This document shows positions 1-64,000 of a stretch of DNA of 64,000 nucleotides, in pieces. Both the position numbers and the translations under genes were made by a program. Position 1 is the first letter of the stretch. Every line of letters starts with the position of its first letter. This DNA is from Thioclava electrotropha (lineage in GTDB: Bacteria; Pseudomonadota; Alphaproteobacteria; Rhodobacterales; Rhodobacteraceae): contig NZ_CP053562.1 of assembly GCF_002085925.2 (NCBI RefSeq), positions 2,548,501 to 2,612,500 of the forward strand, given 5' to 3'. Under the pieces are notes generated by a model that was given only the letters and a program-made list of their open reading frames with translations, did no database searches and was not told the DNA's origin.

Positions 1-104
1 TGGGCCTGCCGGCGGCGGTGCAGCTGATGGCGACGGCGGCGGTGCTGCTTGCGTCGATCACGGTCGACGTGGTGGTGCGCCGGCGCGGCGAGACGACCCG
101 CTAA
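1..104 (+). CDS. C-terminal end of a membrane protein, possibly a sugar ABC permease (partial)
   Basis: Only the last 33 codons are in the window, read in the frame ending at the TAA at 102-104. They form one hydrophobic helix (AAVQLMATAAVLLASITVDVVV) followed by a positively charged tail (RRRGETTR). This resembles the C-terminus of RbsC-type sugar ABC permeases, where a last membrane helix ends in a short Arg-rich cytoplasmic tail. The match is from memory of the family and any polytopic inner-membrane protein could end this way. A strong terminator follows 27 bases downstream, so this is the last gene of its transcript. Confidence 0.5.
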   Translation, partial: GLPAAVQLMATAAVLLASITVDVVVRRRGETTR

Positions 105-130
105 GCCAAGCGAAACCCCTTGAAAACGGA

Positions 131-160
131 ACGCGCGCGAGTCATCTCGCGCGCGTTTTT
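131..160 (+). terminator. Rho-independent terminator
   Basis: A perfect 11-bp stem (131-141 with 146-156) closes a 4-nt TCAT loop and runs into a T tract. It lies just after the stop codon at 104 and ends that transcript before the tRNA region. Confidence 0.85.
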
Positions 161-266
161 CATGGCGACCGGCGCCCCTGCCCCGTGCCGACCCGCGCCC
201 CCGCCTGCGCCATCTCCGCCCCACGCGAGAAATCGCAAACCACCCGAATTTCCGCCGAAAAACCGC

Positions 267-295
267 TTGTCTCCCCCCGAGACGATCCCTATACG
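267..295 (+). promoter_or_regulatory. Original promoter of the tRNA-Ser gene, now driving only a 5' fragment
   Basis: TTGTCT (267-272) and TATACG (290-295) are spaced by 17 bp and sit 8 bp before the tRNA fragment. A diverged version with the same geometry (TTGTTT 14902-14907, TAAACG 14925-14930) precedes the intact tRNA at the other end of the element. This suggests the chromosomal promoter stayed here and the element brought its own. Confidence 0.55.
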
Positions 296-300
296 GGTCC

Positions 301-342
301 GCGGAGACGTGGCCGAGTGGTCGAAGGCGCTCCCCTGCTAAG
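301..342 (+). repeat. attL: 5' half of tRNA-Ser(GCT), direct repeat of attR
   Basis: These 42 bases are identical to 14936-14977 and correspond to the tRNA-Ser(GCT) from one base before the acceptor stem through the anticodon loop. After 342 the sequence diverges and cannot form the rest of a tRNA, so this is a truncated, presumably non-functional copy. It marks the left junction of the integrated element. The crossover lies within the repeat, probably in the anticodon stem-loop. Confidence 0.85.
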
Positions 343-588
343 AGGGCGGGCACCTTCAATAAAACAAGGTGTTTCACTCATAATTTCTTCGAAAATTCGA
401 CGAATTGACAAATGCTTGTCATCTCTGCCTGCGGTTCACCATCGGTTGCTGCCGTTTAACGAAGCTCAAACCAACAAACTTTGAAGCGCGTTGGCAGCGA
501 GGCCCCCATCGGAGGGCGCCCCACTCCGATCTCTGCAGTCTTCGGCCTGGGAAAATGCCCGGAGGGCATACCCTCCGAGCGAATTGGC
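343..588. other. Left end of the element, non-coding
   Basis: This stretch lies between the tRNA fragment and the integrase stop codon. I see no convincing gene. It probably holds integrase arm-binding sites, but none can be named from sequence alone. Confidence 0.4.
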
Positions 589-1713
589 TTACCTGCGAAT
601 AGTTACCAGTTCACCGTATTTGACTGGTCCACCGATGTCCTCGCGAAAGTCCCACCCGTGCTGAAGCAGGCGATTTCCGAGATCCTTCGGCGCGACCTTA
701 CAATACCGGTTTGCAGTGTCCGATTTATTCCACCCTCCGAGGTCGACGAGGCGCCTAAAATCTTTCGTCTGCGCGTAAAACCAAGTCGCCCAAGTATGGC
801 GCAGCGTGTATGGAACCACGTCCTTTCCCAGACCTGCCGCCTCCCGGATCTTGTTGAATGCTCCAGCCATCTGTCCACCACCATTTTCGCGGGGCACGTA
901 GGGCTGCCCGTCGGGCGCGAGGAACGCCGAACCTCTTTCTGGCACGTCTCCGATTAGGTCAATCGAGCGGGCCGGAAGCAGGACGAAACGCGCACGATAG
1001 GTAGTCTTCGTGCCATCCAACCACCACTCAGACGTGGCGGAATTCCAGTTTTCCGCCTGCGCTGCGAAGGTCTCGCCCGGTCCCGCCCCTCCACCGAGCA
1101 TGAACGCTATCTTTTGAAGCGTTCTCAGATGTGGATCATGAAGCCCAGCCTTATGCGGGTTGCACGCGAAGTATAACACCCTTTCCACCTCTTCTGGCGT
1201 GAGCCACCGGGTCCTTTTTGTGTCGTGACTTTTCTCACGCCCCGTTCCCTGCGCGAAGTTGATGATCGCCTTGATCGGCGTTTTCAACTGGCGCTTGACC
1301 GTCTCAGGTTTCGCATGCGGGTAGAGCGCGGCTGCGGCCGCCGCGATCGTCAACGTGTCAATATCTTCGATCATAGTGTCTTCACCGAAATACTCGATGA
1401 TGCGGGGCAGGAAGCGTTTCTCTTTGCCCTGTTGCATGTAGCGAAGAGCCGCCAAATAGAACGGCGTCTTCGTTGGCCGCTCTACTGGAGCTGGGGCCTT
1501 CATTTCATCCCAGGCCTCCGAATAAAAGCGTTTCGCCTCCTCGTTCGCCCGGCTCTTCATATCGAAAGTGCGTACGCCAAGGCGGCGTCGAAATCGTCGT
1601 CCGTCGATGACGAAGTCGACGGCCCAGTCGCCAGCTTTCTCGACCCAGTAAGGGTCCCACGGATTGCGTTTTTCGCGGTTCTTCCCGCGTGCCTTTTTGG
1701 AGATGTCTTGCAT
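589..1713 (-). CDS. Tyrosine recombinase/integrase with altered catalytic residues
   Basis: A 374-residue site-specific recombinase expected to integrate and excise the element at tRNA-Ser. The N-terminal part (about 30-70) looks like an arm-binding domain, followed by a core-binding region and a C-terminal catalytic domain. The nucleophile Tyr337 is present in ANRYC, Trp328 fills the His/Trp position, Lys236 sits in the beta-hairpin, and Arg305 and His306 are in TLRHT. However, the first catalytic Arg, usually in GxRxGE, is Gly211 (GAGPGE), and the His of HxxR is Tyr302. The Arg-to-Gly change needs a single base (CGA to GGA). Either the enzyme is inactive and the element is stranded, or this is a variant subgroup. 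Its 3' end faces the left att site, the usual arrangement. Confidence 0.85.
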   Translation of the reverse strand: MQDISKKARGKNREKRNPWDPYWVEKAGDWAVDFVIDGRRFRRRLGVRTFDMKSRANEEAKRFYSEAWDEMKAPAPVERPTKTPFYLAALRYMQQGKEKRFLPRIIEYFGEDTMIEDIDTLTIAAAAAALYPHAKPETVKRQLKTPIKAIINFAQGTGREKSHDTKRTRWLTPEEVERVLYFACNPHKAGLHDPHLRTLQKIAFMLGGGAGPGETFAAQAENWNSATSEWWLDGTKTTYRARFVLLPARSIDLIGDVPERGSAFLAPDGQPYVPRENGGGQMAGAFNKIREAAGLGKDVVPYTLRHTWATWFYAQTKDFRRLVDLGGWNKSDTANRYCKVAPKDLGNRLLQHGWDFREDIGGPVKYGELVTIRR

Positions 1714-1904
1714 TCCAGTGCGTCCTTAATGTTCTGGATGTGCTGCGGATAGAAGACCCGCCGAGTTCCACGGTAGGCACAGATGTTGACCCCACTTTTC
1801 TCCAGCTTCTGCAGAACCGTGGAAAAGCGACCGTAGCTGTGCCCGATGACGGCGGCGGCTTCCTTTTGCCTTAACGGAATGACGGTCCAATCCTGCATGG
1901 TCAT
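1557..1904 (-). CDS. Small DNA-binding protein, excisionase-like candidate
   Basis: A 115-residue reading frame directly upstream of the integrase and overlapping its start by 157 bp in another frame. Residues 8-65 (RQKEAAAVIGHSYGRFSTVL... to RRVFYPQHIQNI) have the layout of a small winged-helix or helix-turn-helix excisionase: an RQKEAA helix, a loop, then a strand with basic residues. Position beside the integrase supports a role in directing excision. The part beyond about residue 65 overlaps integrase codons and has less natural composition, so the true C-terminus is uncertain. No family match can be claimed. Confidence 0.5.
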   Translation of the reverse strand: MTMQDWTVIPLRQKEAAAVIGHSYGRFSTVLQKLEKSGVNICAYRGTRRVFYPQHIQNIKDALECKTSPKRHAGRTAKNAIRGTLTGSRKLATGPSTSSSTDDDFDAALAYALSI

Positions 1905-2090
1905 ATTGCGCTCCTCGAGAAGTCTTCGGTGACGGGCACACCGGATCGTTTTCCGGGTCCCGAGGAGGAGGTCGGCTCGCCGAAAAGCGGATAGCCGAAA
2001 CTGTGATTAGGGTTTGATATCTCCCAAAATCACGGCACGGAGCGGAAGGGATGACCCGCGTCGGAGTACTCCCGACGCGGTTAGAGGGGA

Positions 2091-2453
2091 TCACATGCGC
2101 TGTGCTGCCTGTGCGAGATCGGCGAAGCGGGCGGCATACCAACGAAGACCGGCGTCTACGTGGAGGCGTTTGCCAGTGTCGACGGGGAGCGGGTGGAATT
2201 CCTCCGCTCGCAGCGACAACAATGTGTCGCAGGCCTCTTCGAGTGCGAGCCGTAACTCCATAGTCGTCACGCCCGGCTTGAGGCACTGCTCAATTGCAAA
2301 CCGAAACGCGGGACCGGTTACGCTTGGAAAGCGGCGCAGGAGGTCGTCCAAACCTGTGCCATGACGGGCGAGGAAGCTGCGGACCAACCGCTCGGCCGTC
2401 GAGCGCGGAATGCCGGTCTTTGGATCAATAGTGACGAGTTCTTGCTTACCCAT
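2091..2453 (-). CDS. Hypothetical protein of the integrative element
   Basis: A 120-residue protein of unknown function. The start at 2453 is chosen because GAGGAG precedes it at good spacing; the longer frame upstream lacks a comparable ribosome binding site. The sequence begins MGKQELVTIDPKTGIPRSTA and is predicted mostly helical and soluble, without signal peptide or membrane segment. The hydrophobic and charged residues alternate normally for a folded protein. It lies about 190 bp upstream of the excisionase-like gene on the same strand and may share its transcript. Confidence 0.55.
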   Translation of the reverse strand: MGKQELVTIDPKTGIPRSTAERLVRSFLARHGTGLDDLLRRFPSVTGPAFRFAIEQCLKPGVTTMELRLALEEACDTLLSLRAEEFHPLPVDTGKRLHVDAGLRWYAARFADLAQAAQRM

Positions 2454-2649
2454 TCGGGGTCTCCTCAGCAGCCGCTGGACAGCACCATGCTGTCCGAAAC
2501 TTCGGTGCCGTTCTTTCAAGACCGGCGCGCAGGAGGACGCGCCGGGTGGACCAGAGGCGAAAGAGTGCGCCTCCGTTCCGCGAGGACACCCGCGGGTGTT
2601 CCGGTCCGCAGTGTTGCTTGCCCTCGTTCAAATGAGACCTTCATCAAGC

Positions 2650-2700
2650 CGCGGCTTGCGAAGCCGGTTTCTCGAGGAAAAACCGGCTTCGGAAACCGCG
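2650..2700. repeat. Large inverted repeat
   Basis: An 11-bp perfect inverted repeat (2660-2670 and 2680-2690) is nested in an outer CGCGG/CCGCG pair (2650-2654 and 2696-2700). It could form a cruciform or act as a transcription terminator or protein-binding site. It lies in the 2454-2810 intergenic stretch, which otherwise shows no gene. Confidence 0.6.
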
Positions 2701-2810
2701 GCGCTGTCGCGTGTCGGGAAAGCTATGTGTAGAGCCCCATACGATGAAAGTATCATGATGTGAGATCATTTCATGAACAGTCAGCTCGCCGGCAAAAGCG
2801 ACCGTGCAGG

Positions 2811-2993
2811 CTAATGTCCAACGCGCAACTGCGGTGGTTGTGAAGTAGCCACGGCGCTTAGTGTCCTGATGGCGAGCATTATCATGTTTGTGTCGACAGC
2901 TCCGCGCGCATAAGCGTTAGTCATAAATCTTATATTTTCGTATGCTTCCTCTTCGCCGCGTCTCAACGAAAGGACACGGCGACGAGGAGGCAT
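2811..2993 (-). CDS. Possible small protein, 60 aa
   Basis: A short frame starting at the ATG at 2993, preceded by AAAGGA, coding for MPPRRRVLSLRRGEEEAYEN and continuing to a C-terminal PQLRVGH. It is basic at the N-terminus and has a helical middle (DTNMIMLAIRTLSAV). It is divergent from the relaxase gene across the oriT-like region. No family is recognised and it could be a chance frame; the location next to mobilization functions is the main argument for it. Confidence 0.3.
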   Translation of the reverse strand: MPPRRRVLSLRRGEEEAYENIRFMTNAYARGAVDTNMIMLAIRTLSAVATSQPPQLRVGH

Positions 2994-3223
2994 AGGGAGA
3001 TCCTTTATTCTGCTATGCCTGTTCTTCCGGTCGTGTTGTTCACGATCGCGCAATGGGAGAGGTCCAGGAGAGGGCTCACTCTCCTTGGCTGGCGCGGGGA
3101 GCGCGAACAGGAGGGATGCCAGCCGGCGGGAGGAGTGTGGAACGACCTCCCGAGAGGCCGCCCGCCATGCGGGTGCCCCGCTGGAAGCGCGGGGTCTCGG
3201 GGCAGCGCCCCGTGCGAACGAAA

Positions 3224-3287
3224 GAGCTGAGAGCAAGGAGCCGAAGGCGGTGCGCTCAGCTCAATAGTGAGTAAAGAGCTGAGCGCA
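3224..3287. other. Candidate oriT of the MobV type
   Basis: A perfect 12-bp inverted repeat (3251-3262 with 3276-3287) encloses the loop AATAGTGAGTAAA. The loop contains TAGTGAG/TAA, resembling the pMV158 nick region TAGTGTG/TTA, which likewise lies in a hairpin loop. The left arm can instead pair with an earlier copy, GAGCTGAG at 3224-3231 with CTCAGCTC at 3255-3262, giving the alternative hairpins known for pMV158-type origins. It lies 86 bp upstream of the relaxase start, the usual place. The nick site is inferred by resemblance only. Confidence 0.6.
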
Positions 3288-3372
3288 TCCGAAGGATGAA
3301 CAGCTTCGACGGCTCAAGCACATAATCCTGGAGAGATTTCAGAAAGCCCGCTCAGGGGCGTAATTCACCTTC

Positions 3373-5046
3373 ATGGAAAAGGCGAAAAACCTCATCGTGC
3401 TGCGCTTTAAGAGGGTCAGCACAAACGGTCTTGGCGGGATCGAGGCGCATGGCAAGCGGCAGGGTGAGACGCCACATGTTGACCCATCACGGACCGGCCT
3501 GAACTACTTTCCGGTTGGCCACGCCGATCTCCGGAAGATCGCAGATGCGCGGATCGTCAACATTCAGAAGCGCAACATCGCTCTCAAACGCGAGTCGTTT
3601 AAGCGTCGACGCAGGAAGTCCGAAAGCGAAGAACTTGATGCGGCGGAGGAATCCGCGGGCAGAAACCCCAAAGCGCTGGCAAAGGTCATTGGCGAGGCAT
3701 GGGATCCGAAGAACGAGAAGCCATGGGTCGAGTGTATTCTTTCGGCGTCCCACGACTGGTTTCTTGATGAGAACGGCAATCAGGATCCGGCAAAAGTCGC
3801 TGAGTTCGACGCCTTCGCAGTCGGTTATCTTCAAAAGGAATTTGGCACTGAACTGATCTACGCGCGGATCGACGCTGACGAAAGGACGCGCCATTTGTCC
3901 GCCGTGATTGCGCCGGAGGCACGTGAGAAGCGGACGAAGCGATACATACTCAGCCATGCGCAGCATCACCTATTCGGTCAAGTTGAAGAGATCACGGTTG
4001 CCGGTGAAAATGGGCAGGAAGAGCAATGGGAGCGCCGAAGCTATGAGCTCTTTCAAGATCGAGTCGCTGATTACGCAAAATCACAAGGTCTTGGTCTGAA
4101 GCGCGGCCAGCAAAGGGCCGCCCGAGAGCGCAAGAAGCGGATGGCTGGCAAGCAAGTCATCAAGGTTCGCAATGTCTCCCCCTCCCGCGGCCGTGAGCTC
4201 GCGGAGGTTCTCGTTGGCGAGGGAGAAGCTCACCGAAAAAAGAGCCTCGACGAACTCGATGCGGCGCGCAAGCGCATACGCCGAGCTGAGGCGAGGGAGC
4301 AGGCAAAGCTGGAAGCCAAATTGGCTGCCGTCGAGCTTGGCCTCGATATGCTGGAGACAGGAGAAATCAGCTATCGCCCGGCGAGGGAGGGTAAACATGA
4401 GGGCATCACTATGGTCGGCGGAAAGATTAACGAGGCCAAGGCGGATGGTATCCGGACGCTCCTTGAACCTGGCCAAAAGTGGCTACTCGGCATTGCTCGT
4501 CGCTTCTTCACCTTCCAGCAGACCATGAATACGAAGACTGCGGAATTTCAGCGGGAGGCAGCCGAACAGCGGCGCCGATCGCGGGTTCTTACCGACGAAG
4601 AGGCGCGCAGTGCCGTGCGTCTCCCATCGACAATCCGCGAGATCATTCATGGGATCGCCCGAGGGGCTCTGCGATCCCGTGCTGCAAATTATTCAGAAGA
4701 CGATTTTCTCGGTGCGATCCCTGTCGCGTCAGACGATCCAAAGGACGTCGAACCGCACTTGGCTGCGTGTGACGGAATGAATAATTCAGAGATCCGCGCT
4801 GCCTGGCTCGCGACGGCCGACGCGCGCATACTTTGCGACGAGAGCCCAAAGCTGCAGCATGCATACATGAACGGCTGCGGGCTGCTGCTTGCAGTGGCAG
4901 AGGCTCGGGGCCTTGACCTGAATTCGGGTGTGCATTCTCCCGGTCAGGCGACCGACCCTACGAAGGCCCATCTGCATACCGACTCCGTCCCGAAACCGAT
5001 CCGTGTAAAGTGGAAAACCCGGATCCGCGAGCGGGTCCGGGGATGA
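3373..5046 (+). CDS. MobV/Pre-family relaxase
   Basis: A 557-residue mobilization protein expected to nick the oriT and lead DNA transfer with a helper conjugation system. The N-terminal motif HGKRQGETPHVDPSRTGLNY (about residues 27-46) matches the MobV start, including the His used as nucleophile in pMV158 MobM. The metal motif, usually HxDExTPHxH, reads DADERTRHLSA, keeping Asp-Glu and the middle His but replacing the first and last His. The C-terminal half is rich in Lys, Arg and Glu with a long coiled-coil stretch (about 240-320), typical of the family. It is preceded by the candidate oriT and followed by a convergent KfrA-like gene. Confidence 0.8.
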   Translation: MEKAKNLIVLRFKRVSTNGLGGIEAHGKRQGETPHVDPSRTGLNYFPVGHADLRKIADARIVNIQKRNIALKRESFKRRRRKSESEELDAAEESAGRNPKALAKVIGEAWDPKNEKPWVECILSASHDWFLDENGNQDPAKVAEFDAFAVGYLQKEFGTELIYARIDADERTRHLSAVIAPEAREKRTKRYILSHAQHHLFGQVEEITVAGENGQEEQWERRSYELFQDRVADYAKSQGLGLKRGQQRAARERKKRMAGKQVIKVRNVSPSRGRELAEVLVGEGEAHRKKSLDELDAARKRIRRAEAREQAKLEAKLAAVELGLDMLETGEISYRPAREGKHEGITMVGGKINEAKADGIRTLLEPGQKWLLGIARRFFTFQQTMNTKTAEFQREAAEQRRRSRVLTDEEARSAVRLPSTIREIIHGIARGALRSRAANYSEDDFLGAIPVASDDPKDVEPHLAACDGMNNSEIRAAWLATADARILCDESPKLQHAYMNGCGLLLAVAEARGLDLNSGVHSPGQATDPTKAHLHTDSVPKPIRVKWKTRIRERVRG

Positions 5047-5117
5047 TGGCGTTGGCTGAGAAAAATCATCAAAGTTTGCGCGACAGCGTTCGCGGTCAAG
5101 GAACTCGCAGAAATCAC

Positions 5118-5810
5118 CTACTCGGCAGCGACGTCATTCGCTCCAGCGTTGCGTGACGTGTCAACGGGGCCACCGCCGAACATGTCGAGTTGTTCCGTAT
5201 CTTCACACCTAAGGGCCACTTCCGCTAACGCAGCATCATCTTGGTTCTCCCCCTTGCGAAGACCATCAGATACTTCCCCGTTGAGCTCATTAGGTGAAAT
5301 AAATTTGAAGGAAAGCCGCTCGGCCAGACGGCCCTCGAGCCGTGCGATCTCCATCCTCGCATTCACTAAGCTCTCCTTCACTTCAGCGAGCGCCGCTTCG
5401 GCCTTCTCGGCACGGTCGGTCGCGGCGTCGAGGTCAGCTTCCACAATCAGCATGTCGCTTTCGCGTTCCGCGTCGAATAGGTTTCGCTTCTCCAATTCGG
5501 CGGCATAGTAAGCTTTGATGGCCGCGACGGGCTCATCAGCTTTCTTCCAAATCAAGCTCCACATCTTCATATTCATCTCGACCACTTCATCGGGCATGGG
5601 CGGAACAGCGGACATAGTTGCTGCATGCGCCTCGGCCTCCTCCCGATATTCTTTCACGATGGTCTGGACGTCTGACATCGACGCGCCCTGTTTGTTGTCT
5701 TGAAGATATTTTAGCACACTCTGATTCGTAACCGTTCCCGTCTTTTCGACTTCTCGGACGGCCGCCAAGATACGTTTACGGACAGCGGCGCTGGGTGTTC
5801 GTTTGGCCAT
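5118..5810 (-). CDS. KfrA-like DNA-binding protein
   Basis: A 230-residue protein resembling plasmid KfrA proteins: an N-terminal DNA-binding domain (MAKRTPSAAVRKRILAAVRE, with TNQSVLKYL as likely recognition helix, residues 1-100) followed by an Ala/Glu-rich coiled coil (about 115-180) and a polar tail. KfrA proteins bind repeats in their own promoter and aid plasmid maintenance. The start at 5810 is chosen because GAGGAG lies 7 bases ahead and no ribosome binding site supports the longer frame. Just upstream, GGTATT and AATACC half-sites around 5826-5850 may form its operator. Such a gene inside an integrated element suggests plasmid ancestry. Confidence 0.65.
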   Translation of the reverse strand: MAKRTPSAAVRKRILAAVREVEKTGTVTNQSVLKYLQDNKQGASMSDVQTIVKEYREEAEAHAATMSAVPPMPDEVVEMNMKMWSLIWKKADEPVAAIKAYYAAELEKRNLFDAERESDMLIVEADLDAATDRAEKAEAALAEVKESLVNARMEIARLEGRLAERLSFKFISPNELNGEVSDGLRKGENQDDAALAEVALRCEDTEQLDMFGGGPVDTSRNAGANDVAAE

Positions 5811-6246
5811 TTTTGGCTCCTCTTGGTATTGGTAAACGCCGGTAATACCCATACCGAGCGTTACCACCCGACGGGGTGGTGCAGAGGAAATGGTTCTTTT
5901 CCATATAAGCAAAAAACTTCGAAACGAAAAAAGCGAGCTGGCAACCGCCCTTTGCAGCAAATGAAAAACTGCGAAGCTGAAAGCCGTTCAGTAAGTACGA
6001 TGACAAGGCATCAGCATCCGATGAATTCATCGGGGGCTGATTGCGATGTTTGTAAGCTGTGTTGACTTTAGCCCCTCACCGCAAAGATGGGCCGCGGAGG
6101 AATATGTTTTCAGCACCTGCCGTGAATGGCGGGTCCGGTGAACGCCTTGCTTCGTTCCGACCGCTCAAACAAGTCATACTTCTCATCAAGCGCTGCCTGC
6201 GGGACCTTTTTCAAGCGGACCGCGTTTGCACCATTCGACGTTCGTC
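5811..6246. promoter_or_regulatory. Intergenic control region with a 16-bp perfect palindrome
   Basis: This gap separates the KfrA-like gene from the stop of the gene at 6247. It holds GGTATT.../...AATACC repeats near 5826-5850, beside the KfrA-like start, and a perfect 16-bp palindrome at 6018-6033 (CCGATGAATTCATCGG). Both are plausible dimer-binding operators for the KfrA-like gene. No coding region is supported here. Confidence 0.4.
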
Positions 6247-7062
6247 TTACTCTGCAAGGTTCTTCCTCAAGTTTGCTTCCACCTGCCCCGGACTCTCACC
6301 CGGGAGAGCGTATTGTCGAAGGTTCCTCCCATCGATCTCCGCGATCTCATTTGACGAAACTCGGAATACACGGGCATTCATGGACCAGTACCTAATCTTG
6401 TCTGGATACCAAGTGGTCCCTTTGTGGCGCAGGCGCACGAGGAGCCGTTGGCGCCCCTCGGCCCGCCGGACCCACTCCAGCCCCACGAACGCTATCGTGT
6501 TCTCCATGGTGACGACTTGCTGCAAGCTTCCAAGAAACTTTTGTCGATAGTCGCGCCACCTTACTTCGAGCGGCAATTCGAACTCTGGAACACGTTTCTT
6601 TCTGAGGTTGCGTACTCGGCAATACAGATCGAGGGTTATTATCGAGCCGCAAGCTCGGACTTTATCCAGATCCAGCAGCGCGAAATCCGGACCCAGCCAC
6701 CGGCACGCCATCATCTCATGAACGTCTCTGCTAAACTGCCAGTGAATCTGCGTGTTTCTATCAGTCAGAGAAACGGCGTCGAACAGACCTCGGCCGTCCA
6801 CTTCTTCTATCAATTTTTTTAGTGATTTAGCGTTGTTGGACCCGGTTGGCCCAACGAGAGCTCGAAGCTCGGCGCCAAATGCCCACATTTTGGCATCTTG
6901 CGGCTTATGGATGAAATATTCGTCAGACCTCCACAGATTCTCGCGATCCTGCATGTAAATCATTGAGATGAGTAGCCGTGTGGTCGTGGTACTGAGCCCG
7001 GCAGCGAGTATTTGCTCAAGGAGTTCGAAAGTCACGCTAATTTGTTTGTTCTGGTCGCTCAT
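6247..7062 (-). CDS. Unrecognised protein, possibly a plasmid replication-type initiator
   Basis: A 271-residue soluble protein. The start at 7062 has GGAGAAACGCC directly ahead. Features seen are an N-terminal helix-rich region (ISVTFELLEQILAAG), a LWRSDEYFIHKP segment, a paired basic patch RVRNLRKKRVPEFELPLEVRWRDYR near residue 155, and a C-terminal basic stretch RQRLLVRLRHKGTTWYPD. This pattern of two winged-helix-like halves and basic recognition regions is seen in some plasmid replication initiators, and the neighbour is KfrA-like, but I do not recognise a family motif. The function is therefore left open. Confidence 0.45.
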   Translation of the reverse strand: MSDQNKQISVTFELLEQILAAGLSTTTTRLLISMIYMQDRENLWRSDEYFIHKPQDAKMWAFGAELRALVGPTGSNNAKSLKKLIEEVDGRGLFDAVSLTDRNTQIHWQFSRDVHEMMACRWLGPDFALLDLDKVRACGSIITLDLYCRVRNLRKKRVPEFELPLEVRWRDYRQKFLGSLQQVVTMENTIAFVGLEWVRRAEGRQRLLVRLRHKGTTWYPDKIRYWSMNARVFRVSSNEIAEIDGRNLRQYALPGESPGQVEANLRKNLAE

Positions 7063-7075
7063 GGCGTTTCTCCGA

Positions 7076-7339
7076 TTAAGTGTGACCAGAAGATGGGATC
7101 AAGTCTCGGGACGCCGGAATAGATTCCGTAAGTTTTCCTGCACTGTCCGTCACGACAAGCGCACTGGCCTGCATTTTTCTCCTGAGGGCCTTCTTTCCCG
7201 CAACCGTGTGCGGAGTGATGAGAGCTTTGTCCTGCAAGGATAATGCGCTGAACGCGCCAAACTCATGAAATGAAAATATATTTTGGAAGCAGGCAATTAG
7301 GCCCATAGGCTGGAATTCAGTACAATCATCCTCAGCCAT
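7076..7339 (-). CDS. Possible small protein, 87 aa
   Basis: A frame ending 13 bases before the gene that starts at 7062 and running in the same direction. It starts MAEDDCTEFQPMGLIACFQN, with mixed composition and no recognised motif, signal peptide or membrane segment. No clear ribosome binding site precedes it. The tight spacing to the next gene is the only support. The rest of 7340-7481 shows no gene and should contain the promoter of the restriction-modification operon. Confidence 0.25.
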   Translation of the reverse strand: MAEDDCTEFQPMGLIACFQNIFSFHEFGAFSALSLQDKALITPHTVAGKKALRRKMQASALVVTDSAGKLTESIPASRDLIPSSGHT

Positions 7340-7481
7340 TGCATTGGGCTTGCTGCGGCAAGACCTACGATGTCGTGAATGATCTGCGGACTTCCCGTTC
7401 GTGGATCAGCTGCGGTAGACACATCCCCAATGGACGATCACTCCCATTCTCGTCAGAGTAGTCAAAAAGGACGGCGGATAG

Positions 7482-9077
7482 ATGATAACCGGTGAACTGA
7501 AGTCCAAGGTCGACGCGATCTGGAACGCGATGTGGACGGGCGGGCTGTCGAACCCGCAGACAGTCATGGAGCAGCTGACCCTGCTGCTCTTCCTCAAGGG
7601 CCTCGACGACGCGCAGACCCTTGCGGAACGGCAGGCCCGGGCACGTGGCACGGAGATCAAGCGAAACCTGTTCCCGGACGAACTGGACGGCATACCGGTC
7701 GTCGATGATGCCGGTAATAAGATCGCCGACGGGCGGTCGCTGGCCGATCTGCGATGGCCGCGGTTTGCGAACCTGCCGCCTACAGAGATGCAAGAGGCGG
7801 CCGAGAACCACCTGATCCCCTTCCTGCGTCGCCTCGGCTCAGATGGCGCCCCCCTCCGCAAGCACATGGCGAGTGCCCGCTATGAGATCCCCACCGGCCG
7901 TCTCTTGGCGAAGGTCGTAGATCTCGTCTCGGAATTGCCGATGAAGAGCCGCGACACCAAGGGCGATCTCTACGAATACATGCTGTCGAAGGTGGCCGCA
8001 GCGGGCCAGAACGGCCAGTTCCGGACGCCCCGCCACATCATCGAGCTCATGGTCGCCATGACCGCACCTCGGCGAGATGATGTGATATGCGATCCGGCCT
8101 GCGGTACGGCTGGCTTTCTCGTGGGCGCGGCCGAATACCTTCGCCGCAACGACGCGGATGCCTGGACCGATCCGGAGTCACGCCTGCACATCGAAACCAG
8201 CATGTTCCACGGCCACGACTTCGACGGCACCATGCTGCGGCTTGGGGCGATGAACATGGCGCTCCACGGGTTCGAGGATGCCTCTATCGTCTACCGCGAC
8301 AGCCTCACTCAGGAGCACGGCGACGAGGCCGAGGCATATTCCCTGATCCTCGCCAACCCGCCATTTGCCGGCTCCCTGGACGCCGAGGTGGTGGCCAAGG
8401 ACCTCACCCGGATCGTCAACACTCGGAAAACCGAGCTACTTTTCCTGGCCCTCTTCCTGCGCCTCTTGAAGCTTGGAGGCCGGGCGGCGGTCGTCGTCCC
8501 GGACGGCGTCCTCTTTGGATCGAACAGGGCCCACAAGGAGGTGCGGCGCATGCTGGTCGAAGACCAGCAGCTTCAGGGCGTGGTCAAGCTCCCGGCCGGC
8601 GTCTTCCGCCCTTATGCCGGGGTTTCCACGGCCATCCTACTCTTCCAGCGCACCGATTCCGGCGGTACGGACAGAGTGTGGTTCTACGACATGCACACGG
8701 ACGGCCTCAGCCTCGACGACAAGCGCAATCTTCTGGTGCCCGAGGACAAGATCGGCCCGTGGGCCGAGCTGACCGAAGACGAGGCGAAGCTCAACGACCT
8801 CCCCGACGCGCTCGCGCGCTGGCAGGAGCGCGAGGGGACGGAGAAGAACAATCCCCGCACGGCCCGCAGCTTCGTCGTTTCCAAGGCCGAAATCGCCTCC
8901 GCAGGCTACGACCTCAACCTCAATCGGTATCGCGAGATCGAGAACGACGCGGTCGATCACGAGCCCTCGGCTGTGATCCTGTCGCGCCTGCGCGAGATGG
9001 AGCAGGAGATATTCGACGGCCTCGAGAAGCTCGAGAAGATGCTCGGCGTCGACGCCGTGAAAGAGGCCGCCGAATGA
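7482..9077 (+). CDS. hsdM: Type I restriction-modification methyltransferase subunit
   Basis: The 531-residue M subunit, which with HsdS methylates adenine at the system's recognition site and protects the host. An N-terminal HsdM bundle (MITGELKSKVDAIWNAMWTG) precedes the catalytic domain. AdoMet motif I is DPACGTAGFLV (about residue 206) and the catalytic motif IV is NPPF (about 290). Both are intact and the length is normal. Its stop overlaps the start of the next gene by ATGA, showing a single translationally coupled operon: hsdM, GIY-YIG gene, hsdS, hsdR. Confidence 0.95.
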   Translation: MITGELKSKVDAIWNAMWTGGLSNPQTVMEQLTLLLFLKGLDDAQTLAERQARARGTEIKRNLFPDELDGIPVVDDAGNKIADGRSLADLRWPRFANLPPTEMQEAAENHLIPFLRRLGSDGAPLRKHMASARYEIPTGRLLAKVVDLVSELPMKSRDTKGDLYEYMLSKVAAAGQNGQFRTPRHIIELMVAMTAPRRDDVICDPACGTAGFLVGAAEYLRRNDADAWTDPESRLHIETSMFHGHDFDGTMLRLGAMNMALHGFEDASIVYRDSLTQEHGDEAEAYSLILANPPFAGSLDAEVVAKDLTRIVNTRKTELLFLALFLRLLKLGGRAAVVVPDGVLFGSNRAHKEVRRMLVEDQQLQGVVKLPAGVFRPYAGVSTAILLFQRTDSGGTDRVWFYDMHTDGLSLDDKRNLLVPEDKIGPWAELTEDEAKLNDLPDALARWQEREGTEKNNPRTARSFVVSKAEIASAGYDLNLNRYREIENDAVDHEPSAVILSRLREMEQEIFDGLEKLEKMLGVDAVKEAAE

Positions 9078-10000
9078 CCAATGGTGAGACCTACGGCCGC
9101 ACGATCCAGCTCTTCCTGGTCGACGGCAAACCCACCGGCCTGCGCAAGGCGACCATCCACGGTTGGACGGGGCTCCTCTTCGTCTCCGGAGCCTCCGCTT
9201 TCGGCGATCTTACCACGCGGGACGAGGTGGATCGCACCGGCGTCTACATCCTGGCAGGCCCCGATCCCCTCACGGCCGGAACTACGCGCGTCTACATCGG
9301 GTCGGGCAATTCCGTTGCCGAGCGCATCAAGCAGAGCGCGGTGAAGCGCGATTTCTGGGAGACGGCGATCACCGTCACGACCAGCGACGATGACATGTCG
9401 AAGGGCCACGTCGAATATCTCGAGGCGCGGCTGATCGAACAGACGGCCAAGGCCGGGCGCGTGTCGCTCGACAATGGCACGAACCCGGACATTGGCCGCC
9501 GGCGCCTGCCCGAGGCAGACATCGCCAACATGGAGCAGTTCCTGGCGAACCTCAGGATCATCCTGCCGGTGATCGGGCTCGACATGCTAAAGCCGCAGCC
9601 GAAGGCCGTTAGCGCCAAGGCCAGCCCGACCTCGCCCTCCGTCTCGGACGAAGTGCAATTCGAGATCCGGCATAAGAGCGGGGTCGAGGCCACGGCTGTC
9701 GAGGAGGATGGCGAGTTCATCGTGCTGGAGGGCTCCGAGGCCCGCATCGGCACTAACTACTCCCAGAACAGTTACGGCCGGATGAAAGAGAAACTGATCG
9801 AGGAAGGTGTGCTGAGACCCTACAGCGCTGTCCTATTCAAATTCACTAAACCTTGGTCCTTCTCCAGCCCCTCGGCGGCGGCCGCGGTCGTGCTGGACCG
9901 CAACAGCAACGGGCGGTTGGAGTGGAAGGTGAAAGGCGCGACCGAGACCTACCATGACTGGCAGCAGGCACAGGCGGCGAAGCAGGAGGCGGCGGGATGA
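9074..10000 (+). CDS. GIY-YIG nuclease-domain protein with C-terminal DUF4357
   Basis: A 308-residue protein between hsdM and hsdS, overlapping both by ATGA. The GIY-YIG fold is seen as GVYIL (56-60), VYIG (73-76) and the downstream acidic helix GHVEYLEARLIEQ (111-123) carrying the likely metal-binding Glu. The C-terminal segment DRNSNGRLEWK matches the DUF4357 pattern. GIY-YIG/DUF4357 proteins occur in defence loci, including type I systems. Whether this one adds a second nuclease activity or a regulatory role is not known; its embedding in the operon argues for co-expression with the restriction system. Confidence 0.8.
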   Translation: MTNGETYGRTIQLFLVDGKPTGLRKATIHGWTGLLFVSGASAFGDLTTRDEVDRTGVYILAGPDPLTAGTTRVYIGSGNSVAERIKQSAVKRDFWETAITVTTSDDDMSKGHVEYLEARLIEQTAKAGRVSLDNGTNPDIGRRRLPEADIANMEQFLANLRIILPVIGLDMLKPQPKAVSAKASPTSPSVSDEVQFEIRHKSGVEATAVEEDGEFIVLEGSEARIGTNYSQNSYGRMKEKLIEEGVLRPYSAVLFKFTKPWSFSSPSAAAAVVLDRNSNGRLEWKVKGATETYHDWQQAQAAKQEAAG

Positions 10001-11187
10001 CCACGACCATGGTGCCCCTCGGCGAGGTCTTGACCCCTATCCAGACGTGGAACCCGAGGCGGGCAGCAAAATCGGATGTCTTTGACTACATCGACCTCAG
10101 CTCGGTCGACCGTTATGAAAAGGCGATCATGGCGGCAACGCCAACAATCCCTTCCAAGGCCCCATCTCGGGCGCGCCAATTGGTTAAATCAGGGGACATC
10201 CTTGTCTCCACGGTACGACCCAACCTGAATGCCGTTGCCATTGTGGAGGAAGATCTTGACGGGGCGACTGCCTCGACCGGGTTTTCGGTGCTTCGTGCAG
10301 ACGCGAAAAAGGCTGCATCTCGATACATCTATCACTGGGTCCGGACACCGTCCTTCGTAGCCGACATGGTGCGAAAGGCCACCGGCGCAAGCTACCCGGC
10401 AGTTTCTGACAAGATCGTGACCGAGTCGCTCTTCCCCCTCCCGCCCCTTGAGGAGCAGCGGCGGATTGCAGAGATACTGGACGCGGCCGACGCCCTGCGC
10501 CGCCGCCGCCGCGAGGCCCTCGCCCTGCTCGATGCCCTCCCGGGCGCGATCTTCGCGGAGATGTTCGGGGCTCTGACGACTTCGGATCGTTTCCCGCGGG
10601 GTCCGATGAGCAATCTCATTACAGGGTTCGACACGGGAAAGAACCTCGCTCCGGCTTCGGACGAGGAAGGAACTCGGCACCGGGTGCTCAAGGTAAGCGC
10701 GGTCACCAAGGGAGAATTCATCGAGGCAGAGTCGAAACCACTTCCTGCCGAGTATTCGCCGCCAGAATCTCATTTCGTGAAGCCTGGTGATCTCCTGTTC
10801 AGTAGAGCGAATACCTCGGCGTTAATCGGCGCAACCGCCATGGTGGAAACGGTCTCCGATAATATCGTTCTGCCAGATAAGATCTGGAGATTTTGCCTCG
10901 ACGAAGAAAAAGCCGATCCGATTTTCTTGCATTATCTATTTGGCACGCGGAAATTCCGTGATGAAGTGTCCAGACGCGCAACCGGTTCGAGTGGTTCAAT
11001 GAAAAATATCTCCAAGGGCAAGGTTCTATCCATTGAAGTGGGTCAGCCATCCCTGGAAATCCAGCGGGTTTTTTCTCGCCGGGTGCGGATTGCCAGAAGT
11101 ATGCGGGCGCAGGTCTCAGAGCACCTTGCCGAACTCGATACCCTTTTCGCCTCCCTCCAATCCCGCGCCTTCGCCGGAAAGCTCTGA
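9997..11187 (+). CDS. hsdS: Type I restriction-modification specificity subunit
   Basis: The 396-residue S subunit, which sets the DNA target for both methylation and restriction. Two target-recognition domains are seen, each followed by a conserved helical spacer: PLPPLEEQRRIAEILDAADALRRRRREALALLDALP about residues 145-185, and the second ending at LAELDTLFASLQSRAFAGKL. Length is normal for a two-domain S subunit. It overlaps the GIY-YIG gene by ATGA and lies 14 bases before hsdR. The recognition sequence cannot be read from the protein alone. Confidence 0.93.
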   Translation: MTTTMVPLGEVLTPIQTWNPRRAAKSDVFDYIDLSSVDRYEKAIMAATPTIPSKAPSRARQLVKSGDILVSTVRPNLNAVAIVEEDLDGATASTGFSVLRADAKKAASRYIYHWVRTPSFVADMVRKATGASYPAVSDKIVTESLFPLPPLEEQRRIAEILDAADALRRRRREALALLDALPGAIFAEMFGALTTSDRFPRGPMSNLITGFDTGKNLAPASDEEGTRHRVLKVSAVTKGEFIEAESKPLPAEYSPPESHFVKPGDLLFSRANTSALIGATAMVETVSDNIVLPDKIWRFCLDEEKADPIFLHYLFGTRKFRDEVSRRATGSSGSMKNISKGKVLSIEVGQPSLEIQRVFSRRVRIARSMRAQVSEHLAELDTLFASLQSRAFAGKL

Positions 11188-11201
11188 CACCGGGAGCCAC
11201 C

Positions 11202-14200
11202 ATGACCGCCAGCAACTTCGCCCATCTCGAACGCGATTTCCCCACTATCCACGCGGCGGCGATCTCGGCCGAGCGGTTGGCGATGTCGGAGCCCGAAGCG
11301 GCGGCGATCTTGGCGGGCAAGGCGCTGGAGCTGGCGCTTGGCTGGGCCTTCGCCCATGACGCGGGCCTGACGCCCCCCGCGCAGATCGGCGCGAGCCAGA
11401 TGATCAACGATCCGGACTTGCGCGGCATCATGGGTCAGAAGGTCCACGCCAAGGCGCGGTTCATCAACCTCGTCCGCAACAAGTCCGCGCACGAGGGCGC
11501 AAACCTGAAGCCGGCGGGCGCCCGTCAGGTCGTCGAAGAGTTGCACCACTTCCTGCACTGGTTCGGGCGCACCTACGCGCCCCGCCAAAAGCCGCCCGAG
11601 CCGAACACTTTCGACCCGGCTCCGCTAACCGCCCGGCTCGACTTGATCCGCGAGGCCCGCGGGCGCATTCAGAGCACCGAGAAGGCCTTGGAGGCGCGCA
11701 CGGAGGAGCTTGCGGACCTCCGCACACGCTACGCCAGCCTCGACGACGAGCTGAAGGCGAAACGTGCTGAAGTCGCCAAGGCCCGGGCCGATCAATCCGC
11801 CGACCCCCACGACTACAACGAGGCCACCACCCGCCTGCGCTTGATCGACCTGCTGCTGGCCGAGTCCGGATGGACCGACCTCAAGGAAGGCCGGGATCTG
11901 GAATACCGGGTGGAGCCGATGCCCAACGAGCAAGGCCACGGCTTCGCCGATTACGTGCTCTGGGGCGCGGACGGCCTCCCCCTGGCCGTGGTCGAGGCCA
12001 AGCGCACCCGCCGCTCCCCCTCAGAGGGACAACAGCAGGCGAAGCTCTATGCCGACGCGCTGGAGCAAATGCACGGGCGCCGGCCGGTGATCTTCTACAC
12101 CAACGGCTACGAGCACTGGATCTGGGACGATGCGCGCAACGTCCCACCACGCCGCCTGGGCGGTTTCAAGACTGCGCAGGAGCTGGGCGAGATGATCGCC
12201 AGACGTAGTGAAGCGAAAGCTCTGGCCGACCAAAAACCCAAAGCGACTATCGCCGGGCGCCCTTATCAAACTCGCGCCCTGACGCGGATCGCTGAGCATT
12301 TCGATGCCGGCTCCCGCAAGGCGCTTCTGGTCATGGCGACGGGAACGGGCAAAACCCGGACGGTGATCGCTCTCGTGGATATGATGGTGCGCGCTGGGCT
12401 GGTAAAGCGGGCTCTCTTCCTCTGCGACCGCATTAGTCTTGTCCGGCAAGCACGCAACGCCTTCGCAGCGCATATGCCCGACAGCTCACCGGTAAACCTT
12501 GTTACGGACCCGTCTGGCACCGGCCGCGTCTACGTCTCGACCTATCCGACGATGATGAACCTTATTGACCGAGCAGATCATTCCGGTCGCCGGTTCGGGC
12601 CTGGACACTTCGACCTCGTCATCATCGATGAGGCGCACCGGTCCATCTACAAGCGCTACCGGGCGATCTTCGAGTGGTTCGACAGCTACCTCGTAGGCCT
12701 CACGGCCACGCCGCGCGAAGAGGTGGACCGGGATACCTACCGGCTGTTTGACCTCGACCCCGGGCATCCCACGGACTTCTACGGCCTCGAGGAGGCGATC
12801 GAGGACGGGTTCTTGGTACCATTCGAGCCGATCTCGCTCCCAACCAGGTTCATGCGCGAGGGCATCCGCTACGACGACCTGTCGGAGGAGGAGAAGGACC
12901 AGTGGGACGAACTCGACTGGGGCGAGACCGGGCGGCGCGAGGAAGTTACGGCCGGGGAGATTAACAAGTATCTGTTCAACGCAGATACTGTCGACAAGGT
13001 GCTCGCCCATGTCATGGAGCACGGCATTCGCGTCGCGGGCGGCGATAAGATCGGCAAGACGATCATCTTCGCCGCGAACAAGCCCCATGCGAAATTCATC
13101 GAGGAGAGGTTTAACGCCGGGTGGCCGAAATACGGGGGGACCTTCGCCCGGCGGATTGTTCACGGCGAGAGCTATGCCCAGAACCTGATTGAGGCCTTCG
13201 AGATCCCCGTTAGAGAGCCGCAGATCGCCATCTCCGTCGACATGATGGACACGGGCGTTGACGTGCCCGAGGTGGTGAACCTCGTCTTCTTCAAGCTCTT
13301 GCGCTCCAAGACGAAATTCTGGCAGATGGTCGGCCGAGGGACTCGCCTGCGGCCGGACCTGTTCGGCCCAGGCCAGGACAAGAGTGCATTCCGGATATTC
13401 GACGTCTGCGGCAACCTGGAATTTTTCGGATCGAACCCGGAACTCAAGGATCCGTCGGTCCCGAAGTCGCTGACCGAGCGACTAATCGAGGCAAGATTGA
13501 AGGTGACGCAGGGAATCGACAACGTGCTGTCCTCGACGCGCCAAGAGCAGCGCGATAACGAGGCGGAAGAGCTTCGGGGTGTCCGCGGAGAGATAGTCGC
13601 AGACTTACGTCGGTTCGTTATGGGACTGGACATCTCGTCCTTTGTCGTCCGCGGCCACCTGCGCTCTGTCGAGAAGTGGCAGGCTGACGATGCGCCGTGG
13701 TCTACGTTGTCGCAGGAGGCCACCGACGAACTGAAGGATCTGGCGGCCCTGCCCAGCAATGCCGATCTCGGTGGGGAAGAGGCGAAGAGATTCGACCTCG
13801 TGATGTTCGAGCTCCAACTTGGCCTGATTGGCAGGTCGATGAAGATGGAGGCCTGCCGCCGGAAAGTGCTGGAGATCGCCACGGCACTCTCCACGAAGCT
13901 GGAGATTCCCGCAGTTGCCCGGCGAGCGGAGCTCATCGAGGAGATTCTGACTGAGGCCTGGTGGGAGCACCTAACGATGCCCATCGCCGAGCGTGCCCGC
14001 CTGAGACTGCGCGAAATAGTGCATCTCATAGACCAGTCGTCGCGCAGTATCCTCTACACAGATTTCGAAGATGATCTCGGCACCGCGACGCCTGTGCGTG
14101 TTAATCCGGCCGCGGATTTCGCCGCATTCAAAAAGAAGGCACGCGAGTTTCTCGCGAGACACGGCGATCACGTCGCGCTTCGCCGCCTGCGTTCGGGAAG

Positions 14201-14618
14201 GCCACTAACAAAGCTCGACATTACAGAGCTTGAACGCATGTTGCTGGAAGCGGGTATCGGTTCAGACGCAGACATCGAGATGGCGAGGAAAACCGAGAGT
14301 GCCCAGGTCGGTGGCTTTGGCGTGTTCCTGAGAACGATCGTTGGGCTGGATCGCGTGGCGGTACAGGAGCATTTCGCCGAGTTTATCGCTGAGGGCGCGT
14401 CGGCCGATCAGATCGAGTTCGTCGGTATGGTCATCGAGTACCTGACACGGAACGGCGTGATCGACCCTGGTCTGCTCTATGATAGTCCGTTTTCCGACCT
14501 CACGCCTGACGGTCCCGATAGTGTTTTCGACAAGAAGGAGGTCGATCGGTTTCTGGCGCGCCTACGTCGTGTAAATCAGAGTGCCGACACTGCTTTCTCG
14601 GCCGCAGATGTCAGTTGA
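11202..14618 (+). CDS. hsdR: Type I restriction endonuclease/translocase subunit with N-terminal DUF4145 domain
   Basis: The 1138-residue R subunit, which translocates and cuts unmodified DNA using ATP. Residues 1-130 look like DUF4145, a member of the HEPN clan, with the motif RNKSAH at 92-97 (RNxxxH). A coiled coil (about 150-200) leads into the nuclease domain and then a helicase with Walker A MATGTGKT (about 377), DEAH (about 476) and GLTATP. The C-terminal part resembles EcoEI-type R subunits. The frame is intact. The closest operon partners are hsdM, the GIY-YIG gene and hsdS. Confidence 0.93.
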   Translation: MTASNFAHLERDFPTIHAAAISAERLAMSEPEAAAILAGKALELALGWAFAHDAGLTPPAQIGASQMINDPDLRGIMGQKVHAKARFINLVRNKSAHEGANLKPAGARQVVEELHHFLHWFGRTYAPRQKPPEPNTFDPAPLTARLDLIREARGRIQSTEKALEARTEELADLRTRYASLDDELKAKRAEVAKARADQSADPHDYNEATTRLRLIDLLLAESGWTDLKEGRDLEYRVEPMPNEQGHGFADYVLWGADGLPLAVVEAKRTRRSPSEGQQQAKLYADALEQMHGRRPVIFYTNGYEHWIWDDARNVPPRRLGGFKTAQELGEMIARRSEAKALADQKPKATIAGRPYQTRALTRIAEHFDAGSRKALLVMATGTGKTRTVIALVDMMVRAGLVKRALFLCDRISLVRQARNAFAAHMPDSSPVNLVTDPSGTGRVYVSTYPTMMNLIDRADHSGRRFGPGHFDLVIIDEAHRSIYKRYRAIFEWFDSYLVGLTATPREEVDRDTYRLFDLDPGHPTDFYGLEEAIEDGFLVPFEPISLPTRFMREGIRYDDLSEEEKDQWDELDWGETGRREEVTAGEINKYLFNADTVDKVLAHVMEHGIRVAGGDKIGKTIIFAANKPHAKFIEERFNAGWPKYGGTFARRIVHGESYAQNLIEAFEIPVREPQIAISVDMMDTGVDVPEVVNLVFFKLLRSKTKFWQMVGRGTRLRPDLFGPGQDKSAFRIFDVCGNLEFFGSNPELKDPSVPKSLTERLIEARLKVTQGIDNVLSSTRQEQRDNEAEELRGVRGEIVADLRRFVMGLDISSFVVRGHLRSVEKWQADDAPWSTLSQEATDELKDLAALPSNADLGGEEAKRFDLVMFELQLGLIGRSMKMEACRRKVLEIATALSTKLEIPAVARRAELIEEILTEAWWEHLTMPIAERARLRLREIVHLIDQSSRSILYTDFEDDLGTATPVRVNPAADFAAFKKKAREFLARHGDHVALRRLRSGRPLTKLDITELERMLLEAGIGSDADIEMARKTESAQVGGFGVFLRTIVGLDRVAVQEHFAEFIAEGASADQIEFVGMVIEYLTRNGVIDPGLLYDSPFSDLTPDGPDSVFDKKEVDRFLARLRRVNQSADTAFSAADVS

Positions 14619-14935
14619 TGTTTTTTTAGGTAGCCGGATACGTCTTGGGCGCGACGCCGATACTGGATCAACTTATACTCGACGCTGGTTTCTCAGCAGA
14701 GCTATGCCCAATAAAATTTTCGCATCGGATGTCCGCCGCGCCCACGATCGTTAATGTATTCGAGACCGCAAAGGCCTTGCGATCGGGCGAACTCTCGTTG
14801 ACAAATCGTCGCCAAACGCTTCGGAAATTCTCGTTAACTCTGGTGAACATATTCGAGTTTCCGAATGTGACGTACGAGGGCAAAAAAGCTAAATTTTCGC
14901 CTTGTTTCTCAGACGCTCCATCTCTAAACGGGTCA
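14619..14935. other. Right end of the element with its own tRNA promoter
   Basis: This stretch after hsdR has no convincing gene. It contains TTGTTT (14902-14907) and TAAACG (14925-14930), 17 bp apart, aligned with the promoter at the left end (267-295) and matching about two thirds of its bases. It presumably drives the restored tRNA-Ser gene and came with the element. Confidence 0.6.
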
Positions 14936-14977
14936 GCGGAGACGTGGCCGAGTGGTCGAAGGCGCTCCCCTGCTAAG
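14936..14977 (+). repeat. attR: 42-bp direct repeat within tRNA-Ser(GCT)
   Basis: Identical to 301-342. Here the 5' tRNA half continues into a proper 3' half, so the gene is whole. The repeat ends two bases into the 3' strand of the anticodon stem. Confidence 0.85.
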
Positions 14978-15027
14978 GGAGTAGGCCCGGAAGGGTCTCG
15001 AGGGTTCGAATCCCTTCGTCTCCGCCA
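14938..15027 (+). tRNA. tRNA-Ser(GCT)
   Basis: A complete 90-nt class II tRNA. The acceptor stem GGAGACG pairs with CGTCTCC, followed by discriminator G and encoded CCA (15025-15027). The anticodon loop CTGCTAA carries GCT at 14972-14974, and a long variable arm is present as expected for serine. The 5' half and promoter appear to derive from the integrated element and the 3' half from the host. Confidence 0.95.
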
Positions 15028-15145
15028 TCACCCAGTGCGGAAAATCTAATCTGTTCCTGCCAATCGGTTATCGGAACAGAGCAAAAGCCCTTCGCCACGC
15101 GTGAACACCCCACATCATCCTCTGCCACACCGTATTGAACGATGA

Positions 15146-15268
15146 GCCCGGCGCATCTTCTATTGCTCGATCGGCCACACGCTCGACGATCTGCGGATCG
15201 ATCAGATGACCGAGATCATCCGGCGCGGGATGCGATGGGCGGCGCGCGGGTCTGCACAACCGATCTGA
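15146..15268 (+). pseudogene. C-terminal remnant of a ThuA-domain protein
   Basis: After an in-frame stop at 15143-15145, codons read ARRIFYCSIGHTLDDLRIDQ and continue MTEIIRRGMRWAARG to a TGA at 15266-15268. This matches the end of ThuA-like proteins (RVFYCSLGH ... EIVRRGMLWAARG, from memory), which are carbohydrate-related enzymes of the glutamine amidotransferase fold. No start codon or upstream domain is present, and the sequence begins about 120 bp after the tRNA. It is a decayed gene end, perhaps left by an earlier deletion next to the tRNA. The rest of 15028-15467 shows no other gene. Confidence 0.6.
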
Positions 15269-15467
15269 CCCCGAGCGAGCCGGGCCCGAGTCGTGCTATG
15301 CGCTGCGGGAATACGCGCTCATCGATGTCGCATCGGGGCATTGGAGCGACGTATGTGCTCGATTGGAGGATGAAAAATCGTCGTAGGCGCGGGGCTCGTT
15401 CAATCCGGGTTTGCGCCCGGTCGCCACGCGGTTCATTCTCCGCCTCGAATTTCCCCCGGAGGCCATC

Positions 15468-15884
15468 ATGGCACGCCAGACAAAGCTCATCCTCTGCCCG
15501 ATCAACCTGCGCCACGCACAGGTCGAGCATCATGCCTATATGGAAGCCGTCGAGATGGCGCGGCGGCGCCGTGCGAAGCTGATCGTGGCGACGATCGCGC
15601 CCGAGATCGAGCGTAACCTCAACATCTACAACTCGGATACCTACTGGGGCCAGCAGCTGCGCAAATTCCTCAACGACAATCCCGCCAGCGGGGTGACCGA
15701 GGTCGAGATGGTCGTGCGCAAGGGCGCGGTGCATCGCCAGATCGTCAAGCTGGCGGATGAGCGCAAGGTGGACCTGATCGTGATGGAAGCGGCCAACCCG
15801 AAGGTGCAGGACTACCTTCTGGGCACCACGGCGTCTCATGTCGTGACCCATGCGGAGTGCTCGGTCTACGTCGTGCGCAGCTAA
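15468..15884 (+). CDS. Universal stress protein, UspA family
   Basis: A 138-residue single-domain UspA protein, cytoplasmic, usually linked to stress survival and nucleotide binding. The start at 15468 is set by GGAGG a few bases ahead; an upstream in-frame start lacks one. The C-terminal pattern LLGTTASHVVTHAECSVYVVR is the family's ATP-binding loop and last strand, and VDLIVMEAANP is the preceding conserved block. It is transcribed alone, convergent with the ABC importer genes that follow. Confidence 0.88.
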   Translation: MARQTKLILCPINLRHAQVEHHAYMEAVEMARRRRAKLIVATIAPEIERNLNIYNSDTYWGQQLRKFLNDNPASGVTEVEMVVRKGAVHRQIVKLADERKVDLIVMEAANPKVQDYLLGTTASHVVTHAECSVYVVRS

Positions 15885-16153
15885 GGGCTGGCCCGGGGTA
15901 CAGCTATTCCGGTCTGGCCTCTGCAGCGGCGCCCGGTACGCGGCGAAGCCGCAGGGCGCGCGCCGGCCCGTCCCGGCGGGCTGGCGCATTGGCCAACCGC
16001 GCAAGACGTTCATTCGGGAGAGGGGTTTGGCGACCATAAAGCGCTACCGCTCGCAGGTCATTATGCGCCATCCCACGGACCGGCGCGCGCCCTGCTACCA
16101 CGGCAACCCAAGCTGATATTCGGGAAAAGCCCGCGCCTGTCGCGCGGCGGATC
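15885..16153. other. Intergenic region between convergent genes
   Basis: No gene is supported between the UspA stop and the hairpin at 16154. Sequence is GC-rich and without obvious repeats. Confidence 0.4.
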
Positions 16154-16181
16154 GGACCCGCCCCAATGCAGGGGCGGATCC
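16154..16181 (-). terminator. Terminator-like hairpin after the betaine importer operon
   Basis: An 11-bp stem (16154-16164 with 16171-16181, one wobble pair) and 6-nt loop lie 8 bases after the stop of the ATPase gene. No long T run follows on the minus strand, so termination may be partial or factor-assisted. Confidence 0.5.
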
Positions 16182-16189
16182 CTTTCTTC

Positions 16190-17239
16190 TTATCTCTTGG
16201 CGGTCTCGCCCGAGGACTGCGCGGGCACCAGTGCGCGCATGATCGAAGGCATGGTGAGGCTGCCCACCGGCTCGCCCCTCATCATCACGCGGTAGCGGCG
16301 ATCGAGCGCGCCTTCGGCCTTGGCGATGACGCTCTCGAGGTTGTCGTTGCCGTCGATATCGCCCGACATCTCGCCTTCCGGCGCGCCGCGCTCCATCACC
16401 GAGCGCACGCGCAGCACGCGGGCGCGGTTGATGTCGGCCACGAAGTCCTCGATGTAGGGATCCGCCGGGTTGAGCAGGATCTCCTGCGGCTCGCCCTGCT
16501 GGACCACCCGACCGTCATTCAGGATCACCAGGTGATCGGCGAGCTTGAGCGCTTCGTCCAGATCGTGGGTGATGAAGATGATGGTCTTGTGCAGCTCGGC
16601 CTGAAGCTCGAGCAGCAGGTCCTGCATGTCGGTCCGGATCAGCGGATCGAGCGCCGAGAAGGCTTCGTCCATCAGCATGATGTCCGAGTTCGACGCCAGC
16701 GCCCGGGCGATGCCCACACGCTGCTGCATCCCGCCCGAGAGCTGGTGCGGGTGGTGATCGCCGTAGCCCCCAAGCCCGACGCGGTCGAGCCATTTCTCGG
16801 CCTCGGAGACATAGTCGGAAGCCGGGAAGCCGCGGGTGGCCAGCGCCATCGCCGTGTTCTCCGCCACCGTGCGGTGCGGCAGAAGGGCGAATTTCTGGAA
16901 CACCATCGACATCCGCTCGCGCCGCAGTTTGCGCAGCTGCGCCTCGTTATAGTCGAGGATGTTCTCGCCATTGACGATCACTTCGCCAGCGGTGGGCTCG
17001 ATAAGCCGGTTGAGGTGCCGGATCAGCGTGGATTTACCCGAGCCCGAAAGCCCCATGATGACGGTGATCTCACCCTCTTTCATGTCCACGTTGATGTCGT
17101 TGAGCCCGAGCACGTGATTGCGCTTCTCGAGCAGTTCCGGCTTGCCCATGCCCGCTTTGACGTCTTCGAGCGCCGCTTGCGGATCCGACCCGAAGATCTT
17201 GTAGAGGTGTCGGATCGAGACTTTGATTTCTTTCGTCAT
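16190..17239 (-). CDS. Betaine/choline-type ABC importer, ATP-binding subunit
   Basis: A 349-residue ATPase of the ProV/OpuAA/ChoV group that powers uptake of quaternary amines such as glycine betaine or choline. The N-terminal lead (residues 1-45) is typical of this group. Walker A is GLSGSGKST, the signature LSGGMQQR, and Walker B IMLMDEAFSALD. After the ATPase core, a C-terminal extension replaces a full CBS pair. It lies 10 bases after the permease gene in a three-gene minus-strand operon: binding protein, permease, ATPase. The exact substrate cannot be fixed from sequence. Confidence 0.9.
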   Translation of the reverse strand: MTKEIKVSIRHLYKIFGSDPQAALEDVKAGMGKPELLEKRNHVLGLNDINVDMKEGEITVIMGLSGSGKSTLIRHLNRLIEPTAGEVIVNGENILDYNEAQLRKLRRERMSMVFQKFALLPHRTVAENTAMALATRGFPASDYVSEAEKWLDRVGLGGYGDHHPHQLSGGMQQRVGIARALASNSDIMLMDEAFSALDPLIRTDMQDLLLELQAELHKTIIFITHDLDEALKLADHLVILNDGRVVQQGEPQEILLNPADPYIEDFVADINRARVLRVRSVMERGAPEGEMSGDIDGNDNLESVIAKAEGALDRRYRVMMRGEPVGSLTMPSIMRALVPAQSSGETAKR

Positions 17240-17249
17240 GTCTGTCTCC

Positions 17250-18293
17250 TCACTTCCGGCTCTTGCTGGTGTCGATCCGGGCGAGCGAGGCTTTCGTCAC
17301 GCGGTCGAGCAGGATCGCGATGATCACGATCCCGAAGCCAGCCACGAGACCCGTGCCCAGTTCGAGCGACCGGATGCCGCGCAGCACGAGCACGCCCAGA
17401 CCCGGGGCCGAGACGAGCGAAGCGATCACCACCATGGCGAGGCTCATCATGATCGTCTGGTTCACGCCAGCCATGATGTTGGGCAGCGCGAGCGGGATCT
17501 GCACGCCGAACAGCTTCTGGCGCTTGGTCATGCCGAAGGCGTCGGCCGCCTCGATCACGTCGGGATCGACCAGACGGATGCCGAGGTCGGTCAGGCGCAC
17601 CACGGGCACGATCGCATAGAGGATGATCGCGATGCCGTAGAGCTTCGGCTCGGTGACCGAGAACAGGAAGATCAGCGGGATCAGGTAAACGAAGGGCGGC
17701 AGCGTCTGCAGCATGTCGAGGATCGGGATCACGGTGCGCTGGAGCCGGTCGCTCCGCGACATCGCAATGCCTATGGGCACCCCGAAGAGGACGCATATGA
17801 AGGCACAGACGAAGATGATCGCCAGCGTCTGCATGGCCGCCTCATAGTGATTGATGAAGGCGAGGAAGGCGATCGAGACCAGCACGAAGACCACCAGTCT
17901 CCAGGACCGCGTCACCAGCCAGGTGATCAGCATCAGGATCGGCACCATCAGCCACCACGGCGTGTTGGTCATGATCCAGAGCATGTCGCGCAGGGCCCAG
18001 CTCAGCGGCTGGGTCAGCGGGTCCACGACGGCGCGCAGCCCGCCACGGATCGCGAGGAACCCGTCCTCGAGGCCCTGCGTCACGTCGCGCGAGGGCGGGA
18101 TCGCCCCGCAGGCCTTGTTGAGTGCGTCGAGCGAGGGGAAGGGCCAGTTCCAGAGGCTGGGGCCCTGCGTCGTGGTGCCGTCGGTCTGCGCGATCAGGTC
18201 GGCCATCGACGTCATGCCGCCGCCACCGTCGCCGCCGGCCGAACACCAGTCCTTCAGCCCCACCGCGTTGAAGAAATTCTCGTAAGCTGCCAT
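17250..18293 (-). CDS. Betaine/choline-type ABC importer, permease subunit
   Basis: A 347-residue inner-membrane permease. The start MAAYENFF at 18293 has CCGGAA ahead and is preferred to the longer frame. A periplasmic or soluble N-terminal segment of about 110 residues precedes six or seven membrane helices (for example WWLMVPILMLITWLV, LAIIFVCAFICVLFGVPIGIA). The ABC coupling motif EAADAFGMTKRQKLFGVQIPLALP is clear. ProW-type permeases share this layout. It sits between the binding protein and ATPase genes. Confidence 0.88.
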   Translation of the reverse strand: MAAYENFFNAVGLKDWCSAGGDGGGGMTSMADLIAQTDGTTTQGPSLWNWPFPSLDALNKACGAIPPSRDVTQGLEDGFLAIRGGLRAVVDPLTQPLSWALRDMLWIMTNTPWWLMVPILMLITWLVTRSWRLVVFVLVSIAFLAFINHYEAAMQTLAIIFVCAFICVLFGVPIGIAMSRSDRLQRTVIPILDMLQTLPPFVYLIPLIFLFSVTEPKLYGIAIILYAIVPVVRLTDLGIRLVDPDVIEAADAFGMTKRQKLFGVQIPLALPNIMAGVNQTIMMSLAMVVIASLVSAPGLGVLVLRGIRSLELGTGLVAGFGIVIIAILLDRVTKASLARIDTSKSRK

Positions 18294-18407
18294 TGGTTTT
18301 CCGGGTCGCCGAAGGAGACCCGTCCCATGTTGTTGCGTGATTGATCGAAAAAGGACGGGGCCTGTCCCGGCCCCGTCCATGTGTTGCGCGTCAGGCGCGC
18401 GTCACGA

Positions 18408-19403
18408 TCATCCGCCGATCAGCTTCGAAAGCTTCTTCTGGGCATCGGCATCGAGCCAGTTTTTCCAGGTGTCCTGGTAGTTCTTGATGAAGTAGACCGC
18501 CGTCTCTTCACCCGAGGCTTTGTTCTCGTCCTGCCAGGCGAGCAGCTTCGACATGGTGTCGGTCTTGAAGCTCATCTTCGAGAAGAACTCGGTCTCGGCC
18601 GGGTGGGTCTTCGCGAAGTCGCTCGTCACCGAGGTCAGCACCGGAGCTGCCGGGAAGTCCGAAACCTGCGGGTTCGACGCGTCCTTGTTCTGGAGGTTGT
18701 CGAACTTGGCCTTGTCGTAATCGCCAAGCTTCACGCGGGTCATGTCGTAGTTGCCCATGACCACGGTCGGACCCCAGTAGTAGCCGAACCACGGCTTTTT
18801 GTCGGCAAAGGCCGAGCCGATCGACGAGGCGAGCGTCTGGCCGGAGCCGTGGTTGAACACCTCGATGCCCGAGCTCTTGAGGTCGAGCGCCTTGATCAGG
18901 TTGTCGCTCACGACGCGGCAGCCCCAGCCGTCGGGGCAGTTGTTGAACGTGCCGCCGACCCAGTCGGGGTGCGCCATCACGCCCTCGATGGTCTTCAGCT
19001 CGGGGTGCTCCTTGGCGAGGTAGGTGGGGATCCACCAGCCTTCGACGCCACCCGGCTGGAGCGTCTTGGCGACGCGCTTGATCTTGCCTTCGCTCTCGAG
19101 CTTCTTGTAGGCGTCGCCGGCCGAGTTCAGCCACAGGTTGGTGACGACGTCGGGGCGGCCGTTTTCGGCGATCGAGGTGATCGCGGGAATCGTGTCGGAT
19201 TTGACCAGGCTGGTGTTACAGCCGTAGCCTTGGTCCAGCATGAACTTCGCGATGTTGGTGGTGACCTCGGCAGCGGCCCAGTTCATCTGGGCGATCGAGA
19301 TGTCACCGCATTGCTCGGCGGCACGGGCGGTTCCGGTCTGGGCTGCAAAGCCGGTGACCATAGCGGTCGCACCGGCGACCGCGAGAAGTGTCGTCTTCCG
19401 CAT
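18408..19403 (-). CDS. Betaine/choline-type ABC importer, periplasmic binding protein
   Basis: A 331-residue secreted substrate-binding protein of the ProX/OpuAC type. The start MRKTT at 19403 is chosen over one five codons upstream because GAGAGGA lies 6 bases ahead. A signal peptide ends near TARAAEQCG. Aromatic residues expected for a cation-pi box are present (WW in GVEGWWIP, FGYYWGP), as is the Cys pair in NCPDGWGC. Choline, glycine betaine, TMAO and DMSP binding proteins share this fold, so the ligand stays open. First gene of the operon. Confidence 0.88.
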   Translation of the reverse strand: MRKTTLLAVAGATAMVTGFAAQTGTARAAEQCGDISIAQMNWAAAEVTTNIAKFMLDQGYGCNTSLVKSDTIPAITSIAENGRPDVVTNLWLNSAGDAYKKLESEGKIKRVAKTLQPGGVEGWWIPTYLAKEHPELKTIEGVMAHPDWVGGTFNNCPDGWGCRVVSDNLIKALDLKSSGIEVFNHGSGQTLASSIGSAFADKKPWFGYYWGPTVVMGNYDMTRVKLGDYDKAKFDNLQNKDASNPQVSDFPAAPVLTSVTSDFAKTHPAETEFFSKMSFKTDTMSKLLAWQDENKASGEETAVYFIKNYQDTWKNWLDADAQKKLSKLIGG

Positions 19404-19868
19404 ATGTTTTCCTCTCATCCGTTGGATTGTTCACGATCGTTTTCGGATCGCATTCGCCTTGCGCGTGATGAGACCGTCCGACCTCCCCGCGCGGGCGTGC
19501 TTCCACCCGGGGGAGCGTCTCGGCCCATCGTCGATCTTCAGGTTGCGCAGTGCACGCGAATGCGCCCGTTCGACGATTGCCGCGAACGGTAGCGCCGGTG
19601 CTCCCGATCAGCAATCGTCCGCCGGTCACATTAATTTGAGAAAAGCGTCAGGGAACCCAATGATAACTGAAGGAAATTTTGTAAAAGGAGGCACTTGAGC
19701 GGCGACAGAACGGCAAAGAGATCCGGCACCCGGGGGATGCCGGACCGACTATTTTTGAGCATGTGCGCGCGAAGTCGCTAGGCGCGCCTCCGTTGCGTGA
19801 ATTGACGCACTGACGCCCCTGTACGAGACGACGTCGCCTCGCCCCCTGCCCGCGCAATTTTCCGCGTT
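19404..19868. other. Intergenic region with a hairpin at 19722-19744
   Basis: The promoter of the betaine importer should be here. A 7-bp perfect stem (19722-19728 with 19738-19744) lies about 150 bp after the carbohydrate operon and may be a secondary terminator. No gene is supported. Confidence 0.4.
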
Positions 19869-19889
19869 GCCCGGGCCGCACGCCCGGGC
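19869..19889 (-). terminator. Terminator-like hairpin after the carbohydrate ABC operon
   Basis: Two copies of the self-complementary octamer GCCCGGGC (19869-19876 and 19882-19889) can pair to form an 8-bp stem with a 5-nt loop, 8 bases beyond the ATPase stop codon. No T tract follows. Confidence 0.5.
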
Positions 19890-19897
19890 GCTCGGGA

Positions 19898-20941
19898 TCA
19901 GACCGCCATGCCGTCCGCGTCGAAGAATACCGTGCGATCCGGCTCGAAGCTTAGCCCCGAGACATCGCCCGGACGCAGATCGGTATCGCCCGCGACGCGC
20001 ACGTTCACCGCGCCCAAGGGGCCGCAATCGAACAGGATGAACGTGTCCGCGCCGAGGAATTCCACCACGTCGACGCGACCGTCGCATTGCCCCTCGCCCT
20101 CGGCTACCAGCGAGATATGTTCGGGCCGGATGCCAAGCTGCGTGGCTTGCGGCGCGGGACAGGCCCCGCCGCGCCCGCCTTCGAGGCTGTAGCTGCCGCC
20201 CGAGACCGCGCAGGGCATCACGTTCATCTTCGGGCTGCCGATGAATTGCGCGACGAACAGGTTCGCGGGTTTCTCGTAGAGCTCGCGCGGCGTGCCGACC
20301 TGCGCGATCTTGCCGTATTCCAGCACCACGATCCGATCCGCCAGCGTCATCGCCTCGACCTGATCGTGGGTGACGTAGATCATCGTGCGCTGGAGATTGC
20401 GGTGCAGCCGGGCGATCTCCAGCCGCATCTCCACGCGCAGCGCCGCGTCGAGGTTCGACAGCGGCTCGTCGAACAGAAACGCCGTCGGGTCGCGCACGAT
20501 CGACCGCCCGATCGCCACACGCTGACGCTGGCCGCCCGACAGGTCCTTGGGCCGCCGGTCGAGGAAGCTCTGCAGCTTCAGGATATCGGCCGCCTCGTCG
20601 ACCTTGGCACGCCAGTCTTCCTGCGGGGCCCCCGCCATCTTGAGCGAGAAGCCCATATTCTCGGCCACCGACATATGCGGGTAGAGCGCGTAGGACTGGA
20701 ACACCATCGCGAGGCCGCGCTTGGAGGGCGGCTGGTCGGTCACATTCGCGCCGTCGATCTCGATCGCCCCGCGCGAGGTATCCTCAAGCCCGCCGATCAT
20801 CCGCAGAAGCGTGGACTTGCCGCAGCCCGAGGGCCCCACGAAGACGACGAATTCGCCGTCCTTGATCTCGAGGTCGATGCCCTTGATGACTTGGACGTCG
20901 CCGAACCACTTCTCGACACCGTTTAGCGTGATCGAACCCAT
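19898..20941 (-). CDS. Carbohydrate ABC importer ATP-binding subunit, MalK/UgpC family
   Basis: A 347-residue ATPase. Walker A is GPSGCGKST, the Q-loop [13 protein letters not shown], the signature [13 protein letters not shown] and Walker [12 protein letters not shown], followed by a C-terminal OB-fold regulatory region (about 240-347) as in MalK. It is the last gene of a six-gene minus-strand set and lies one base from the hydrolase gene. It should energise the two permeases at 22218-24664. Confidence 0.93.
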
Positions 20942-20942
20942 T

Positions 20943-22214
20943 TCACCCCTCCTTGCCGGCCCAGGCGAGCCAGACGGCCGCCGTCCAGGTAAATGCCTTG
21001 CCGCCAGCTGCCGCGCCCGTCATCGGGTCGAAATACTCGACGAAGCCGTAGCGCCCGATCACCTCGCGGGTGCGCTTGCGGACCTCTTCGCCAAGCGCCA
21101 CGCCGCGTTCGGAGGCGCCCTCGCCGATCATCATGTTCATCATCCCCCAGGTCGGGCCGCGCCAGTAGCGCTTGGCGTCGAACCGCGGATCGAAGGGCGC
21201 GAGCGACGGCACGCCATAGGGGGCCGCATCGAGCACGCGGACCAGATGCTGCTCCATATGCGGCGCGTCGAGCCCACCGAACCAGCACAGGAAGGAGGCG
21301 TTGCTCAGCGCGTTCGACCAGATGCCGTTGTTGCAGTTGTAGCTGTCGTAATAGCCCATGCCGGGGTTCCACAGCGCGTCCGCACCGGCCTCCAGCTCGG
21401 CCAGTTGCGTGGCCATGTCGCCGGTGTCGAGATCCTGCGCCTCGCCAGCCGCCAGCAGGTCGCGCAGGCCGCGCATCAGGATGAAATGCATCGTCGGGTC
21501 GGCGACCCTGAACGGGTTGCCCTCGGTGACTTTCGCGTCGTCCCAATCGAGCGCCTTGGCGCGCTGCACCAGCCAGATATAGCGGTCGTAATCGTATTTC
21601 GTCGGGCGCATCGAGGCGTCGACATGCTGGGTGTCGCGGCGCTCGTAATAGCCCACGTCCTGCGGGTCGATCCCGCTCATCGCGTCATCCCAGTCGGGCG
21701 CGTTGTCACGGCCCGATTCCCACGGATGGATCACGAAGATCGCGCCCTTCTCGTCGCGGCGCCATTTCAGGAACCACTCCGCCCATTTGCGCATCTTCGG
21801 ATAGAGCGCCGCGAAGCGGGCCGCGCCTGCTTCCGGATCGGCCGCCAGAAGCCGCGTCGCGAAGCTGAGTGCGACCGGCGGCTGGGTGATGCCCGAGGAC
21901 GCGATCGGCCCTTTGCAGCCCCAGACGTCGGGGCCCGGGAAGTAGCCCGGATCGGGCTTGTGGAAGATGATATGCGGGACCATGCCGTTGTCCCACTGCC
22001 CCGAGAACAGCGTCTCGATCTCCTGCCAGGCCCGGTTCAGGTCGAACTCGGCAAAACCAAGGCTCGCGAAGGCGCTATCCCAGTTCCACTGGTAGGGATA
22101 GAGGCCGTCGGTCGGCACCGTATAGCCGCCCCGGTCGTTCTGGGTGAGGATGTCGCGCGCCGCGGCATCCCGGTCGGAGAAGTCGTCTGCGGCAGCCAGA
22201 GTTTCGGTCATCAT
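20943..22214 (-). CDS. GH63-type glycoside hydrolase, mannosyl/glucosylglycerate hydrolase-like
   Basis: A 423-residue cytoplasmic (alpha/alpha)6-barrel hydrolase without signal peptide. [25 protein letters not shown] and [15 protein letters not shown] match the GH63 group that includes mannosylglycerate and glucosylglycerate hydrolases. Within the operon it is placed to split the imported disaccharide-like compound. Because these enzymes act on alpha-linked glucosyl or mannosyl solutes, the imported substrate may be a compatible solute rather than an ordinary sugar. This is an inference from family and context; trehalose- or isomaltose-type substrates are possible. Confidence 0.75.
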
Positions 22215-22217
22215 ATC

Positions 22218-23432
22218 TTATCCTTTCACCGCGCCGGCCGTCAGGCCGCGGGTCATGAAACGTTCGAGCCCGAGGAACAGCGCCATGATCGGCACCGTCG
22301 CGATGACGGCGCCCGCCATCAGGTGCTGGCGCGGGATCTCGGAGGAGTTGAGCGAGGCGATGCCCCGCGTGAGGGTGAATTTGCTGGGATCGTCGAGCAG
22401 CATGAAGGCGAGCAGGAACTCGTTCCATGCGATCATGAAGACATAGAGCCCGACCGAAGCCATCGCGGGCAGCGCCAACGGCAGCGTGATCTTCCAGATC
22501 ACCTTGAGCCGCGAGAGCCCGTCCATTAGGCCCGCCTCCTCGACCTCCACAGGTAGGCCGCGGAAATAGCCCTGCAGCATGTACAGCGCGACCGGGATCG
22601 TGGTGACCGGGTAGATCATGACGATCCCGAGGATCGAGTTGCGCAGACCGACCATCGAGTAGGCGATGTAGATCGGCAGCGCGAGCACGATCATCGGCAC
22701 CATGTAGATCAGCAGGATGCCGCGCGAGAACACTTTCTGCCCGCGGAAGCGCAGCCGCGCCACCGCATAGGCGCCGGGCACCGAGAACAGCAGCGTCAGC
22801 AGCACGGTCAGCACCGAGACATAGAAACTCGTCCAGAGGTAGCGCCCGAAATGGAACTGGGTCATCAACTCGTAATAGCTGTCGAACAGGTGCCAGCCCC
22901 GGCTCAGGTCGATCGAGAAATCGAGCGGGTTGAGCATCAGCTGCTGCTGCGACTTCATCGAGGTCATGACCATCACGTAGAACGGGATGACCACGATTGC
23001 GGTGAAGAAGATGTAGCCGAAGCCGGTGAGGAAGCGGATCACCGCATCCTCGAACTGGTGGCGCGTGAGCGCACCGAACCGCAGCTCGCGCAGGATCGAG
23101 TTGAGCGGGATCGAAACCGCTCCCGCCAGCACCACGCTGAGTGCGACGCGCCAGACAAAGTTGAAGCTGTCGTCGAATTGTAGCGCGCCGAGGCCCACCG
23201 CCATCAGCGCCAGCGCCACGATCACCGCCACCGCATCCGCGGCCCAGCGATTGGTGATGCGCACGCGGGCAAACCCGGTTGCGAGCCCGAGGATCAGCGA
23301 CCCGATCAGAGCGGGCTTGGCCGCAGCGCCGGTGGCAAAGGAGATCGCGACCCCAAGCGTGACCGACATGACCAGCGCCCAGAGCGCCCCGATGATCGGC
23401 CCGGTGAGATAGCCTTTATGCAGGATTTTCAT
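22218..23432 (-). CDS. Carbohydrate ABC permease, MalG type, with N-terminal membrane extension
   Basis: A 404-residue inner-membrane protein, about 120 residues longer than a usual MalG-type permease. The extra N-terminal part holds about three or four more membrane helices (IIGALWALVMSVTLGVAISF, ALIGSLILGLATGF, AVAVIVALALMAVGLGAL). The standard core follows, with coupling motif EEAGLMDGLSRLKVIWKITLPLALP. It overlaps the preceding permease gene by four bases (ATGA), so the two are co-translated and should form the heterodimeric channel. Confidence 0.88.
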   Translation of the reverse strand: MKILHKGYLTGPIIGALWALVMSVTLGVAISFATGAAAKPALIGSLILGLATGFARVRITNRWAADAVAVIVALALMAVGLGALQFDDSFNFVWRVALSVVLAGAVSIPLNSILRELRFGALTRHQFEDAVIRFLTGFGYIFFTAIVVIPFYVMVMTSMKSQQQLMLNPLDFSIDLSRGWHLFDSYYELMTQFHFGRYLWTSFYVSVLTVLLTLLFSVPGAYAVARLRFRGQKVFSRGILLIYMVPMIVLALPIYIAYSMVGLRNSILGIVMIYPVTTIPVALYMLQGYFRGLPVEVEEAGLMDGLSRLKVIWKITLPLALPAMASVGLYVFMIAWNEFLLAFMLLDDPSKFTLTRGIASLNSSEIPRQHLMAGAVIATVPIMALFLGLERFMTRGLTAGAVKG

Positions 23433-24664
23433 AGCCCTTCCTCCCGACTCATGGTGCGGAAGAACAGCCCCGAGAAGACCAGAAGGCAGGCGAAGATCAC
23501 CACGGCGACCGCGGCACCCGCACCGATATTCGACACCGCGAAAGCCTGTTCGTAGACATTGACCGTCAGGACCCGCGTGCCGGCATTACCGCCGGTGAGC
23601 AGGAAGATGTCGTCGAACTTGTTGAAGGTCCAGATGAAGCGCAGCAGGAACAGGACCGAGAGTATCCCAAGCAGCTGCGGCATCGAGAGATACCAGAATT
23701 TCTGGAACGGCGAGGCCCCGTCCATATCCGCCGCCTCATACATATCCGTGTCGATGCTCTGCATCCGCGCGAGGATGAAGAGGAACGAGAGCGGGAAATA
23801 GCGCCAGATCTCGAACACCGTCACCATGATCAGTGCGAGCGGTTTGGCCCCGAAGAAGTTGATCGCGCCTTCGCTCACGCCCATCTGCACCAGAAGCGCG
23901 TTGGCGGAGCCCGAATAGGGATCGAACAGCGTGATCCATGTGAAGGCCACCGCGATCACCGGGGCCACATAGGGAAAGAGGTAAAGCCCGCGCAGGATAC
24001 CCTGCCCGCGGAAACTTTTGTTGAGCAGCAGCGCCGCGAACAGCCCCACGACCAGCGCGCCCAGCGTGCCGAAGACCGTGTAGAACAGCGTGATACCCAG
24101 CACGCTCCAGAACTCGCTGCCCGAGAAGAGCTGGCGGAAGTTGTCGAGCGTGAAGGTGGAATTCGTCAGGACGTTCGAGACGTGACCGGTTGCCGTAACC
24201 TTGGCGTCACGCATCGCGCGCTCTGCCTCGCGGGTGTCCCCGTTCACCTGCGCATCGACGCGGAAGCGTTCGTTCGCGCCGGCCTCAAGCGTGCCGAAAT
24301 CGCAAGACAGGTCCTGCCCGTCCATCGCGCAGCCCTGAGGCAGATCGCCGGTCAGCGCAACGCCCTCGGGCAGGGTCACGTTCAGCGCCGCATTGCGCAT
24401 CTCCTGCTCGCGCGAGGGGTTGATGACGCGCAGTTCCAGAAGCGCCTGATCGCCGCGGTCGCGCAGCGCCACCCGCGTGCGGATCTCGGCGGGACGCAGA
24501 TCGCCCAGCGTCACCGGCTTGAAGGAGATCCAGAAGATCGCCAGCAGCGGCACGATCACGACAAGCGCCACGATCGCGATGGTCGGGAACAGCAGGCCCC
24601 AGGCTAGGCGCGCCTCGCGACGAGCAAGCGCGCCGCGCCCCTTGGGCGGCGATATGTCAGTCAT
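23429..24664 (-). CDS. Carbohydrate ABC permease, MalF type, with periplasmic insertion
   Basis: A 411-residue permease. The ATG at 24664 with GGAG ahead is preferred to a TTG four codons upstream. After the first membrane helix (LAWGLLFPTIAIVALVVIVPLLAIFWISF) an insertion of about 110 residues, rich in beta-strand pattern and with a Cys pair (GCAMDGQDLSCDFG), precedes the second helix. MalF of E. coli also has a large periplasmic loop there that touches the binding protein, so this insertion may do the same, although it looks like a different, DUF11-like fold. The coupling motif EAADMDGASPFQKFWYLSMPQL is intact. Confidence 0.88.
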   Translation of the reverse strand: MTDISPPKGRGALARREARLAWGLLFPTIAIVALVVIVPLLAIFWISFKPVTLGDLRPAEIRTRVALRDRGDQALLELRVINPSREQEMRNAALNVTLPEGVALTGDLPQGCAMDGQDLSCDFGTLEAGANERFRVDAQVNGDTREAERAMRDAKVTATGHVSNVLTNSTFTLDNFRQLFSGSEFWSVLGITLFYTVFGTLGALVVGLFAALLLNKSFRGQGILRGLYLFPYVAPVIAVAFTWITLFDPYSGSANALLVQMGVSEGAINFFGAKPLALIMVTVFEIWRYFPLSFLFILARMQSIDTDMYEAADMDGASPFQKFWYLSMPQLLGILSVLFLLRFIWTFNKFDDIFLLTGGNAGTRVLTVNVYEQAFAVSNIGAGAAVAVVIFACLLVFSGLFFRTMSREEGL

Positions 24665-24745
24665 GACAGTCTCCAATCCATGCAGTCAGAGCGGGCTTTG
24701 GTCCCGGGGCAAGGCGCAACCGCCCTGCCCCGGCCAAAGGTCAGA

Positions 24746-26107
24746 TCAGTTGATCTTGCCCAGCTCGTCGTTCATCTTCGCGACCGCATCCTCGGCCGAG
24801 ATGTTGCCGTCGATGAAGTCGCGCACAACCCGGTTGATGACCTGGCTGTTGAGCATCTTCGAGGCCAGCGCGAGCTGCCCATCCTTCACGCCCCAGCGCT
24901 GCGCGGTGTCGAGACCCTTGGTGATCTCGTCGACCACGGCCGGCGCGTAGAGATCCTTGAGCGGCGCCTTGCGATCCACGCCCACGGGCAGGGTCGCCCA
25001 GAGCTTGGTGAACTTCTCCGGATCCGCATCGGTGCCGCGACGGGTCGGGAACTTGCCCTCCGGCGCGATCGACAGCGTCTGCTCGTAGCCGTCATTCATC
25101 GAGTAATCGACGAATTGCTCGGCCGCTTCGGTGTCGGCATCGGCGGTGATGGTGAAGTAACGCAGGTCCGCCCAGCTCGCACCGTCGGGGTTCGACGGGC
25201 CCGCGAGGTTGGTCACGACGCCGGTATCCTTGGACAGCTCGGTCGAGGTCGGATCGTCGTTGATCATCGGCGGGGCGCTGTCACGCAGACCGGCCAGCTC
25301 GTCGAGGATGAAGGGCGACCACATGATCATCGCCGCCTTGCCCGCGAAATACAGCTCGCGCGACTGCTTCCAGTAGTTCTCGCCGGGCGGCGAGGCGTCG
25401 GCCAGCTTCTTGTAGAAGTTCAGCACCTCGACCGTCTTCTTCTCGTCGAGAGGCTTGAAGCCCTCCGGCCCCACCGGCGAGACGCCGTTGGCGAGGAAGA
25501 TCTGCTCGAGGATCTGGCTCATGTAGTTCTCGTCGACCTTGGTCGCGGCTACGAAACCGTACATGCTCGGCGGATTGTTGAGCTTGTCGAGCGCGGCTTC
25601 GATCGACTTGAAATCAGTCGGCGGCGCGAGACCCGCCTTGTCGAACAGGTCCTTGCGGTAAAGGATCATCTGGGTCCAGCCGTCGACCGGCACGGCGGCG
25701 TAATCGCCATCCGTCTCGACCATTTTCAGCGCACCGGGCGCGAAGGTCGCCGGATCGAGCTTGTCGACCACATCGGTGCTTGCCAGCGTATCGACGATGC
25801 CCGCATCGGTCCAGGGCAGCACGTTTTGCAGCGGCGTGTAGATCACGTCGGGCAGATCACCCGCCGCGAAAGCCGCAGTGGCGCGCTGGTTCAGGTCGCT
25901 TTCCGTCACCGGGATCACGTCGACGCTGATGCCGGTCTTTGCCTTGAAGTCGTCGGCCATTTGCTGCTGCTTGGCCAGACGCTCGGGCTGTTCCTCGGTG
26001 GTCCAGAACTTGATCGTCTGCGCCTGCACCGCGACAGCACCCGCCATCAGCGCCAGAACGGTCGAGCCCATCAGCATCGCCGTTTTATGTCCTCGAATTA
26101 GATTCAT
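24746..26107 (-). CDS. Carbohydrate ABC importer, periplasmic binding protein
   Basis: A 453-residue extracellular solute-binding protein of family 1. The start at 26107 has GGGAGG ahead. The signal peptide ends after AVQAQ. Motifs typical of sugar binders are GDLPDVIYTP, GWTQMILYRKDLFDKAGL and AAMIMWSPFILDEL. It is the first structural gene after the LacI regulator and about 80 bases before the MalF-type permease. The substrate is inferred to be the one cleaved by the GH63-type enzyme. Confidence 0.9.
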   Translation of the reverse strand: MNLIRGHKTAMLMGSTVLALMAGAVAVQAQTIKFWTTEEQPERLAKQQQMADDFKAKTGISVDVIPVTESDLNQRATAAFAAGDLPDVIYTPLQNVLPWTDAGIVDTLASTDVVDKLDPATFAPGALKMVETDGDYAAVPVDGWTQMILYRKDLFDKAGLAPPTDFKSIEAALDKLNNPPSMYGFVAATKVDENYMSQILEQIFLANGVSPVGPEGFKPLDEKKTVEVLNFYKKLADASPPGENYWKQSRELYFAGKAAMIMWSPFILDELAGLRDSAPPMINDDPTSTELSKDTGVVTNLAGPSNPDGASWADLRYFTITADADTEAAEQFVDYSMNDGYEQTLSIAPEGKFPTRRGTDADPEKFTKLWATLPVGVDRKAPLKDLYAPAVVDEITKGLDTAQRWGVKDGQLALASKMLNSQVINRVVRDFIDGNISAEDAVAKMNDELGKIN

Positions 26108-26137
26108 TTACTTTCCTCCCGGTAGATTGCGTTTCTC

Positions 26138-27217
26138 TTATGGGTCGACGGGCGGCCCGTCGGAGCCTCCCGGTTCCAGTTGCGCCGCCACCAATTCCGT
26201 CAGCTCTCCGGGCGGCGCACCGCGGAGCTGCGCGATCAACAGTGACGCGAGACGCGCGCCCGCGTGCTGGCTGTCGACTGCGAATGTCGTGAGGGGCGGA
26301 TCGACCATCCGGCCCTCGGGAATACCGTCATAGGAGATGATCGACAGTTCGCGCCCGATCGTCAGCCCCCGCTCGCGCGCCACGTCATAGGCCCCGAGCG
26401 CGGTCGCGTCGGTGGAATAGACGATCGCGGTCGGCGGATCGGGCAGATCGAGCAGTTGGCGCGCGGCCTGCGCCCCTTCCGAACGGTCGGAGATTTCCAT
26501 CAGCTCGAGCGCAGGATCGAAGGGCAGTCCGGCCTCTTCCAGCCCCGCGCGGTAGCCGTCGCGGCGCAGCAGCGCGAAATTGTAGCTCGCATGCGAGCCG
26601 GCAAAGGCGATGCGGCGATGACCGAAACCCGCCAGCCGCGCGACCGCGGCACGCATCGCGCCCTCGCCATCCACGTCGTACCACGACAGACCCGGATCGG
26701 GCTGACCGTGACCGGTGCGGCCGAACAGCACGAAGGGCACGTGTTTCGCCTGCAGGAAGCTCACCCGCGGGTCCACGACCTGCGTTCGCGGCAAGATGAA
26801 GCCGTCGACCTTGTGCTCCTGCAAGAGCCGCGTGACCGTGTCCTCCATCTCCTCGCGCGAATTCGACGAGGCGATCGTCAGGGTCCAGCCTTCGAGCGAG
26901 GCTTCCTGCGTGATCCCGCCAAGGAAATCCGTGAGGAACGGCCCGTAGCGGTCCGGCGCGTCGAGCTCGAGCACCAGACCCAGTGCCCGCACCCGCCCCG
27001 TGCGCACGGCCTGCGCATAGGGCATCGGCGCATAGCCCATCTCGGCGGCGACGCGCGCCACGCGCTCGCGGGTCTCGGGAGAGATGTCGGAATAATTGTT
27101 GAGCGCCCGCGACACGGTGCTCTTGGTCAGGCCCAGCGCCTGCGCAAGATCAGAAATCCGCACCCGGCGCGGCGCCGGTTCGGACGGTTTCTTGTCTGTG
27201 TCGCGAATCTCCTCCAT
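26138..27217 (-). CDS. LacI-family transcriptional regulator
   Basis: A 359-residue repressor with an N-terminal helix-turn-helix (RISDLAQALGLTKSTVSRAL, residues 19-38) and a sugar-binding domain of the periplasmic-binding-protein fold (about 75-345). It begins the minus-strand operon: regulator, binding protein, two permeases, hydrolase, ATPase. Two LacI-type palindromes lie directly upstream of its start, so it probably represses its own operon until the imported compound or its product binds. Confidence 0.92.
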   Translation of the reverse strand: MEEIRDTDKKPSEPAPRRVRISDLAQALGLTKSTVSRALNNYSDISPETRERVARVAAEMGYAPMPYAQAVRTGRVRALGLVLELDAPDRYGPFLTDFLGGITQEASLEGWTLTIASSNSREEMEDTVTRLLQEHKVDGFILPRTQVVDPRVSFLQAKHVPFVLFGRTGHGQPDPGLSWYDVDGEGAMRAAVARLAGFGHRRIAFAGSHASYNFALLRRDGYRAGLEEAGLPFDPALELMEISDRSEGAQAARQLLDLPDPPTAIVYSTDATALGAYDVARERGLTIGRELSIISYDGIPEGRMVDPPLTTFAVDSQHAGARLASLLIAQLRGAPPGELTELVAAQLEPGGSDGPPVDP

Positions 27218-27234
27218 GGCGAGAGACTAGGTTA

Positions 27235-27269
27235 ACGAAACCGATTTCGTAAAGCCGAAACCGGTTTCG
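27235..27269. promoter_or_regulatory. Tandem LacI-type operators
   Basis: The perfect palindrome CGAAACCGGTTTCG (27256-27269) and a near-perfect copy ACGAAACCGATTTCGT (27235-27250) are about 20 bp apart, centre to centre, which puts them on the same face of the helix two turns apart. The central CG and AAACC/GGTTT pattern is typical of LacI-family sites. They lie 18 bp upstream of the regulator start. Confidence 0.8.
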
Positions 27270-27732
27270 AAACACGAATTCGGCCTCAAGTCGCCGTGTG
27301 CCGCGCCGCGGCAAAGTGGCTATGAACGGCCCGTGGTGAGGCCCGGGAATTTCTGGAAAAGTTCGTGAAATCAGATTATTAAAGGACGACTTTGACACAG
27401 CGGGGGACCGTGCGTTTGTCGTCCTCTTTCGCTGCACCGGTAGTCCGCTAGCGTCCGGCCCGGGAAAGCTTCGCGCCAACGCGATCACAGCTTGGTGTTG
27501 AAGACAAAACCGCCGCGCGTCCCTATCGGAAAAAATACCTTATTCACAAGTTGTTACGCGCCATTGTTAAACGACTCGGCTTCGCCGCCCGGCGTCAGTT
27601 CCCTTTCCTTGCGGCTGAACCAAAGGCCGATCCAGTCCGTTGACTTACAGGGCAATCCAAACGCGCCCCCGAGTTTTTCAAAAGTTTCCTCAAGGACTGA
27701 CCAGCATCAGCCTTCAGCGGAAAGGAATTGCC
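27270..27732. other. Intergenic region between divergent transcripts
   Basis: This 463-bp gap holds the promoters of the carbohydrate operon and of the type III PKS pair. No gene, RNA or repeat is supported. Confidence 0.4.
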
Positions 27733-28812
27733 ATGTCAGTTTATCTCCACGGCCTCTCGACTGCGCTGCCGCCGCATTGTCTCGCGCAGTCCGAGGTGCG
27801 TAAGCGCGCCGAAATCATATTTGGCGAGACCTACCCGCAATTCGAGCGGCTCTCGAAGACCTTCGACACGGCCGGGATCGATCGGCGCTATTCGGTCGTG
27901 CCGATCGATTGGTTCTCGGAAGAGCACGGCTGGGCTGATCGCAACGCGGCTTTCATGGAAGGCGCGAAGGCGCTATTCATCGACGCGGCGCAGGCGGCCC
28001 TCGACACCGCAGGCTGGCAGGGCTCGGAGGTCGATTGCGTGGTCACGGTCTGCTCGACCGGGCTCGCGACGCCCTCGCTCGAGGCGCAGGTGCTGGGCGA
28101 GATGAGCTTTCGCGACGACATCATGCGGGTGCCGATTTTCGGTCTGGGCTGCGCGGGCGGCGTCTCGGGACTGTCGACGGCGCAATCCATCGCGGCGGGG
28201 CGGCCCGGCGCAAAGGTGCTGCTCGTCGTGGTCGAGACCTGCTCGCTGTCCTTCCGCGCAGACCGGATGCAGAAGGCCGATATCGTGGCGGCCGTGCTGT
28301 TTGCGGACGGCGCGGCTGCGGCCTGTATCAGCACCGACACGCCCGGCGCGGGTCAGGTGATCTCGCTCGGTCAGGGGCACCAGAAGACATGGCCCAACAC
28401 GCTCGACATCATGGGCTGGGATGTCGACGAGATCGGCTTCGGTGTGATCTTCGACCGCTCGATCCCGGGCTTCGTCACGTCTGAGTTCGCGGAGGCAGCC
28501 GATGGCGCGCTCAGGGCCGCGAACCTCGACCACGACGATATCGACCGCTACGTCTGCCACCCCGGCGGCGCGAAGGTCGTGGAGGCGATCGAAGGCGCGC
28601 TGCATCTGGAACAGGGCGTCCTGGATGCCGAACGCGCGGTGCTGCGCGAGGCTGGTAACATGTCGGCGCCGACGATGCTGTTCGTGATGCGCGCGGTGTT
28701 GGACGCGGGCAAGACCGGGCAGATGATGGGCTGCGCGCTGGGGCCGGGCTTTACCGCCTCCTTCCTGCCCTTCCATGTCGGCCCGTCCCAAAGCGAGCGG
28801 GAGGCCGCCTGA
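27733..28812 (+). CDS. Type III polyketide synthase, chalcone/alkylpyrone synthase-like
   Basis: A 359-residue homodimeric ketosynthase expected to extend an acyl-CoA starter with malonyl-CoA to form an alkylpyrone or alkylresorcinol-type product. The catalytic triad is visible: Cys140 in GLGCAGG, His276 in YVCHPGG and Asn309 in EAGNMSAPT. The start at 27733 is set by AAGGA eight bases ahead. It overlaps the methyltransferase gene by one base (TGATG). The pair mirrors bpsA-bpsB of Bacillus, where the methyltransferase makes alkylpyrone methyl ethers. Confidence 0.9.
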   Translation: MSVYLHGLSTALPPHCLAQSEVRKRAEIIFGETYPQFERLSKTFDTAGIDRRYSVVPIDWFSEEHGWADRNAAFMEGAKALFIDAAQAALDTAGWQGSEVDCVVTVCSTGLATPSLEAQVLGEMSFRDDIMRVPIFGLGCAGGVSGLSTAQSIAAGRPGAKVLLVVVETCSLSFRADRMQKADIVAAVLFADGAAAACISTDTPGAGQVISLGQGHQKTWPNTLDIMGWDVDEIGFGVIFDRSIPGFVTSEFAEAADGALRAANLDHDDIDRYVCHPGGAKVVEAIEGALHLEQGVLDAERAVLREAGNMSAPTMLFVMRAVLDAGKTGQMMGCALGPGFTASFLPFHVGPSQSEREAA

Positions 28813-29309
28813 TGGTCCTCCCGAGCCTCCTGTTCCTGGCTTTCATCGTCGTGCAGCGGCTCAGCGAACTTGTCATCGCCAAGCGCAACACCGCCCGGCT
28901 TCTGGCGCGCGGGGCCTATGAAGTTGGCGCGTCGCATTACCCCGTGATGGTTGCGATGCACAGCGCCTGGGTTCTTTGCCTGATCGTCTTCGGGCTCGGC
29001 CAGTCGGTCCATCTCGGTTGGCTCGCGATCTTCGCGGTCCTGCAGGTTCTGCGCGTCTGGATCCTCACCAGCCTCGGCGGACGTTGGACGACGCGGATCA
29101 TCATCCTCGACGAGCCACTGGTCGCGCGCGGCCCGTTCAAATACGTCTCGCATCCCAATTACATGCTGGTCGTGGCCGAGATCTTCGTGGCCCCGATGGT
29201 GCTGGGGCTGTTCTGGGTCGCGGTGTTGTTCACCGTTCTCAACGCGGCGATGCTCTGGGTGCGGATCGGGGTCGAACACAAGGCCCTCGCCCCGATGCGC
29301 GCGGGCTGA
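28812..29309 (+). CDS. Isoprenylcysteine carboxyl methyltransferase-family membrane enzyme
   Basis: A 165-residue integral membrane methyltransferase with about four or five helices. The conserved C-terminal block GPFKYVSHPNYMLVVAEI and the final EHKAL match the ICMT family, where His and Asn-Tyr help bind AdoMet. Together with the adjacent type III PKS, its likely role is O-methylation of the polyketide product at the membrane. A strong terminator follows 8 bases after the stop. Confidence 0.85.
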   Translation: MVLPSLLFLAFIVVQRLSELVIAKRNTARLLARGAYEVGASHYPVMVAMHSAWVLCLIVFGLGQSVHLGWLAIFAVLQVLRVWILTSLGGRWTTRIIILDEPLVARGPFKYVSHPNYMLVVAEIFVAPMVLGLFWVAVLFTVLNAAMLWVRIGVEHKALAPMRAG

Positions 29310-29316
29310 ATGCGAA

Positions 29317-29340
29317 ACGGGGGGCGAACTCGCCCCCCGT
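29317..29340 (+). terminator. Rho-independent terminator of the PKS pair
   Basis: A perfect 10-bp G/C stem (29317-29326 with 29331-29340) with a 4-nt loop is followed by TCTATTTTAT. It also lies between convergent genes and may serve both strands. Confidence 0.85.
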
Positions 29341-29368
29341 TCTATTTTATCCGTTCATCTCGGGCGGC

Positions 29369-30724
29369 TCAGCCGCCCAACACCCGTGGCAGCCACAGCG
29401 TCAGCGCCGGGAAGCCCAGCAGGAGCGCGACGCGCACCAGCTCGGACAGGAAGAACGGGAAGACACCGCGGAAAGTGGTGCCCATCGGCACGTTCTTCGC
29501 CAGCGCCGAGATCACGAAGACATTCATCCCCACCGGTGGCGTGATCAGCCCTAACTCCACCACGACAAGCGCGAGAATGCCGAACCAGACTTTCAGCTCG
29601 TCGGTCGAGAGGCCGAAGCCTGAGCCGTCCGCCATCTGATAGAGCCCGCCATTGATCTCGACCAGCACCGGCCAGAAGAAAGGCAGCACCAGCAGGATCA
29701 TCGACATCGAGTCCATCAGACAGCCCAGCACGATCAGCGCGATCAGCAGGATCGCCATCACCATCATCGGCGGCAGGCCGGAATTCACCGCCATATCGGC
29801 AGCCGCCTGCGGCACCCCTGCCCGCGACATGAAGATCTTCAGAAGCTCGGCCCCCAGCAGGATCAGGTAGATCATGCCCGTGGTGCCCGCCGTCTCGAGG
29901 ATCGACGAGCGCATCGCCTCGCGCGACATCAGCCCGCGGAAAAGCCCGTAGACGAAGACCGCGAAGACACCGATCGCGGCGGCGGGCGTCGGGTTGTAGA
30001 AGCCCGCATAGATGCCGCCGATCACGACGCCGAAGATGCCCAGCACCGGCAGCACGCCGCGCGTGGCCGCCCAGAACTCCGCCTTGTCCGACACGCCCTG
30101 CGCGGGGCCCGCGCTCGGTACGAGGCGGACATAGATCGCGATGGTCATCAGGAACAGCACGACGGCGATCAGACCGGGGATCAGCGCGGCCATGAACATG
30201 GTGACGATATTGGCCTCCACGATCACCGCGTAGATCACGAGGATCACCGAGGGCGGGATCAGGATGCCCAGCACACCGCCTGCCGCGACCGAACCGGTCG
30301 CAAGTGCGGGCGAGTAGTTGTAGCGCTCCAGCTCCGGCAGGGCGACCTTGCCCATCGTCGAGGCGGTGGCGAGCGAAGAGCCGCAGACCGCGCCGAAGCC
30401 CGCACAGGCGGCGATCGAAGCCATCGCGGTGCCGCCGCGCATCCACCCGAACCACGCGTTCGCGGCGCGGAACATATCGCGCGACAGGCCCGTTTTGGTG
30501 GCCAGCGCCCCCATCAGGACGAACATCGGCACGACCGAGAGGTCATAGATCGAGAACTGGCCGTAAGCGAGCGTCTTGAGCTGGCTCAGCAAGATCGCCG
30601 GGCCGTTGATGATCGCGGTGCCGCCAGCGCCCACGACGATCATCGCATAGGCGATGGGCACACGCATCACGATGAGCCCCACGAGAATGGCGAGGCCCAG
30701 CAGGCCGAGAGTAATCGGGTCCAT
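29369..30724 (-). CDS. dctM: TRAP transporter large membrane subunit
   Basis: A 451-residue transport subunit with about twelve membrane helices. Motifs of the DctM family are GSSLATASTMGKVALPEL and GILIPPSVILVIYAV near residues 115-165 and GLITPPVGMNVFV near the C-terminus. The start MDPITLG at 30724 overlaps the stop of the small subunit. It ends the long aromatic-catabolism gene set, and a role in uptake of 4-hydroxybenzoate, protocatechuate or a related acid is inferred from that context. Confidence 0.92.
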   Translation of the reverse strand: MDPITLGLLGLAILVGLIVMRVPIAYAMIVVGAGGTAIINGPAILLSQLKTLAYGQFSIYDLSVVPMFVLMGALATKTGLSRDMFRAANAWFGWMRGGTAMASIAACAGFGAVCGSSLATASTMGKVALPELERYNYSPALATGSVAAGGVLGILIPPSVILVIYAVIVEANIVTMFMAALIPGLIAVVLFLMTIAIYVRLVPSAGPAQGVSDKAEFWAATRGVLPVLGIFGVVIGGIYAGFYNPTPAAAIGVFAVFVYGLFRGLMSREAMRSSILETAGTTGMIYLILLGAELLKIFMSRAGVPQAAADMAVNSGLPPMMVMAILLIALIVLGCLMDSMSMILLVLPFFWPVLVEINGGLYQMADGSGFGLSTDELKVWFGILALVVVELGLITPPVGMNVFVISALAKNVPMGTTFRGVFPFFLSELVRVALLLGFPALTLWLPRVLGG

Positions 30725-31206
30725 CAGGCACGCCCCGTCCAGTTGTCCCGCAGGCTCAGCGCTGCGGCGATGAAAAGTAGCGCCAGCGAAGCAAGCGCGG
30801 GAAGGTAGGCCCACCAGACCGGGATCTGCAGGATCGTGGTGGCGAGCGAATAGGATTTCTGGTCGAGCATCCCGAAATACATCCGCCACAGCAGAAGCGC
30901 CGCGAAGCCCAGCGCCAGCACCGAGCCGATGGCAGAGAAGCGGCGCTGCACGGCGGCGCTCAGTTTCGAGGTGAAGATATCCGCCGTCACGTTCTGATCG
31001 GCGAGTTGGCAATAAGGCAGGAACATGAAGGCCGCGATGGCGACCCCCATCTCCGTCAGCTCGAAGTCTCCCGCGAAGGGCAGCCCGATAAAGCCGCCCA
31101 CCACGGTCCAGACGTTTACGGCGACGATCGCTGCAAGCACCCCGCCTCCGGCGAGGGCCCAGGCATAGATCGCCTTGCGCAAGAAAGTCTCGGTTGCAGA
31201 ATGCAT
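30724..31206 (-). CDS. dctQ: TRAP transporter small membrane subunit
   Basis: A 160-residue protein with four membrane helices (for example AWALAGGGVLAAIVAVNVWTVV and VWWAYLPALASLALLFIAAAL). The pattern of four helices with a helical cytoplasmic segment VTADIFTSKLS fits DctQ. Overlaps the large-subunit gene by one base and lies 20 bases after the binding-protein gene. Confidence 0.9.
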   Translation of the reverse strand: MHSATETFLRKAIYAWALAGGGVLAAIVAVNVWTVVGGFIGLPFAGDFELTEMGVAIAAFMFLPYCQLADQNVTADIFTSKLSAAVQRRFSAIGSVLALGFAALLLWRMYFGMLDQKSYSLATTILQIPVWWAYLPALASLALLFIAAALSLRDNWTGRA

Positions 31207-31226
31207 GATCGTCGCCGCTCCGTTGG

Positions 31227-32276
31227 TTACTGGCTCGCCAGGTTCTTTTCTTCTTCAGCGGTCAGCTCGCGGGCTTCTTTCACCAGCGCCGGACCGTCGA
31301 TGCCTTGGCCTTTCACCTCGTCTTCCCAACGGGTGACGACCGGCTGCATCGCATCCTTGAAGGCTTGGGTCTCATCGGCCGAGAGCGTGATCAGCTCGTT
31401 GCCATCCGCTTCGGCAGCCTTGATCCCGTTATTGTCGCTGGTGCGCCAGATATCACCGACCTGCTTCAGCCACGCCTCGTCGGAGGCCTTGCGGAACGCC
31501 GCCTTGACGTCGTCAGGCAGGCTGTCCCATTTCGCCTTGTTCATCGACACCTGGAAGATCGAGGTGCCCAGACGCCAATGGTCCTGACCTTCAATCTGGT
31601 ACTGAGTCTGCTGCTGCAGCTTCAGCGCGGGGATGATTTCCCACGGGATCAGCGCGCCGTCCACGACCTTCTTCGACAGCGCCTGCGGCAGTTCCGGCAC
31701 CGGCATCGCGACCGGCTGCGCGTTCAGCGCCTCGATCACCCAGGCCCCCGTGCGCGACGGCGTGCGCAGTTTCATGCCCTTCACGTCGGCGGGGCTGTGA
31801 ACCGGGGTATCCACGGTGTGGATGCCGTTGCCCGCATGGGCATGCAGGAACATCACTTCGAGGCCCTTGTCCTCGTATTCCTGCTTCAGCTCCTTATCGA
31901 ACATGTCGCGCATCGCGAGGTTGGTCGCAGCCGGGTCGTTGTTGAAGACGGTCGGCAGTTCGAACACCTCGGTGCGCGGGAAGAGACCGGGCGTGTAGCC
32001 GTTGAGCGTCCAGATCAGATCGACCACGCCGTCGCGTGCCTGCTGCACGAGTTCCGGCGGGCGACCACCCAGCGTCATCGCGGGGTAGATATCGATCTTG
32101 ACCTTGCCGTTCGACAGCTCTTCGACGCGCTTCGCCCAGGGCTCCAGCATCTGCGTCTGCACCGGCGCTTTGGCGCCAAGGAAATGGTGCAACTTGAGGG
32201 TGATCTCCTGTGCGAAGCTCCCGCTTGCCCAAAGCATCGCCGCGGCGCTCAGCCCCAGAAGTTTCGTAAATTTCAT
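31227..32276 (-). CDS. dctP: TRAP transporter periplasmic binding protein
   Basis: A 349-residue DctP-type solute receptor. GGAGGA lies ahead of the start at 32276 and the signal peptide ends after GSFAQ. The conserved carboxylate-binding Arg is probably in KLRTPSRTGAWV, and PQALSKKVVDGALIPWE is the typical helix after it. It lies 47 bases after pobA on the same strand, so its ligand is likely an aromatic acid handled by the neighbouring enzymes. That link is contextual. Confidence 0.9.
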   Translation of the reverse strand: MKFTKLLGLSAAAMLWASGSFAQEITLKLHHFLGAKAPVQTQMLEPWAKRVEELSNGKVKIDIYPAMTLGGRPPELVQQARDGVVDLIWTLNGYTPGLFPRTEVFELPTVFNNDPAATNLAMRDMFDKELKQEYEDKGLEVMFLHAHAGNGIHTVDTPVHSPADVKGMKLRTPSRTGAWVIEALNAQPVAMPVPELPQALSKKVVDGALIPWEIIPALKLQQQTQYQIEGQDHWRLGTSIFQVSMNKAKWDSLPDDVKAAFRKASDEAWLKQVGDIWRTSDNNGIKAAEADGNELITLSADETQAFKDAMQPVVTRWEDEVKGQGIDGPALVKEARELTAEEEKNLASQ

Positions 32277-32323
32277 CGTTATTTCCTCCCTTTATGCCCC
32301 TCGCGCGGGGGCGGTTCGGCCTG

Positions 32324-34805
<2,482 letters not shown>

Positions 34806-34809
<4 letters not shown>

Positions 34810-35648
34810 GCGGCCCCCTTCATCGGCAGCGCGAGGATCTCGCGCGCCTGCTGCCATGTGGCAACCGGACGGCCCGCCTTCTCACAAAGATCGACCGTGC
34901 GCTGGACCAGCGCCGCATTCGAGGGCGCGAGCGTGTCGCGGTCCAGCCGGATATTGTCCTCCAGACCGGTGCGGCAATGCCCGCCGGTCTCGATGCACCA
35001 TTGGTTGACGATCGCCTGCCCCGGCCCGACGCCCGCCGCGCACCATGTCGCCTCGGGCAGCACCCGCGCACGGGTCTCGCGCATGAAATCGAACGCCGCA
35101 CGGTCGACCGGCATCGCGTTCTTCACGCCCATCACGAATTGCACATGGACATTCGCGGGCAGCCGCCCGTCGCCGACCAGTTTCGCGGCCTGAAAAATGT
35201 GGCTGAGGTCGAAACACTCGATCTCGGGGCGCACGTCGTAGGTCTTCATCTCGGAAGCCAGCCAATCGACCAGATCCGGCGGGTTCTCATAGACCCGCGT
35301 CGGGAAGTTGTTCGACCCGACCGAGAGCGAGGCCATGTCAGGCCGCAAGGGCAGCATCCCGCCGCGCGTCTTGCCTGCGCCGGAGCGCCCACCGGTGGAG
35401 AGCTGCACGATCATGCCGGGGCAATGTTGATGCAGCCCCTCCATCAGCCGCGCGAAGCGGTCAGAGTCGGAACTGGGCGAGCCGTCCTCATTGCGCACGT
35501 GGCAATGCGCGATGGTCGCGCCCACCTCGAACGCGGCCTGCGTCGACTCGATCTGCTCGGAGATCGTGATCGGCACAGCGGGGTTGTCGGATTGCTGCGG
35601 CACGGAGCCGGTGATCGCGACACAGATGATGCAAGGGTCCTGGGTCAT
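34806..35648 (-). CDS. Beta-keto acid cleavage enzyme (BKACE, DUF849)
   Basis: A 280-residue TIM-barrel metalloenzyme. HCHVRNEDGSPSSD near residue 48 contains the zinc-binding His pair, and GGRSGAGKTRGG and GHCRTGLEDNIRLDRD are further family landmarks. BKACE enzymes condense a beta-keto acid with acetyl-CoA and split it into acetoacetate and a new acyl-CoA. Sitting between pcaB and pcaG with ATGA overlap, the natural substrate would be beta-ketoadipate, giving succinyl-CoA and acetoacetate. That would replace the usual transferase and thiolase (pcaIJ, pcaF), which are not seen in this window. Confidence 0.88.
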
Positions 35649-35651
35649 GAC

Positions 35652-36251
35652 TCAGATATCGAAGAAGACTGTTTCGCCTGCACCTTGCAGACGGATTTCG
35701 AAGCGGTATTCGCCCGGGCCGGTCGCTTCAGCGACCATCGTGGCGATCCGGTCGCGATGCTCGATCCGCGCCAGAAGCGGGTCGCCCGACAGATCGTCCT
35801 CGGGGAAATACATCCGGGTGTGCAGCCCGTGATTGATCCCGCGCGCGAAGATCCAGAAGGAGATATGCGGCGGCGTCTTGCGGTCGCCCGAAAGCGCAAT
35901 CGCGCCGGGCTTGATCGTCTCGAAGGTGATCTCGCCGGTGGTGAAATCGGCGGGCATACGGCCGAAACCGGAGACAGCCGGGTCGGCCCCCTCCTGCCCC
36001 GGATAGATCCCGGCGGCGTCAGCCTGCCAGGTCTCGACCAGACAGTCGCGCAGCGGCAGATCGCCCCCGTCGACGACGCGGCAGGTGATCTTGATCCGGT
36101 CGCCCTTCGCCTCCGGCCCGGCGATCTCGCGGCCCAGCGTCTCGAAGGGCACATCCTCGATGCCGCAGGCCTCGGGGGCGAGCCCGATATGGACGTAAGG
36201 CCCTGCCGTTTGCGAGGGCGTCAGGATCGGCTTGTCGAATTTCTGCACCAT
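35652..36251 (-). CDS. pcaG: Protocatechuate 3,4-dioxygenase alpha subunit
   Basis: A 199-residue subunit of the intradiol ring-cleavage enzyme. It has the TPSQTAGPYVHIGLAP start and THE-type core RKTPPHISFWIFARGINHGL of the alpha chain, which lacks the iron ligands. The start at 36251 shares one base with the pcaH stop (TAATG). Together with PcaH it opens protocatechuate to 3-carboxy-cis,cis-muconate. Confidence 0.93.
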   Translation of the reverse strand: MVQKFDKPILTPSQTAGPYVHIGLAPEACGIEDVPFETLGREIAGPEAKGDRIKITCRVVDGGDLPLRDCLVETWQADAAGIYPGQEGADPAVSGFGRMPADFTTGEITFETIKPGAIALSGDRKTPPHISFWIFARGINHGLHTRMYFPEDDLSGDPLLARIEHRDRIATMVAEATGPGEYRFEIRLQGAGETVFFDI

Positions 36252-36973
36252 TACATGCCCTCCGGACGGTTTTCGAAATGGGTCTGGCGGTGGCCGCGCA
36301 GCACGATGTCGAAGCGGTAGGCAATCGCGTCCATCGGTTTCGTCTCGCTCATGTCGAGCGCCGCCACGAGCCGGTCGAGTGCGGCCTTGTCGGGGATCGT
36401 CTGTGCGATCGGGCAGCGCGCGATCAGCGGATCGCCCTCGAAATACATCTGGGAGATCAGGCGCTGGCCGAAGCTGTGCCCGAAGATCGAGAAGTGGATA
36501 TGCGCGGGACGCCATTCGTTCGGGCCGTTGGGCCACGGATAGGCGCCGGGCTTCACGGTGCGGAACGCATAGGAGCCGTCCGCGCCGGTGATCGTGCGCC
36601 CGCAACCGCCGAAATCGGGATCGAGCGCCGCCAGATAGCCGTCTTTCTTGTGGCGGTAACGCCCGCCCGCATTGGCTTGCCAGATCTCGATCAGCGCGTT
36701 CGGGATCGGACGGTTGTTCTCGTCCAGAAGCCGACCGTGCACGATGATCCGCTCGCCGATGGCGCTGGTGCCGGGGCGGGCATAGTTCAGCAGCAGGTCG
36801 TTATCGAGCGCGCCGAGCTTCACATGTCCGAAGGTCGGGCCGGTCTCCTCGCTGGGCGAGCTGTCGAAGGCGATCAGCGCGCGCTCTGGGCTGCGCAGCA
36901 CCGAGGTCTTGTAGGTCGGCGTGAAGAGAGGCGGATGGATACCGGCCTCGCGGGGGATCAAACGACCGGTCAT
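36251..36973 (-). CDS. pcaH: Protocatechuate 3,4-dioxygenase beta subunit
   Basis: A 240-residue iron-bearing subunit. The four non-haem Fe(III) ligands are recognisable as Tyr in RYRHKKDGY (two tyrosines are candidates across this motif and the next) and the two His of [10 protein letters not shown]. The intradiol dioxygenase pattern [29 protein letters not shown] is complete. It overlaps pcaC by ATGA. Confidence 0.94.
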
Positions 36974-37350
36974 TGGCCCATCTCCTTCAGCGTTTCCTTG
37001 ATGATCTTGATCGCGTGATTGGCGCGCGGTACGCCCGCATAGACCGCGACATGCAGCATCGCTTCGCGCAGGTCTTCCGGCGTGGCGCCCGTGTTGGCGG
37101 TGGCGCGGGTATGCATCGCGATCTCCTCGTGATTGCCCTGCGCCGCCAGAAGCGCGATCGTCACGATGGAACGTTCGCGCGGCGTCAGGTCGGGCCGCGA
37201 CCAGACCGAGCCCCAGGCGCCCTCGGTGATGAATTCCTGAAACGGCGCGTCGAACTCGGTCTTGCTCGCATCGGCGCGGTCGACATGGGCGTCGCCCAAG
37301 ACGCGGCGGCGCGTTTCCATCCCTGCTTCATATCGCTCAGACACGCTCAT
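36970..37350 (-). CDS. pcaC: 4-Carboxymuconolactone decarboxylase
   Basis: A 126-residue stand-alone decarboxylase, not fused to PcaD as in some bacteria. Family landmarks are the [22 protein letters not shown] helix with its conserved Glu and His, and PRANHAIKI at the end. It yields 3-oxoadipate enol-lactone for PcaD. Its start lies inside the last codons of pcaD. Confidence 0.93.
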
Positions 37351-38122
37351 GCTCCTTCAGAAATTCAGTGATGAGGCGCGCCACCTGCTCGGGCGCCTCG
37401 ATTGCGGGAATATGCCCCGCGCCTTTAATCAATTCGGCCCGCGCGCCCGGAATGGCGGCGGCCATCTCCATGACCTGCTCGGGCGGCGTCGCGCCGTCAT
37501 GGCTGCCCGCGATCACGAGGGTCGGTGCGGAAATCTCAGGTAGAGCGTCGCGCAGATCGGCCCCGGCGAGCGCCGCGCAGCAATTCGCATAGCCCTTGGC
37601 GTCGGTGCGCGCGACCTCCGTCACCCAGAGCGCGCAATCGGGATGGGCGCGGAAGGTGGGGCCGAACCAACGCTCGATCACGCCTTGCGCCATCGCGGGC
37701 AGGCCCTGACTTTCCACCGTGGCGATCCGCTCGGCCCAGCTTTCCTCGGTGCCGATCTTGGCCGCCGTGTTGCTGAGAACCAGCGCACGCACGCGTTCAG
37801 GGGCGATCCGCGCGATTTCCTGCGCGATCATGCCGCCGATCGAACAACCGACGAAAACCGCCCGCTCGATGCCCAGATGATCGGCCACCGCCAGCGCATC
37901 GCGCGCCAGATCGGTGATCGTGGGGGCGGCGTCAGAGGTCGCGCTCAGCCCGTGACCGCGCTTGTCCATGCGCACCAGACGAAAGCCGGAAAGCGGGGCG
38001 ACAAGCCCATCCCACATCCGCAGATCAGTGCCCAGCGAGTTCAGACATATAACCGGAACGCCCTGTGCCACACCGTCTTCGCGGTAATGGATATGGCCCC
38101 AGTCGCAAATAAGTGCGTGCAT
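37337..38122 (-). CDS. pcaD: 3-Oxoadipate enol-lactonase
   Basis: A 261-residue alpha/beta hydrolase that opens the enol-lactone to beta-ketoadipate. The nucleophile elbow is GCSIGG (about residue 95), and the catalytic Asp and His are in GSHDGATPPE and GAGHIPA. The start at 38122 is set by GGAGG eleven bases ahead; upstream codons in the frame lack support. First gene of the minus-strand pca set, facing pcaQ across a short intergenic region. Confidence 0.92.
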   Translation of the reverse strand: MHALICDWGHIHYREDGVAQGVPVICLNSLGTDLRMWDGLVAPLSGFRLVRMDKRGHGLSATSDAAPTITDLARDALAVADHLGIERAVFVGCSIGGMIAQEIARIAPERVRALVLSNTAAKIGTEESWAERIATVESQGLPAMAQGVIERWFGPTFRAHPDCALWVTEVARTDAKGYANCCAALAGADLRDALPEISAPTLVIAGSHDGATPPEQVMEMAAAIPGARAELIKGAGHIPAIEAPEQVARLITEFLKEHERV

Positions 38123-38190
38123 CCTCTTCCTCCCGCCATAATCTTTTCTGAAGTTTTCGCTTGAGCCAAATATAAAATGCACGTTAATCC

Positions 38191-38206
38191 ATAACCCCAT
38201 GGCTAT
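38191..38206. promoter_or_regulatory. pcaQ: Candidate PcaQ-binding site
   Basis: ATAACC-N4-GGCTAT resembles the rhizobial PcaQ site ATAACC-N4-GGTTAA and has LysR-type partial dyad symmetry. It lies about 70 bp before pcaD, a fitting distance for activation. It also overlaps the first codons annotated for pcaQ, which would allow autorepression or suggests pcaQ starts two codons later. Confidence 0.5.
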
Positions 38207-39119
38207 GCATAAAGGTCTCAAACTGCGGCACATCCGCGCCTTTCTCGACACGATCGAGGTAGGCGGGGTTTCGGCCGCGGCACGTAAACAGGGGATTTCA
38301 CAGCCTGCCTTGTCGAAAACCCTCTCCGAGATGGAGGCGATGCTGGGCGGCGCGCTTCTGGAGCGGCGCGGACGGCGCCTGACCGTAACGCCTGCGGGCG
38401 AGGCGTTTCGCCGCCATGCGATTCAGGCGTTGCAGGAACTGGAAGCCGGGGCGGCCGCGCTGAGCGGCGACGGGATCGGCGACGTGATCAATGTGGGCGC
38501 GCTACCCACCGTAGCGGGCTCGATCTTTCCGGGCGTCGCGCTCGACTTCAGCCGCGCCCATCCGGGCACGCGGCTCTCGATCAGCACCGGGCCGAACCTG
38601 TATCTGCTCGACCGGATCCGCTCGGGCGCGCTGGACCTGATGATCGGGCGGATGCCGGCGGCCGGCGACATGCCGGGGCTGCGCTTCGATTTCCTCTATG
38701 AGGAAGAGGTCATCCTCGCGGCGCGCGCGGGCCATCCTTTTGCAAACAGCCCCGCCCCCGAGGCGCTGCGCCAATGCGACGTGATCCTGCCGACGCGCGG
38801 CGCGATCATCCGGCGCATCGTCGACGATTATCTGGGCGCACAAGGCATCACCGAGCCGCGCTGCCCGATCGAGACCGTCTCGCTCGCGACCGGGCTCGGG
38901 CTTCTGGAGGGGTCGGATATGCTGTGGTTCATCTCGCGCGGCGTGGTCGCGCGCGAACTGGCCTCGGGGCTTCTGGTGAGCCTGCCGCTGGGCGCGCAGT
39001 TCATGTCGGGCGCGGTTGGGCTGACGATGAAGCACGAGATGACCGAGCGCCCCGAAGTCGCCCGACTGACCGCGATGATGCATGAGGCCGCCCGGTTGCG
39101 CGAGGCGACGTCCGGCTGA
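38199..39119 (+). CDS. pcaQ: LysR-type activator of the pca genes
   Basis: A 306-residue LysR regulator with an N-terminal winged helix (LRHIRAFLDTIEVGGVSAAARKQGISQPALSKTL) and an effector domain. It is divergent from pcaD, the position of pcaQ in rhizobia and roseobacters, where the effectors are beta-carboxymuconate or muconolactone. The ATG at 38199 and another two codons later are both possible starts. It is the obvious regulator of the pobA-pca gene set. Confidence 0.85.
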   Translation: MAMHKGLKLRHIRAFLDTIEVGGVSAAARKQGISQPALSKTLSEMEAMLGGALLERRGRRLTVTPAGEAFRRHAIQALQELEAGAAALSGDGIGDVINVGALPTVAGSIFPGVALDFSRAHPGTRLSISTGPNLYLLDRIRSGALDLMIGRMPAAGDMPGLRFDFLYEEEVILAARAGHPFANSPAPEALRQCDVILPTRGAIIRRIVDDYLGAQGITEPRCPIETVSLATGLGLLEGSDMLWFISRGVVARELASGLLVSLPLGAQFMSGAVGLTMKHEMTERPEVARLTAMMHEAARLREATSG

Positions 39120-39165
39120 GGCGCGGGCAAGCCGCCCTGCCCGGCGCATTACACCTCACAAGGCG

Positions 39166-40095
39166 TTATGATCCGGGCGAGGTCGCCGCGGCGCGCGCCT
39201 GTCTTTGCGCTTGCCTGCGCGCCTTAAAGGCCGCGACCAGACGCGGGATGCGATGTTCCTTGCCGCGGCTGGCGAGATGGTCCTCCATCACCTTGCGGTA
39301 AAGGTAGATGTCCTTGCGGCCTCGGGTCGACTGATAATACCAGGCCTCGCTCAGCTCGCCCGTGACTGCGCGCGCAATGACCGCCTTCAGAAGCTCCATC
39401 CGGCGCAGCACGAGCGCCGTCTTGTGTCCCTGCCCGAATGCCTTGAGCAGCGTGACGTTATCGCGCGGCAGACGCCCGACCTGTCGCATATCCTCTTGCA
39501 GGAAGGGATCGCAGATCACCCAAACCTTGGCCGCAGCACCGCTATGTTCAGCCGCATCCGAGCGCGGCAGCGACCAGTCCTGATCGCGCCCCCGCGCGAA
39601 GCGCCGCTCCCACGGGACCAGATCGCGCGCGAGCGTCGTCTGCGGGCTGAAGGCCACCACCTCGCAGCCCGGCGCCAGATCGGCGAAGGCCAGCGCGCCG
39701 AAGCCGCCCATCGAGGTGCCCGTCATCACGACCCGCGCGTATCCTTCAAAAAAGCCCTGATCGCGCAAAGCCTCCATCCGGGCGATCAGCCGCGCGTCGC
39801 GAAACCAAGTCGGGCCCTGCGCGACCACGCCAAGATGGCTCCAGCCATTGTCGCGGATGAATTTCTCGGCCCAGGGCCGGATATCATAGCCGGGATAGCC
39901 CGCATCCGAGAGGTTATCGAACGTCACGACCAGCGTGGCCGGGTCGCGCGCAACATGGATCAGCGCATGAGCCCCGAGCTTTTCATAGAAGCCGTCGCGG
40001 GGACCGGCGGGAAAAATCTCGCGATACCAATCGGGCAACTTCTCCTCGAGCCCGGTTTCGCCCCCTGCGGCGTCGTCTTCGAAATCATCGGCCAT
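39166..40095 (-). CDS. Alpha/beta-hydrolase-like protein
   Basis: A 309-residue soluble protein with a nucleophile elbow GTSMGGFGAL (about residue 108) and a plausible late Asp and His (VICDPFLQED, GQGHKTA). The start MADD at 40095 is the first ATG of the folded region; AGGA lies rather far ahead. No signal peptide. A basic, Arg/Ala-rich tail ends the protein. It is divergent from a glycosyltransferase gene. Its substrate is unknown; relatives in this group are often found beside glycan genes, which is only a weak hint. Confidence 0.6.
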   Translation of the reverse strand: MADDFEDDAAGGETGLEEKLPDWYREIFPAGPRDGFYEKLGAHALIHVARDPATLVVTFDNLSDAGYPGYDIRPWAEKFIRDNGWSHLGVVAQGPTWFRDARLIARMEALRDQGFFEGYARVVMTGTSMGGFGALAFADLAPGCEVVAFSPQTTLARDLVPWERRFARGRDQDWSLPRSDAAEHSGAAAKVWVICDPFLQEDMRQVGRLPRDNVTLLKAFGQGHKTALVLRRMELLKAVIARAVTGELSEAWYYQSTRGRKDIYLYRKVMEDHLASRGKEHRIPRLVAAFKARRQAQRQARAAATSPGS

Positions 40096-40426
40096 CGAGA
40101 TCGCTTTTTCCTGCTCGGGATCGATTGAGGTCTGACATTTTTTCTTGCGCCGATCAATTACATACGGATGGTTTGGTGCTATCGTCACGGCGAAGGCGAG
40201 ATAAGAAAAACCAAAGAGATCGGGCACATTTATGGCAACAGGGAAGCGGAGCGCAGAATGTGGCCTGAGCCGCAGGATGCGGAATGGATCGACCCCGTCA
40301 TATTGTGAACGAGATTTCGTGCATTCTCGCGCCCATTGGACGCCCGACGTCTCCACCGGACATACCGGATACCGCCCCCACGCAGCCTGACCGCCGCGAA
40401 AGACCTTTCCAAACAGGAGCCTACCC
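40096..40426. other. Intergenic region between divergent genes
   Basis: The 331-bp gap should hold both promoters. No gene or clear operator is seen. Confidence 0.4.
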
Positions 40427-41272
40427 TTGTCCCAACTGCCGACGATCGCGACCCTGTGGATCGGAGACCGCCTGTCCTGGCTCGAACAGCTGAGCCTGAA
40501 ATCCTTCGTCGATGCAGGCCATGACACGCTGCTCTATTGCTACAACCTGATCCCGAACGCCCCGCCCGGTGTAACGCTGCGCGATGCGCGCGAGATCTTC
40601 CCGGGCGACGAGATCATCCGCCACAAGCGCACCGGCAGCCCCGCGATCCATGCCGATCTGTGGCGCCTGCATCTGATGGAAAAGACCGATTACATCTGGG
40701 TCGACGCCGATGTTCTTTGCGTGAAACCCTTCGATTTCAAAGACGATTACGTCTTCGGGCTGGAGAAGCCGCACCTGATCTGCAACGCGGTGATGCGCTT
40801 GCCCGCGGAGTCGCAGACGCTGCGCGGGCTGCTGGATTTCGTGGCCGACCCCTACGCGATCGGGCCCTGGCTGAAGGAAGAGCAGCAAGAGGAATTGCGC
40901 GCGGCCCGCGACCGCGGCGAACCGGTGCATTTCTCCGAGCAGGAATGGGGGCTGACCGGCCCTGCCGCGTTGAGCCACTTCCTGCGCGAGACCGGCGAAT
41001 GGGACCATGCGCTCTCGCAACAGGCCTTCTATCCGATCCCCTTCAAGAACCGGAACAAGATGATCATGTCGCGCTTCGACGTGGAGACGGATTTCCTGAC
41101 CGACGACACCTATGCGGTGCATATGTGGGCACGCCGGATGAAGCCCCGTCTGGAAGAGGCAGAGAACAACCGCCCCCGGCGCGGCAGCTACATGCACAAG
41201 GCTCTGCTGAAACACGGGATCGACCCGTCCGAGGCCCCGATCCCGCCCAAGGTGAAACCCGTAGACGCCTGA
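40427..41272 (+). CDS. DXD glycosyltransferase, GT32-like
   Basis: A 281-residue protein with the metal and nucleotide-sugar motif WVDADVL (DXD, about residue 91) after HADLWRLHLMEKTDYI, as in GT32 and related galactosyl- or mannosyltransferases. The start is a TTG at 40427 preceded by CAGGAG at 9 bases. No signal peptide. The acceptor cannot be predicted. Not part of a visible glycan cluster; the polysaccharide locus begins about 7 kb away. Confidence 0.7.
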   Translation: MSQLPTIATLWIGDRLSWLEQLSLKSFVDAGHDTLLYCYNLIPNAPPGVTLRDAREIFPGDEIIRHKRTGSPAIHADLWRLHLMEKTDYIWVDADVLCVKPFDFKDDYVFGLEKPHLICNAVMRLPAESQTLRGLLDFVADPYAIGPWLKEEQQEELRAARDRGEPVHFSEQEWGLTGPAALSHFLRETGEWDHALSQQAFYPIPFKNRNKMIMSRFDVETDFLTDDTYAVHMWARRMKPRLEEAENNRPRRGSYMHKALLKHGIDPSEAPIPPKVKPVDA

Positions 41273-41500
41273 GGCGGCGGGGTCTCCGGCACTCGACGCG
41301 GGGTGCGAAAGCGCAGGCCCTGCCCGCGCCCAGCCTTGACCTCGACGGTCCGCTGACCCATCTTTTTGCTCAGATGCAGGTCACACTGAACGTCCGAGTG
41401 CTCGAACCTGCATCCAGATGATGTTAGCCTGCTGTTTCATTGACCCGGCTTGCAGCCACAGACAATCCGCCTTTGCTGTTCAGCCCGGAGGAGGTCCGCC

Positions 41501-41755
41501 ATCAGCGCTCAGATACTTGCTGCAGTGATACTTTTGCCCTTCCTGTTCGTCGCACTCTACGCGGGCATTCACGAGTTTCTCCGGTTCAGATCGGAGGGAC
41601 GGGCGAATTACGGTCTGATCTTCGATGAAGAAACGGGAACTTCCTACGTGACCGGCATCGCGGAAGAAGAGGACGCGTTCGACCCTGACGACTTCGACCC
41701 CAACGACTACAACGATCCCGAAGTCGCCGGGGAACCGGATGAGAGCAAAACCTGA
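41501..41755 (+). CDS. Small single-pass membrane protein, possible ATC start
   Basis: An 84-residue protein: a membrane helix (SAQILAAVILLPFLFVALYA) followed by an acidic cytoplasmic or periplasmic tail rich in Asp and Glu. The best ribosome binding site, GGAGGAGG, lies 8 bases before an ATC at 41501, at the exact start of the hydrophobic helix. The alternative TTG at 41450 would add a Cys/Arg-rich segment coded across the ribosome binding site. An ATC start, as for infC in E. coli (ATT), implies translational control. No family is recognised. Confidence 0.5.
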   Translation: MSAQILAAVILLPFLFVALYAGIHEFLRFRSEGRANYGLIFDEETGTSYVTGIAEEEDAFDPDDFDPNDYNDPEVAGEPDESKT

Positions 41756-41904
41756 GAATTGCGGCCTCTGAGCCTTCTTTGTCGGCGCGACCGCTCACGG
41801 GCGGTGCCCCCCCGGCCCTAAACCTTCACGCCTGAGCGCCTAGGGACGTGGCAAATGCCTGTGCGATGCGTTCGACGCGAGCAAACCCTCGCGACAATCT
41901 CCAG

Positions 41905-42801
41905 TCAGCCATCCGCCTTCGTGACGCTCTGCGCGACCAGCCAGTCGCGGAATTTCTTCGCTTTCGCAGACGCGCGGCGGTGAACCTTGATGTAGAAGCA
42001 CTGGGGCGAAACCACGCTTTCTGACCCGAGCGCGACGAGCTCTCCGGCGTCGATCAGGTGGCCGACCAGCCCGTCCCAGCCAAGCAGGGCGCCCACGCCT
42101 TCCTTCGCCATCTGCAGCCCGATCATGTAGTTGTTGACGGTGATCCGTTTACCGGTCGGCTGCGGAGCGCCGAGCTCGGATAGCCAGTCGGGCCATTCGG
42201 TCCAGCGATGGCGCTCGCGCGTGATGTGGATCAGCGGCACGCGGTGCAAGTCATGCGCAGAAGTGATGGCATAGCGCGCAGCAAAAGCCTCCGAGCCCAC
42301 CGCGCAGATGCGGTCCTGAAAAAGCTGCGTGCAGCTTTCGTCGCCCTCGGGAAACTCGCCGTAATGCAGGCTGAGATCGACGGTCGCCTCTAAATCCACC
42401 GCGTCGCTCACGATCTGCGAGACGTTGATATCCGAATGGTTCAGCCAGAACTCCGTCAGTTTGGGAGTGAGCCACAAAGAGCTGACCGCGGTCGAGGCCA
42501 GCACCATCACGTCGTCCTCCGCGACAGGCCCCCGCATATCCCTCACCACGTCCGATATCGCCTCGAAGCTGCGCTGCACGGCGTTGAACAGATAGGCCCC
42601 CGCCTCGGTCAATTCGACGCCGCGATGCTGGCGGCGAAACAGCTGCTGACCGAGCTCCGTCTCGAGCGCCCGAATCTGGTGGCTGACGGCCGTCGGGGTC
42701 ACGTTCAGCTCTGACGCCGCCGCCTTGAAGCTTAATTTTCGGGCAGCAGCCTCGAAACAATTCAGTGAGCTAAGCGAGGGAAGATCATAGGGGCGCTGCA
42801 T
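41905..42801 (-). CDS. LysR-type regulator, GcvA-like
   Basis: A 298-residue LysR protein with N-terminal helix-turn-helix LSFKAAASELNVTPTAVSHQIRALE and the LFRR...G(V)ELTEAG landmark of the GcvA group. It is divergent from the betaine-demethylation operon across a 144-bp gap holding a LysR-type dyad, so it is the likely regulator of that operon. Effector unknown. Confidence 0.85.
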   Translation of the reverse strand: MQRPYDLPSLSSLNCFEAAARKLSFKAAASELNVTPTAVSHQIRALETELGQQLFRRQHRGVELTEAGAYLFNAVQRSFEAISDVVRDMRGPVAEDDVMVLASTAVSSLWLTPKLTEFWLNHSDINVSQIVSDAVDLEATVDLSLHYGEFPEGDESCTQLFQDRICAVGSEAFAARYAITSAHDLHRVPLIHITRERHRWTEWPDWLSELGAPQPTGKRITVNNYMIGLQMAKEGVGALLGWDGLVGHLIDAGELVALGSESVVSPQCFYIKVHRRASAKAKKFRDWLVAQSVTKADG

Positions 42802-42841
42802 GATGTCGGTTTCGAACCATTCCGTGTCGAAATATGTCTTA

Positions 42842-42858
42842 GGTGAACTGAACTCACC
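42842..42858. promoter_or_regulatory. Candidate LysR operator
   Basis: GGTGAactgaacTCACC-type dyad (arms GGTGA and TCACC) with a T-N11-A core (T at 42844, A at 42856), the usual LysR pattern, lies between the divergent regulator and the Rieske gene, 104 bp before the latter. Confidence 0.55.
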
Positions 42859-42915
42859 CGGGATGAATATTTATGACGTTGAGAGGGACGAAAAAGCAAA
42901 TTTGAAATGAGGTGA

Positions 42916-44175
<1,260 letters not shown>

Positions 44176-44179
44176 GCTC

Positions 44180-45250
44180 ATGGCTGCAACTGCTCAACCG
44201 CTCCTTCAGTTCTGGACCGATAACGAACCGCTGGAATGCGTCAACTTCCTGCCCGAGGCCCCGAATACGGCGAGCTTCACCTTTCGCCCGCCCTCGGGGG
44301 CGCTGTTCCACTTCAATGCCGGGCAGTTCGTGACGCTGGAATTGCCGGTGGCGGGCGGTCCGCTGCACCGGACCTTCACGATCTCCTCCTCGCCGTCGCG
44401 CCCCACCTCGCTCACCGTCACGGTCAAGGCGCAACCGGACTCGCTCGGCACGCGCTGGATGCTCGACAATCTGCGCCCCGGCATGCGGATCAAGGCGTTG
44501 GGACCGGCGGGGATGTTCTCGAACGTCGTTCATCCGGCGTCGAAATACCTGTTCATCTCGGCAGGCTCCGGCATCACTCCGATGATGTCGATGACGACGC
44601 AGCTCTATGACGCGGGCAGCGACCCGGACATCGTCTTCATCAATTGCGCGCGTCGTCCGTCGGAGATCATCTTCCGCGAACGGCTGGAGCATATGGCCTC
44701 GCGCCTGCCGGGGATCGCGCTGACCTGGGTGGTCGAGGAGCAGGATCGCTACGCGCCCTGGACCGGGATCAAGGGGCAGTTGAACCAGCTCATCCTCGGT
44801 CTCGCAGCCCCCGACTATCTCGAGCGCGAGGTGTTCTGCTGCGGCCCCGAGCCTTTCATGCGCGCGGTGCGCGAGGCGCTGACCGGGCTCGGCTTCGACA
44901 TGGACCACTACCATCAGGAGAGCTTCAACGCCCCGATCTCCGATCGCCCGGTCGAGCCCGAAGACGACGTGACCCCCGACGAGGATGCCGCCGTCGAGGT
45001 CACCTTCGCCAAATCCGGCAAGACCGCGAAGATCAAGGAGACTGAAACCCTGCTCGCCGCCGCAAGGGCCGCGGGCGTGCCGCTGCCATCGGGCTGCACC
45101 TTCGGGGTCTGCGGCACCTGCAAGATCAAGACCAAGGGCGGTCAGGTCCACATGGTCCACAACGGCGGCATCACCGATGACGAGATCGAAGAAGGTTACG
45201 TTCTCGCCTGCTGCTCGAACCCGATCGGCGACGTCTCGATCGACGCCTGA
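44180..45250 (+). CDS. Ferredoxin reductase partner of the Rieske demethylase
   Basis: A 356-residue electron carrier with an FAD/NAD(P)H reductase module (HRTFTISSSP for flavin, SAGSGITPMMSM for the nucleotide) and a C-terminal plant-type [2Fe-2S] domain (CTFGVCGTC ... CC). It passes electrons from NAD(P)H to the Rieske protein encoded just upstream, 4 bases away. The start MAATAQ at 44180 is chosen as the first ATG after the Rieske stop. Homologous to GbcB/Stc reductases. Confidence 0.87.
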   Translation: MAATAQPLLQFWTDNEPLECVNFLPEAPNTASFTFRPPSGALFHFNAGQFVTLELPVAGGPLHRTFTISSSPSRPTSLTVTVKAQPDSLGTRWMLDNLRPGMRIKALGPAGMFSNVVHPASKYLFISAGSGITPMMSMTTQLYDAGSDPDIVFINCARRPSEIIFRERLEHMASRLPGIALTWVVEEQDRYAPWTGIKGQLNQLILGLAAPDYLEREVFCCGPEPFMRAVREALTGLGFDMDHYHQESFNAPISDRPVEPEDDVTPDEDAAVEVTFAKSGKTAKIKETETLLAAARAAGVPLPSGCTFGVCGTCKIKTKGGQVHMVHNGGITDDEIEEGYVLACCSNPIGDVSIDA

Positions 45251-45290
45251 CGCCCCCTACCCTCAAGACCCGACCTCAAGGAGTCCGCCC

Positions 45291-47327
45291 ATGTCCAGTG
45301 ATCCGCTTCTGCAGCCCTATCAGCTCAAGCATCTGACGCTGAAGAACCGCCTGATGATCACGAGCCACGAGCCAGCCTACCCCGAGGACGGGATGCCCAA
45401 GGATCGCTACCGCGCCTATCATGTCGAGCGGGCGCGTGCGGGTGTGGCGCTGACGATGACCGCGGGCTCCGCCTCCGTCGCCCGCGACAGCCCACCGGTC
45501 TTCAACAACATCCTCGCGTGGAAAGACGAGGTCGTCGGCTGGATGAAAGAGCTGACGGATGCCTGCCACGAGCACGACTGCGCCGTGATGATCCAGCTGA
45601 CCCATCTCGGGCGCCGCACCCGCTGGGACAAGGCCGACTGGCTACCGGTCGTCTCGTCGAGCCATGAGCGCGAGGCCTCGCACAAGGCCTTCCCGAAAAA
45701 GGCCGAGGATTGGGACATCGCGCGCATCATCGAGGACTACGCCGATGCCGCCGAACGCATGAAGGCGGCAGGGCTCGACGGGATCGAGCTGCAAGCCTAT
45801 GGCCACCTGATGGATCAGTTCTGGTCGCCTCTGACCAACGATCTGGACGGCCCTTATGGCGGCAGCCTGGAGAACCGTCTGCGCTTCACCTTCGACACGC
45901 TCAAGGCGATCCGCGCGCGGGTGGGCGACGAGTTCATCGTGGGCGTGCGCTACACCGGCGACGAGGACCTGCCCGGCGGCATCACCCGCGAAGAGGGGCT
46001 GGAAATCTCGCGGCGGCTGAAAGACAGCGGCATGGTCGATTTCCTCAACGTGGTGAAAGGCCATATCGACACCGATGCGGGCCTTACCGACGTGATCCCG
46101 GTGCAGGGCATGCGCAGCGCGCCGCATCTCGATTTCGCCGGAGAGATCCGCGCCGCCACCAAGTTCCCGACCTTCCACGCCGCCAAGATTCAAGATGTCG
46201 CCACCGCGCGCCATGCCATTGCGGAGGGCAAGCTCGACATGGTCGGCATGACCCGCGCCCATATGGCCGACCCGCATATCGTCGCCAAGATCATGCGCGG
46301 CGAGGAAGAGCGCATCCGCCCCTGCGTCGGCGCGAATTACTGCCTCGACCGGATCTATCAGGGCGGCATGGCGCTGTGCCTGCACAACCCCTCGACCGGG
46401 CGCGAGTTGGAGGTCCCCCATGAGATTGCCAAGGCCGATGCACCGCGCCGCGTGGTCATCGTCGGCGCCGGTCCGGCGGGGCTCGAGGCCGCGCGGGTGG
46501 CTGCGGAACGCGGCCATGAGGTCATCGTGCATGAGGCCGCCAACGATCCCGGCGGCCAAGTGCGCCTGACCGCGCAATCCAAGCGCCGCCACGAGATGAT
46601 CCAGCTGATCCAATGGCGGTTCGCGGAGTGCGAGCGTCTCGGTGTGAGTTTCCGGTTCAACAGCTATGCCGACGCGGACACCATCCGCGCTGAACAGCCC
46701 GATGTCGTCGTGATCGCGACCGGCGGGCTGCCGCATACCGAGGTGCTGGATGCAGGCGACGATCTCGTCGTCTCGTCCTGGGACATCCTCTCGGGTGACG
46801 CCCGCCCCGGCAGCAACGTGCTGATCTATGACGACGCCGGCGACTACGCCGCCCTGCAGGCCGCCGAAACCCTCGCCGCCAGTGGCGCCAAGGTCGAAAT
46901 CATGACGCGCGACCGGAATTTCTCCTCCGAGGTCATGGCGATGTCGCTGACCCCGTCCTTGCGCGAATTGCAGGCCCGCGACGTGACCTTCACCGTGCTT
47001 TGGAAACTGACGGGGGTGGCGAAGGACGGAAACGGCTTGGTCGCGCGCGTCGGCAGCGATTATGGCGCTTTCACCCGCGAGCGGCAGGTCGATCAGGTCG
47101 TCGTCAATCACGGCACCCGCCCGCTCGACGACATCTATTTCGACCTGCGCGAAGACGCGAGCAATCAGGGCGAAGTCGATTACGAAGCCCTGATCGCCGG
47201 CCAGCCGCAAACGGTCACGCGAAATCAGAGCGGCGCCTATCAGCTCTTCCGCATCGGCGACGCCGTGGCCGCGCGCAACACCCATGCAGCAATCTACGAT
47301 GCCCTGCGGCTGATGCGCACGGTCTGA
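45291..47327 (+). CDS. OYE/TMADH-like N-demethylase, StcD or DgcA type
   Basis: A 678-residue flavoprotein: an N-terminal old-yellow-enzyme barrel (residues 1-340), an iron-sulfur segment, and a C-terminal FAD/NAD-type module (VVIVGAGPAGLEAARVA near 388). The group includes N-methylproline demethylase StcD and dimethylglycine demethylase DgcA. With the Rieske gene upstream, the likely task is the second demethylation of stachydrine via N-methylproline to proline, or of dimethylglycine. The iron-sulfur segment has Cys345, Cys351 and Cys363 but Ala348, where trimethylamine dehydrogenase has a fourth Cys. GGAGT precedes the start at 45291. Confidence 0.8.
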   Translation: MSSDPLLQPYQLKHLTLKNRLMITSHEPAYPEDGMPKDRYRAYHVERARAGVALTMTAGSASVARDSPPVFNNILAWKDEVVGWMKELTDACHEHDCAVMIQLTHLGRRTRWDKADWLPVVSSSHEREASHKAFPKKAEDWDIARIIEDYADAAERMKAAGLDGIELQAYGHLMDQFWSPLTNDLDGPYGGSLENRLRFTFDTLKAIRARVGDEFIVGVRYTGDEDLPGGITREEGLEISRRLKDSGMVDFLNVVKGHIDTDAGLTDVIPVQGMRSAPHLDFAGEIRAATKFPTFHAAKIQDVATARHAIAEGKLDMVGMTRAHMADPHIVAKIMRGEEERIRPCVGANYCLDRIYQGGMALCLHNPSTGRELEVPHEIAKADAPRRVVIVGAGPAGLEAARVAAERGHEVIVHEAANDPGGQVRLTAQSKRRHEMIQLIQWRFAECERLGVSFRFNSYADADTIRAEQPDVVVIATGGLPHTEVLDAGDDLVVSSWDILSGDARPGSNVLIYDDAGDYAALQAAETLAASGAKVEIMTRDRNFSSEVMAMSLTPSLRELQARDVTFTVLWKLTGVAKDGNGLVARVGSDYGAFTRERQVDQVVVNHGTRPLDDIYFDLREDASNQGEVDYEALIAGQPQTVTRNQSGAYQLFRIGDAVAARNTHAAIYDALRLMRTV

Positions 47328-48406
47328 TCGTGGAACAGGGCGAGCGGTGCGCTCCAGTCTCCCACGGCACGAGAGCCTGGGGCACACTGCGCAGGCTGCG
47401 GTCAGTGCAGGGATGGGGTCTGCCGTATAGGTCATCTGAAAAGCGAAAGACCGCGAGCATATTGAGCTGCGGCTTGATCGTTCTGATATGCCTTCTTGAT
47501 TTTGGTGGCGGGAGCTCGCATTGGCCTTGACCGAACAAGCTCTAGGTTGATCAAGGAAAGCAAGAGCACCTACGGTCGACTTTTCCAAAGCTCTTAAGGC
47601 AGTGCAGCCCTCGCGACCTGTCTGCCCTCAGATTATTTGGGCCATCGCGCCTCGTCCCGGTGGCGCATCGCTATGGCAATCTCTGAGCAGACGGCCTGGA
47701 AACCACGCAAATGTGATAGCATGCATGACCGCAGCCATACGGCGCTCCGGTTGCAGACGACGCGGGCGCCGCCGAAGAGGCAGATGGTATCGCTGGACAA
47801 CCTTCTGGCCGCGGCTCGGGAGCTCTTGAACCCAATGCGTTTCGCTCATGTCTGGATCGTCGCCTGCGCTGGCATGGCGTCGGCAACTTGAGCGAGCTGA
47901 AGATACTCTTTTGATGTGACCTGTAGTCTATATTTGCTAATGTCTCGATGTTATCGCTAAGAAATGCATGGGGAAATTTCTGATTGCCCCGTGAGCATTC
48001 GAATGGCCGTTGCAGACTGGATTTCAAGCGGATCGCTTGAAGAAGTTGAAGCGGAGGCAGATTTCGCTTGGGAAACCCCTTCCAATGACGCTATGGCGAA
48101 ACAGGCAGCAGACTATCGTTGCTGCGCTCGACGCGATCATCGCGGAACCTCATCTAGCACACGAAATCGTTGAGAGGCCTCTCGGCCCCGAGCCTCTTCA
48201 AACTCTATAACTGTTGCAGCAAGACGCGCAGTCGCTGTTGATTTGCTAGATGATCCGTTCCGGGTTTTCCACAGCGGATCAGCTTCCGCCATCATGATAG
48301 ACCTTAGGCGGTCCCCGCGAACTTCTCGAAGACCTATCACTCTTCGCAGTTTTCGGTGTATGAACTGAGCAAGCTCAGCGACGCAAAAATGGATACGGAA
48401 ATATAA
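47328..48406. other. Long intergenic region without a supported gene
   Basis: About 1.1 kb between the betaine operon and the polysaccharide locus. Only short frames with unnatural composition are present. A stretch at about 48085-48210 reads MTLWRNRQQTIVAALDAIIA and on to a stop, and could be the end of a lost gene, but no family is recognised. The promoter of gmd should lie near 48300-48400. Confidence 0.4.
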
Positions 48407-49525
48407 ATGAAGCGCGCATTGATTACAGGCATCACCGGTCAAGACGGCTCGTACTTGGCAGAACTTCTCCTGAAAAAAGGCTACGAGGTTCACGGCATCA
48501 AGCGCCGGGCTTCGTTGTTCAACACGCAGCGGATCGACCATATTTACGAGGATCCGCACAGTAACCACGCCCAGATGAAGCTGCATTACGGCGATCTATC
48601 GGACACGTCGAACCTCACACGCTTGATCCGAGACATTGAACCCGACGAAGTTTACAACTTAGGCGCCCAGTCCCATGTCGCCGTCTCTTTTGAGGCACCG
48701 GAATACACGGCTGATGTCGATGCTATCGGCACGCTACGCTTGCTTGAAGCAATCCGGTTCCTTGGGCTCGAGAAGAAGACTCGGTTCTATCAGGCCTCGA
48801 CCTCCGAACTCTACGGCCTCGTCCAGGAAACACCGCAGAAGGAGACGACCCCCTTCCACCCGCGCTCGCCTTACGCGGTCGCCAAGCTCTACGCCTACTG
48901 GATCGCGGTGAACTACCGCGAGGCCTACGGGATGTATGCCTGCAACGGGATCCTGTTCAACCACGAGTCCCCACGCCGCGGCGAAACCTTCGTCACCCGC
49001 AAGATCACCCGCGGCCTGTCGAACATCGCGATGGGGCTCGAGCCCTGCCTCTATATGGGCAATATCGACAGTTTGCGCGACTGGGGCCACGCGAAGGATT
49101 ACGTCCGGATGCAGTGGATGATGCTGCAGCAGGAGACGCCCGAAGACTTCGTGATTGCCACCGGAAAACAGTATTCCGTGCGAGAATTCATCACCTGGAG
49201 CGCGCGCGAATTAGGGATCGAGCTGGAATTCTCGGGTTGCGGCACCGAGGAGATCGCCACGGTCGCAGCCATCGAGGGTGACAAAGCGCCCGCGCTGAAG
49301 GTCGGCGATGTCGTCATGCGGATCGATCCGCGTTACTTCCGTCCCGCCGAGGTGGACACGCTGCTGGGTGACCCGACCAAAGCCAAGGAGAAGCTCGGTT
49401 GGGTGCCCGAGATCACCGCACAGGAAATGTGTGCCGAGATGGTCGCCGAGGACCACAAGGCAGCGCGGCGCTATGCACTCCTGAAGGAACACGGGCTGGA
49501 CCTGCCGGTCTCGCTTGAGGGCTGA
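48407..49525 (+). CDS. gmd: GDP-mannose 4,6-dehydratase
   Basis: A 372-residue short-chain dehydrogenase/reductase converting GDP-D-mannose to GDP-4-keto-6-deoxymannose. The NADP motif [14 protein letters not shown] begins at residue 7, the catalytic Tyr-x3-Lys is [10 protein letters not shown], and the motif [11 protein letters not shown] holds the Ser/Thr. The length is normal. With fcl directly after it, the product goes to GDP-L-fucose. Confidence 0.96.
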
Positions 49526-49535
49526 GGCAGAGACG

Positions 49536-50507
49536 ATGACCAAGATCTACATCGCAGGCCATCGCGGGATGGTGGGCGGCGCGATCCTGCGCCAGCTGAA
49601 GGCACGCAAGGGCAAGGGCGAGGCGCTGGAGTTGATCACTCGCAGGCATTCTGAACTCGACCTGACCGATCAGGCGGCGGTGCGCGACTTCATGCAGGCG
49701 GAGAAACCCGACGTGGTGATCCTCGCGGCCGCCAAAGTCGGCGGAATCCACGCGAACAACACCTATCCGGCCGAGTTCATCTACGAGAACCTCATGATTG
49801 AGGCCAACGTGATCCACCAGGCCTTCGCCGCCGGGGTCACGAAACTCCTGCAGCTTGGCTCATCTTGCATCTATCCGAAAGCCGCCCCGCAGCCGATGGC
49901 GGAGGACGCGCTACTGACCGGGCCCTTGGAGCCCACGAACGAGCCCTACGCGATCGCGAAGATCGCCGGGATCAAGCTCTGCGAGAGCTACAACCGCCAG
50001 CATGGCGTGGATTACCGCTCGGTGATGCCCACGAACCTCTACGGGCCGGGCGACAACTTCCACCCGGAGAACAGCCACGTGCTCCCTGCCCTCATCCGGC
50101 GCTTCCACGAAGCGGCGCGCGACGGGCTGGAAGAGGTCACGATCTGGGGCACCGGCGCGCCGCGACGCGAGTTTCTCCATGTCGACGATATGGCCGAGGC
50201 CTCGCTCTTCGTGCTCGACCTGCCCAAGGGCGCCTACGACGCGAATACCGATCCGATGCTGAGCCATATCAATGTAGGCTCGGGGAGCGACATCTCGATC
50301 CTGGAGCTGGCGCAGATGGTCGCGAAGGTGACCGGTTTCGAAGGGCGGATCACGACCGACACCTCCAAGCCCGATGGCACAATGCGCAAGCTGATGGATG
50401 TCAGCCGCCTGAAAGCGATGGGCTGGCAGGCGCGTATCGAACTCGAAGGCGGGATCACCGACACCTATCGCTGGTTCCTCGCGAACTACGACACTGCCAG
50501 AACCTGA
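49536..50507 (+). CDS. fcl: GDP-L-fucose synthase
   Basis: A 323-residue epimerase/reductase that completes GDP-L-fucose synthesis. [10 protein letters not shown] is the NADP site, [11 protein letters not shown] and [10 protein letters not shown] hold the catalytic Ser and Tyr-x3-Lys. The start MTKIYIAG at 49536 is 10 bases after the gmd stop, so the two genes are coupled. Confidence 0.95.
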
Positions 50508-51408
50508 GAGGGAATTCATGAGCAAGACGATCCACCCCGTCCTCCTCTGCGGCGGTTCGGGCACGCGGCTCTGGCCGCTCTCGCGCAAGAGCTACCCCAA
50601 ACAATTCGTCAATCTGATGGGGGAAGAGAGCTTGTTCCAGGCCTCGGCCAAGCGGCTCGCGGGCGACGGCTTCGCCGCTCCCTCGGTAATCACAGGCGCA
50701 GATTTCCGCTTCGTGGTGATCGAGCAACTGGCCGCGCTCGAAATCGCCCCCGCCGACATCCTGATCGAGCCCTCCGCTCGCAATACCGCCGCGGCGATCT
50801 GCGCAGGCGCTCTCGTGCTCGAAGCGCGCGAGCCGGGCGCGCTGATGCTCGTGGCGCCCTCCGATCACGTCATCCCAGATCCTGCGCGCTTCCGCGCGGC
50901 GGTCGAGGCTGCCGCCCGGGCAGCTGAAGCCGGACAGCTGGTCACCTTCGGCATTCGTCCTGATCGCCCTGAGACCGGCTATGGCTGGCTGGAACTGAGC
51001 GAAGCCCCGGACTCGGAGTTCTCCGCAACCCCACAGCCGCTGAGATCCTTCGTCGAGAAGCCTGACCTGGCCAAAGCCGAGGCGCTGCTCTATGGCGGTA
51101 TGCATCTATGGAATGCAGGTATCTTCCTGTTCTCGACCTCGGCGATCCTCGACGCCTTCGCAAAACACGCGCCCGAGACGCTCGCGCAGGCCAAGGCTGC
51201 CGTCACCGCCGCCGAACGCGATCTGGGCTTCACCCGGCTCGCGCCCGAGCCCTGGGCGCAACTCGAGGATATCTCGATCGACTACGCGGTGATGGAACGC
51301 GCGGACAACCTGACCGTCGTGCCCTATGGCGGCGCGTGGTCGGACTGACCTGCCACGGGATTTTTCCTCCACCATCGATTAGAGTCCGACCCAACTTGAG
51401 GACGGACA

Positions 51409-51675
51409 ATGAAGCGAACGAGATTCACGGACGAGCAGATCATCGGCATCCTGGCCGAGCACGAGGCAGGCGCGAAGTGCGCGGACCTGTGCCGCAAGCA
51501 CGGCATGTCGGAAGGGACCTTCTATAACTGGAAGGCGAAGTTCGGCGGCATGACGGTGCCGGAGGCAAAGCGGCTGAAGACGCTCGAAGACGAGAACGCC
51601 AAGCTGAAGAAGCTGCTGGCCGAGCAGATGCTGGACTTGGCGGCGATGAAGGAACTGGTTTCAAAAAAGTGGTGA
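51409..51675 (+). CDS. IS3-family transposase OrfA
   Basis: An 88-residue DNA-binding protein that recognises the element's ends: helix-turn-helix ([20 protein letters not shown] ... [15 protein letters not shown]) and a leucine-zipper-like helix ([19 protein letters not shown]). The heptamer AAAAAAG at 51663-51669 near the end allows -1 frameshifting into orfB, producing the OrfAB transposase. Confidence 0.93.
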
Positions 51676-52598
51676 CGCCTGCCGTGAAGCGCGAGGCGGT
51701 CGCGCATCTGAGGTCCCTGCTCGGGCTCTCGGAGCGGCGGGCGTGCCGGATTGCCGGGGCGGATCGCAAGATGGTCCGCTATCAGGCGCAGCGAGCTCCG
51801 GATACGGAGCTGCGTGGCCGTCTGCGCGAACTGGCCAACGAACGCAGACGGTTCGGCTATCGGCGGCTCTTCGTGCTGCTGCGCCGCGAGGGCGAGCCAT
51901 CCGGGATCAACCGGATCTATCGGCTCTACCGCGAAGAAGGCCTGACGGTGCGCAAAAGGAAGGCCAGGCGTAAGGCGGTCGGAACACGGGCCCCGATCTT
52001 GGTCGCGGCGCGTCCCAATGCCCGCTGGTCGCTGGATTTCGTTCACGACCAGTTCGCCAACGGTCAGCGTTTCCGGGTGCTCAACGTGGTCGACGATGTC
52101 ACCCGGGAGTGCCTCGCGGCGATCCCGGACACCTCGATCTCGGGGCGCCGTGTGGCTCGTGAACTGACTGCCCTGATCGAGCGCCGCGGAAAGCCGGGGA
52201 TGATCGTCTCTGACAACGGCACCGAACTGACCAGTAACGCAATCTTAACCTTCGCTACCGCGCACCGGATCGAGTGGCACTACATCGCCCCGGGCAAGCC
52301 GATGCAGAACGGCTTCGTGGAGAGCTTCAACGGGCGGATGCGGGACGAGCTGCTCAACGAGACCATGTTCCGAAACCTGGCCCACGCGCGGATCGTGATC
52401 GCCGCCTGGGCTGCCGACTACAATACCGAACGCCCGCACTCGGCCTTGGACTACCAGACACCGGCTGACTACGCGCGGGCCCTGACCACCGCAATCGCCC
52501 GCCCCGCTGCGCGAGATGATAGCTCCGCGCGTCGGGCGATTGCTCAACCTGCGCCGATCGGCGTAAACACCAACCGGGCTCCGGTCGCGGCTGGATGA
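51669..52598 (+). CDS. IS3-family transposase OrfB (DDE integrase domain)
   Basis: A 309-residue catalytic part. The DDE residues are in [15 protein letters not shown] and [14 protein letters not shown], spaced as in the IS3 family. HTH_21-like region and the [18 protein letters not shown] tail are typical. It is expressed mainly as the OrfAB fusion through the slippery site; the GTG at 51669 would allow separate OrfB. Confidence 0.93.
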
Positions 52599-53394
52599 AA
52601 GTTCAGTGGCAGGTCAGGACTTGGGCGACTGGCAGGCGGTCTGGCGCGAGCAGAACCCGAACGAGCACGGCATCGTAGCGACCGGTCCCGCCACCGCGGT
52701 CGACTGTCGCGATACACTCCTGCATTCAACGGATAGCGCTCAGGAACTGGTCGGGATCGGGCTCGAAAATATCATCGCGGTCGCCATGCCCGATGCCGTG
52801 CTCGTCGCCCATAAGGATCGCGCACAGGACGTGAAAAAGGCTGTAATCGAGCTAAAGGCCAAGGGGGCGGCTCAGGCCGAGACCCTGCCCCGGGATTTCC
52901 GTCCCTGGGGGTGGTATGAGAGCCTCGTGGTCGGTCAGCGCTTCCAGGTGAAGCGGATCCACGTCCACCCCGGCGCGGCACTGAGCCTGCAAAGCCATCA
53001 CCACCGCGCTGAGCACTGGATCGTTGTCGAGGGCACCGCTAAGGTGACCATTGATGACGAGGTGAAACTCGTGACCGAGAACCAATCCGTCTACATCCCG
53101 CTCGGTGCCGTCCATCGCATGGAAAACCCGGGGAAAGTTCCGCTGACGCTGATCGAAGTGCAAACCGGCAGCTATCTCGGAGAAGACGACATCATCCGCT
53201 ATGAGGATGTCTATGCACGGGAGTAAAAGGAAACAGAGATGAAACGCAAATAGCGCGTCAAAGATCAGCAAGTTGGGTTCCTCAGGTGAGATGCAAATGA
53301 AGTTACTCAAATCAAACGCGGGTCAGCCTCTCCAGCTCCACACAGCGCAGCCGAATTTCGATATATTGCTCCGTCTTTGTTGGGCGAGGTGAAG

Positions 53395-54216
53395 ATGCCA
53401 GAAAATATAAAAAAAACCGAAGCACTGTATTGCATGGGCTTCTGGCCAATTGAAAACAACCAGAAACGAAATTCGGATCATTATAAGAGATTATTACCCG
53501 AATCTATGAAGCTTCTGCGTGGAAAACGCTTGCACCTTTTCTACGATGGAGAAGAGATTGGCGAAAGCTTCGTGGCGGAAGCTGAAAGAAACGACGTCGA
53601 AGTTTCCAAAAGTAGAATTCGCATATCAGACCTTCCGACGTACGATGCCGTCTTGCCGATAATCTCAACCTGTGAACGCTTAGTATCGGAGGGCAAGCAC
53701 CATGAAGAGATGCCCGCGCGCGAAAAGATGTCGATGCATTTGAAACGCGATTACTTGCTGTCTGGTGCGGACGCGTTCCGGTCTATGGTGACGATTTGGA
53801 CATCTAAGCTTCCTCTTCTTGCCGACTTGTCTAGTTCCGCGCCTGCAGGCGTAAAAAGCGTCGCTTGGGTCGACGCCTCAATTGCGAAATTCAAAGGCAG
53901 CCGGACGAACTGGAATTTCATGCGGCAGACTTGGCCACATAATCGTGTCGGGCACTATGCAAGCCCAATGTTTTTCCATGGCGCCCCCTTGCCACTCAAC
54001 GCAAGCTTTCTTGCTGCTTCCATCGAGCTCTGGCCGAAGGTGAACGCCCTTTTTCTGGAAGAGCTCGCAAAGAAAGCGGGAGACGGGTATGTTCACGATG
54101 AAGAAACGATCATGAGCGGCGTCGTGACGCAAAATCCTGAACTTTTCTATACGCTCGGGAAGCCTGTAAGGGGCATCAGGCGCTTACCCTTGAAGCTGGC
54201 CTCTTTATTTCAATGA
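53395..54216 (+). CDS. Unrecognised glycan-locus protein, possible glycosyltransferase
   Basis: A 273-residue soluble protein. The start MPENIKK at 53395 has GAGGTGAAG directly ahead. SVAWVDASIAKFKG near residue 165 resembles the WxDA metal motif of HtrL/WlaTC-type glycosyltransferases, and a hydrophobic YAS-PMFFHG segment follows. Codon use is clearly more AT-rich than in the catabolic regions. It lies after manC and before a family 2 glycosyltransferase, so a role in assembling the fucose-containing glycan is likely but unproved. Confidence 0.55.
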   Translation: MPENIKKTEALYCMGFWPIENNQKRNSDHYKRLLPESMKLLRGKRLHLFYDGEEIGESFVAEAERNDVEVSKSRIRISDLPTYDAVLPIISTCERLVSEGKHHEEMPAREKMSMHLKRDYLLSGADAFRSMVTIWTSKLPLLADLSSSAPAGVKSVAWVDASIAKFKGSRTNWNFMRQTWPHNRVGHYASPMFFHGAPLPLNASFLAASIELWPKVNALFLEELAKKAGDGYVHDEETIMSGVVTQNPELFYTLGKPVRGIRRLPLKLASLFQ

Positions 54217-54271
54217 GCGTGCTCAACACCAAGAAGCCCTCATTCGCCAAGTCCTGCCGGAAGGAGCGCGC

Positions 54272-55339
54272 GTGACGGAAGTGTCGTCCAATTCCTCAGC
54301 TGAGGTAGTAGAACAGCAGCTAAAATGGTTAAGCATTCTCATACCAACCCATAATGCGGAGCCATACCTCGCAGAATGTCTCGGGAGCGTATTGTCGAAT
54401 ATAGGCGAGCTTTCCGAAAATGCGGCGGCTGGGATAGAACTAATCGTTCTCGATGATGCCTCTACAGACGGCTCGAGAAAGATAATTGACGAATTTCGGT
54501 TCTGTTTTCCAGATACGGTCTCAGTCATAGAGCATGACAATTCCCGGGGTGTAAGCGCAGCCAGAAACAGTCTGATCGCACATGCGAAGGGCGAATATAT
54601 TTGGTATATCGATGCCGATGATTTAATGGCGCCCGGGGTTATGATCGATCTTCTCGATATCATGCATCGTATCAAACCCGACTATATTATGTGCGACTAC
54701 GCAACCTTTTCGAATGAGCCGACCGGTCTCTCGAAAAAGGCCCGCAAATCGACGTTCAACGGCCCCTCCAATGTCCTTATCGAAGATTGCTCGACGGCGC
54801 TTTCCGGGCTCTTCGAAACTGGCGCTCTTCATCCTTGGTCGAAAATACACCGGCGATCGCTATATGCGGACACTTTGACCTTTCCGGTAGGTAGGATCTA
54901 CGAAGATCTCCTTGTCATGCCGTTGCTCGCATTGCGTGCGGCGAGTTTCTTCCATGTGAAGGAAGCTTGGATCTTCCATCGAAAGCACCATGGTAGTCTG
55001 ATCGGATCGAGAGCAATAGAGAATACCGAAGATAAGTGCTTCGCGCTGGTTACGCTCGCTGGTGAGTTCGAGAAGGAAGGCGGTCGCCTCTCACGCGGAT
55101 TTAGAAGCGCGTTCTACTATTTCATGGGGCGCCATCTGCGCGTTCTCTTCAAACAACTCGTGCGCAGCGCCGATTTCGAGACCGCAAAGGAAGCGTATAG
55201 CACATGTTCGAAGATGTTGAGCAGCACTACGATCCGCATCGATGGCCGCGTGCGCAATTCACTGATCAGACGAGGCCGATTTGGGAAGCTGACTGGGCTG
55301 CTGCTCTGGAAACGCCGGGCGCAAAAAAGGTTCGAGTAG
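54272..55339 (+). CDS. Family 2 glycosyltransferase
   Basis: A 355-residue GT-A enzyme. SILIPTHNAEPYLAECLGSV opens the fold, LDDASTDGS binds the nucleotide, and YIDADDL is the metal-binding DXD. A C-terminal region of about 130 residues follows the catalytic domain. The start is GTG at 54272 with AAGGAG ahead. It should add one sugar to the polysaccharide repeat on the cytoplasmic face. Confidence 0.88.
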   Translation: MTEVSSNSSAEVVEQQLKWLSILIPTHNAEPYLAECLGSVLSNIGELSENAAAGIELIVLDDASTDGSRKIIDEFRFCFPDTVSVIEHDNSRGVSAARNSLIAHAKGEYIWYIDADDLMAPGVMIDLLDIMHRIKPDYIMCDYATFSNEPTGLSKKARKSTFNGPSNVLIEDCSTALSGLFETGALHPWSKIHRRSLYADTLTFPVGRIYEDLLVMPLLALRAASFFHVKEAWIFHRKHHGSLIGSRAIENTEDKCFALVTLAGEFEKEGGRLSRGFRSAFYYFMGRHLRVLFKQLVRSADFETAKEAYSTCSKMLSSTTIRIDGRVRNSLIRRGRFGKLTGLLLWKRRAQKRFE

Positions 55340-55466
55340 GAAAGTCGTTTCGTGGCGCCCGCCGCAACATTGATGCCCCTCACCGCCCCTGCAAGAACGT
55401 AGATATCGTCGAACAAATCGGTATGTCTATGCTACCTTCGCAGACCTGATCTGGGAAACCTGAACA

Positions 55467-56228
55467 ATGTCCAAAGAAAATGAATCTGACTGGCCTATCT
55501 TGGTCATCTCCCTCCAGGATGCCGCCGAGCGGAGGGCAATGGTCTCGAAGCAGCTCGAAGCGCTTGGTTTGTCCTTCCAATTCTTCGACGCAATCGATGG
55601 CCGCTCCGGATTGCCAGCAGCTTACGAAAGCCAGGTCGATCGCCCCGGCACCGAGCTATATTTTGGCCGCCCGATGAGCGATGGTGAATATGCCTGTGCT
55701 CTCTCACATCTCGCAGTTTATCGGAAAATCATCGAAGAAAAACTTCCTGGTGCAATCGTCCTTGAAGATGATGCCATTCTTGGAAGCGCTTTCGCGCTAT
55801 TCTTGACGGAGAGAGGCTACGAGCACGCTCCGCTCATCCAACTCGACCATCTTAACGCACGTGTGCGACGAATGGGCGCAACCACGATAGGAATTGAGAG
55901 CTGTACGCTCTGGCGTTTGCATAGCAATGCCTTCCTTGCGACTGGCTATGCGATTAACCAGCAAGCTGCTTCATTCATTTTAGAGCAGGCTTTACCTTTG
56001 CGGTCTCCCGCAGACTGGCCATGTGACTTACGTCCGCTCGGCCCGTATTGTACAGTGCCTCGCCTCGTCGATCACCCGACGGCAGAACAAGTCGCGTCAT
56101 CGCTTGGTGGCAGGCGAAACACGTTGACCAAGAGACAAAAGCGAAATTTAAAATATGGGCGGAAATACCTTGCGAGCAGATATTGGAAAAAGAAATGGAT
56201 AAAGTTGATAACGAGGCGTCTGTCTTGA
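55467..56228 (+). CDS. Family 25 glycosyltransferase
   Basis: A 253-residue enzyme of the lipooligosaccharide glycosyltransferase type. ILVISLQDAAERRAMVSKQL near the start, GEYACALSHLAVYRKI and IVLEDDAIL match the GT25 pattern, the latter being the acidic active-site motif. The basic tail suggests membrane association. The next gene overlaps it by 34 bases. Confidence 0.85.
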   Translation: MSKENESDWPILVISLQDAAERRAMVSKQLEALGLSFQFFDAIDGRSGLPAAYESQVDRPGTELYFGRPMSDGEYACALSHLAVYRKIIEEKLPGAIVLEDDAILGSAFALFLTERGYEHAPLIQLDHLNARVRRMGATTIGIESCTLWRLHSNAFLATGYAINQQAASFILEQALPLRSPADWPCDLRPLGPYCTVPRLVDHPTAEQVASSLGGRRNTLTKRQKRNLKYGRKYLASRYWKKKWIKLITRRLS

Positions 56229-57295
56229 TCGACGCCGGAAAACGATATTTGCTCGCCCGCCCCTGCGGCGGCTTCAACGATTGCTTGGTGCAACTGGACG
56301 CGGCGCGGCGTCACGCGGAACGCTTTGGCCGGACGCTCATAATCGATACCAGCCGATCGGGCCTCAAAGCCGGCTTTGAAACGCTTTTTGTAACTCGGCC
56401 CAACTTTGGCTGTCCGGTAATCATGTGGTCTCGCGAAGTTGGCGTAGCGCTCGATACTTTAAAGTCGGTGCGACCCGCGGAACTTACGCATAGGATCACC
56501 AGCTATCAGACCACCTATGACGATGAAACCTGCTTGCATCGCGACACGCAAACCAAGGCCCTCACTAGCGTTGATCTTGAACGAGATCACCCCGAAACAC
56601 TAATTGTTCAGGAGCGCGCGGGCGGCGGCATAGAGTCGCTCCGCTTCCTGCGAAGGGTCTCGCTACGCTCTGAGGTCGCTACAGAAGTCGCTGCACGGCT
56701 TTCGACATTGGGAAGGGATTACGATGCCATCCACATACGCCACTCCGATTATCGCACAGATTTTGAAGGCTTTTTGCAGCGCATTTCTCCGATTTTCGCA
56801 GGGCGGAAATTGCTAGTCTGCACTGACAGTGCAGAGGTGAAAGAAACCGCGCCACGCCTTTTAGGTAAGCGCGTCGAGGTTATCTCGATCGCTGAACCAC
56901 CTGACACGAAAGGCCAGCCGCTCCACGACACGGAACTAGCGGATCGTCATGCGGCCAACCTTGATCTGCTTACCGAGATAATCGCAATGGCGCGAGCGCG
57001 GAATTTTTTTTTCACGCAACTTGACAGAACTCATCCGCGCTGGAAGTTTTCAGGATTCGCAAAATTGGTCGTAGCAATCCGCGCCGCGCCCGACACGCTC
57101 GACATACTATTTACAAATTGCGACATGCCGTCGTTCCAAAACCTACATTCTCGCAAAAAAATAATCGGCGAGCAAAACAAAGGTACCGATATGATTAGAA
57201 GGAGCCTTTCGCTTATCCAACTTCAATGGTGGAATCGAAAAGCTTTTCGAGAGACCAGAAAAATTAGGAGGCGGGTTGCAAAAGAGTTTCTCTGA
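56195..57295 (+). CDS. NodZ/fucosyltransferase-like protein
   Basis: A 366-residue protein; the start MDKVDNEA at 56195 follows GGAAAAAGAA and is preferred to a longer frame overlapping most of the GT25 C-terminus. RPCGGFNDCLVQLDAARRHAE and IIDTSRSG form the N-terminal block, and IHIRHSDYRTD matches the HxRxxD motif of GT23-like fucosyltransferases such as NodZ. GDP-L-fucose made by the gmd and fcl products would be a fitting donor. AT-rich composition fits recent acquisition. Confidence 0.55.
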   Translation: MDKVDNEASVLIDAGKRYLLARPCGGFNDCLVQLDAARRHAERFGRTLIIDTSRSGLKAGFETLFVTRPNFGCPVIMWSREVGVALDTLKSVRPAELTHRITSYQTTYDDETCLHRDTQTKALTSVDLERDHPETLIVQERAGGGIESLRFLRRVSLRSEVATEVAARLSTLGRDYDAIHIRHSDYRTDFEGFLQRISPIFAGRKLLVCTDSAEVKETAPRLLGKRVEVISIAEPPDTKGQPLHDTELADRHAANLDLLTEIIAMARARNFFFTQLDRTHPRWKFSGFAKLVVAIRAAPDTLDILFTNCDMPSFQNLHSRKKIIGEQNKGTDMIRRSLSLIQLQWWNRKAFRETRKIRRRVAKEFL

Positions 57296-57505
57296 TGGAT
57301 TTCCTGAGAAAGATTCATAATAGAACCTAGCGGATCACCGAAAAAGCCCCGACACCCCAAAACAAGAAAAAACACCAAATGCAAAATAAAAAAATTTATA
57401 TAAACCAAAAAACTAGCACCTTCTCTCGGGACAAGCCGCGCCCTAATTCCGCAATCGAGCTGCCCAAGCCGGCAAAATATATTTCATACCTTCGAAGCTC
57501 CCATG
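57296..57505. other. AT-rich intergenic stretch
   Basis: No gene is supported between the NodZ-like stop and the reverse-strand fragment. Runs of A and T dominate. Confidence 0.4.
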
Positions 57506-57880
57506 CTAGCCTTGAACCTCATGATTTGATGTCTCCGCCCCACGATCTTTTCCCAGAAGGCCTGAGATACTTTGATCATTCCGATGTTCAGAAAAATCTG
57601 GATGCTTCTGTGCCTTGGAAGGGCTATCATCTGAAAAATGATAGTTACCCTTAATCGCAATCCGCGACCATTCTTCTAGTAGCTCTATATTTCTCTCCGT
57701 TTTCTGCAAAACAAGAAGCCCGCCACCGAACTGACTTGTCTTGATATGAGATTTTTTTTCATACTCCAACCTCATCCGCGCAATTCTGCTTTGTCCAGTG
57801 TACCCCGTCGAATACATTACTGAAGAAGAGCATCTTTTAAGAACTGCCTTGCGTCATTTCTAGATATTTCAGAAATCCGC
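57506..57880 (-). pseudogene. C-terminal fragment of a glycosyltransferase-like protein
   Basis: On the minus strand, ...SQFGGGLLVLQKTERNIELLEEW and HPDFSEHRNDQSISGLLGK match the end of small capsular or LPS glycosyltransferases (pattern EHRHDQSIFSLL). Further upstream another frame continues it (NDARQFLKDALLQ), showing at least one frameshift, and the IS21-family element cuts it at 57919. Only a remnant remains and no start codon is intact. It marks the decayed right edge of the polysaccharide locus. Confidence 0.6.
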
Positions 57881-58087
57881 CTATTCCGTTTTATTACAGA
57901 TAAACCCGCATCCATATATGTGAACAGGCATGCAATTTTGACCCCGTAGCGGGGTAATCGGCATCGAAAAGTGCCCCCCCCCCCCTTTACACTGATGTGG
58001 ATGGTGCTCCCGAGGTCATCGGGGTGCACAGTGTGGGATGTTGGTTGTAGAGACGATTGCGAAGATCCGGCGGGCGTATTTTCAGGA

Positions 58088-58128
58088 TTGAGGCATTGAG
58101 CTGCCACTGGTCCGAGGCCAATGCCGAA
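58088..58128 (+). repeat. Palindromic micro-element copy 1, in istA
   Basis: Core GCCACTGGTCCGAG at 58103-58116 followed by GCCAATGCC. It interrupts the segment between FQD and KSIKQ of istA and shifts the frame by +2. Confidence 0.75.
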
Positions 58129-58668
58129 CAAGTCGATCAAGCAGATTTGCCGAGAGCTGCGGGCCTCGCGGAATACGGTGCGCAAGGTAATCCGGTCAGG
58201 GGCAACCGAACTGACCTACGAGCGCACGATCCAGCCGCTACCGAAGATCGGCCCTGGACGAGTAAGCTCAATGACATGCTGGCGGCTAACACCCGAAAGC
58301 CGAAGCGTGAACGGCTGACCCTCATCCGGATCTTCGAGGAACTGCGCGCCCGCGGTTACGACGGCGGCTATGATGCCGTCCGACGCTACGCCGCTTCGTG
58401 GAACAGGGAGGAACGGGAGTCGTCGGCTGCCGCGTATGTCCCGCTGACCTTCGCCCCGGGCGAGGCCTACCAGTTTGACTGGAGCCATGAGATTGTGTGG
58501 TGATCGACGGGGTGACGACCACGGTAAAGGTTGCCCACGTTCGCCTGTGTCACAGCCGGATGCTATTCGTCCGGGCCTATCCTCGCGAGACGTGAGGCAG
58601 ATGGTCTTCGACGCCCACGACAAGGCTTTCGCCTTCTTCGGCGGGACCTGCACACGCGGGATCTACGA

Positions 58669-58712
58669 CAGCGGGAATTGTCCGCCATTGGTCCGAGGAC
58701 AATGGACGCGAA
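58669..58712 (+). repeat. Palindromic micro-element copy 2, in istA
   Basis: Core GCCATTGGTCCGAG at 58684-58697; arms CCATTG and CAATGG enclose the loop. It lies between the IYD and AVDTIF codons of istA. Confidence 0.8.
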
Positions 58713-58917
58713 GCCGGCGGTGGACACGATCTTCGTCGGCCGCGATCGCGCCTACAATCGACGCTTTCAACAGATGTGCGGGCATTACCTGGTCGATCCA
58801 GTTGCCAGCACCCCGGCCTCGAGCTGGGAGAAAGGACAGGTCGAGAACCAGGTCGGGGTCGTGCGGCGGCGGTTCTTCGTCCCACGGCCCAAGTTCAAAA
58901 GCTACGCCGAGTTCAAT

Positions 58918-58957
58918 AACCCGCCTTGTTGCGCCATTGGTCCGAGTGACAATGGCG
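58918..58957 (+). repeat. Palindromic micro-element copy 3, in istA
   Basis: Core GCCATTGGTCCGAG at 58933-58946. Perfect 9-bp arms GCGCCATTG (58931-58939) and CAATGGCGC enclose the loop. It splits YAEFN from LEDRC. Confidence 0.8.
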
Positions 58958-59103
58958 CGTGCTTGAAGATCGCTGCGTGGCCTGGGCAAAGGCCAATCTC
59001 CATCAGGAGCTCAGGGACCAGACGAACTGGGACGCATTTCAGGCCGAGCGCGAGAGCCTCGAGCCCTATGTCGGCCCGTTCGATGGCTTTCACGCCGTGC
59101 CTG

Positions 59104-59140
59104 CCGCTCGACCATTGTTCTCGAACCAATGGCGAACAAG
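59104..59140 (-). repeat. Palindromic micro-element copy 4, in istA, inverted
   Basis: Core on the minus strand GCCATTGGTTCGAG, 59120-59133. The arms CCATTG and CAATGG flank a TTCTCGAA centre, almost fully self-complementary. It separates HAVPA from VSLSKTC. Confidence 0.78.
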
Positions 59141-59687
59141 GTCTCGCTGTCCAAGACCTGCCTCGTGCGGTTCGACAATAATCGATACTCAGTCGACGCA
59201 CGCGCCGTCGGACGACCGGTCGAGATCCGCGCCTATGCCGAGCGCATCGAGTTCTGGCAAGACGGCAAGGTCGTTGGCCAGCACGAGCGCGCCTTCGGAC
59301 GCAACAAGGACGTCTACAACCCTCTGCACTACATCCCTGTTCTTGCGCGCAAACCGGGCGCCTTGCGCAACGCCGCGCCCTTCAAGGACTGGGAGCTGCC
59401 GCCCGCGATAAAGCGTGTTCAGCGCAAGCTCGGGAAGGTGCCGAACGGTGATCGTCAGATGGTCCAGATCCTGAGCATGATCCCCACCGATGGGTTGGAC
59501 GCGGTGGAAGCTGCCTGTTCGGAGGCGCTGATGGAAGGGGCTCCGGCAGCGGCCGTCGTGCTGAACATCTTGGCCCGGCATCGTGAACCACCACCGCCAC
59601 TGACAATCACCACACCGGATGCGCTGCGTCTGACCTGCGAACCAGTGGCCGACTGCAAACGCTACGACAGTCTGAGGAGACCAAACC

Positions 59688-60450
59688 ATGGAAAGATCAC
59701 AGGTGCTGGACGCGATGGGCCAGCTGAAGCTCTATGGAATGAAGGCCGCTTACGATGAGATCATCACCACGGCCGTGAAGCGGCAGCACGAGCCACAGCA
59801 GATCGTCGGTGATCTGTTGAACGCCCAAATCAGCGAGGTGAGGCGTGAGTCGCCACTGGTTCGAGGCCACGCCGAACGGCACGCTCGATCAAGTATCAGC
59901 TGACCATCGCCCGACTGCCTTTGGCAAAGGAAATCGACGAGTTCACCTTTGAGGACACGCCGGTGAACGAGACGCTGGTGCGCGACCTCGCAACAGGTGA
60001 CTTCCTCGATCAACAGCGCAACGTCGTGCTGATCGGCGGCACTGGGACCGGAAAGTCGCATCTCGCCGTCAGTATTGCACGAGCCTGCATAAGACGTGGC
60101 AAGCGCGGCCGGTTCTTCAATGTTGTGGACTTGGTGAACAAGCTCGATGCCGAGGCCCGCGCCGATCGCCAGGGTGCACTGCCGATCTGCTCTGCCGCCT
60201 CGACTTCCTGATCCTCGACGAGTTGGGCTACCTACCATTCGCTCAGACCGGCGGGCAGCTCCTCTTCCATCTCATAAGCCGCCTCTACGAGCGCACCTCG
60301 ATTATCGTGACGACCAACCTCGACTTCGGAGAGTGGCCCTCGGTCTTCGGCGATGCGAAGATGACGACCGCGCTCCTCGACCGACTTACCCACCATTGCG
60401 ATATCGTCGAAACCGGCAATGAGAGCTGGCGCTTCAAGACCCGCGAATGA
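59688..60450 (+). pseudogene. istB: Broken IS21 helper ATPase gene istB
   Basis: The ATG at 59688 begins MERSQVLDAMGQLKLYGMKA. After SEV a palindromic insertion (about 59839-59880) shifts the frame. The ATPase part continues in the next frame with Walker [15 protein letters not shown] missing G near 60180 shifts the frame again before [14 protein letters not shown]. The final [20 protein letters not shown] is intact. The gene cannot give a working IstB. Confidence 0.9.
59839..59880 (+). repeat. Palindromic micro-element copy 5, in istB
   Basis: Core GCCACTGGTTCGAG at 59852-59865, second arm degraded (GGCCACGCC). It splits istB after the NAQISE codons. Confidence 0.75.
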
Positions 60451-60577
60451 CCGAAGACCCGCTGGCCCGATACGGCTGCGCGGTGTGATAGCTACACCGC
60501 ATCGGGCCAGCTCTCGTCGTGCCAAAGGGGGTCAATTTTGGGCGCCGATTGGGGGGCAAAATTGCGTGCCGATTGAC

Positions 60578-60604
60578 AGTCACTCAGACCAATGGCGTGA
60601 CATG
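60578..60604 (-). repeat. Palindromic micro-element copy 6, at the IS21 right edge, inverted
   Basis: Core on the minus strand GCCATTGGTCTGAG, 60583-60596, between the end of IS21 (60578) and the IS3-family remnant that starts near 60609. It has 13 of 14 core bases in common with copies 2 and 3. Confidence 0.7.
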
Positions 60605-60608
60605 GCTC

Positions 60609-60987
60609 GTCGTCACCACTTTTTTGAAACCAGTTCCTTCATAGCCGCCAAGTCCAGAATCTGCTCGGCCAGCAGCTTCTTCAGCTTGGCGTTCTCGTCT
60701 TCGAGCGTCTTCAGCCGCTTTGCCTCCGGAACCGTCATGCCGCCGAACTTCGCCTTCCAGTTATAGAAAGTCCCTTCCGACATGCCGTGCTTGCGGCACA
60801 GGTCCGAGCACTTCGCGCCTGCCTCGTGTTCGGCTAGGATACCAATGATCCGGTTCCGATGCGCTTACGCGGCCCCAATGGGGCCACGATCCCATTTCCA
60901 ATCAGTGAATCTCGTTCGCTTCATCGTCCGCCCTCAAGTTGGGTCGGACTCTAATCGATGGTGGAGGAAAAATCCCGTGGCAGGTCA
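60609..60987 (-). mobile_element. Remnant of a second IS3-family copy, same element as in manC
   Basis: The inverted terminal repeat and orfA match 51346-51680 with few changes; the end at 60987 is TGACCTGCCAC on the minus strand. The similarity stops near 60609, so orfB and the other end are missing. A palindromic insert interrupts the start of orfA. Confidence 0.9.
60613..60924 (-). pseudogene. Broken orfA of the IS3-family remnant
   Basis: It begins MKRTRFTD as in the intact copy, then about 50 bp (60852-60904) replace the DEQ codons, bringing in a stop (WKWDRGPIGAA*). The normal sequence resumes at [11 protein letters not shown] and ends SKKW*. The insert holds the palindrome GGCCCCAATGGGGCC at 60871-60885. 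Confidence 0.88.
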
Positions 60988-61147
60988 CAACGCAACCAGT
61001 CGACATCCGAACAGGGATCGATGGGCTTGTTAATTCCATTTCGGGGAATTTGGATCTCGACCCTATTACCTTCCACGGCGGAACCAGCGCGCACGCCATC
61101 AGCCGCCCTTTTGGGCGTGATCAGACTGTAATTTCTGGGTATTTGTT

Positions 61148-61224
<77 letters not shown>

Positions 61225-61245
61225 TCCGTTGAGCGTTTGCCTTTA

Positions 61246-61331
61246 TGTCAGGTTATGAGCCTGACGAGGCGATCGCGTTAGGCAAACTCTCGAGGAGAGT
61301 TTGTAGCGATTGCGGGGTGCTCGATCCCGCG
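61246..61331 (-). repeat. Degenerate partial copy of the initiator tRNA with a hairpin insert
   Basis: The anticodon-arm sequence TCAGGTTATGAGCCTGACGA (61246-61265 on the plus strand) is an exact copy of the initiator tRNA arm, and GTGCTCGATCCCGCG near 61317-61331 copies its 5' end with changes. Between them lie about 45 extra bases containing a perfect palindrome (arms CAAACTCTC and GAGAGTTTG, 61283-61303). No acceptor 3' strand is present, so it is unlikely to be a working tRNA. Confidence 0.65.
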
Positions 61332-61419
61332 TTTGTTTCCCGAGGGCTTTATGTTTTTGCGATCGGGATTTTGTTTGTCATCGTTGTTTGAGAGATGAAG
61401 TTTTATCGCTTCTTTCTAG

Positions 61420-61536
61420 GTTTGGCGGTGACCTACTCTCCCACGTCTTAAGACGCAGTACCATTGGCGCGACGGCACTTAACGGCCGGGTTCGGAATGG
61501 AGCCGGGTGTTTTGCTCGTGCTATGACCACCAAACC
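61420..61536 (-). rRNA. rrf: 5S ribosomal RNA
   Basis: About 117 nt. Read on the minus strand it starts GGTTTGGTGGTCATAGCACG and ends GTCACCGCCAAACC; the two ends pair, and the CCGAACCCGGCCGTTAAG core is standard 5S. Confidence 0.95.
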
Positions 61537-61669
61537 GAGGAAGAAGCGATGAAGTTCAAGTCATGCGGCGCTTGCCGCCTCCAGCATTGCGCTGGCGCGG
61601 AGCGTTCTACACTAAATTAATGCATGCTGTTTGATCGGATGCCAGAGGTCTGGCTTCTACCGGATCAAA
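61537..61669 (-). other. 23S-5S spacer
   Basis: About 130 bp between the two rRNA genes, with no gene. The 23S processing stem probably starts here. Confidence 0.6.

Positions 61670-64000
<2,331 letters not shown>

Follow-up and report, generated by a model that had tools for sequence, protein, structure and literature searches.

The window, i.e., the whole stretch of 64,000 nucleotides of Thioclava electrotropha DNA that was analysed, contains a broken IS21-family element whose genes are repeatedly interrupted at a 14-mer, GCCAYTGGTYYGAG. What are these inserts, and by what route might they have entered a transposon? An earlier note made from the sequence had counted six copies of the 14-mer, four in one orientation and two inverted, and the six exact copies were found again at 58103+, 58684+, 58933+, 59120-, 59852+ and 60583-. 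Searching with the GCCAYTGGTYYGAG reverse-complement pattern at up to one mismatch returned the same six (expected 0.22, maximum of 2 in 100 shuffles), while up to two mismatches gave 12 matches, compared with 3.51 expected and a maximum of 8 in shuffles. The features of the locus are as follows.

57919..60578, + strand: IS21-family element of the ISPkr1 group, broken and insert-bearing; plasmid copies with annotated istA/istB match 98% of the query at up to 77.7% DNA identity; ends placed by eye from the alignment
58038..59758, + strand: istA, interrupted by inserts 1-4 and small indels; aligned to istA of L025; dN/dS 0.08 vs L025; 1 stop codon
59688..60450, + strand: istB, interrupted by insert 5; aligned to istB of L025; dN/dS 0.03 vs L025
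58088..58129, + strand: hairpin 1, family A type 1, 42 nt, replacing about 4 nt; core at 58103; net +38; same site filled in L027, L092 and L045
58671..58710, + strand: hairpin 2, family A type 1, 40 nt, replacing ACATG at the IstA YDN/MKTAVD motif; core at 58684; net +35; same site used in other IS21 subfamilies
58919..58960, + strand: hairpin 3, family A type 1, about 42 nt; core at 58933; net +38
59106..59147, - strand: hairpin 4, family A type 1, 42 nt, inverted; core at 59120 on the - strand; net +38
59838..59877, + strand: hairpin 5, family A type 1, 40 nt, in istB; core at 59852; net +35
60579..60610, - strand: hairpin 6, family A, with its 3' arm shortened at the IS21 right end, in the IS3 fragment; core at 60583; flanks match those in L212 and L233
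60604..60960 (bounds by eye), - strand: IS3-family orfA fragment adjoining hairpin 6; the ORF at 60613-60783 (-) reads nearly as orfA of the IS3 copy at 51409-51675 (by eye)

The element was aligned with insert-free relatives, i.e., IS21 copies of the ISPkr1 group that are carried by plasmids of Paracoccus, Sulfitobacter and Pseudosulfitobacter, in four of which istA and istB are both annotated (L025, L026, L029 and L155) and in one istB only (L028). The earlier note had proposed an alignment with intact relatives; in this one the borders of the inserts coincide with the motif. Both genes are indeed interrupted at five of the six 14-mers, with net gains of +38, +35, +38, +38 and +35 nt; four of these inserts lie in istA and one in istB, every one on a 14-mer. 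The window copy also has small indels (-1, +2, +2 and -1) and one stop codon. The sixth 14-mer had been described as abutting the right terminus; it proves to be outside the IS21 (right end at 60578) and inside the adjoining IS3 fragment, and on two other contigs (L212 and L233) a hairpin follows the same IS3 sequence, AAAAAGTGGTGAYG, as hairpin 6. A Leisingera IS21 copy (L027) has inserts 1 and 2 in common with the window copy.

The 14-mer marks a hairpin, RY-GA-arm-GCCAYTGGTYYGA-arm'-CGA-RY, in which the loop is constant and the arms differ between copies but pair within each copy. These family-A units are about 38-44 nt long, and their fold, as read from the sequence contexts, leads inward from RY/RY pairs through a GA/GA mismatch and a stem of about 10 bp to an apical GCC-AYT-GGT with a YYGA bulge. 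Fixed arms (CCATTG and CAATGG), as first proposed, were not borne out, arm sequences varying from copy to copy. A text rule on the 3' arm separated type 1 from type 2 elements (L090, which had come out as type 1, was reassigned by hand to type 2 once its context had been read). Arm pairing was stronger than in permuted sets for both types, with mean scores of 20.2 vs 12.1 for 48 distinct type 1 elements and 27.0 vs 23.6 for 20 of type 2 (0/2000 as high in each case), and also for the six window hairpins alone (18.8 vs 10.4; 2/2000 as high). In the MAFFT alignment A1, from which chance 14-mers with unpaired arms had been removed by eye (L001, L037, L041, L042, L046, L049-L051, L053 and L055-L057), the covariation score was 0.151 vs 0.096, with 0/500 shuffles as high; the count of further pair types was not unusual (162/500 shuffles). 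Later counts leave out most of those chance 14-mers, L013, L026, the near-duplicates L043 and L059, and duplicate window loci. Of the 61 type 1 entries with both ends recognised, 51 have complementary outer dinucleotides (GC/GC 18, GT/AC 15, AT/AT 15 and AC/GT 3), which therefore do not represent a direct repeat. No Rfam family covering the hairpin was found in 17 sources at E values up to 1.

The earlier note had proposed a search for the 14-mer in this genome and its relatives, and the same hairpin does recur there: in other IS copies of the genome, and in 137 of the 295 family genomes sampled. Within the genus, the 14-mer gave 57 exact matches in 16 genomes, not all of them hairpins, compared with 11 for the reversed pattern, and was present in 14 of the 16, several of which are drafts. 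A covariance model (R1) gave eight matches with E<1e-5 in the genome itself. Judged by alignment or by eye, every one of the eight is within an IS copy or adjoins one: the window has six, an IS3 (C1:2064272, by eye) the seventh and an IS5 (C1:1846447, aligned) the eighth. The 137 genomes each carry at least one family-A copy at E 1e-4 in a scan with strict filters and 18 candidates scored per genome. Copy numbers are low, with 7-17 in ten genomes rescanned with 150 candidates (the seven richest of the 295 and three others). In a scan of a genome contig collection, 116 of the 120 hairpin-bearing contigs among the matches listed were from Rhodobacterales; the other four are titled WS1, Hoeflea, Hyphomonadaceae and Proteobacteria isolate, and look like MAG contigs. 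A viral contig collection yielded 15 stretches with the hairpin core (7 + 8; L277-L291).

The main niche of type 1 hairpins is the transposase genes of insertion sequences. When every sixth of 122 exact-core elements was sampled, the last (L275) being left out, 16 of the 20 type 1 flanks matched transposase models, one matched aroA and three had no match at E 0.001. The scan took one ORF piece beside each element, picked by codon score. Over 66 type 1 and 122 exact-core (TGTCC...GGACA) elements, in tallies that overlap and count only elements with a match, the most-matched models were transposases of IS3, IS21, IS5, IS1182, IS256, IS66, IS30 and IS110 (some IS families being named by eye); among the best 25 families listed in each scan, models that were neither transposase nor general helix-turn-helix had 1-2 members each (e.g., GpA terminase, serS and EPSP synthase). 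One hairpin lies in the open frame of a phage terminase (GpA) gene in L081 and L195. Type 2 accounts for 24 of 90 family-A contexts; most of its neighbours are housekeeping genes, and some are transposases. These 24 elements served as a check on the method: they gave many single housekeeping families and a few transposases, so that contexts other than IS are detectable. By eye, most type 2 copies (e.g., L106, L116 and L144) are inside terminator-like intergenic repeats of the form GGGG...GGGGCAGACAGCCCC; such hairpins may be source copies or occupy another niche.

Several insertions can accumulate in one transposon; for example, an IS3-like copy in G140 has five hairpin cores in about 1 kb. 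All internal inserts of at least 15 nt were listed for 13 IS copies, picked for carrying hairpins or lacking annotation, and after 5 of 36 had been dropped as beyond the IS ends (L095 1151; L078 1, 1583, 1616 and 1656), 31 of 31 read as hairpins. With families named by eye, 21 belonged to family A (one with a variant loop; net lengths 34-39 nt), five to B, four to D and one to C. Family B has the form CCCTCTCGG-arm-loop-arm'-CTGCCGGGCA, about 41 nt, with 56 matches in 21 of 120 genomes and 0 for the reversed control; that search of 120 genomes found none in the window's own genome. Its arms pair within elements (34 distinct, 5.32 vs 2.85; 0/2000 as high), and transposase models lead among 30 flanks scanned, 3 of 33 references having been left out as repeats. 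In the IS copies with family B that were compared (L030, L031, L027, L078 and L095), little target was lost. Family D, a double hairpin (CACGC..GCGTGCC..GGCACG) seen in L030, L031 and L092, occupies the same IS21 site in two lineages; allowing up to two mismatches, it gave 10 matches in 5 of 120 genomes. Families B and D strike the same IS copies as family A. Family C was seen once, in an IS5 of the window's own genome (L002, about 1640-1760), as an insert whose stem is GAAAACGATCC/GGATCGTTTTC; a family-A hairpin with a changed loop is nearby.

Comparison by eye with 11 empty sites indicated that 4-6 target nucleotides are replaced, and no target duplication was seen in these alignments. The ends read RYG(A/T)G...CG(A/C)RY at 45 distinct sites, an end rule from which 43 of the 122 elements depart. 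The flanks of those 45 sites share little beyond a purine before (96%) and a G after (91%) the insertion. Orientation is even, with 23 sense and 22 antisense among the 45 of 66 type 1 elements whose coding side was assigned with confidence. Two possible determinants of site choice were rejected, i.e., target palindromes (mean percentile 0.52 at 17 sites of families A, B and D) and homology between arm and target (p 0.34, 11 sites).

The same sites have been used repeatedly. The 122 elements fall into 71 site clusters, of which 18 span at least two genera; one IS3 site holds eight arm variants in nine loci. At the IstA YDN/MKTAVD site a single 5' arm is common to nine clustered loci, in which the IstA stretches alongside are about 31-95% like the reference; this shared arm could reflect transfer between copies. 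At IS21 site 1 the filled copies, i.e., the window copy, L027 and L092, do not form one clade when the whole IS is considered (AU p 1e-48), whereas local trees did not reject one origin there (p 0.15) or at site 2 (p 0.38). In IS5, L121, L126 and L100 are filled at one site, but L121 is nearest to an empty copy, L147 (89%), and resembles the other two at only 77% (p 1.7e-8), in a tree most of whose branches are weakly supported; at IS5 site B one clade was not rejected (p 0.23). For the family B and D sites in L030 and L031, one clade was rejected even locally (p 0.001 and 3e-5). As judged from these phylogenies, separate IS lineages have been struck at the same nucleotide.

What do these results say about the origin of the inserts? 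We are moderately confident that they are very small (about 38-44 nt), non-autonomous mobile hairpins with their main niche in the IS of Rhodobacterales, probably moving as a folded single strand with the aid of a Rhodobacterales factor. The earlier note had suggested a mobile micro-palindrome, REP- or MITE-like, rather than random indels: mobility is upheld by the insert-free relatives, the borders at the motif and the copies elsewhere, but a strictly REP- or MITE-like identity is not. The folded strand would be either ssDNA or an RNA from which DNA is then made. Such an intermediate is suggested because G-T mismatches in the stems are commoner than A-C mismatches on the element strand (13:3 and 9:1), although in type 1 stems G-A mismatches equal G-T in number (13 each), which counts against a single-strand reading. 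A Rhodobacterales factor would then recognise the constant loop and insert the hairpin, and residence inside an IS would let it spread whenever the IS that carries it is duplicated, in cis or in trans. As a candidate helper, a reverse transcriptase was rejected (RVT_1 in 4 of 16 genus genomes and 0 in the window's own).

Spread of this kind can be seen at two places. In Maritimibacter fusiformis, four contigs have 1439 bp at 100% identity, hairpin included (IS256-like by eye; two start at a contig end), and in Leisingera aquimarina a hairpin-bearing repeat is present at four loci with 98.9-99.8% identity. To judge by these near-identical copies, hairpin-bearing IS do multiply, either in cis or via helper copies in trans.

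A different view is that insertion is random and can occur anywhere, the hairpins being visible in IS only as these are dead, neutral DNA, with selection purging the rest. The window copy and several others do contain stops or small indels, and type 2 copies are at another tolerant-looking place, the terminator-like intergenic repeats. However, against L025 the insert-bearing IS21 copies (window, L027, L030 and L031) have dN/dS of 0.08-0.09 in istA and 0.03-0.05 in istB, similar to those of insert-free L026, L028, L029 and L155 (0.05-0.08 and 0.02-0.03; L154 gave 0.14 and 0.12). As an average over the whole divergence, which leaves the insertions undated, these ratios show no long neutral phase in the insert-bearing IS21, yet the window copy took five insertions. 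A short neutral phase is not timed by dN/dS, which averages the path since divergence, and to that extent the ratios leave room for random insertion. By our estimate, though, random insertion at such a rate would have produced many more copies than 7-17 per genome, and recurrent exact sites do not fit it. We regard this explanation as unlikely.

Alternatively, the hairpins might be marks rather than selfish passengers: a process akin to host defence, in which a Rhodobacterales factor would write hairpins of several families at fixed sites into IS and so disable them. Repeat-induced mutation in fungi offers a loose analogue of a host process directed against transposons. Such a process fits most of the same facts as a mobile hairpin, i.e., targets that are mostly IS and belong to unrelated IS families, several insertions per copy (five cores each in the IS3-like copy and the window copy), a niche common to several unrelated hairpin families, and 116 of the 120 contigs, among the matches listed, coming from one order. 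Against it, the hairpin-bearing IS of M. fusiformis and L. aquimarina still multiply, and we think it rather improbable.

Movement of a REP or REPIN by a RAYT or other Y1 transposase would account for a short palindrome, dispersed copies and single-strand asymmetry. The earlier note had pointed to carrier genomes as the place to look for such an enzyme, and there the search came out mostly negative: 13 of the 16 same-genus genomes, a set that includes the window's own, are without Y1, so that Y1_Tnp occurs in three, though 14 of the 16 (several drafts) have the 14-mer. A Y1 helper absent from most genomes of the genus was rejected. Three of the four Y1 matches are in 151-aa frames, which we take to be the size of IS200, and by eye no family-A hairpin was noticed beside the Y1 gene of the window's own genome in the part of L065 viewed. 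Type 1 hairpins are inside IS genes (16 of 20 flanks transposase) and not extragenic, although type 2 are mostly extragenic, and the ends are without a GTAG/CGTC tag. We therefore hold a REP/REPIN origin to be very unlikely. The likeness is that both are dispersed palindromes of 20-40 nt, and compensatory hairpin changes have been reported for REPINs (in the accessible part of PMC3116915). Relative to REP/RAYT systems, as described in the accessible part of PMC3733652, family A differs in being without Y1 in most genomes, in residing in IS genes, in having a constant loop and a variable stem, and in the missing tag.

The small dispersed repeats of cyanobacteria (Elhai et al. 2008) are compared here by way of descriptions in papers citing them. 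Like family A they are very small, and according to the portions of PMC2884548 and PMC3116915 that name them they are thought to be mobile; they differ in length, given there as around 20 bp, and in their hosts.

Rickettsia palindromic elements are palindromic units inside the genes of an alphaproteobacterium, MITEs are flanked by target duplications, and integron attC sites resemble the hairpin, as we read it, in being recognised as folded single strands with variable stems; by eye, no attC core boxes were noticed in the hairpin. MITEs and family A, as we read it, have in common that they are non-autonomous and mobile and contain inverted repeats, but family A is shorter and was without target duplication at the 11 sites read. 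In the available excerpts, MITEs measure about 100 to 400 bp and end in inverted repeats (PMC3116915), and the Rickettsia elements are given as 105-146 bp (PMC2229807), a range below which family A falls at 38-44 nt (net 34-39). Unlike the Rickettsia elements, family A does not keep the frame and is mostly in IS genes.

An RNA-level element selected in transposase genes (an mRNA bypass hairpin, tiny intron or attenuator) would suit the RNA-like fold with its GA/GA mismatch and covariation, the hot site after the IS3 A6G stretch and an ALIL pseudoknot match in L061 (676-792) that ends at the hairpin edge, but is scarcely credible given the 23 sense and 22 antisense insertions and family-A net lengths of 34-39 nt, which keep no single frame. 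A programmed reading frame was likewise rejected: the net lengths are 2 mod 3 throughout the window copy, but lengths of 34, 36, 37 and 39 occur in others.

If the mobile-hairpin reading is true, these units of about 40 nt, which have variable self-complementary arms and mostly reside within transposons, would rank with the smallest mobile elements known. It would imply that a well-studied bacterial order has a new enzyme, or some other new process, for insertion, together with a layer of parasites of parasites or, alternatively, a form of transposon silencing; with several families sharing one niche, the enzyme should be searchable. The earlier note knew of no described family with this core, and none came up here: in a search that most of the subscription literature lay outside, the core strings occurred in no bacterial paper, the matches being to human or mouse genes by title. 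Nor, among the matches listed, did titles and the opening lines of abstracts on IS-nested or Rhodobacterales palindromes contain a description of such an element.

A further observation concerns IS3, in which a hot site lies just after an A-run (L162, L166, L175, L177, L182, L209, L241, L252 and L267). This A-run is presumably the place of the orfA/orfB frameshift, and hairpins inserted there might alter frameshifting.
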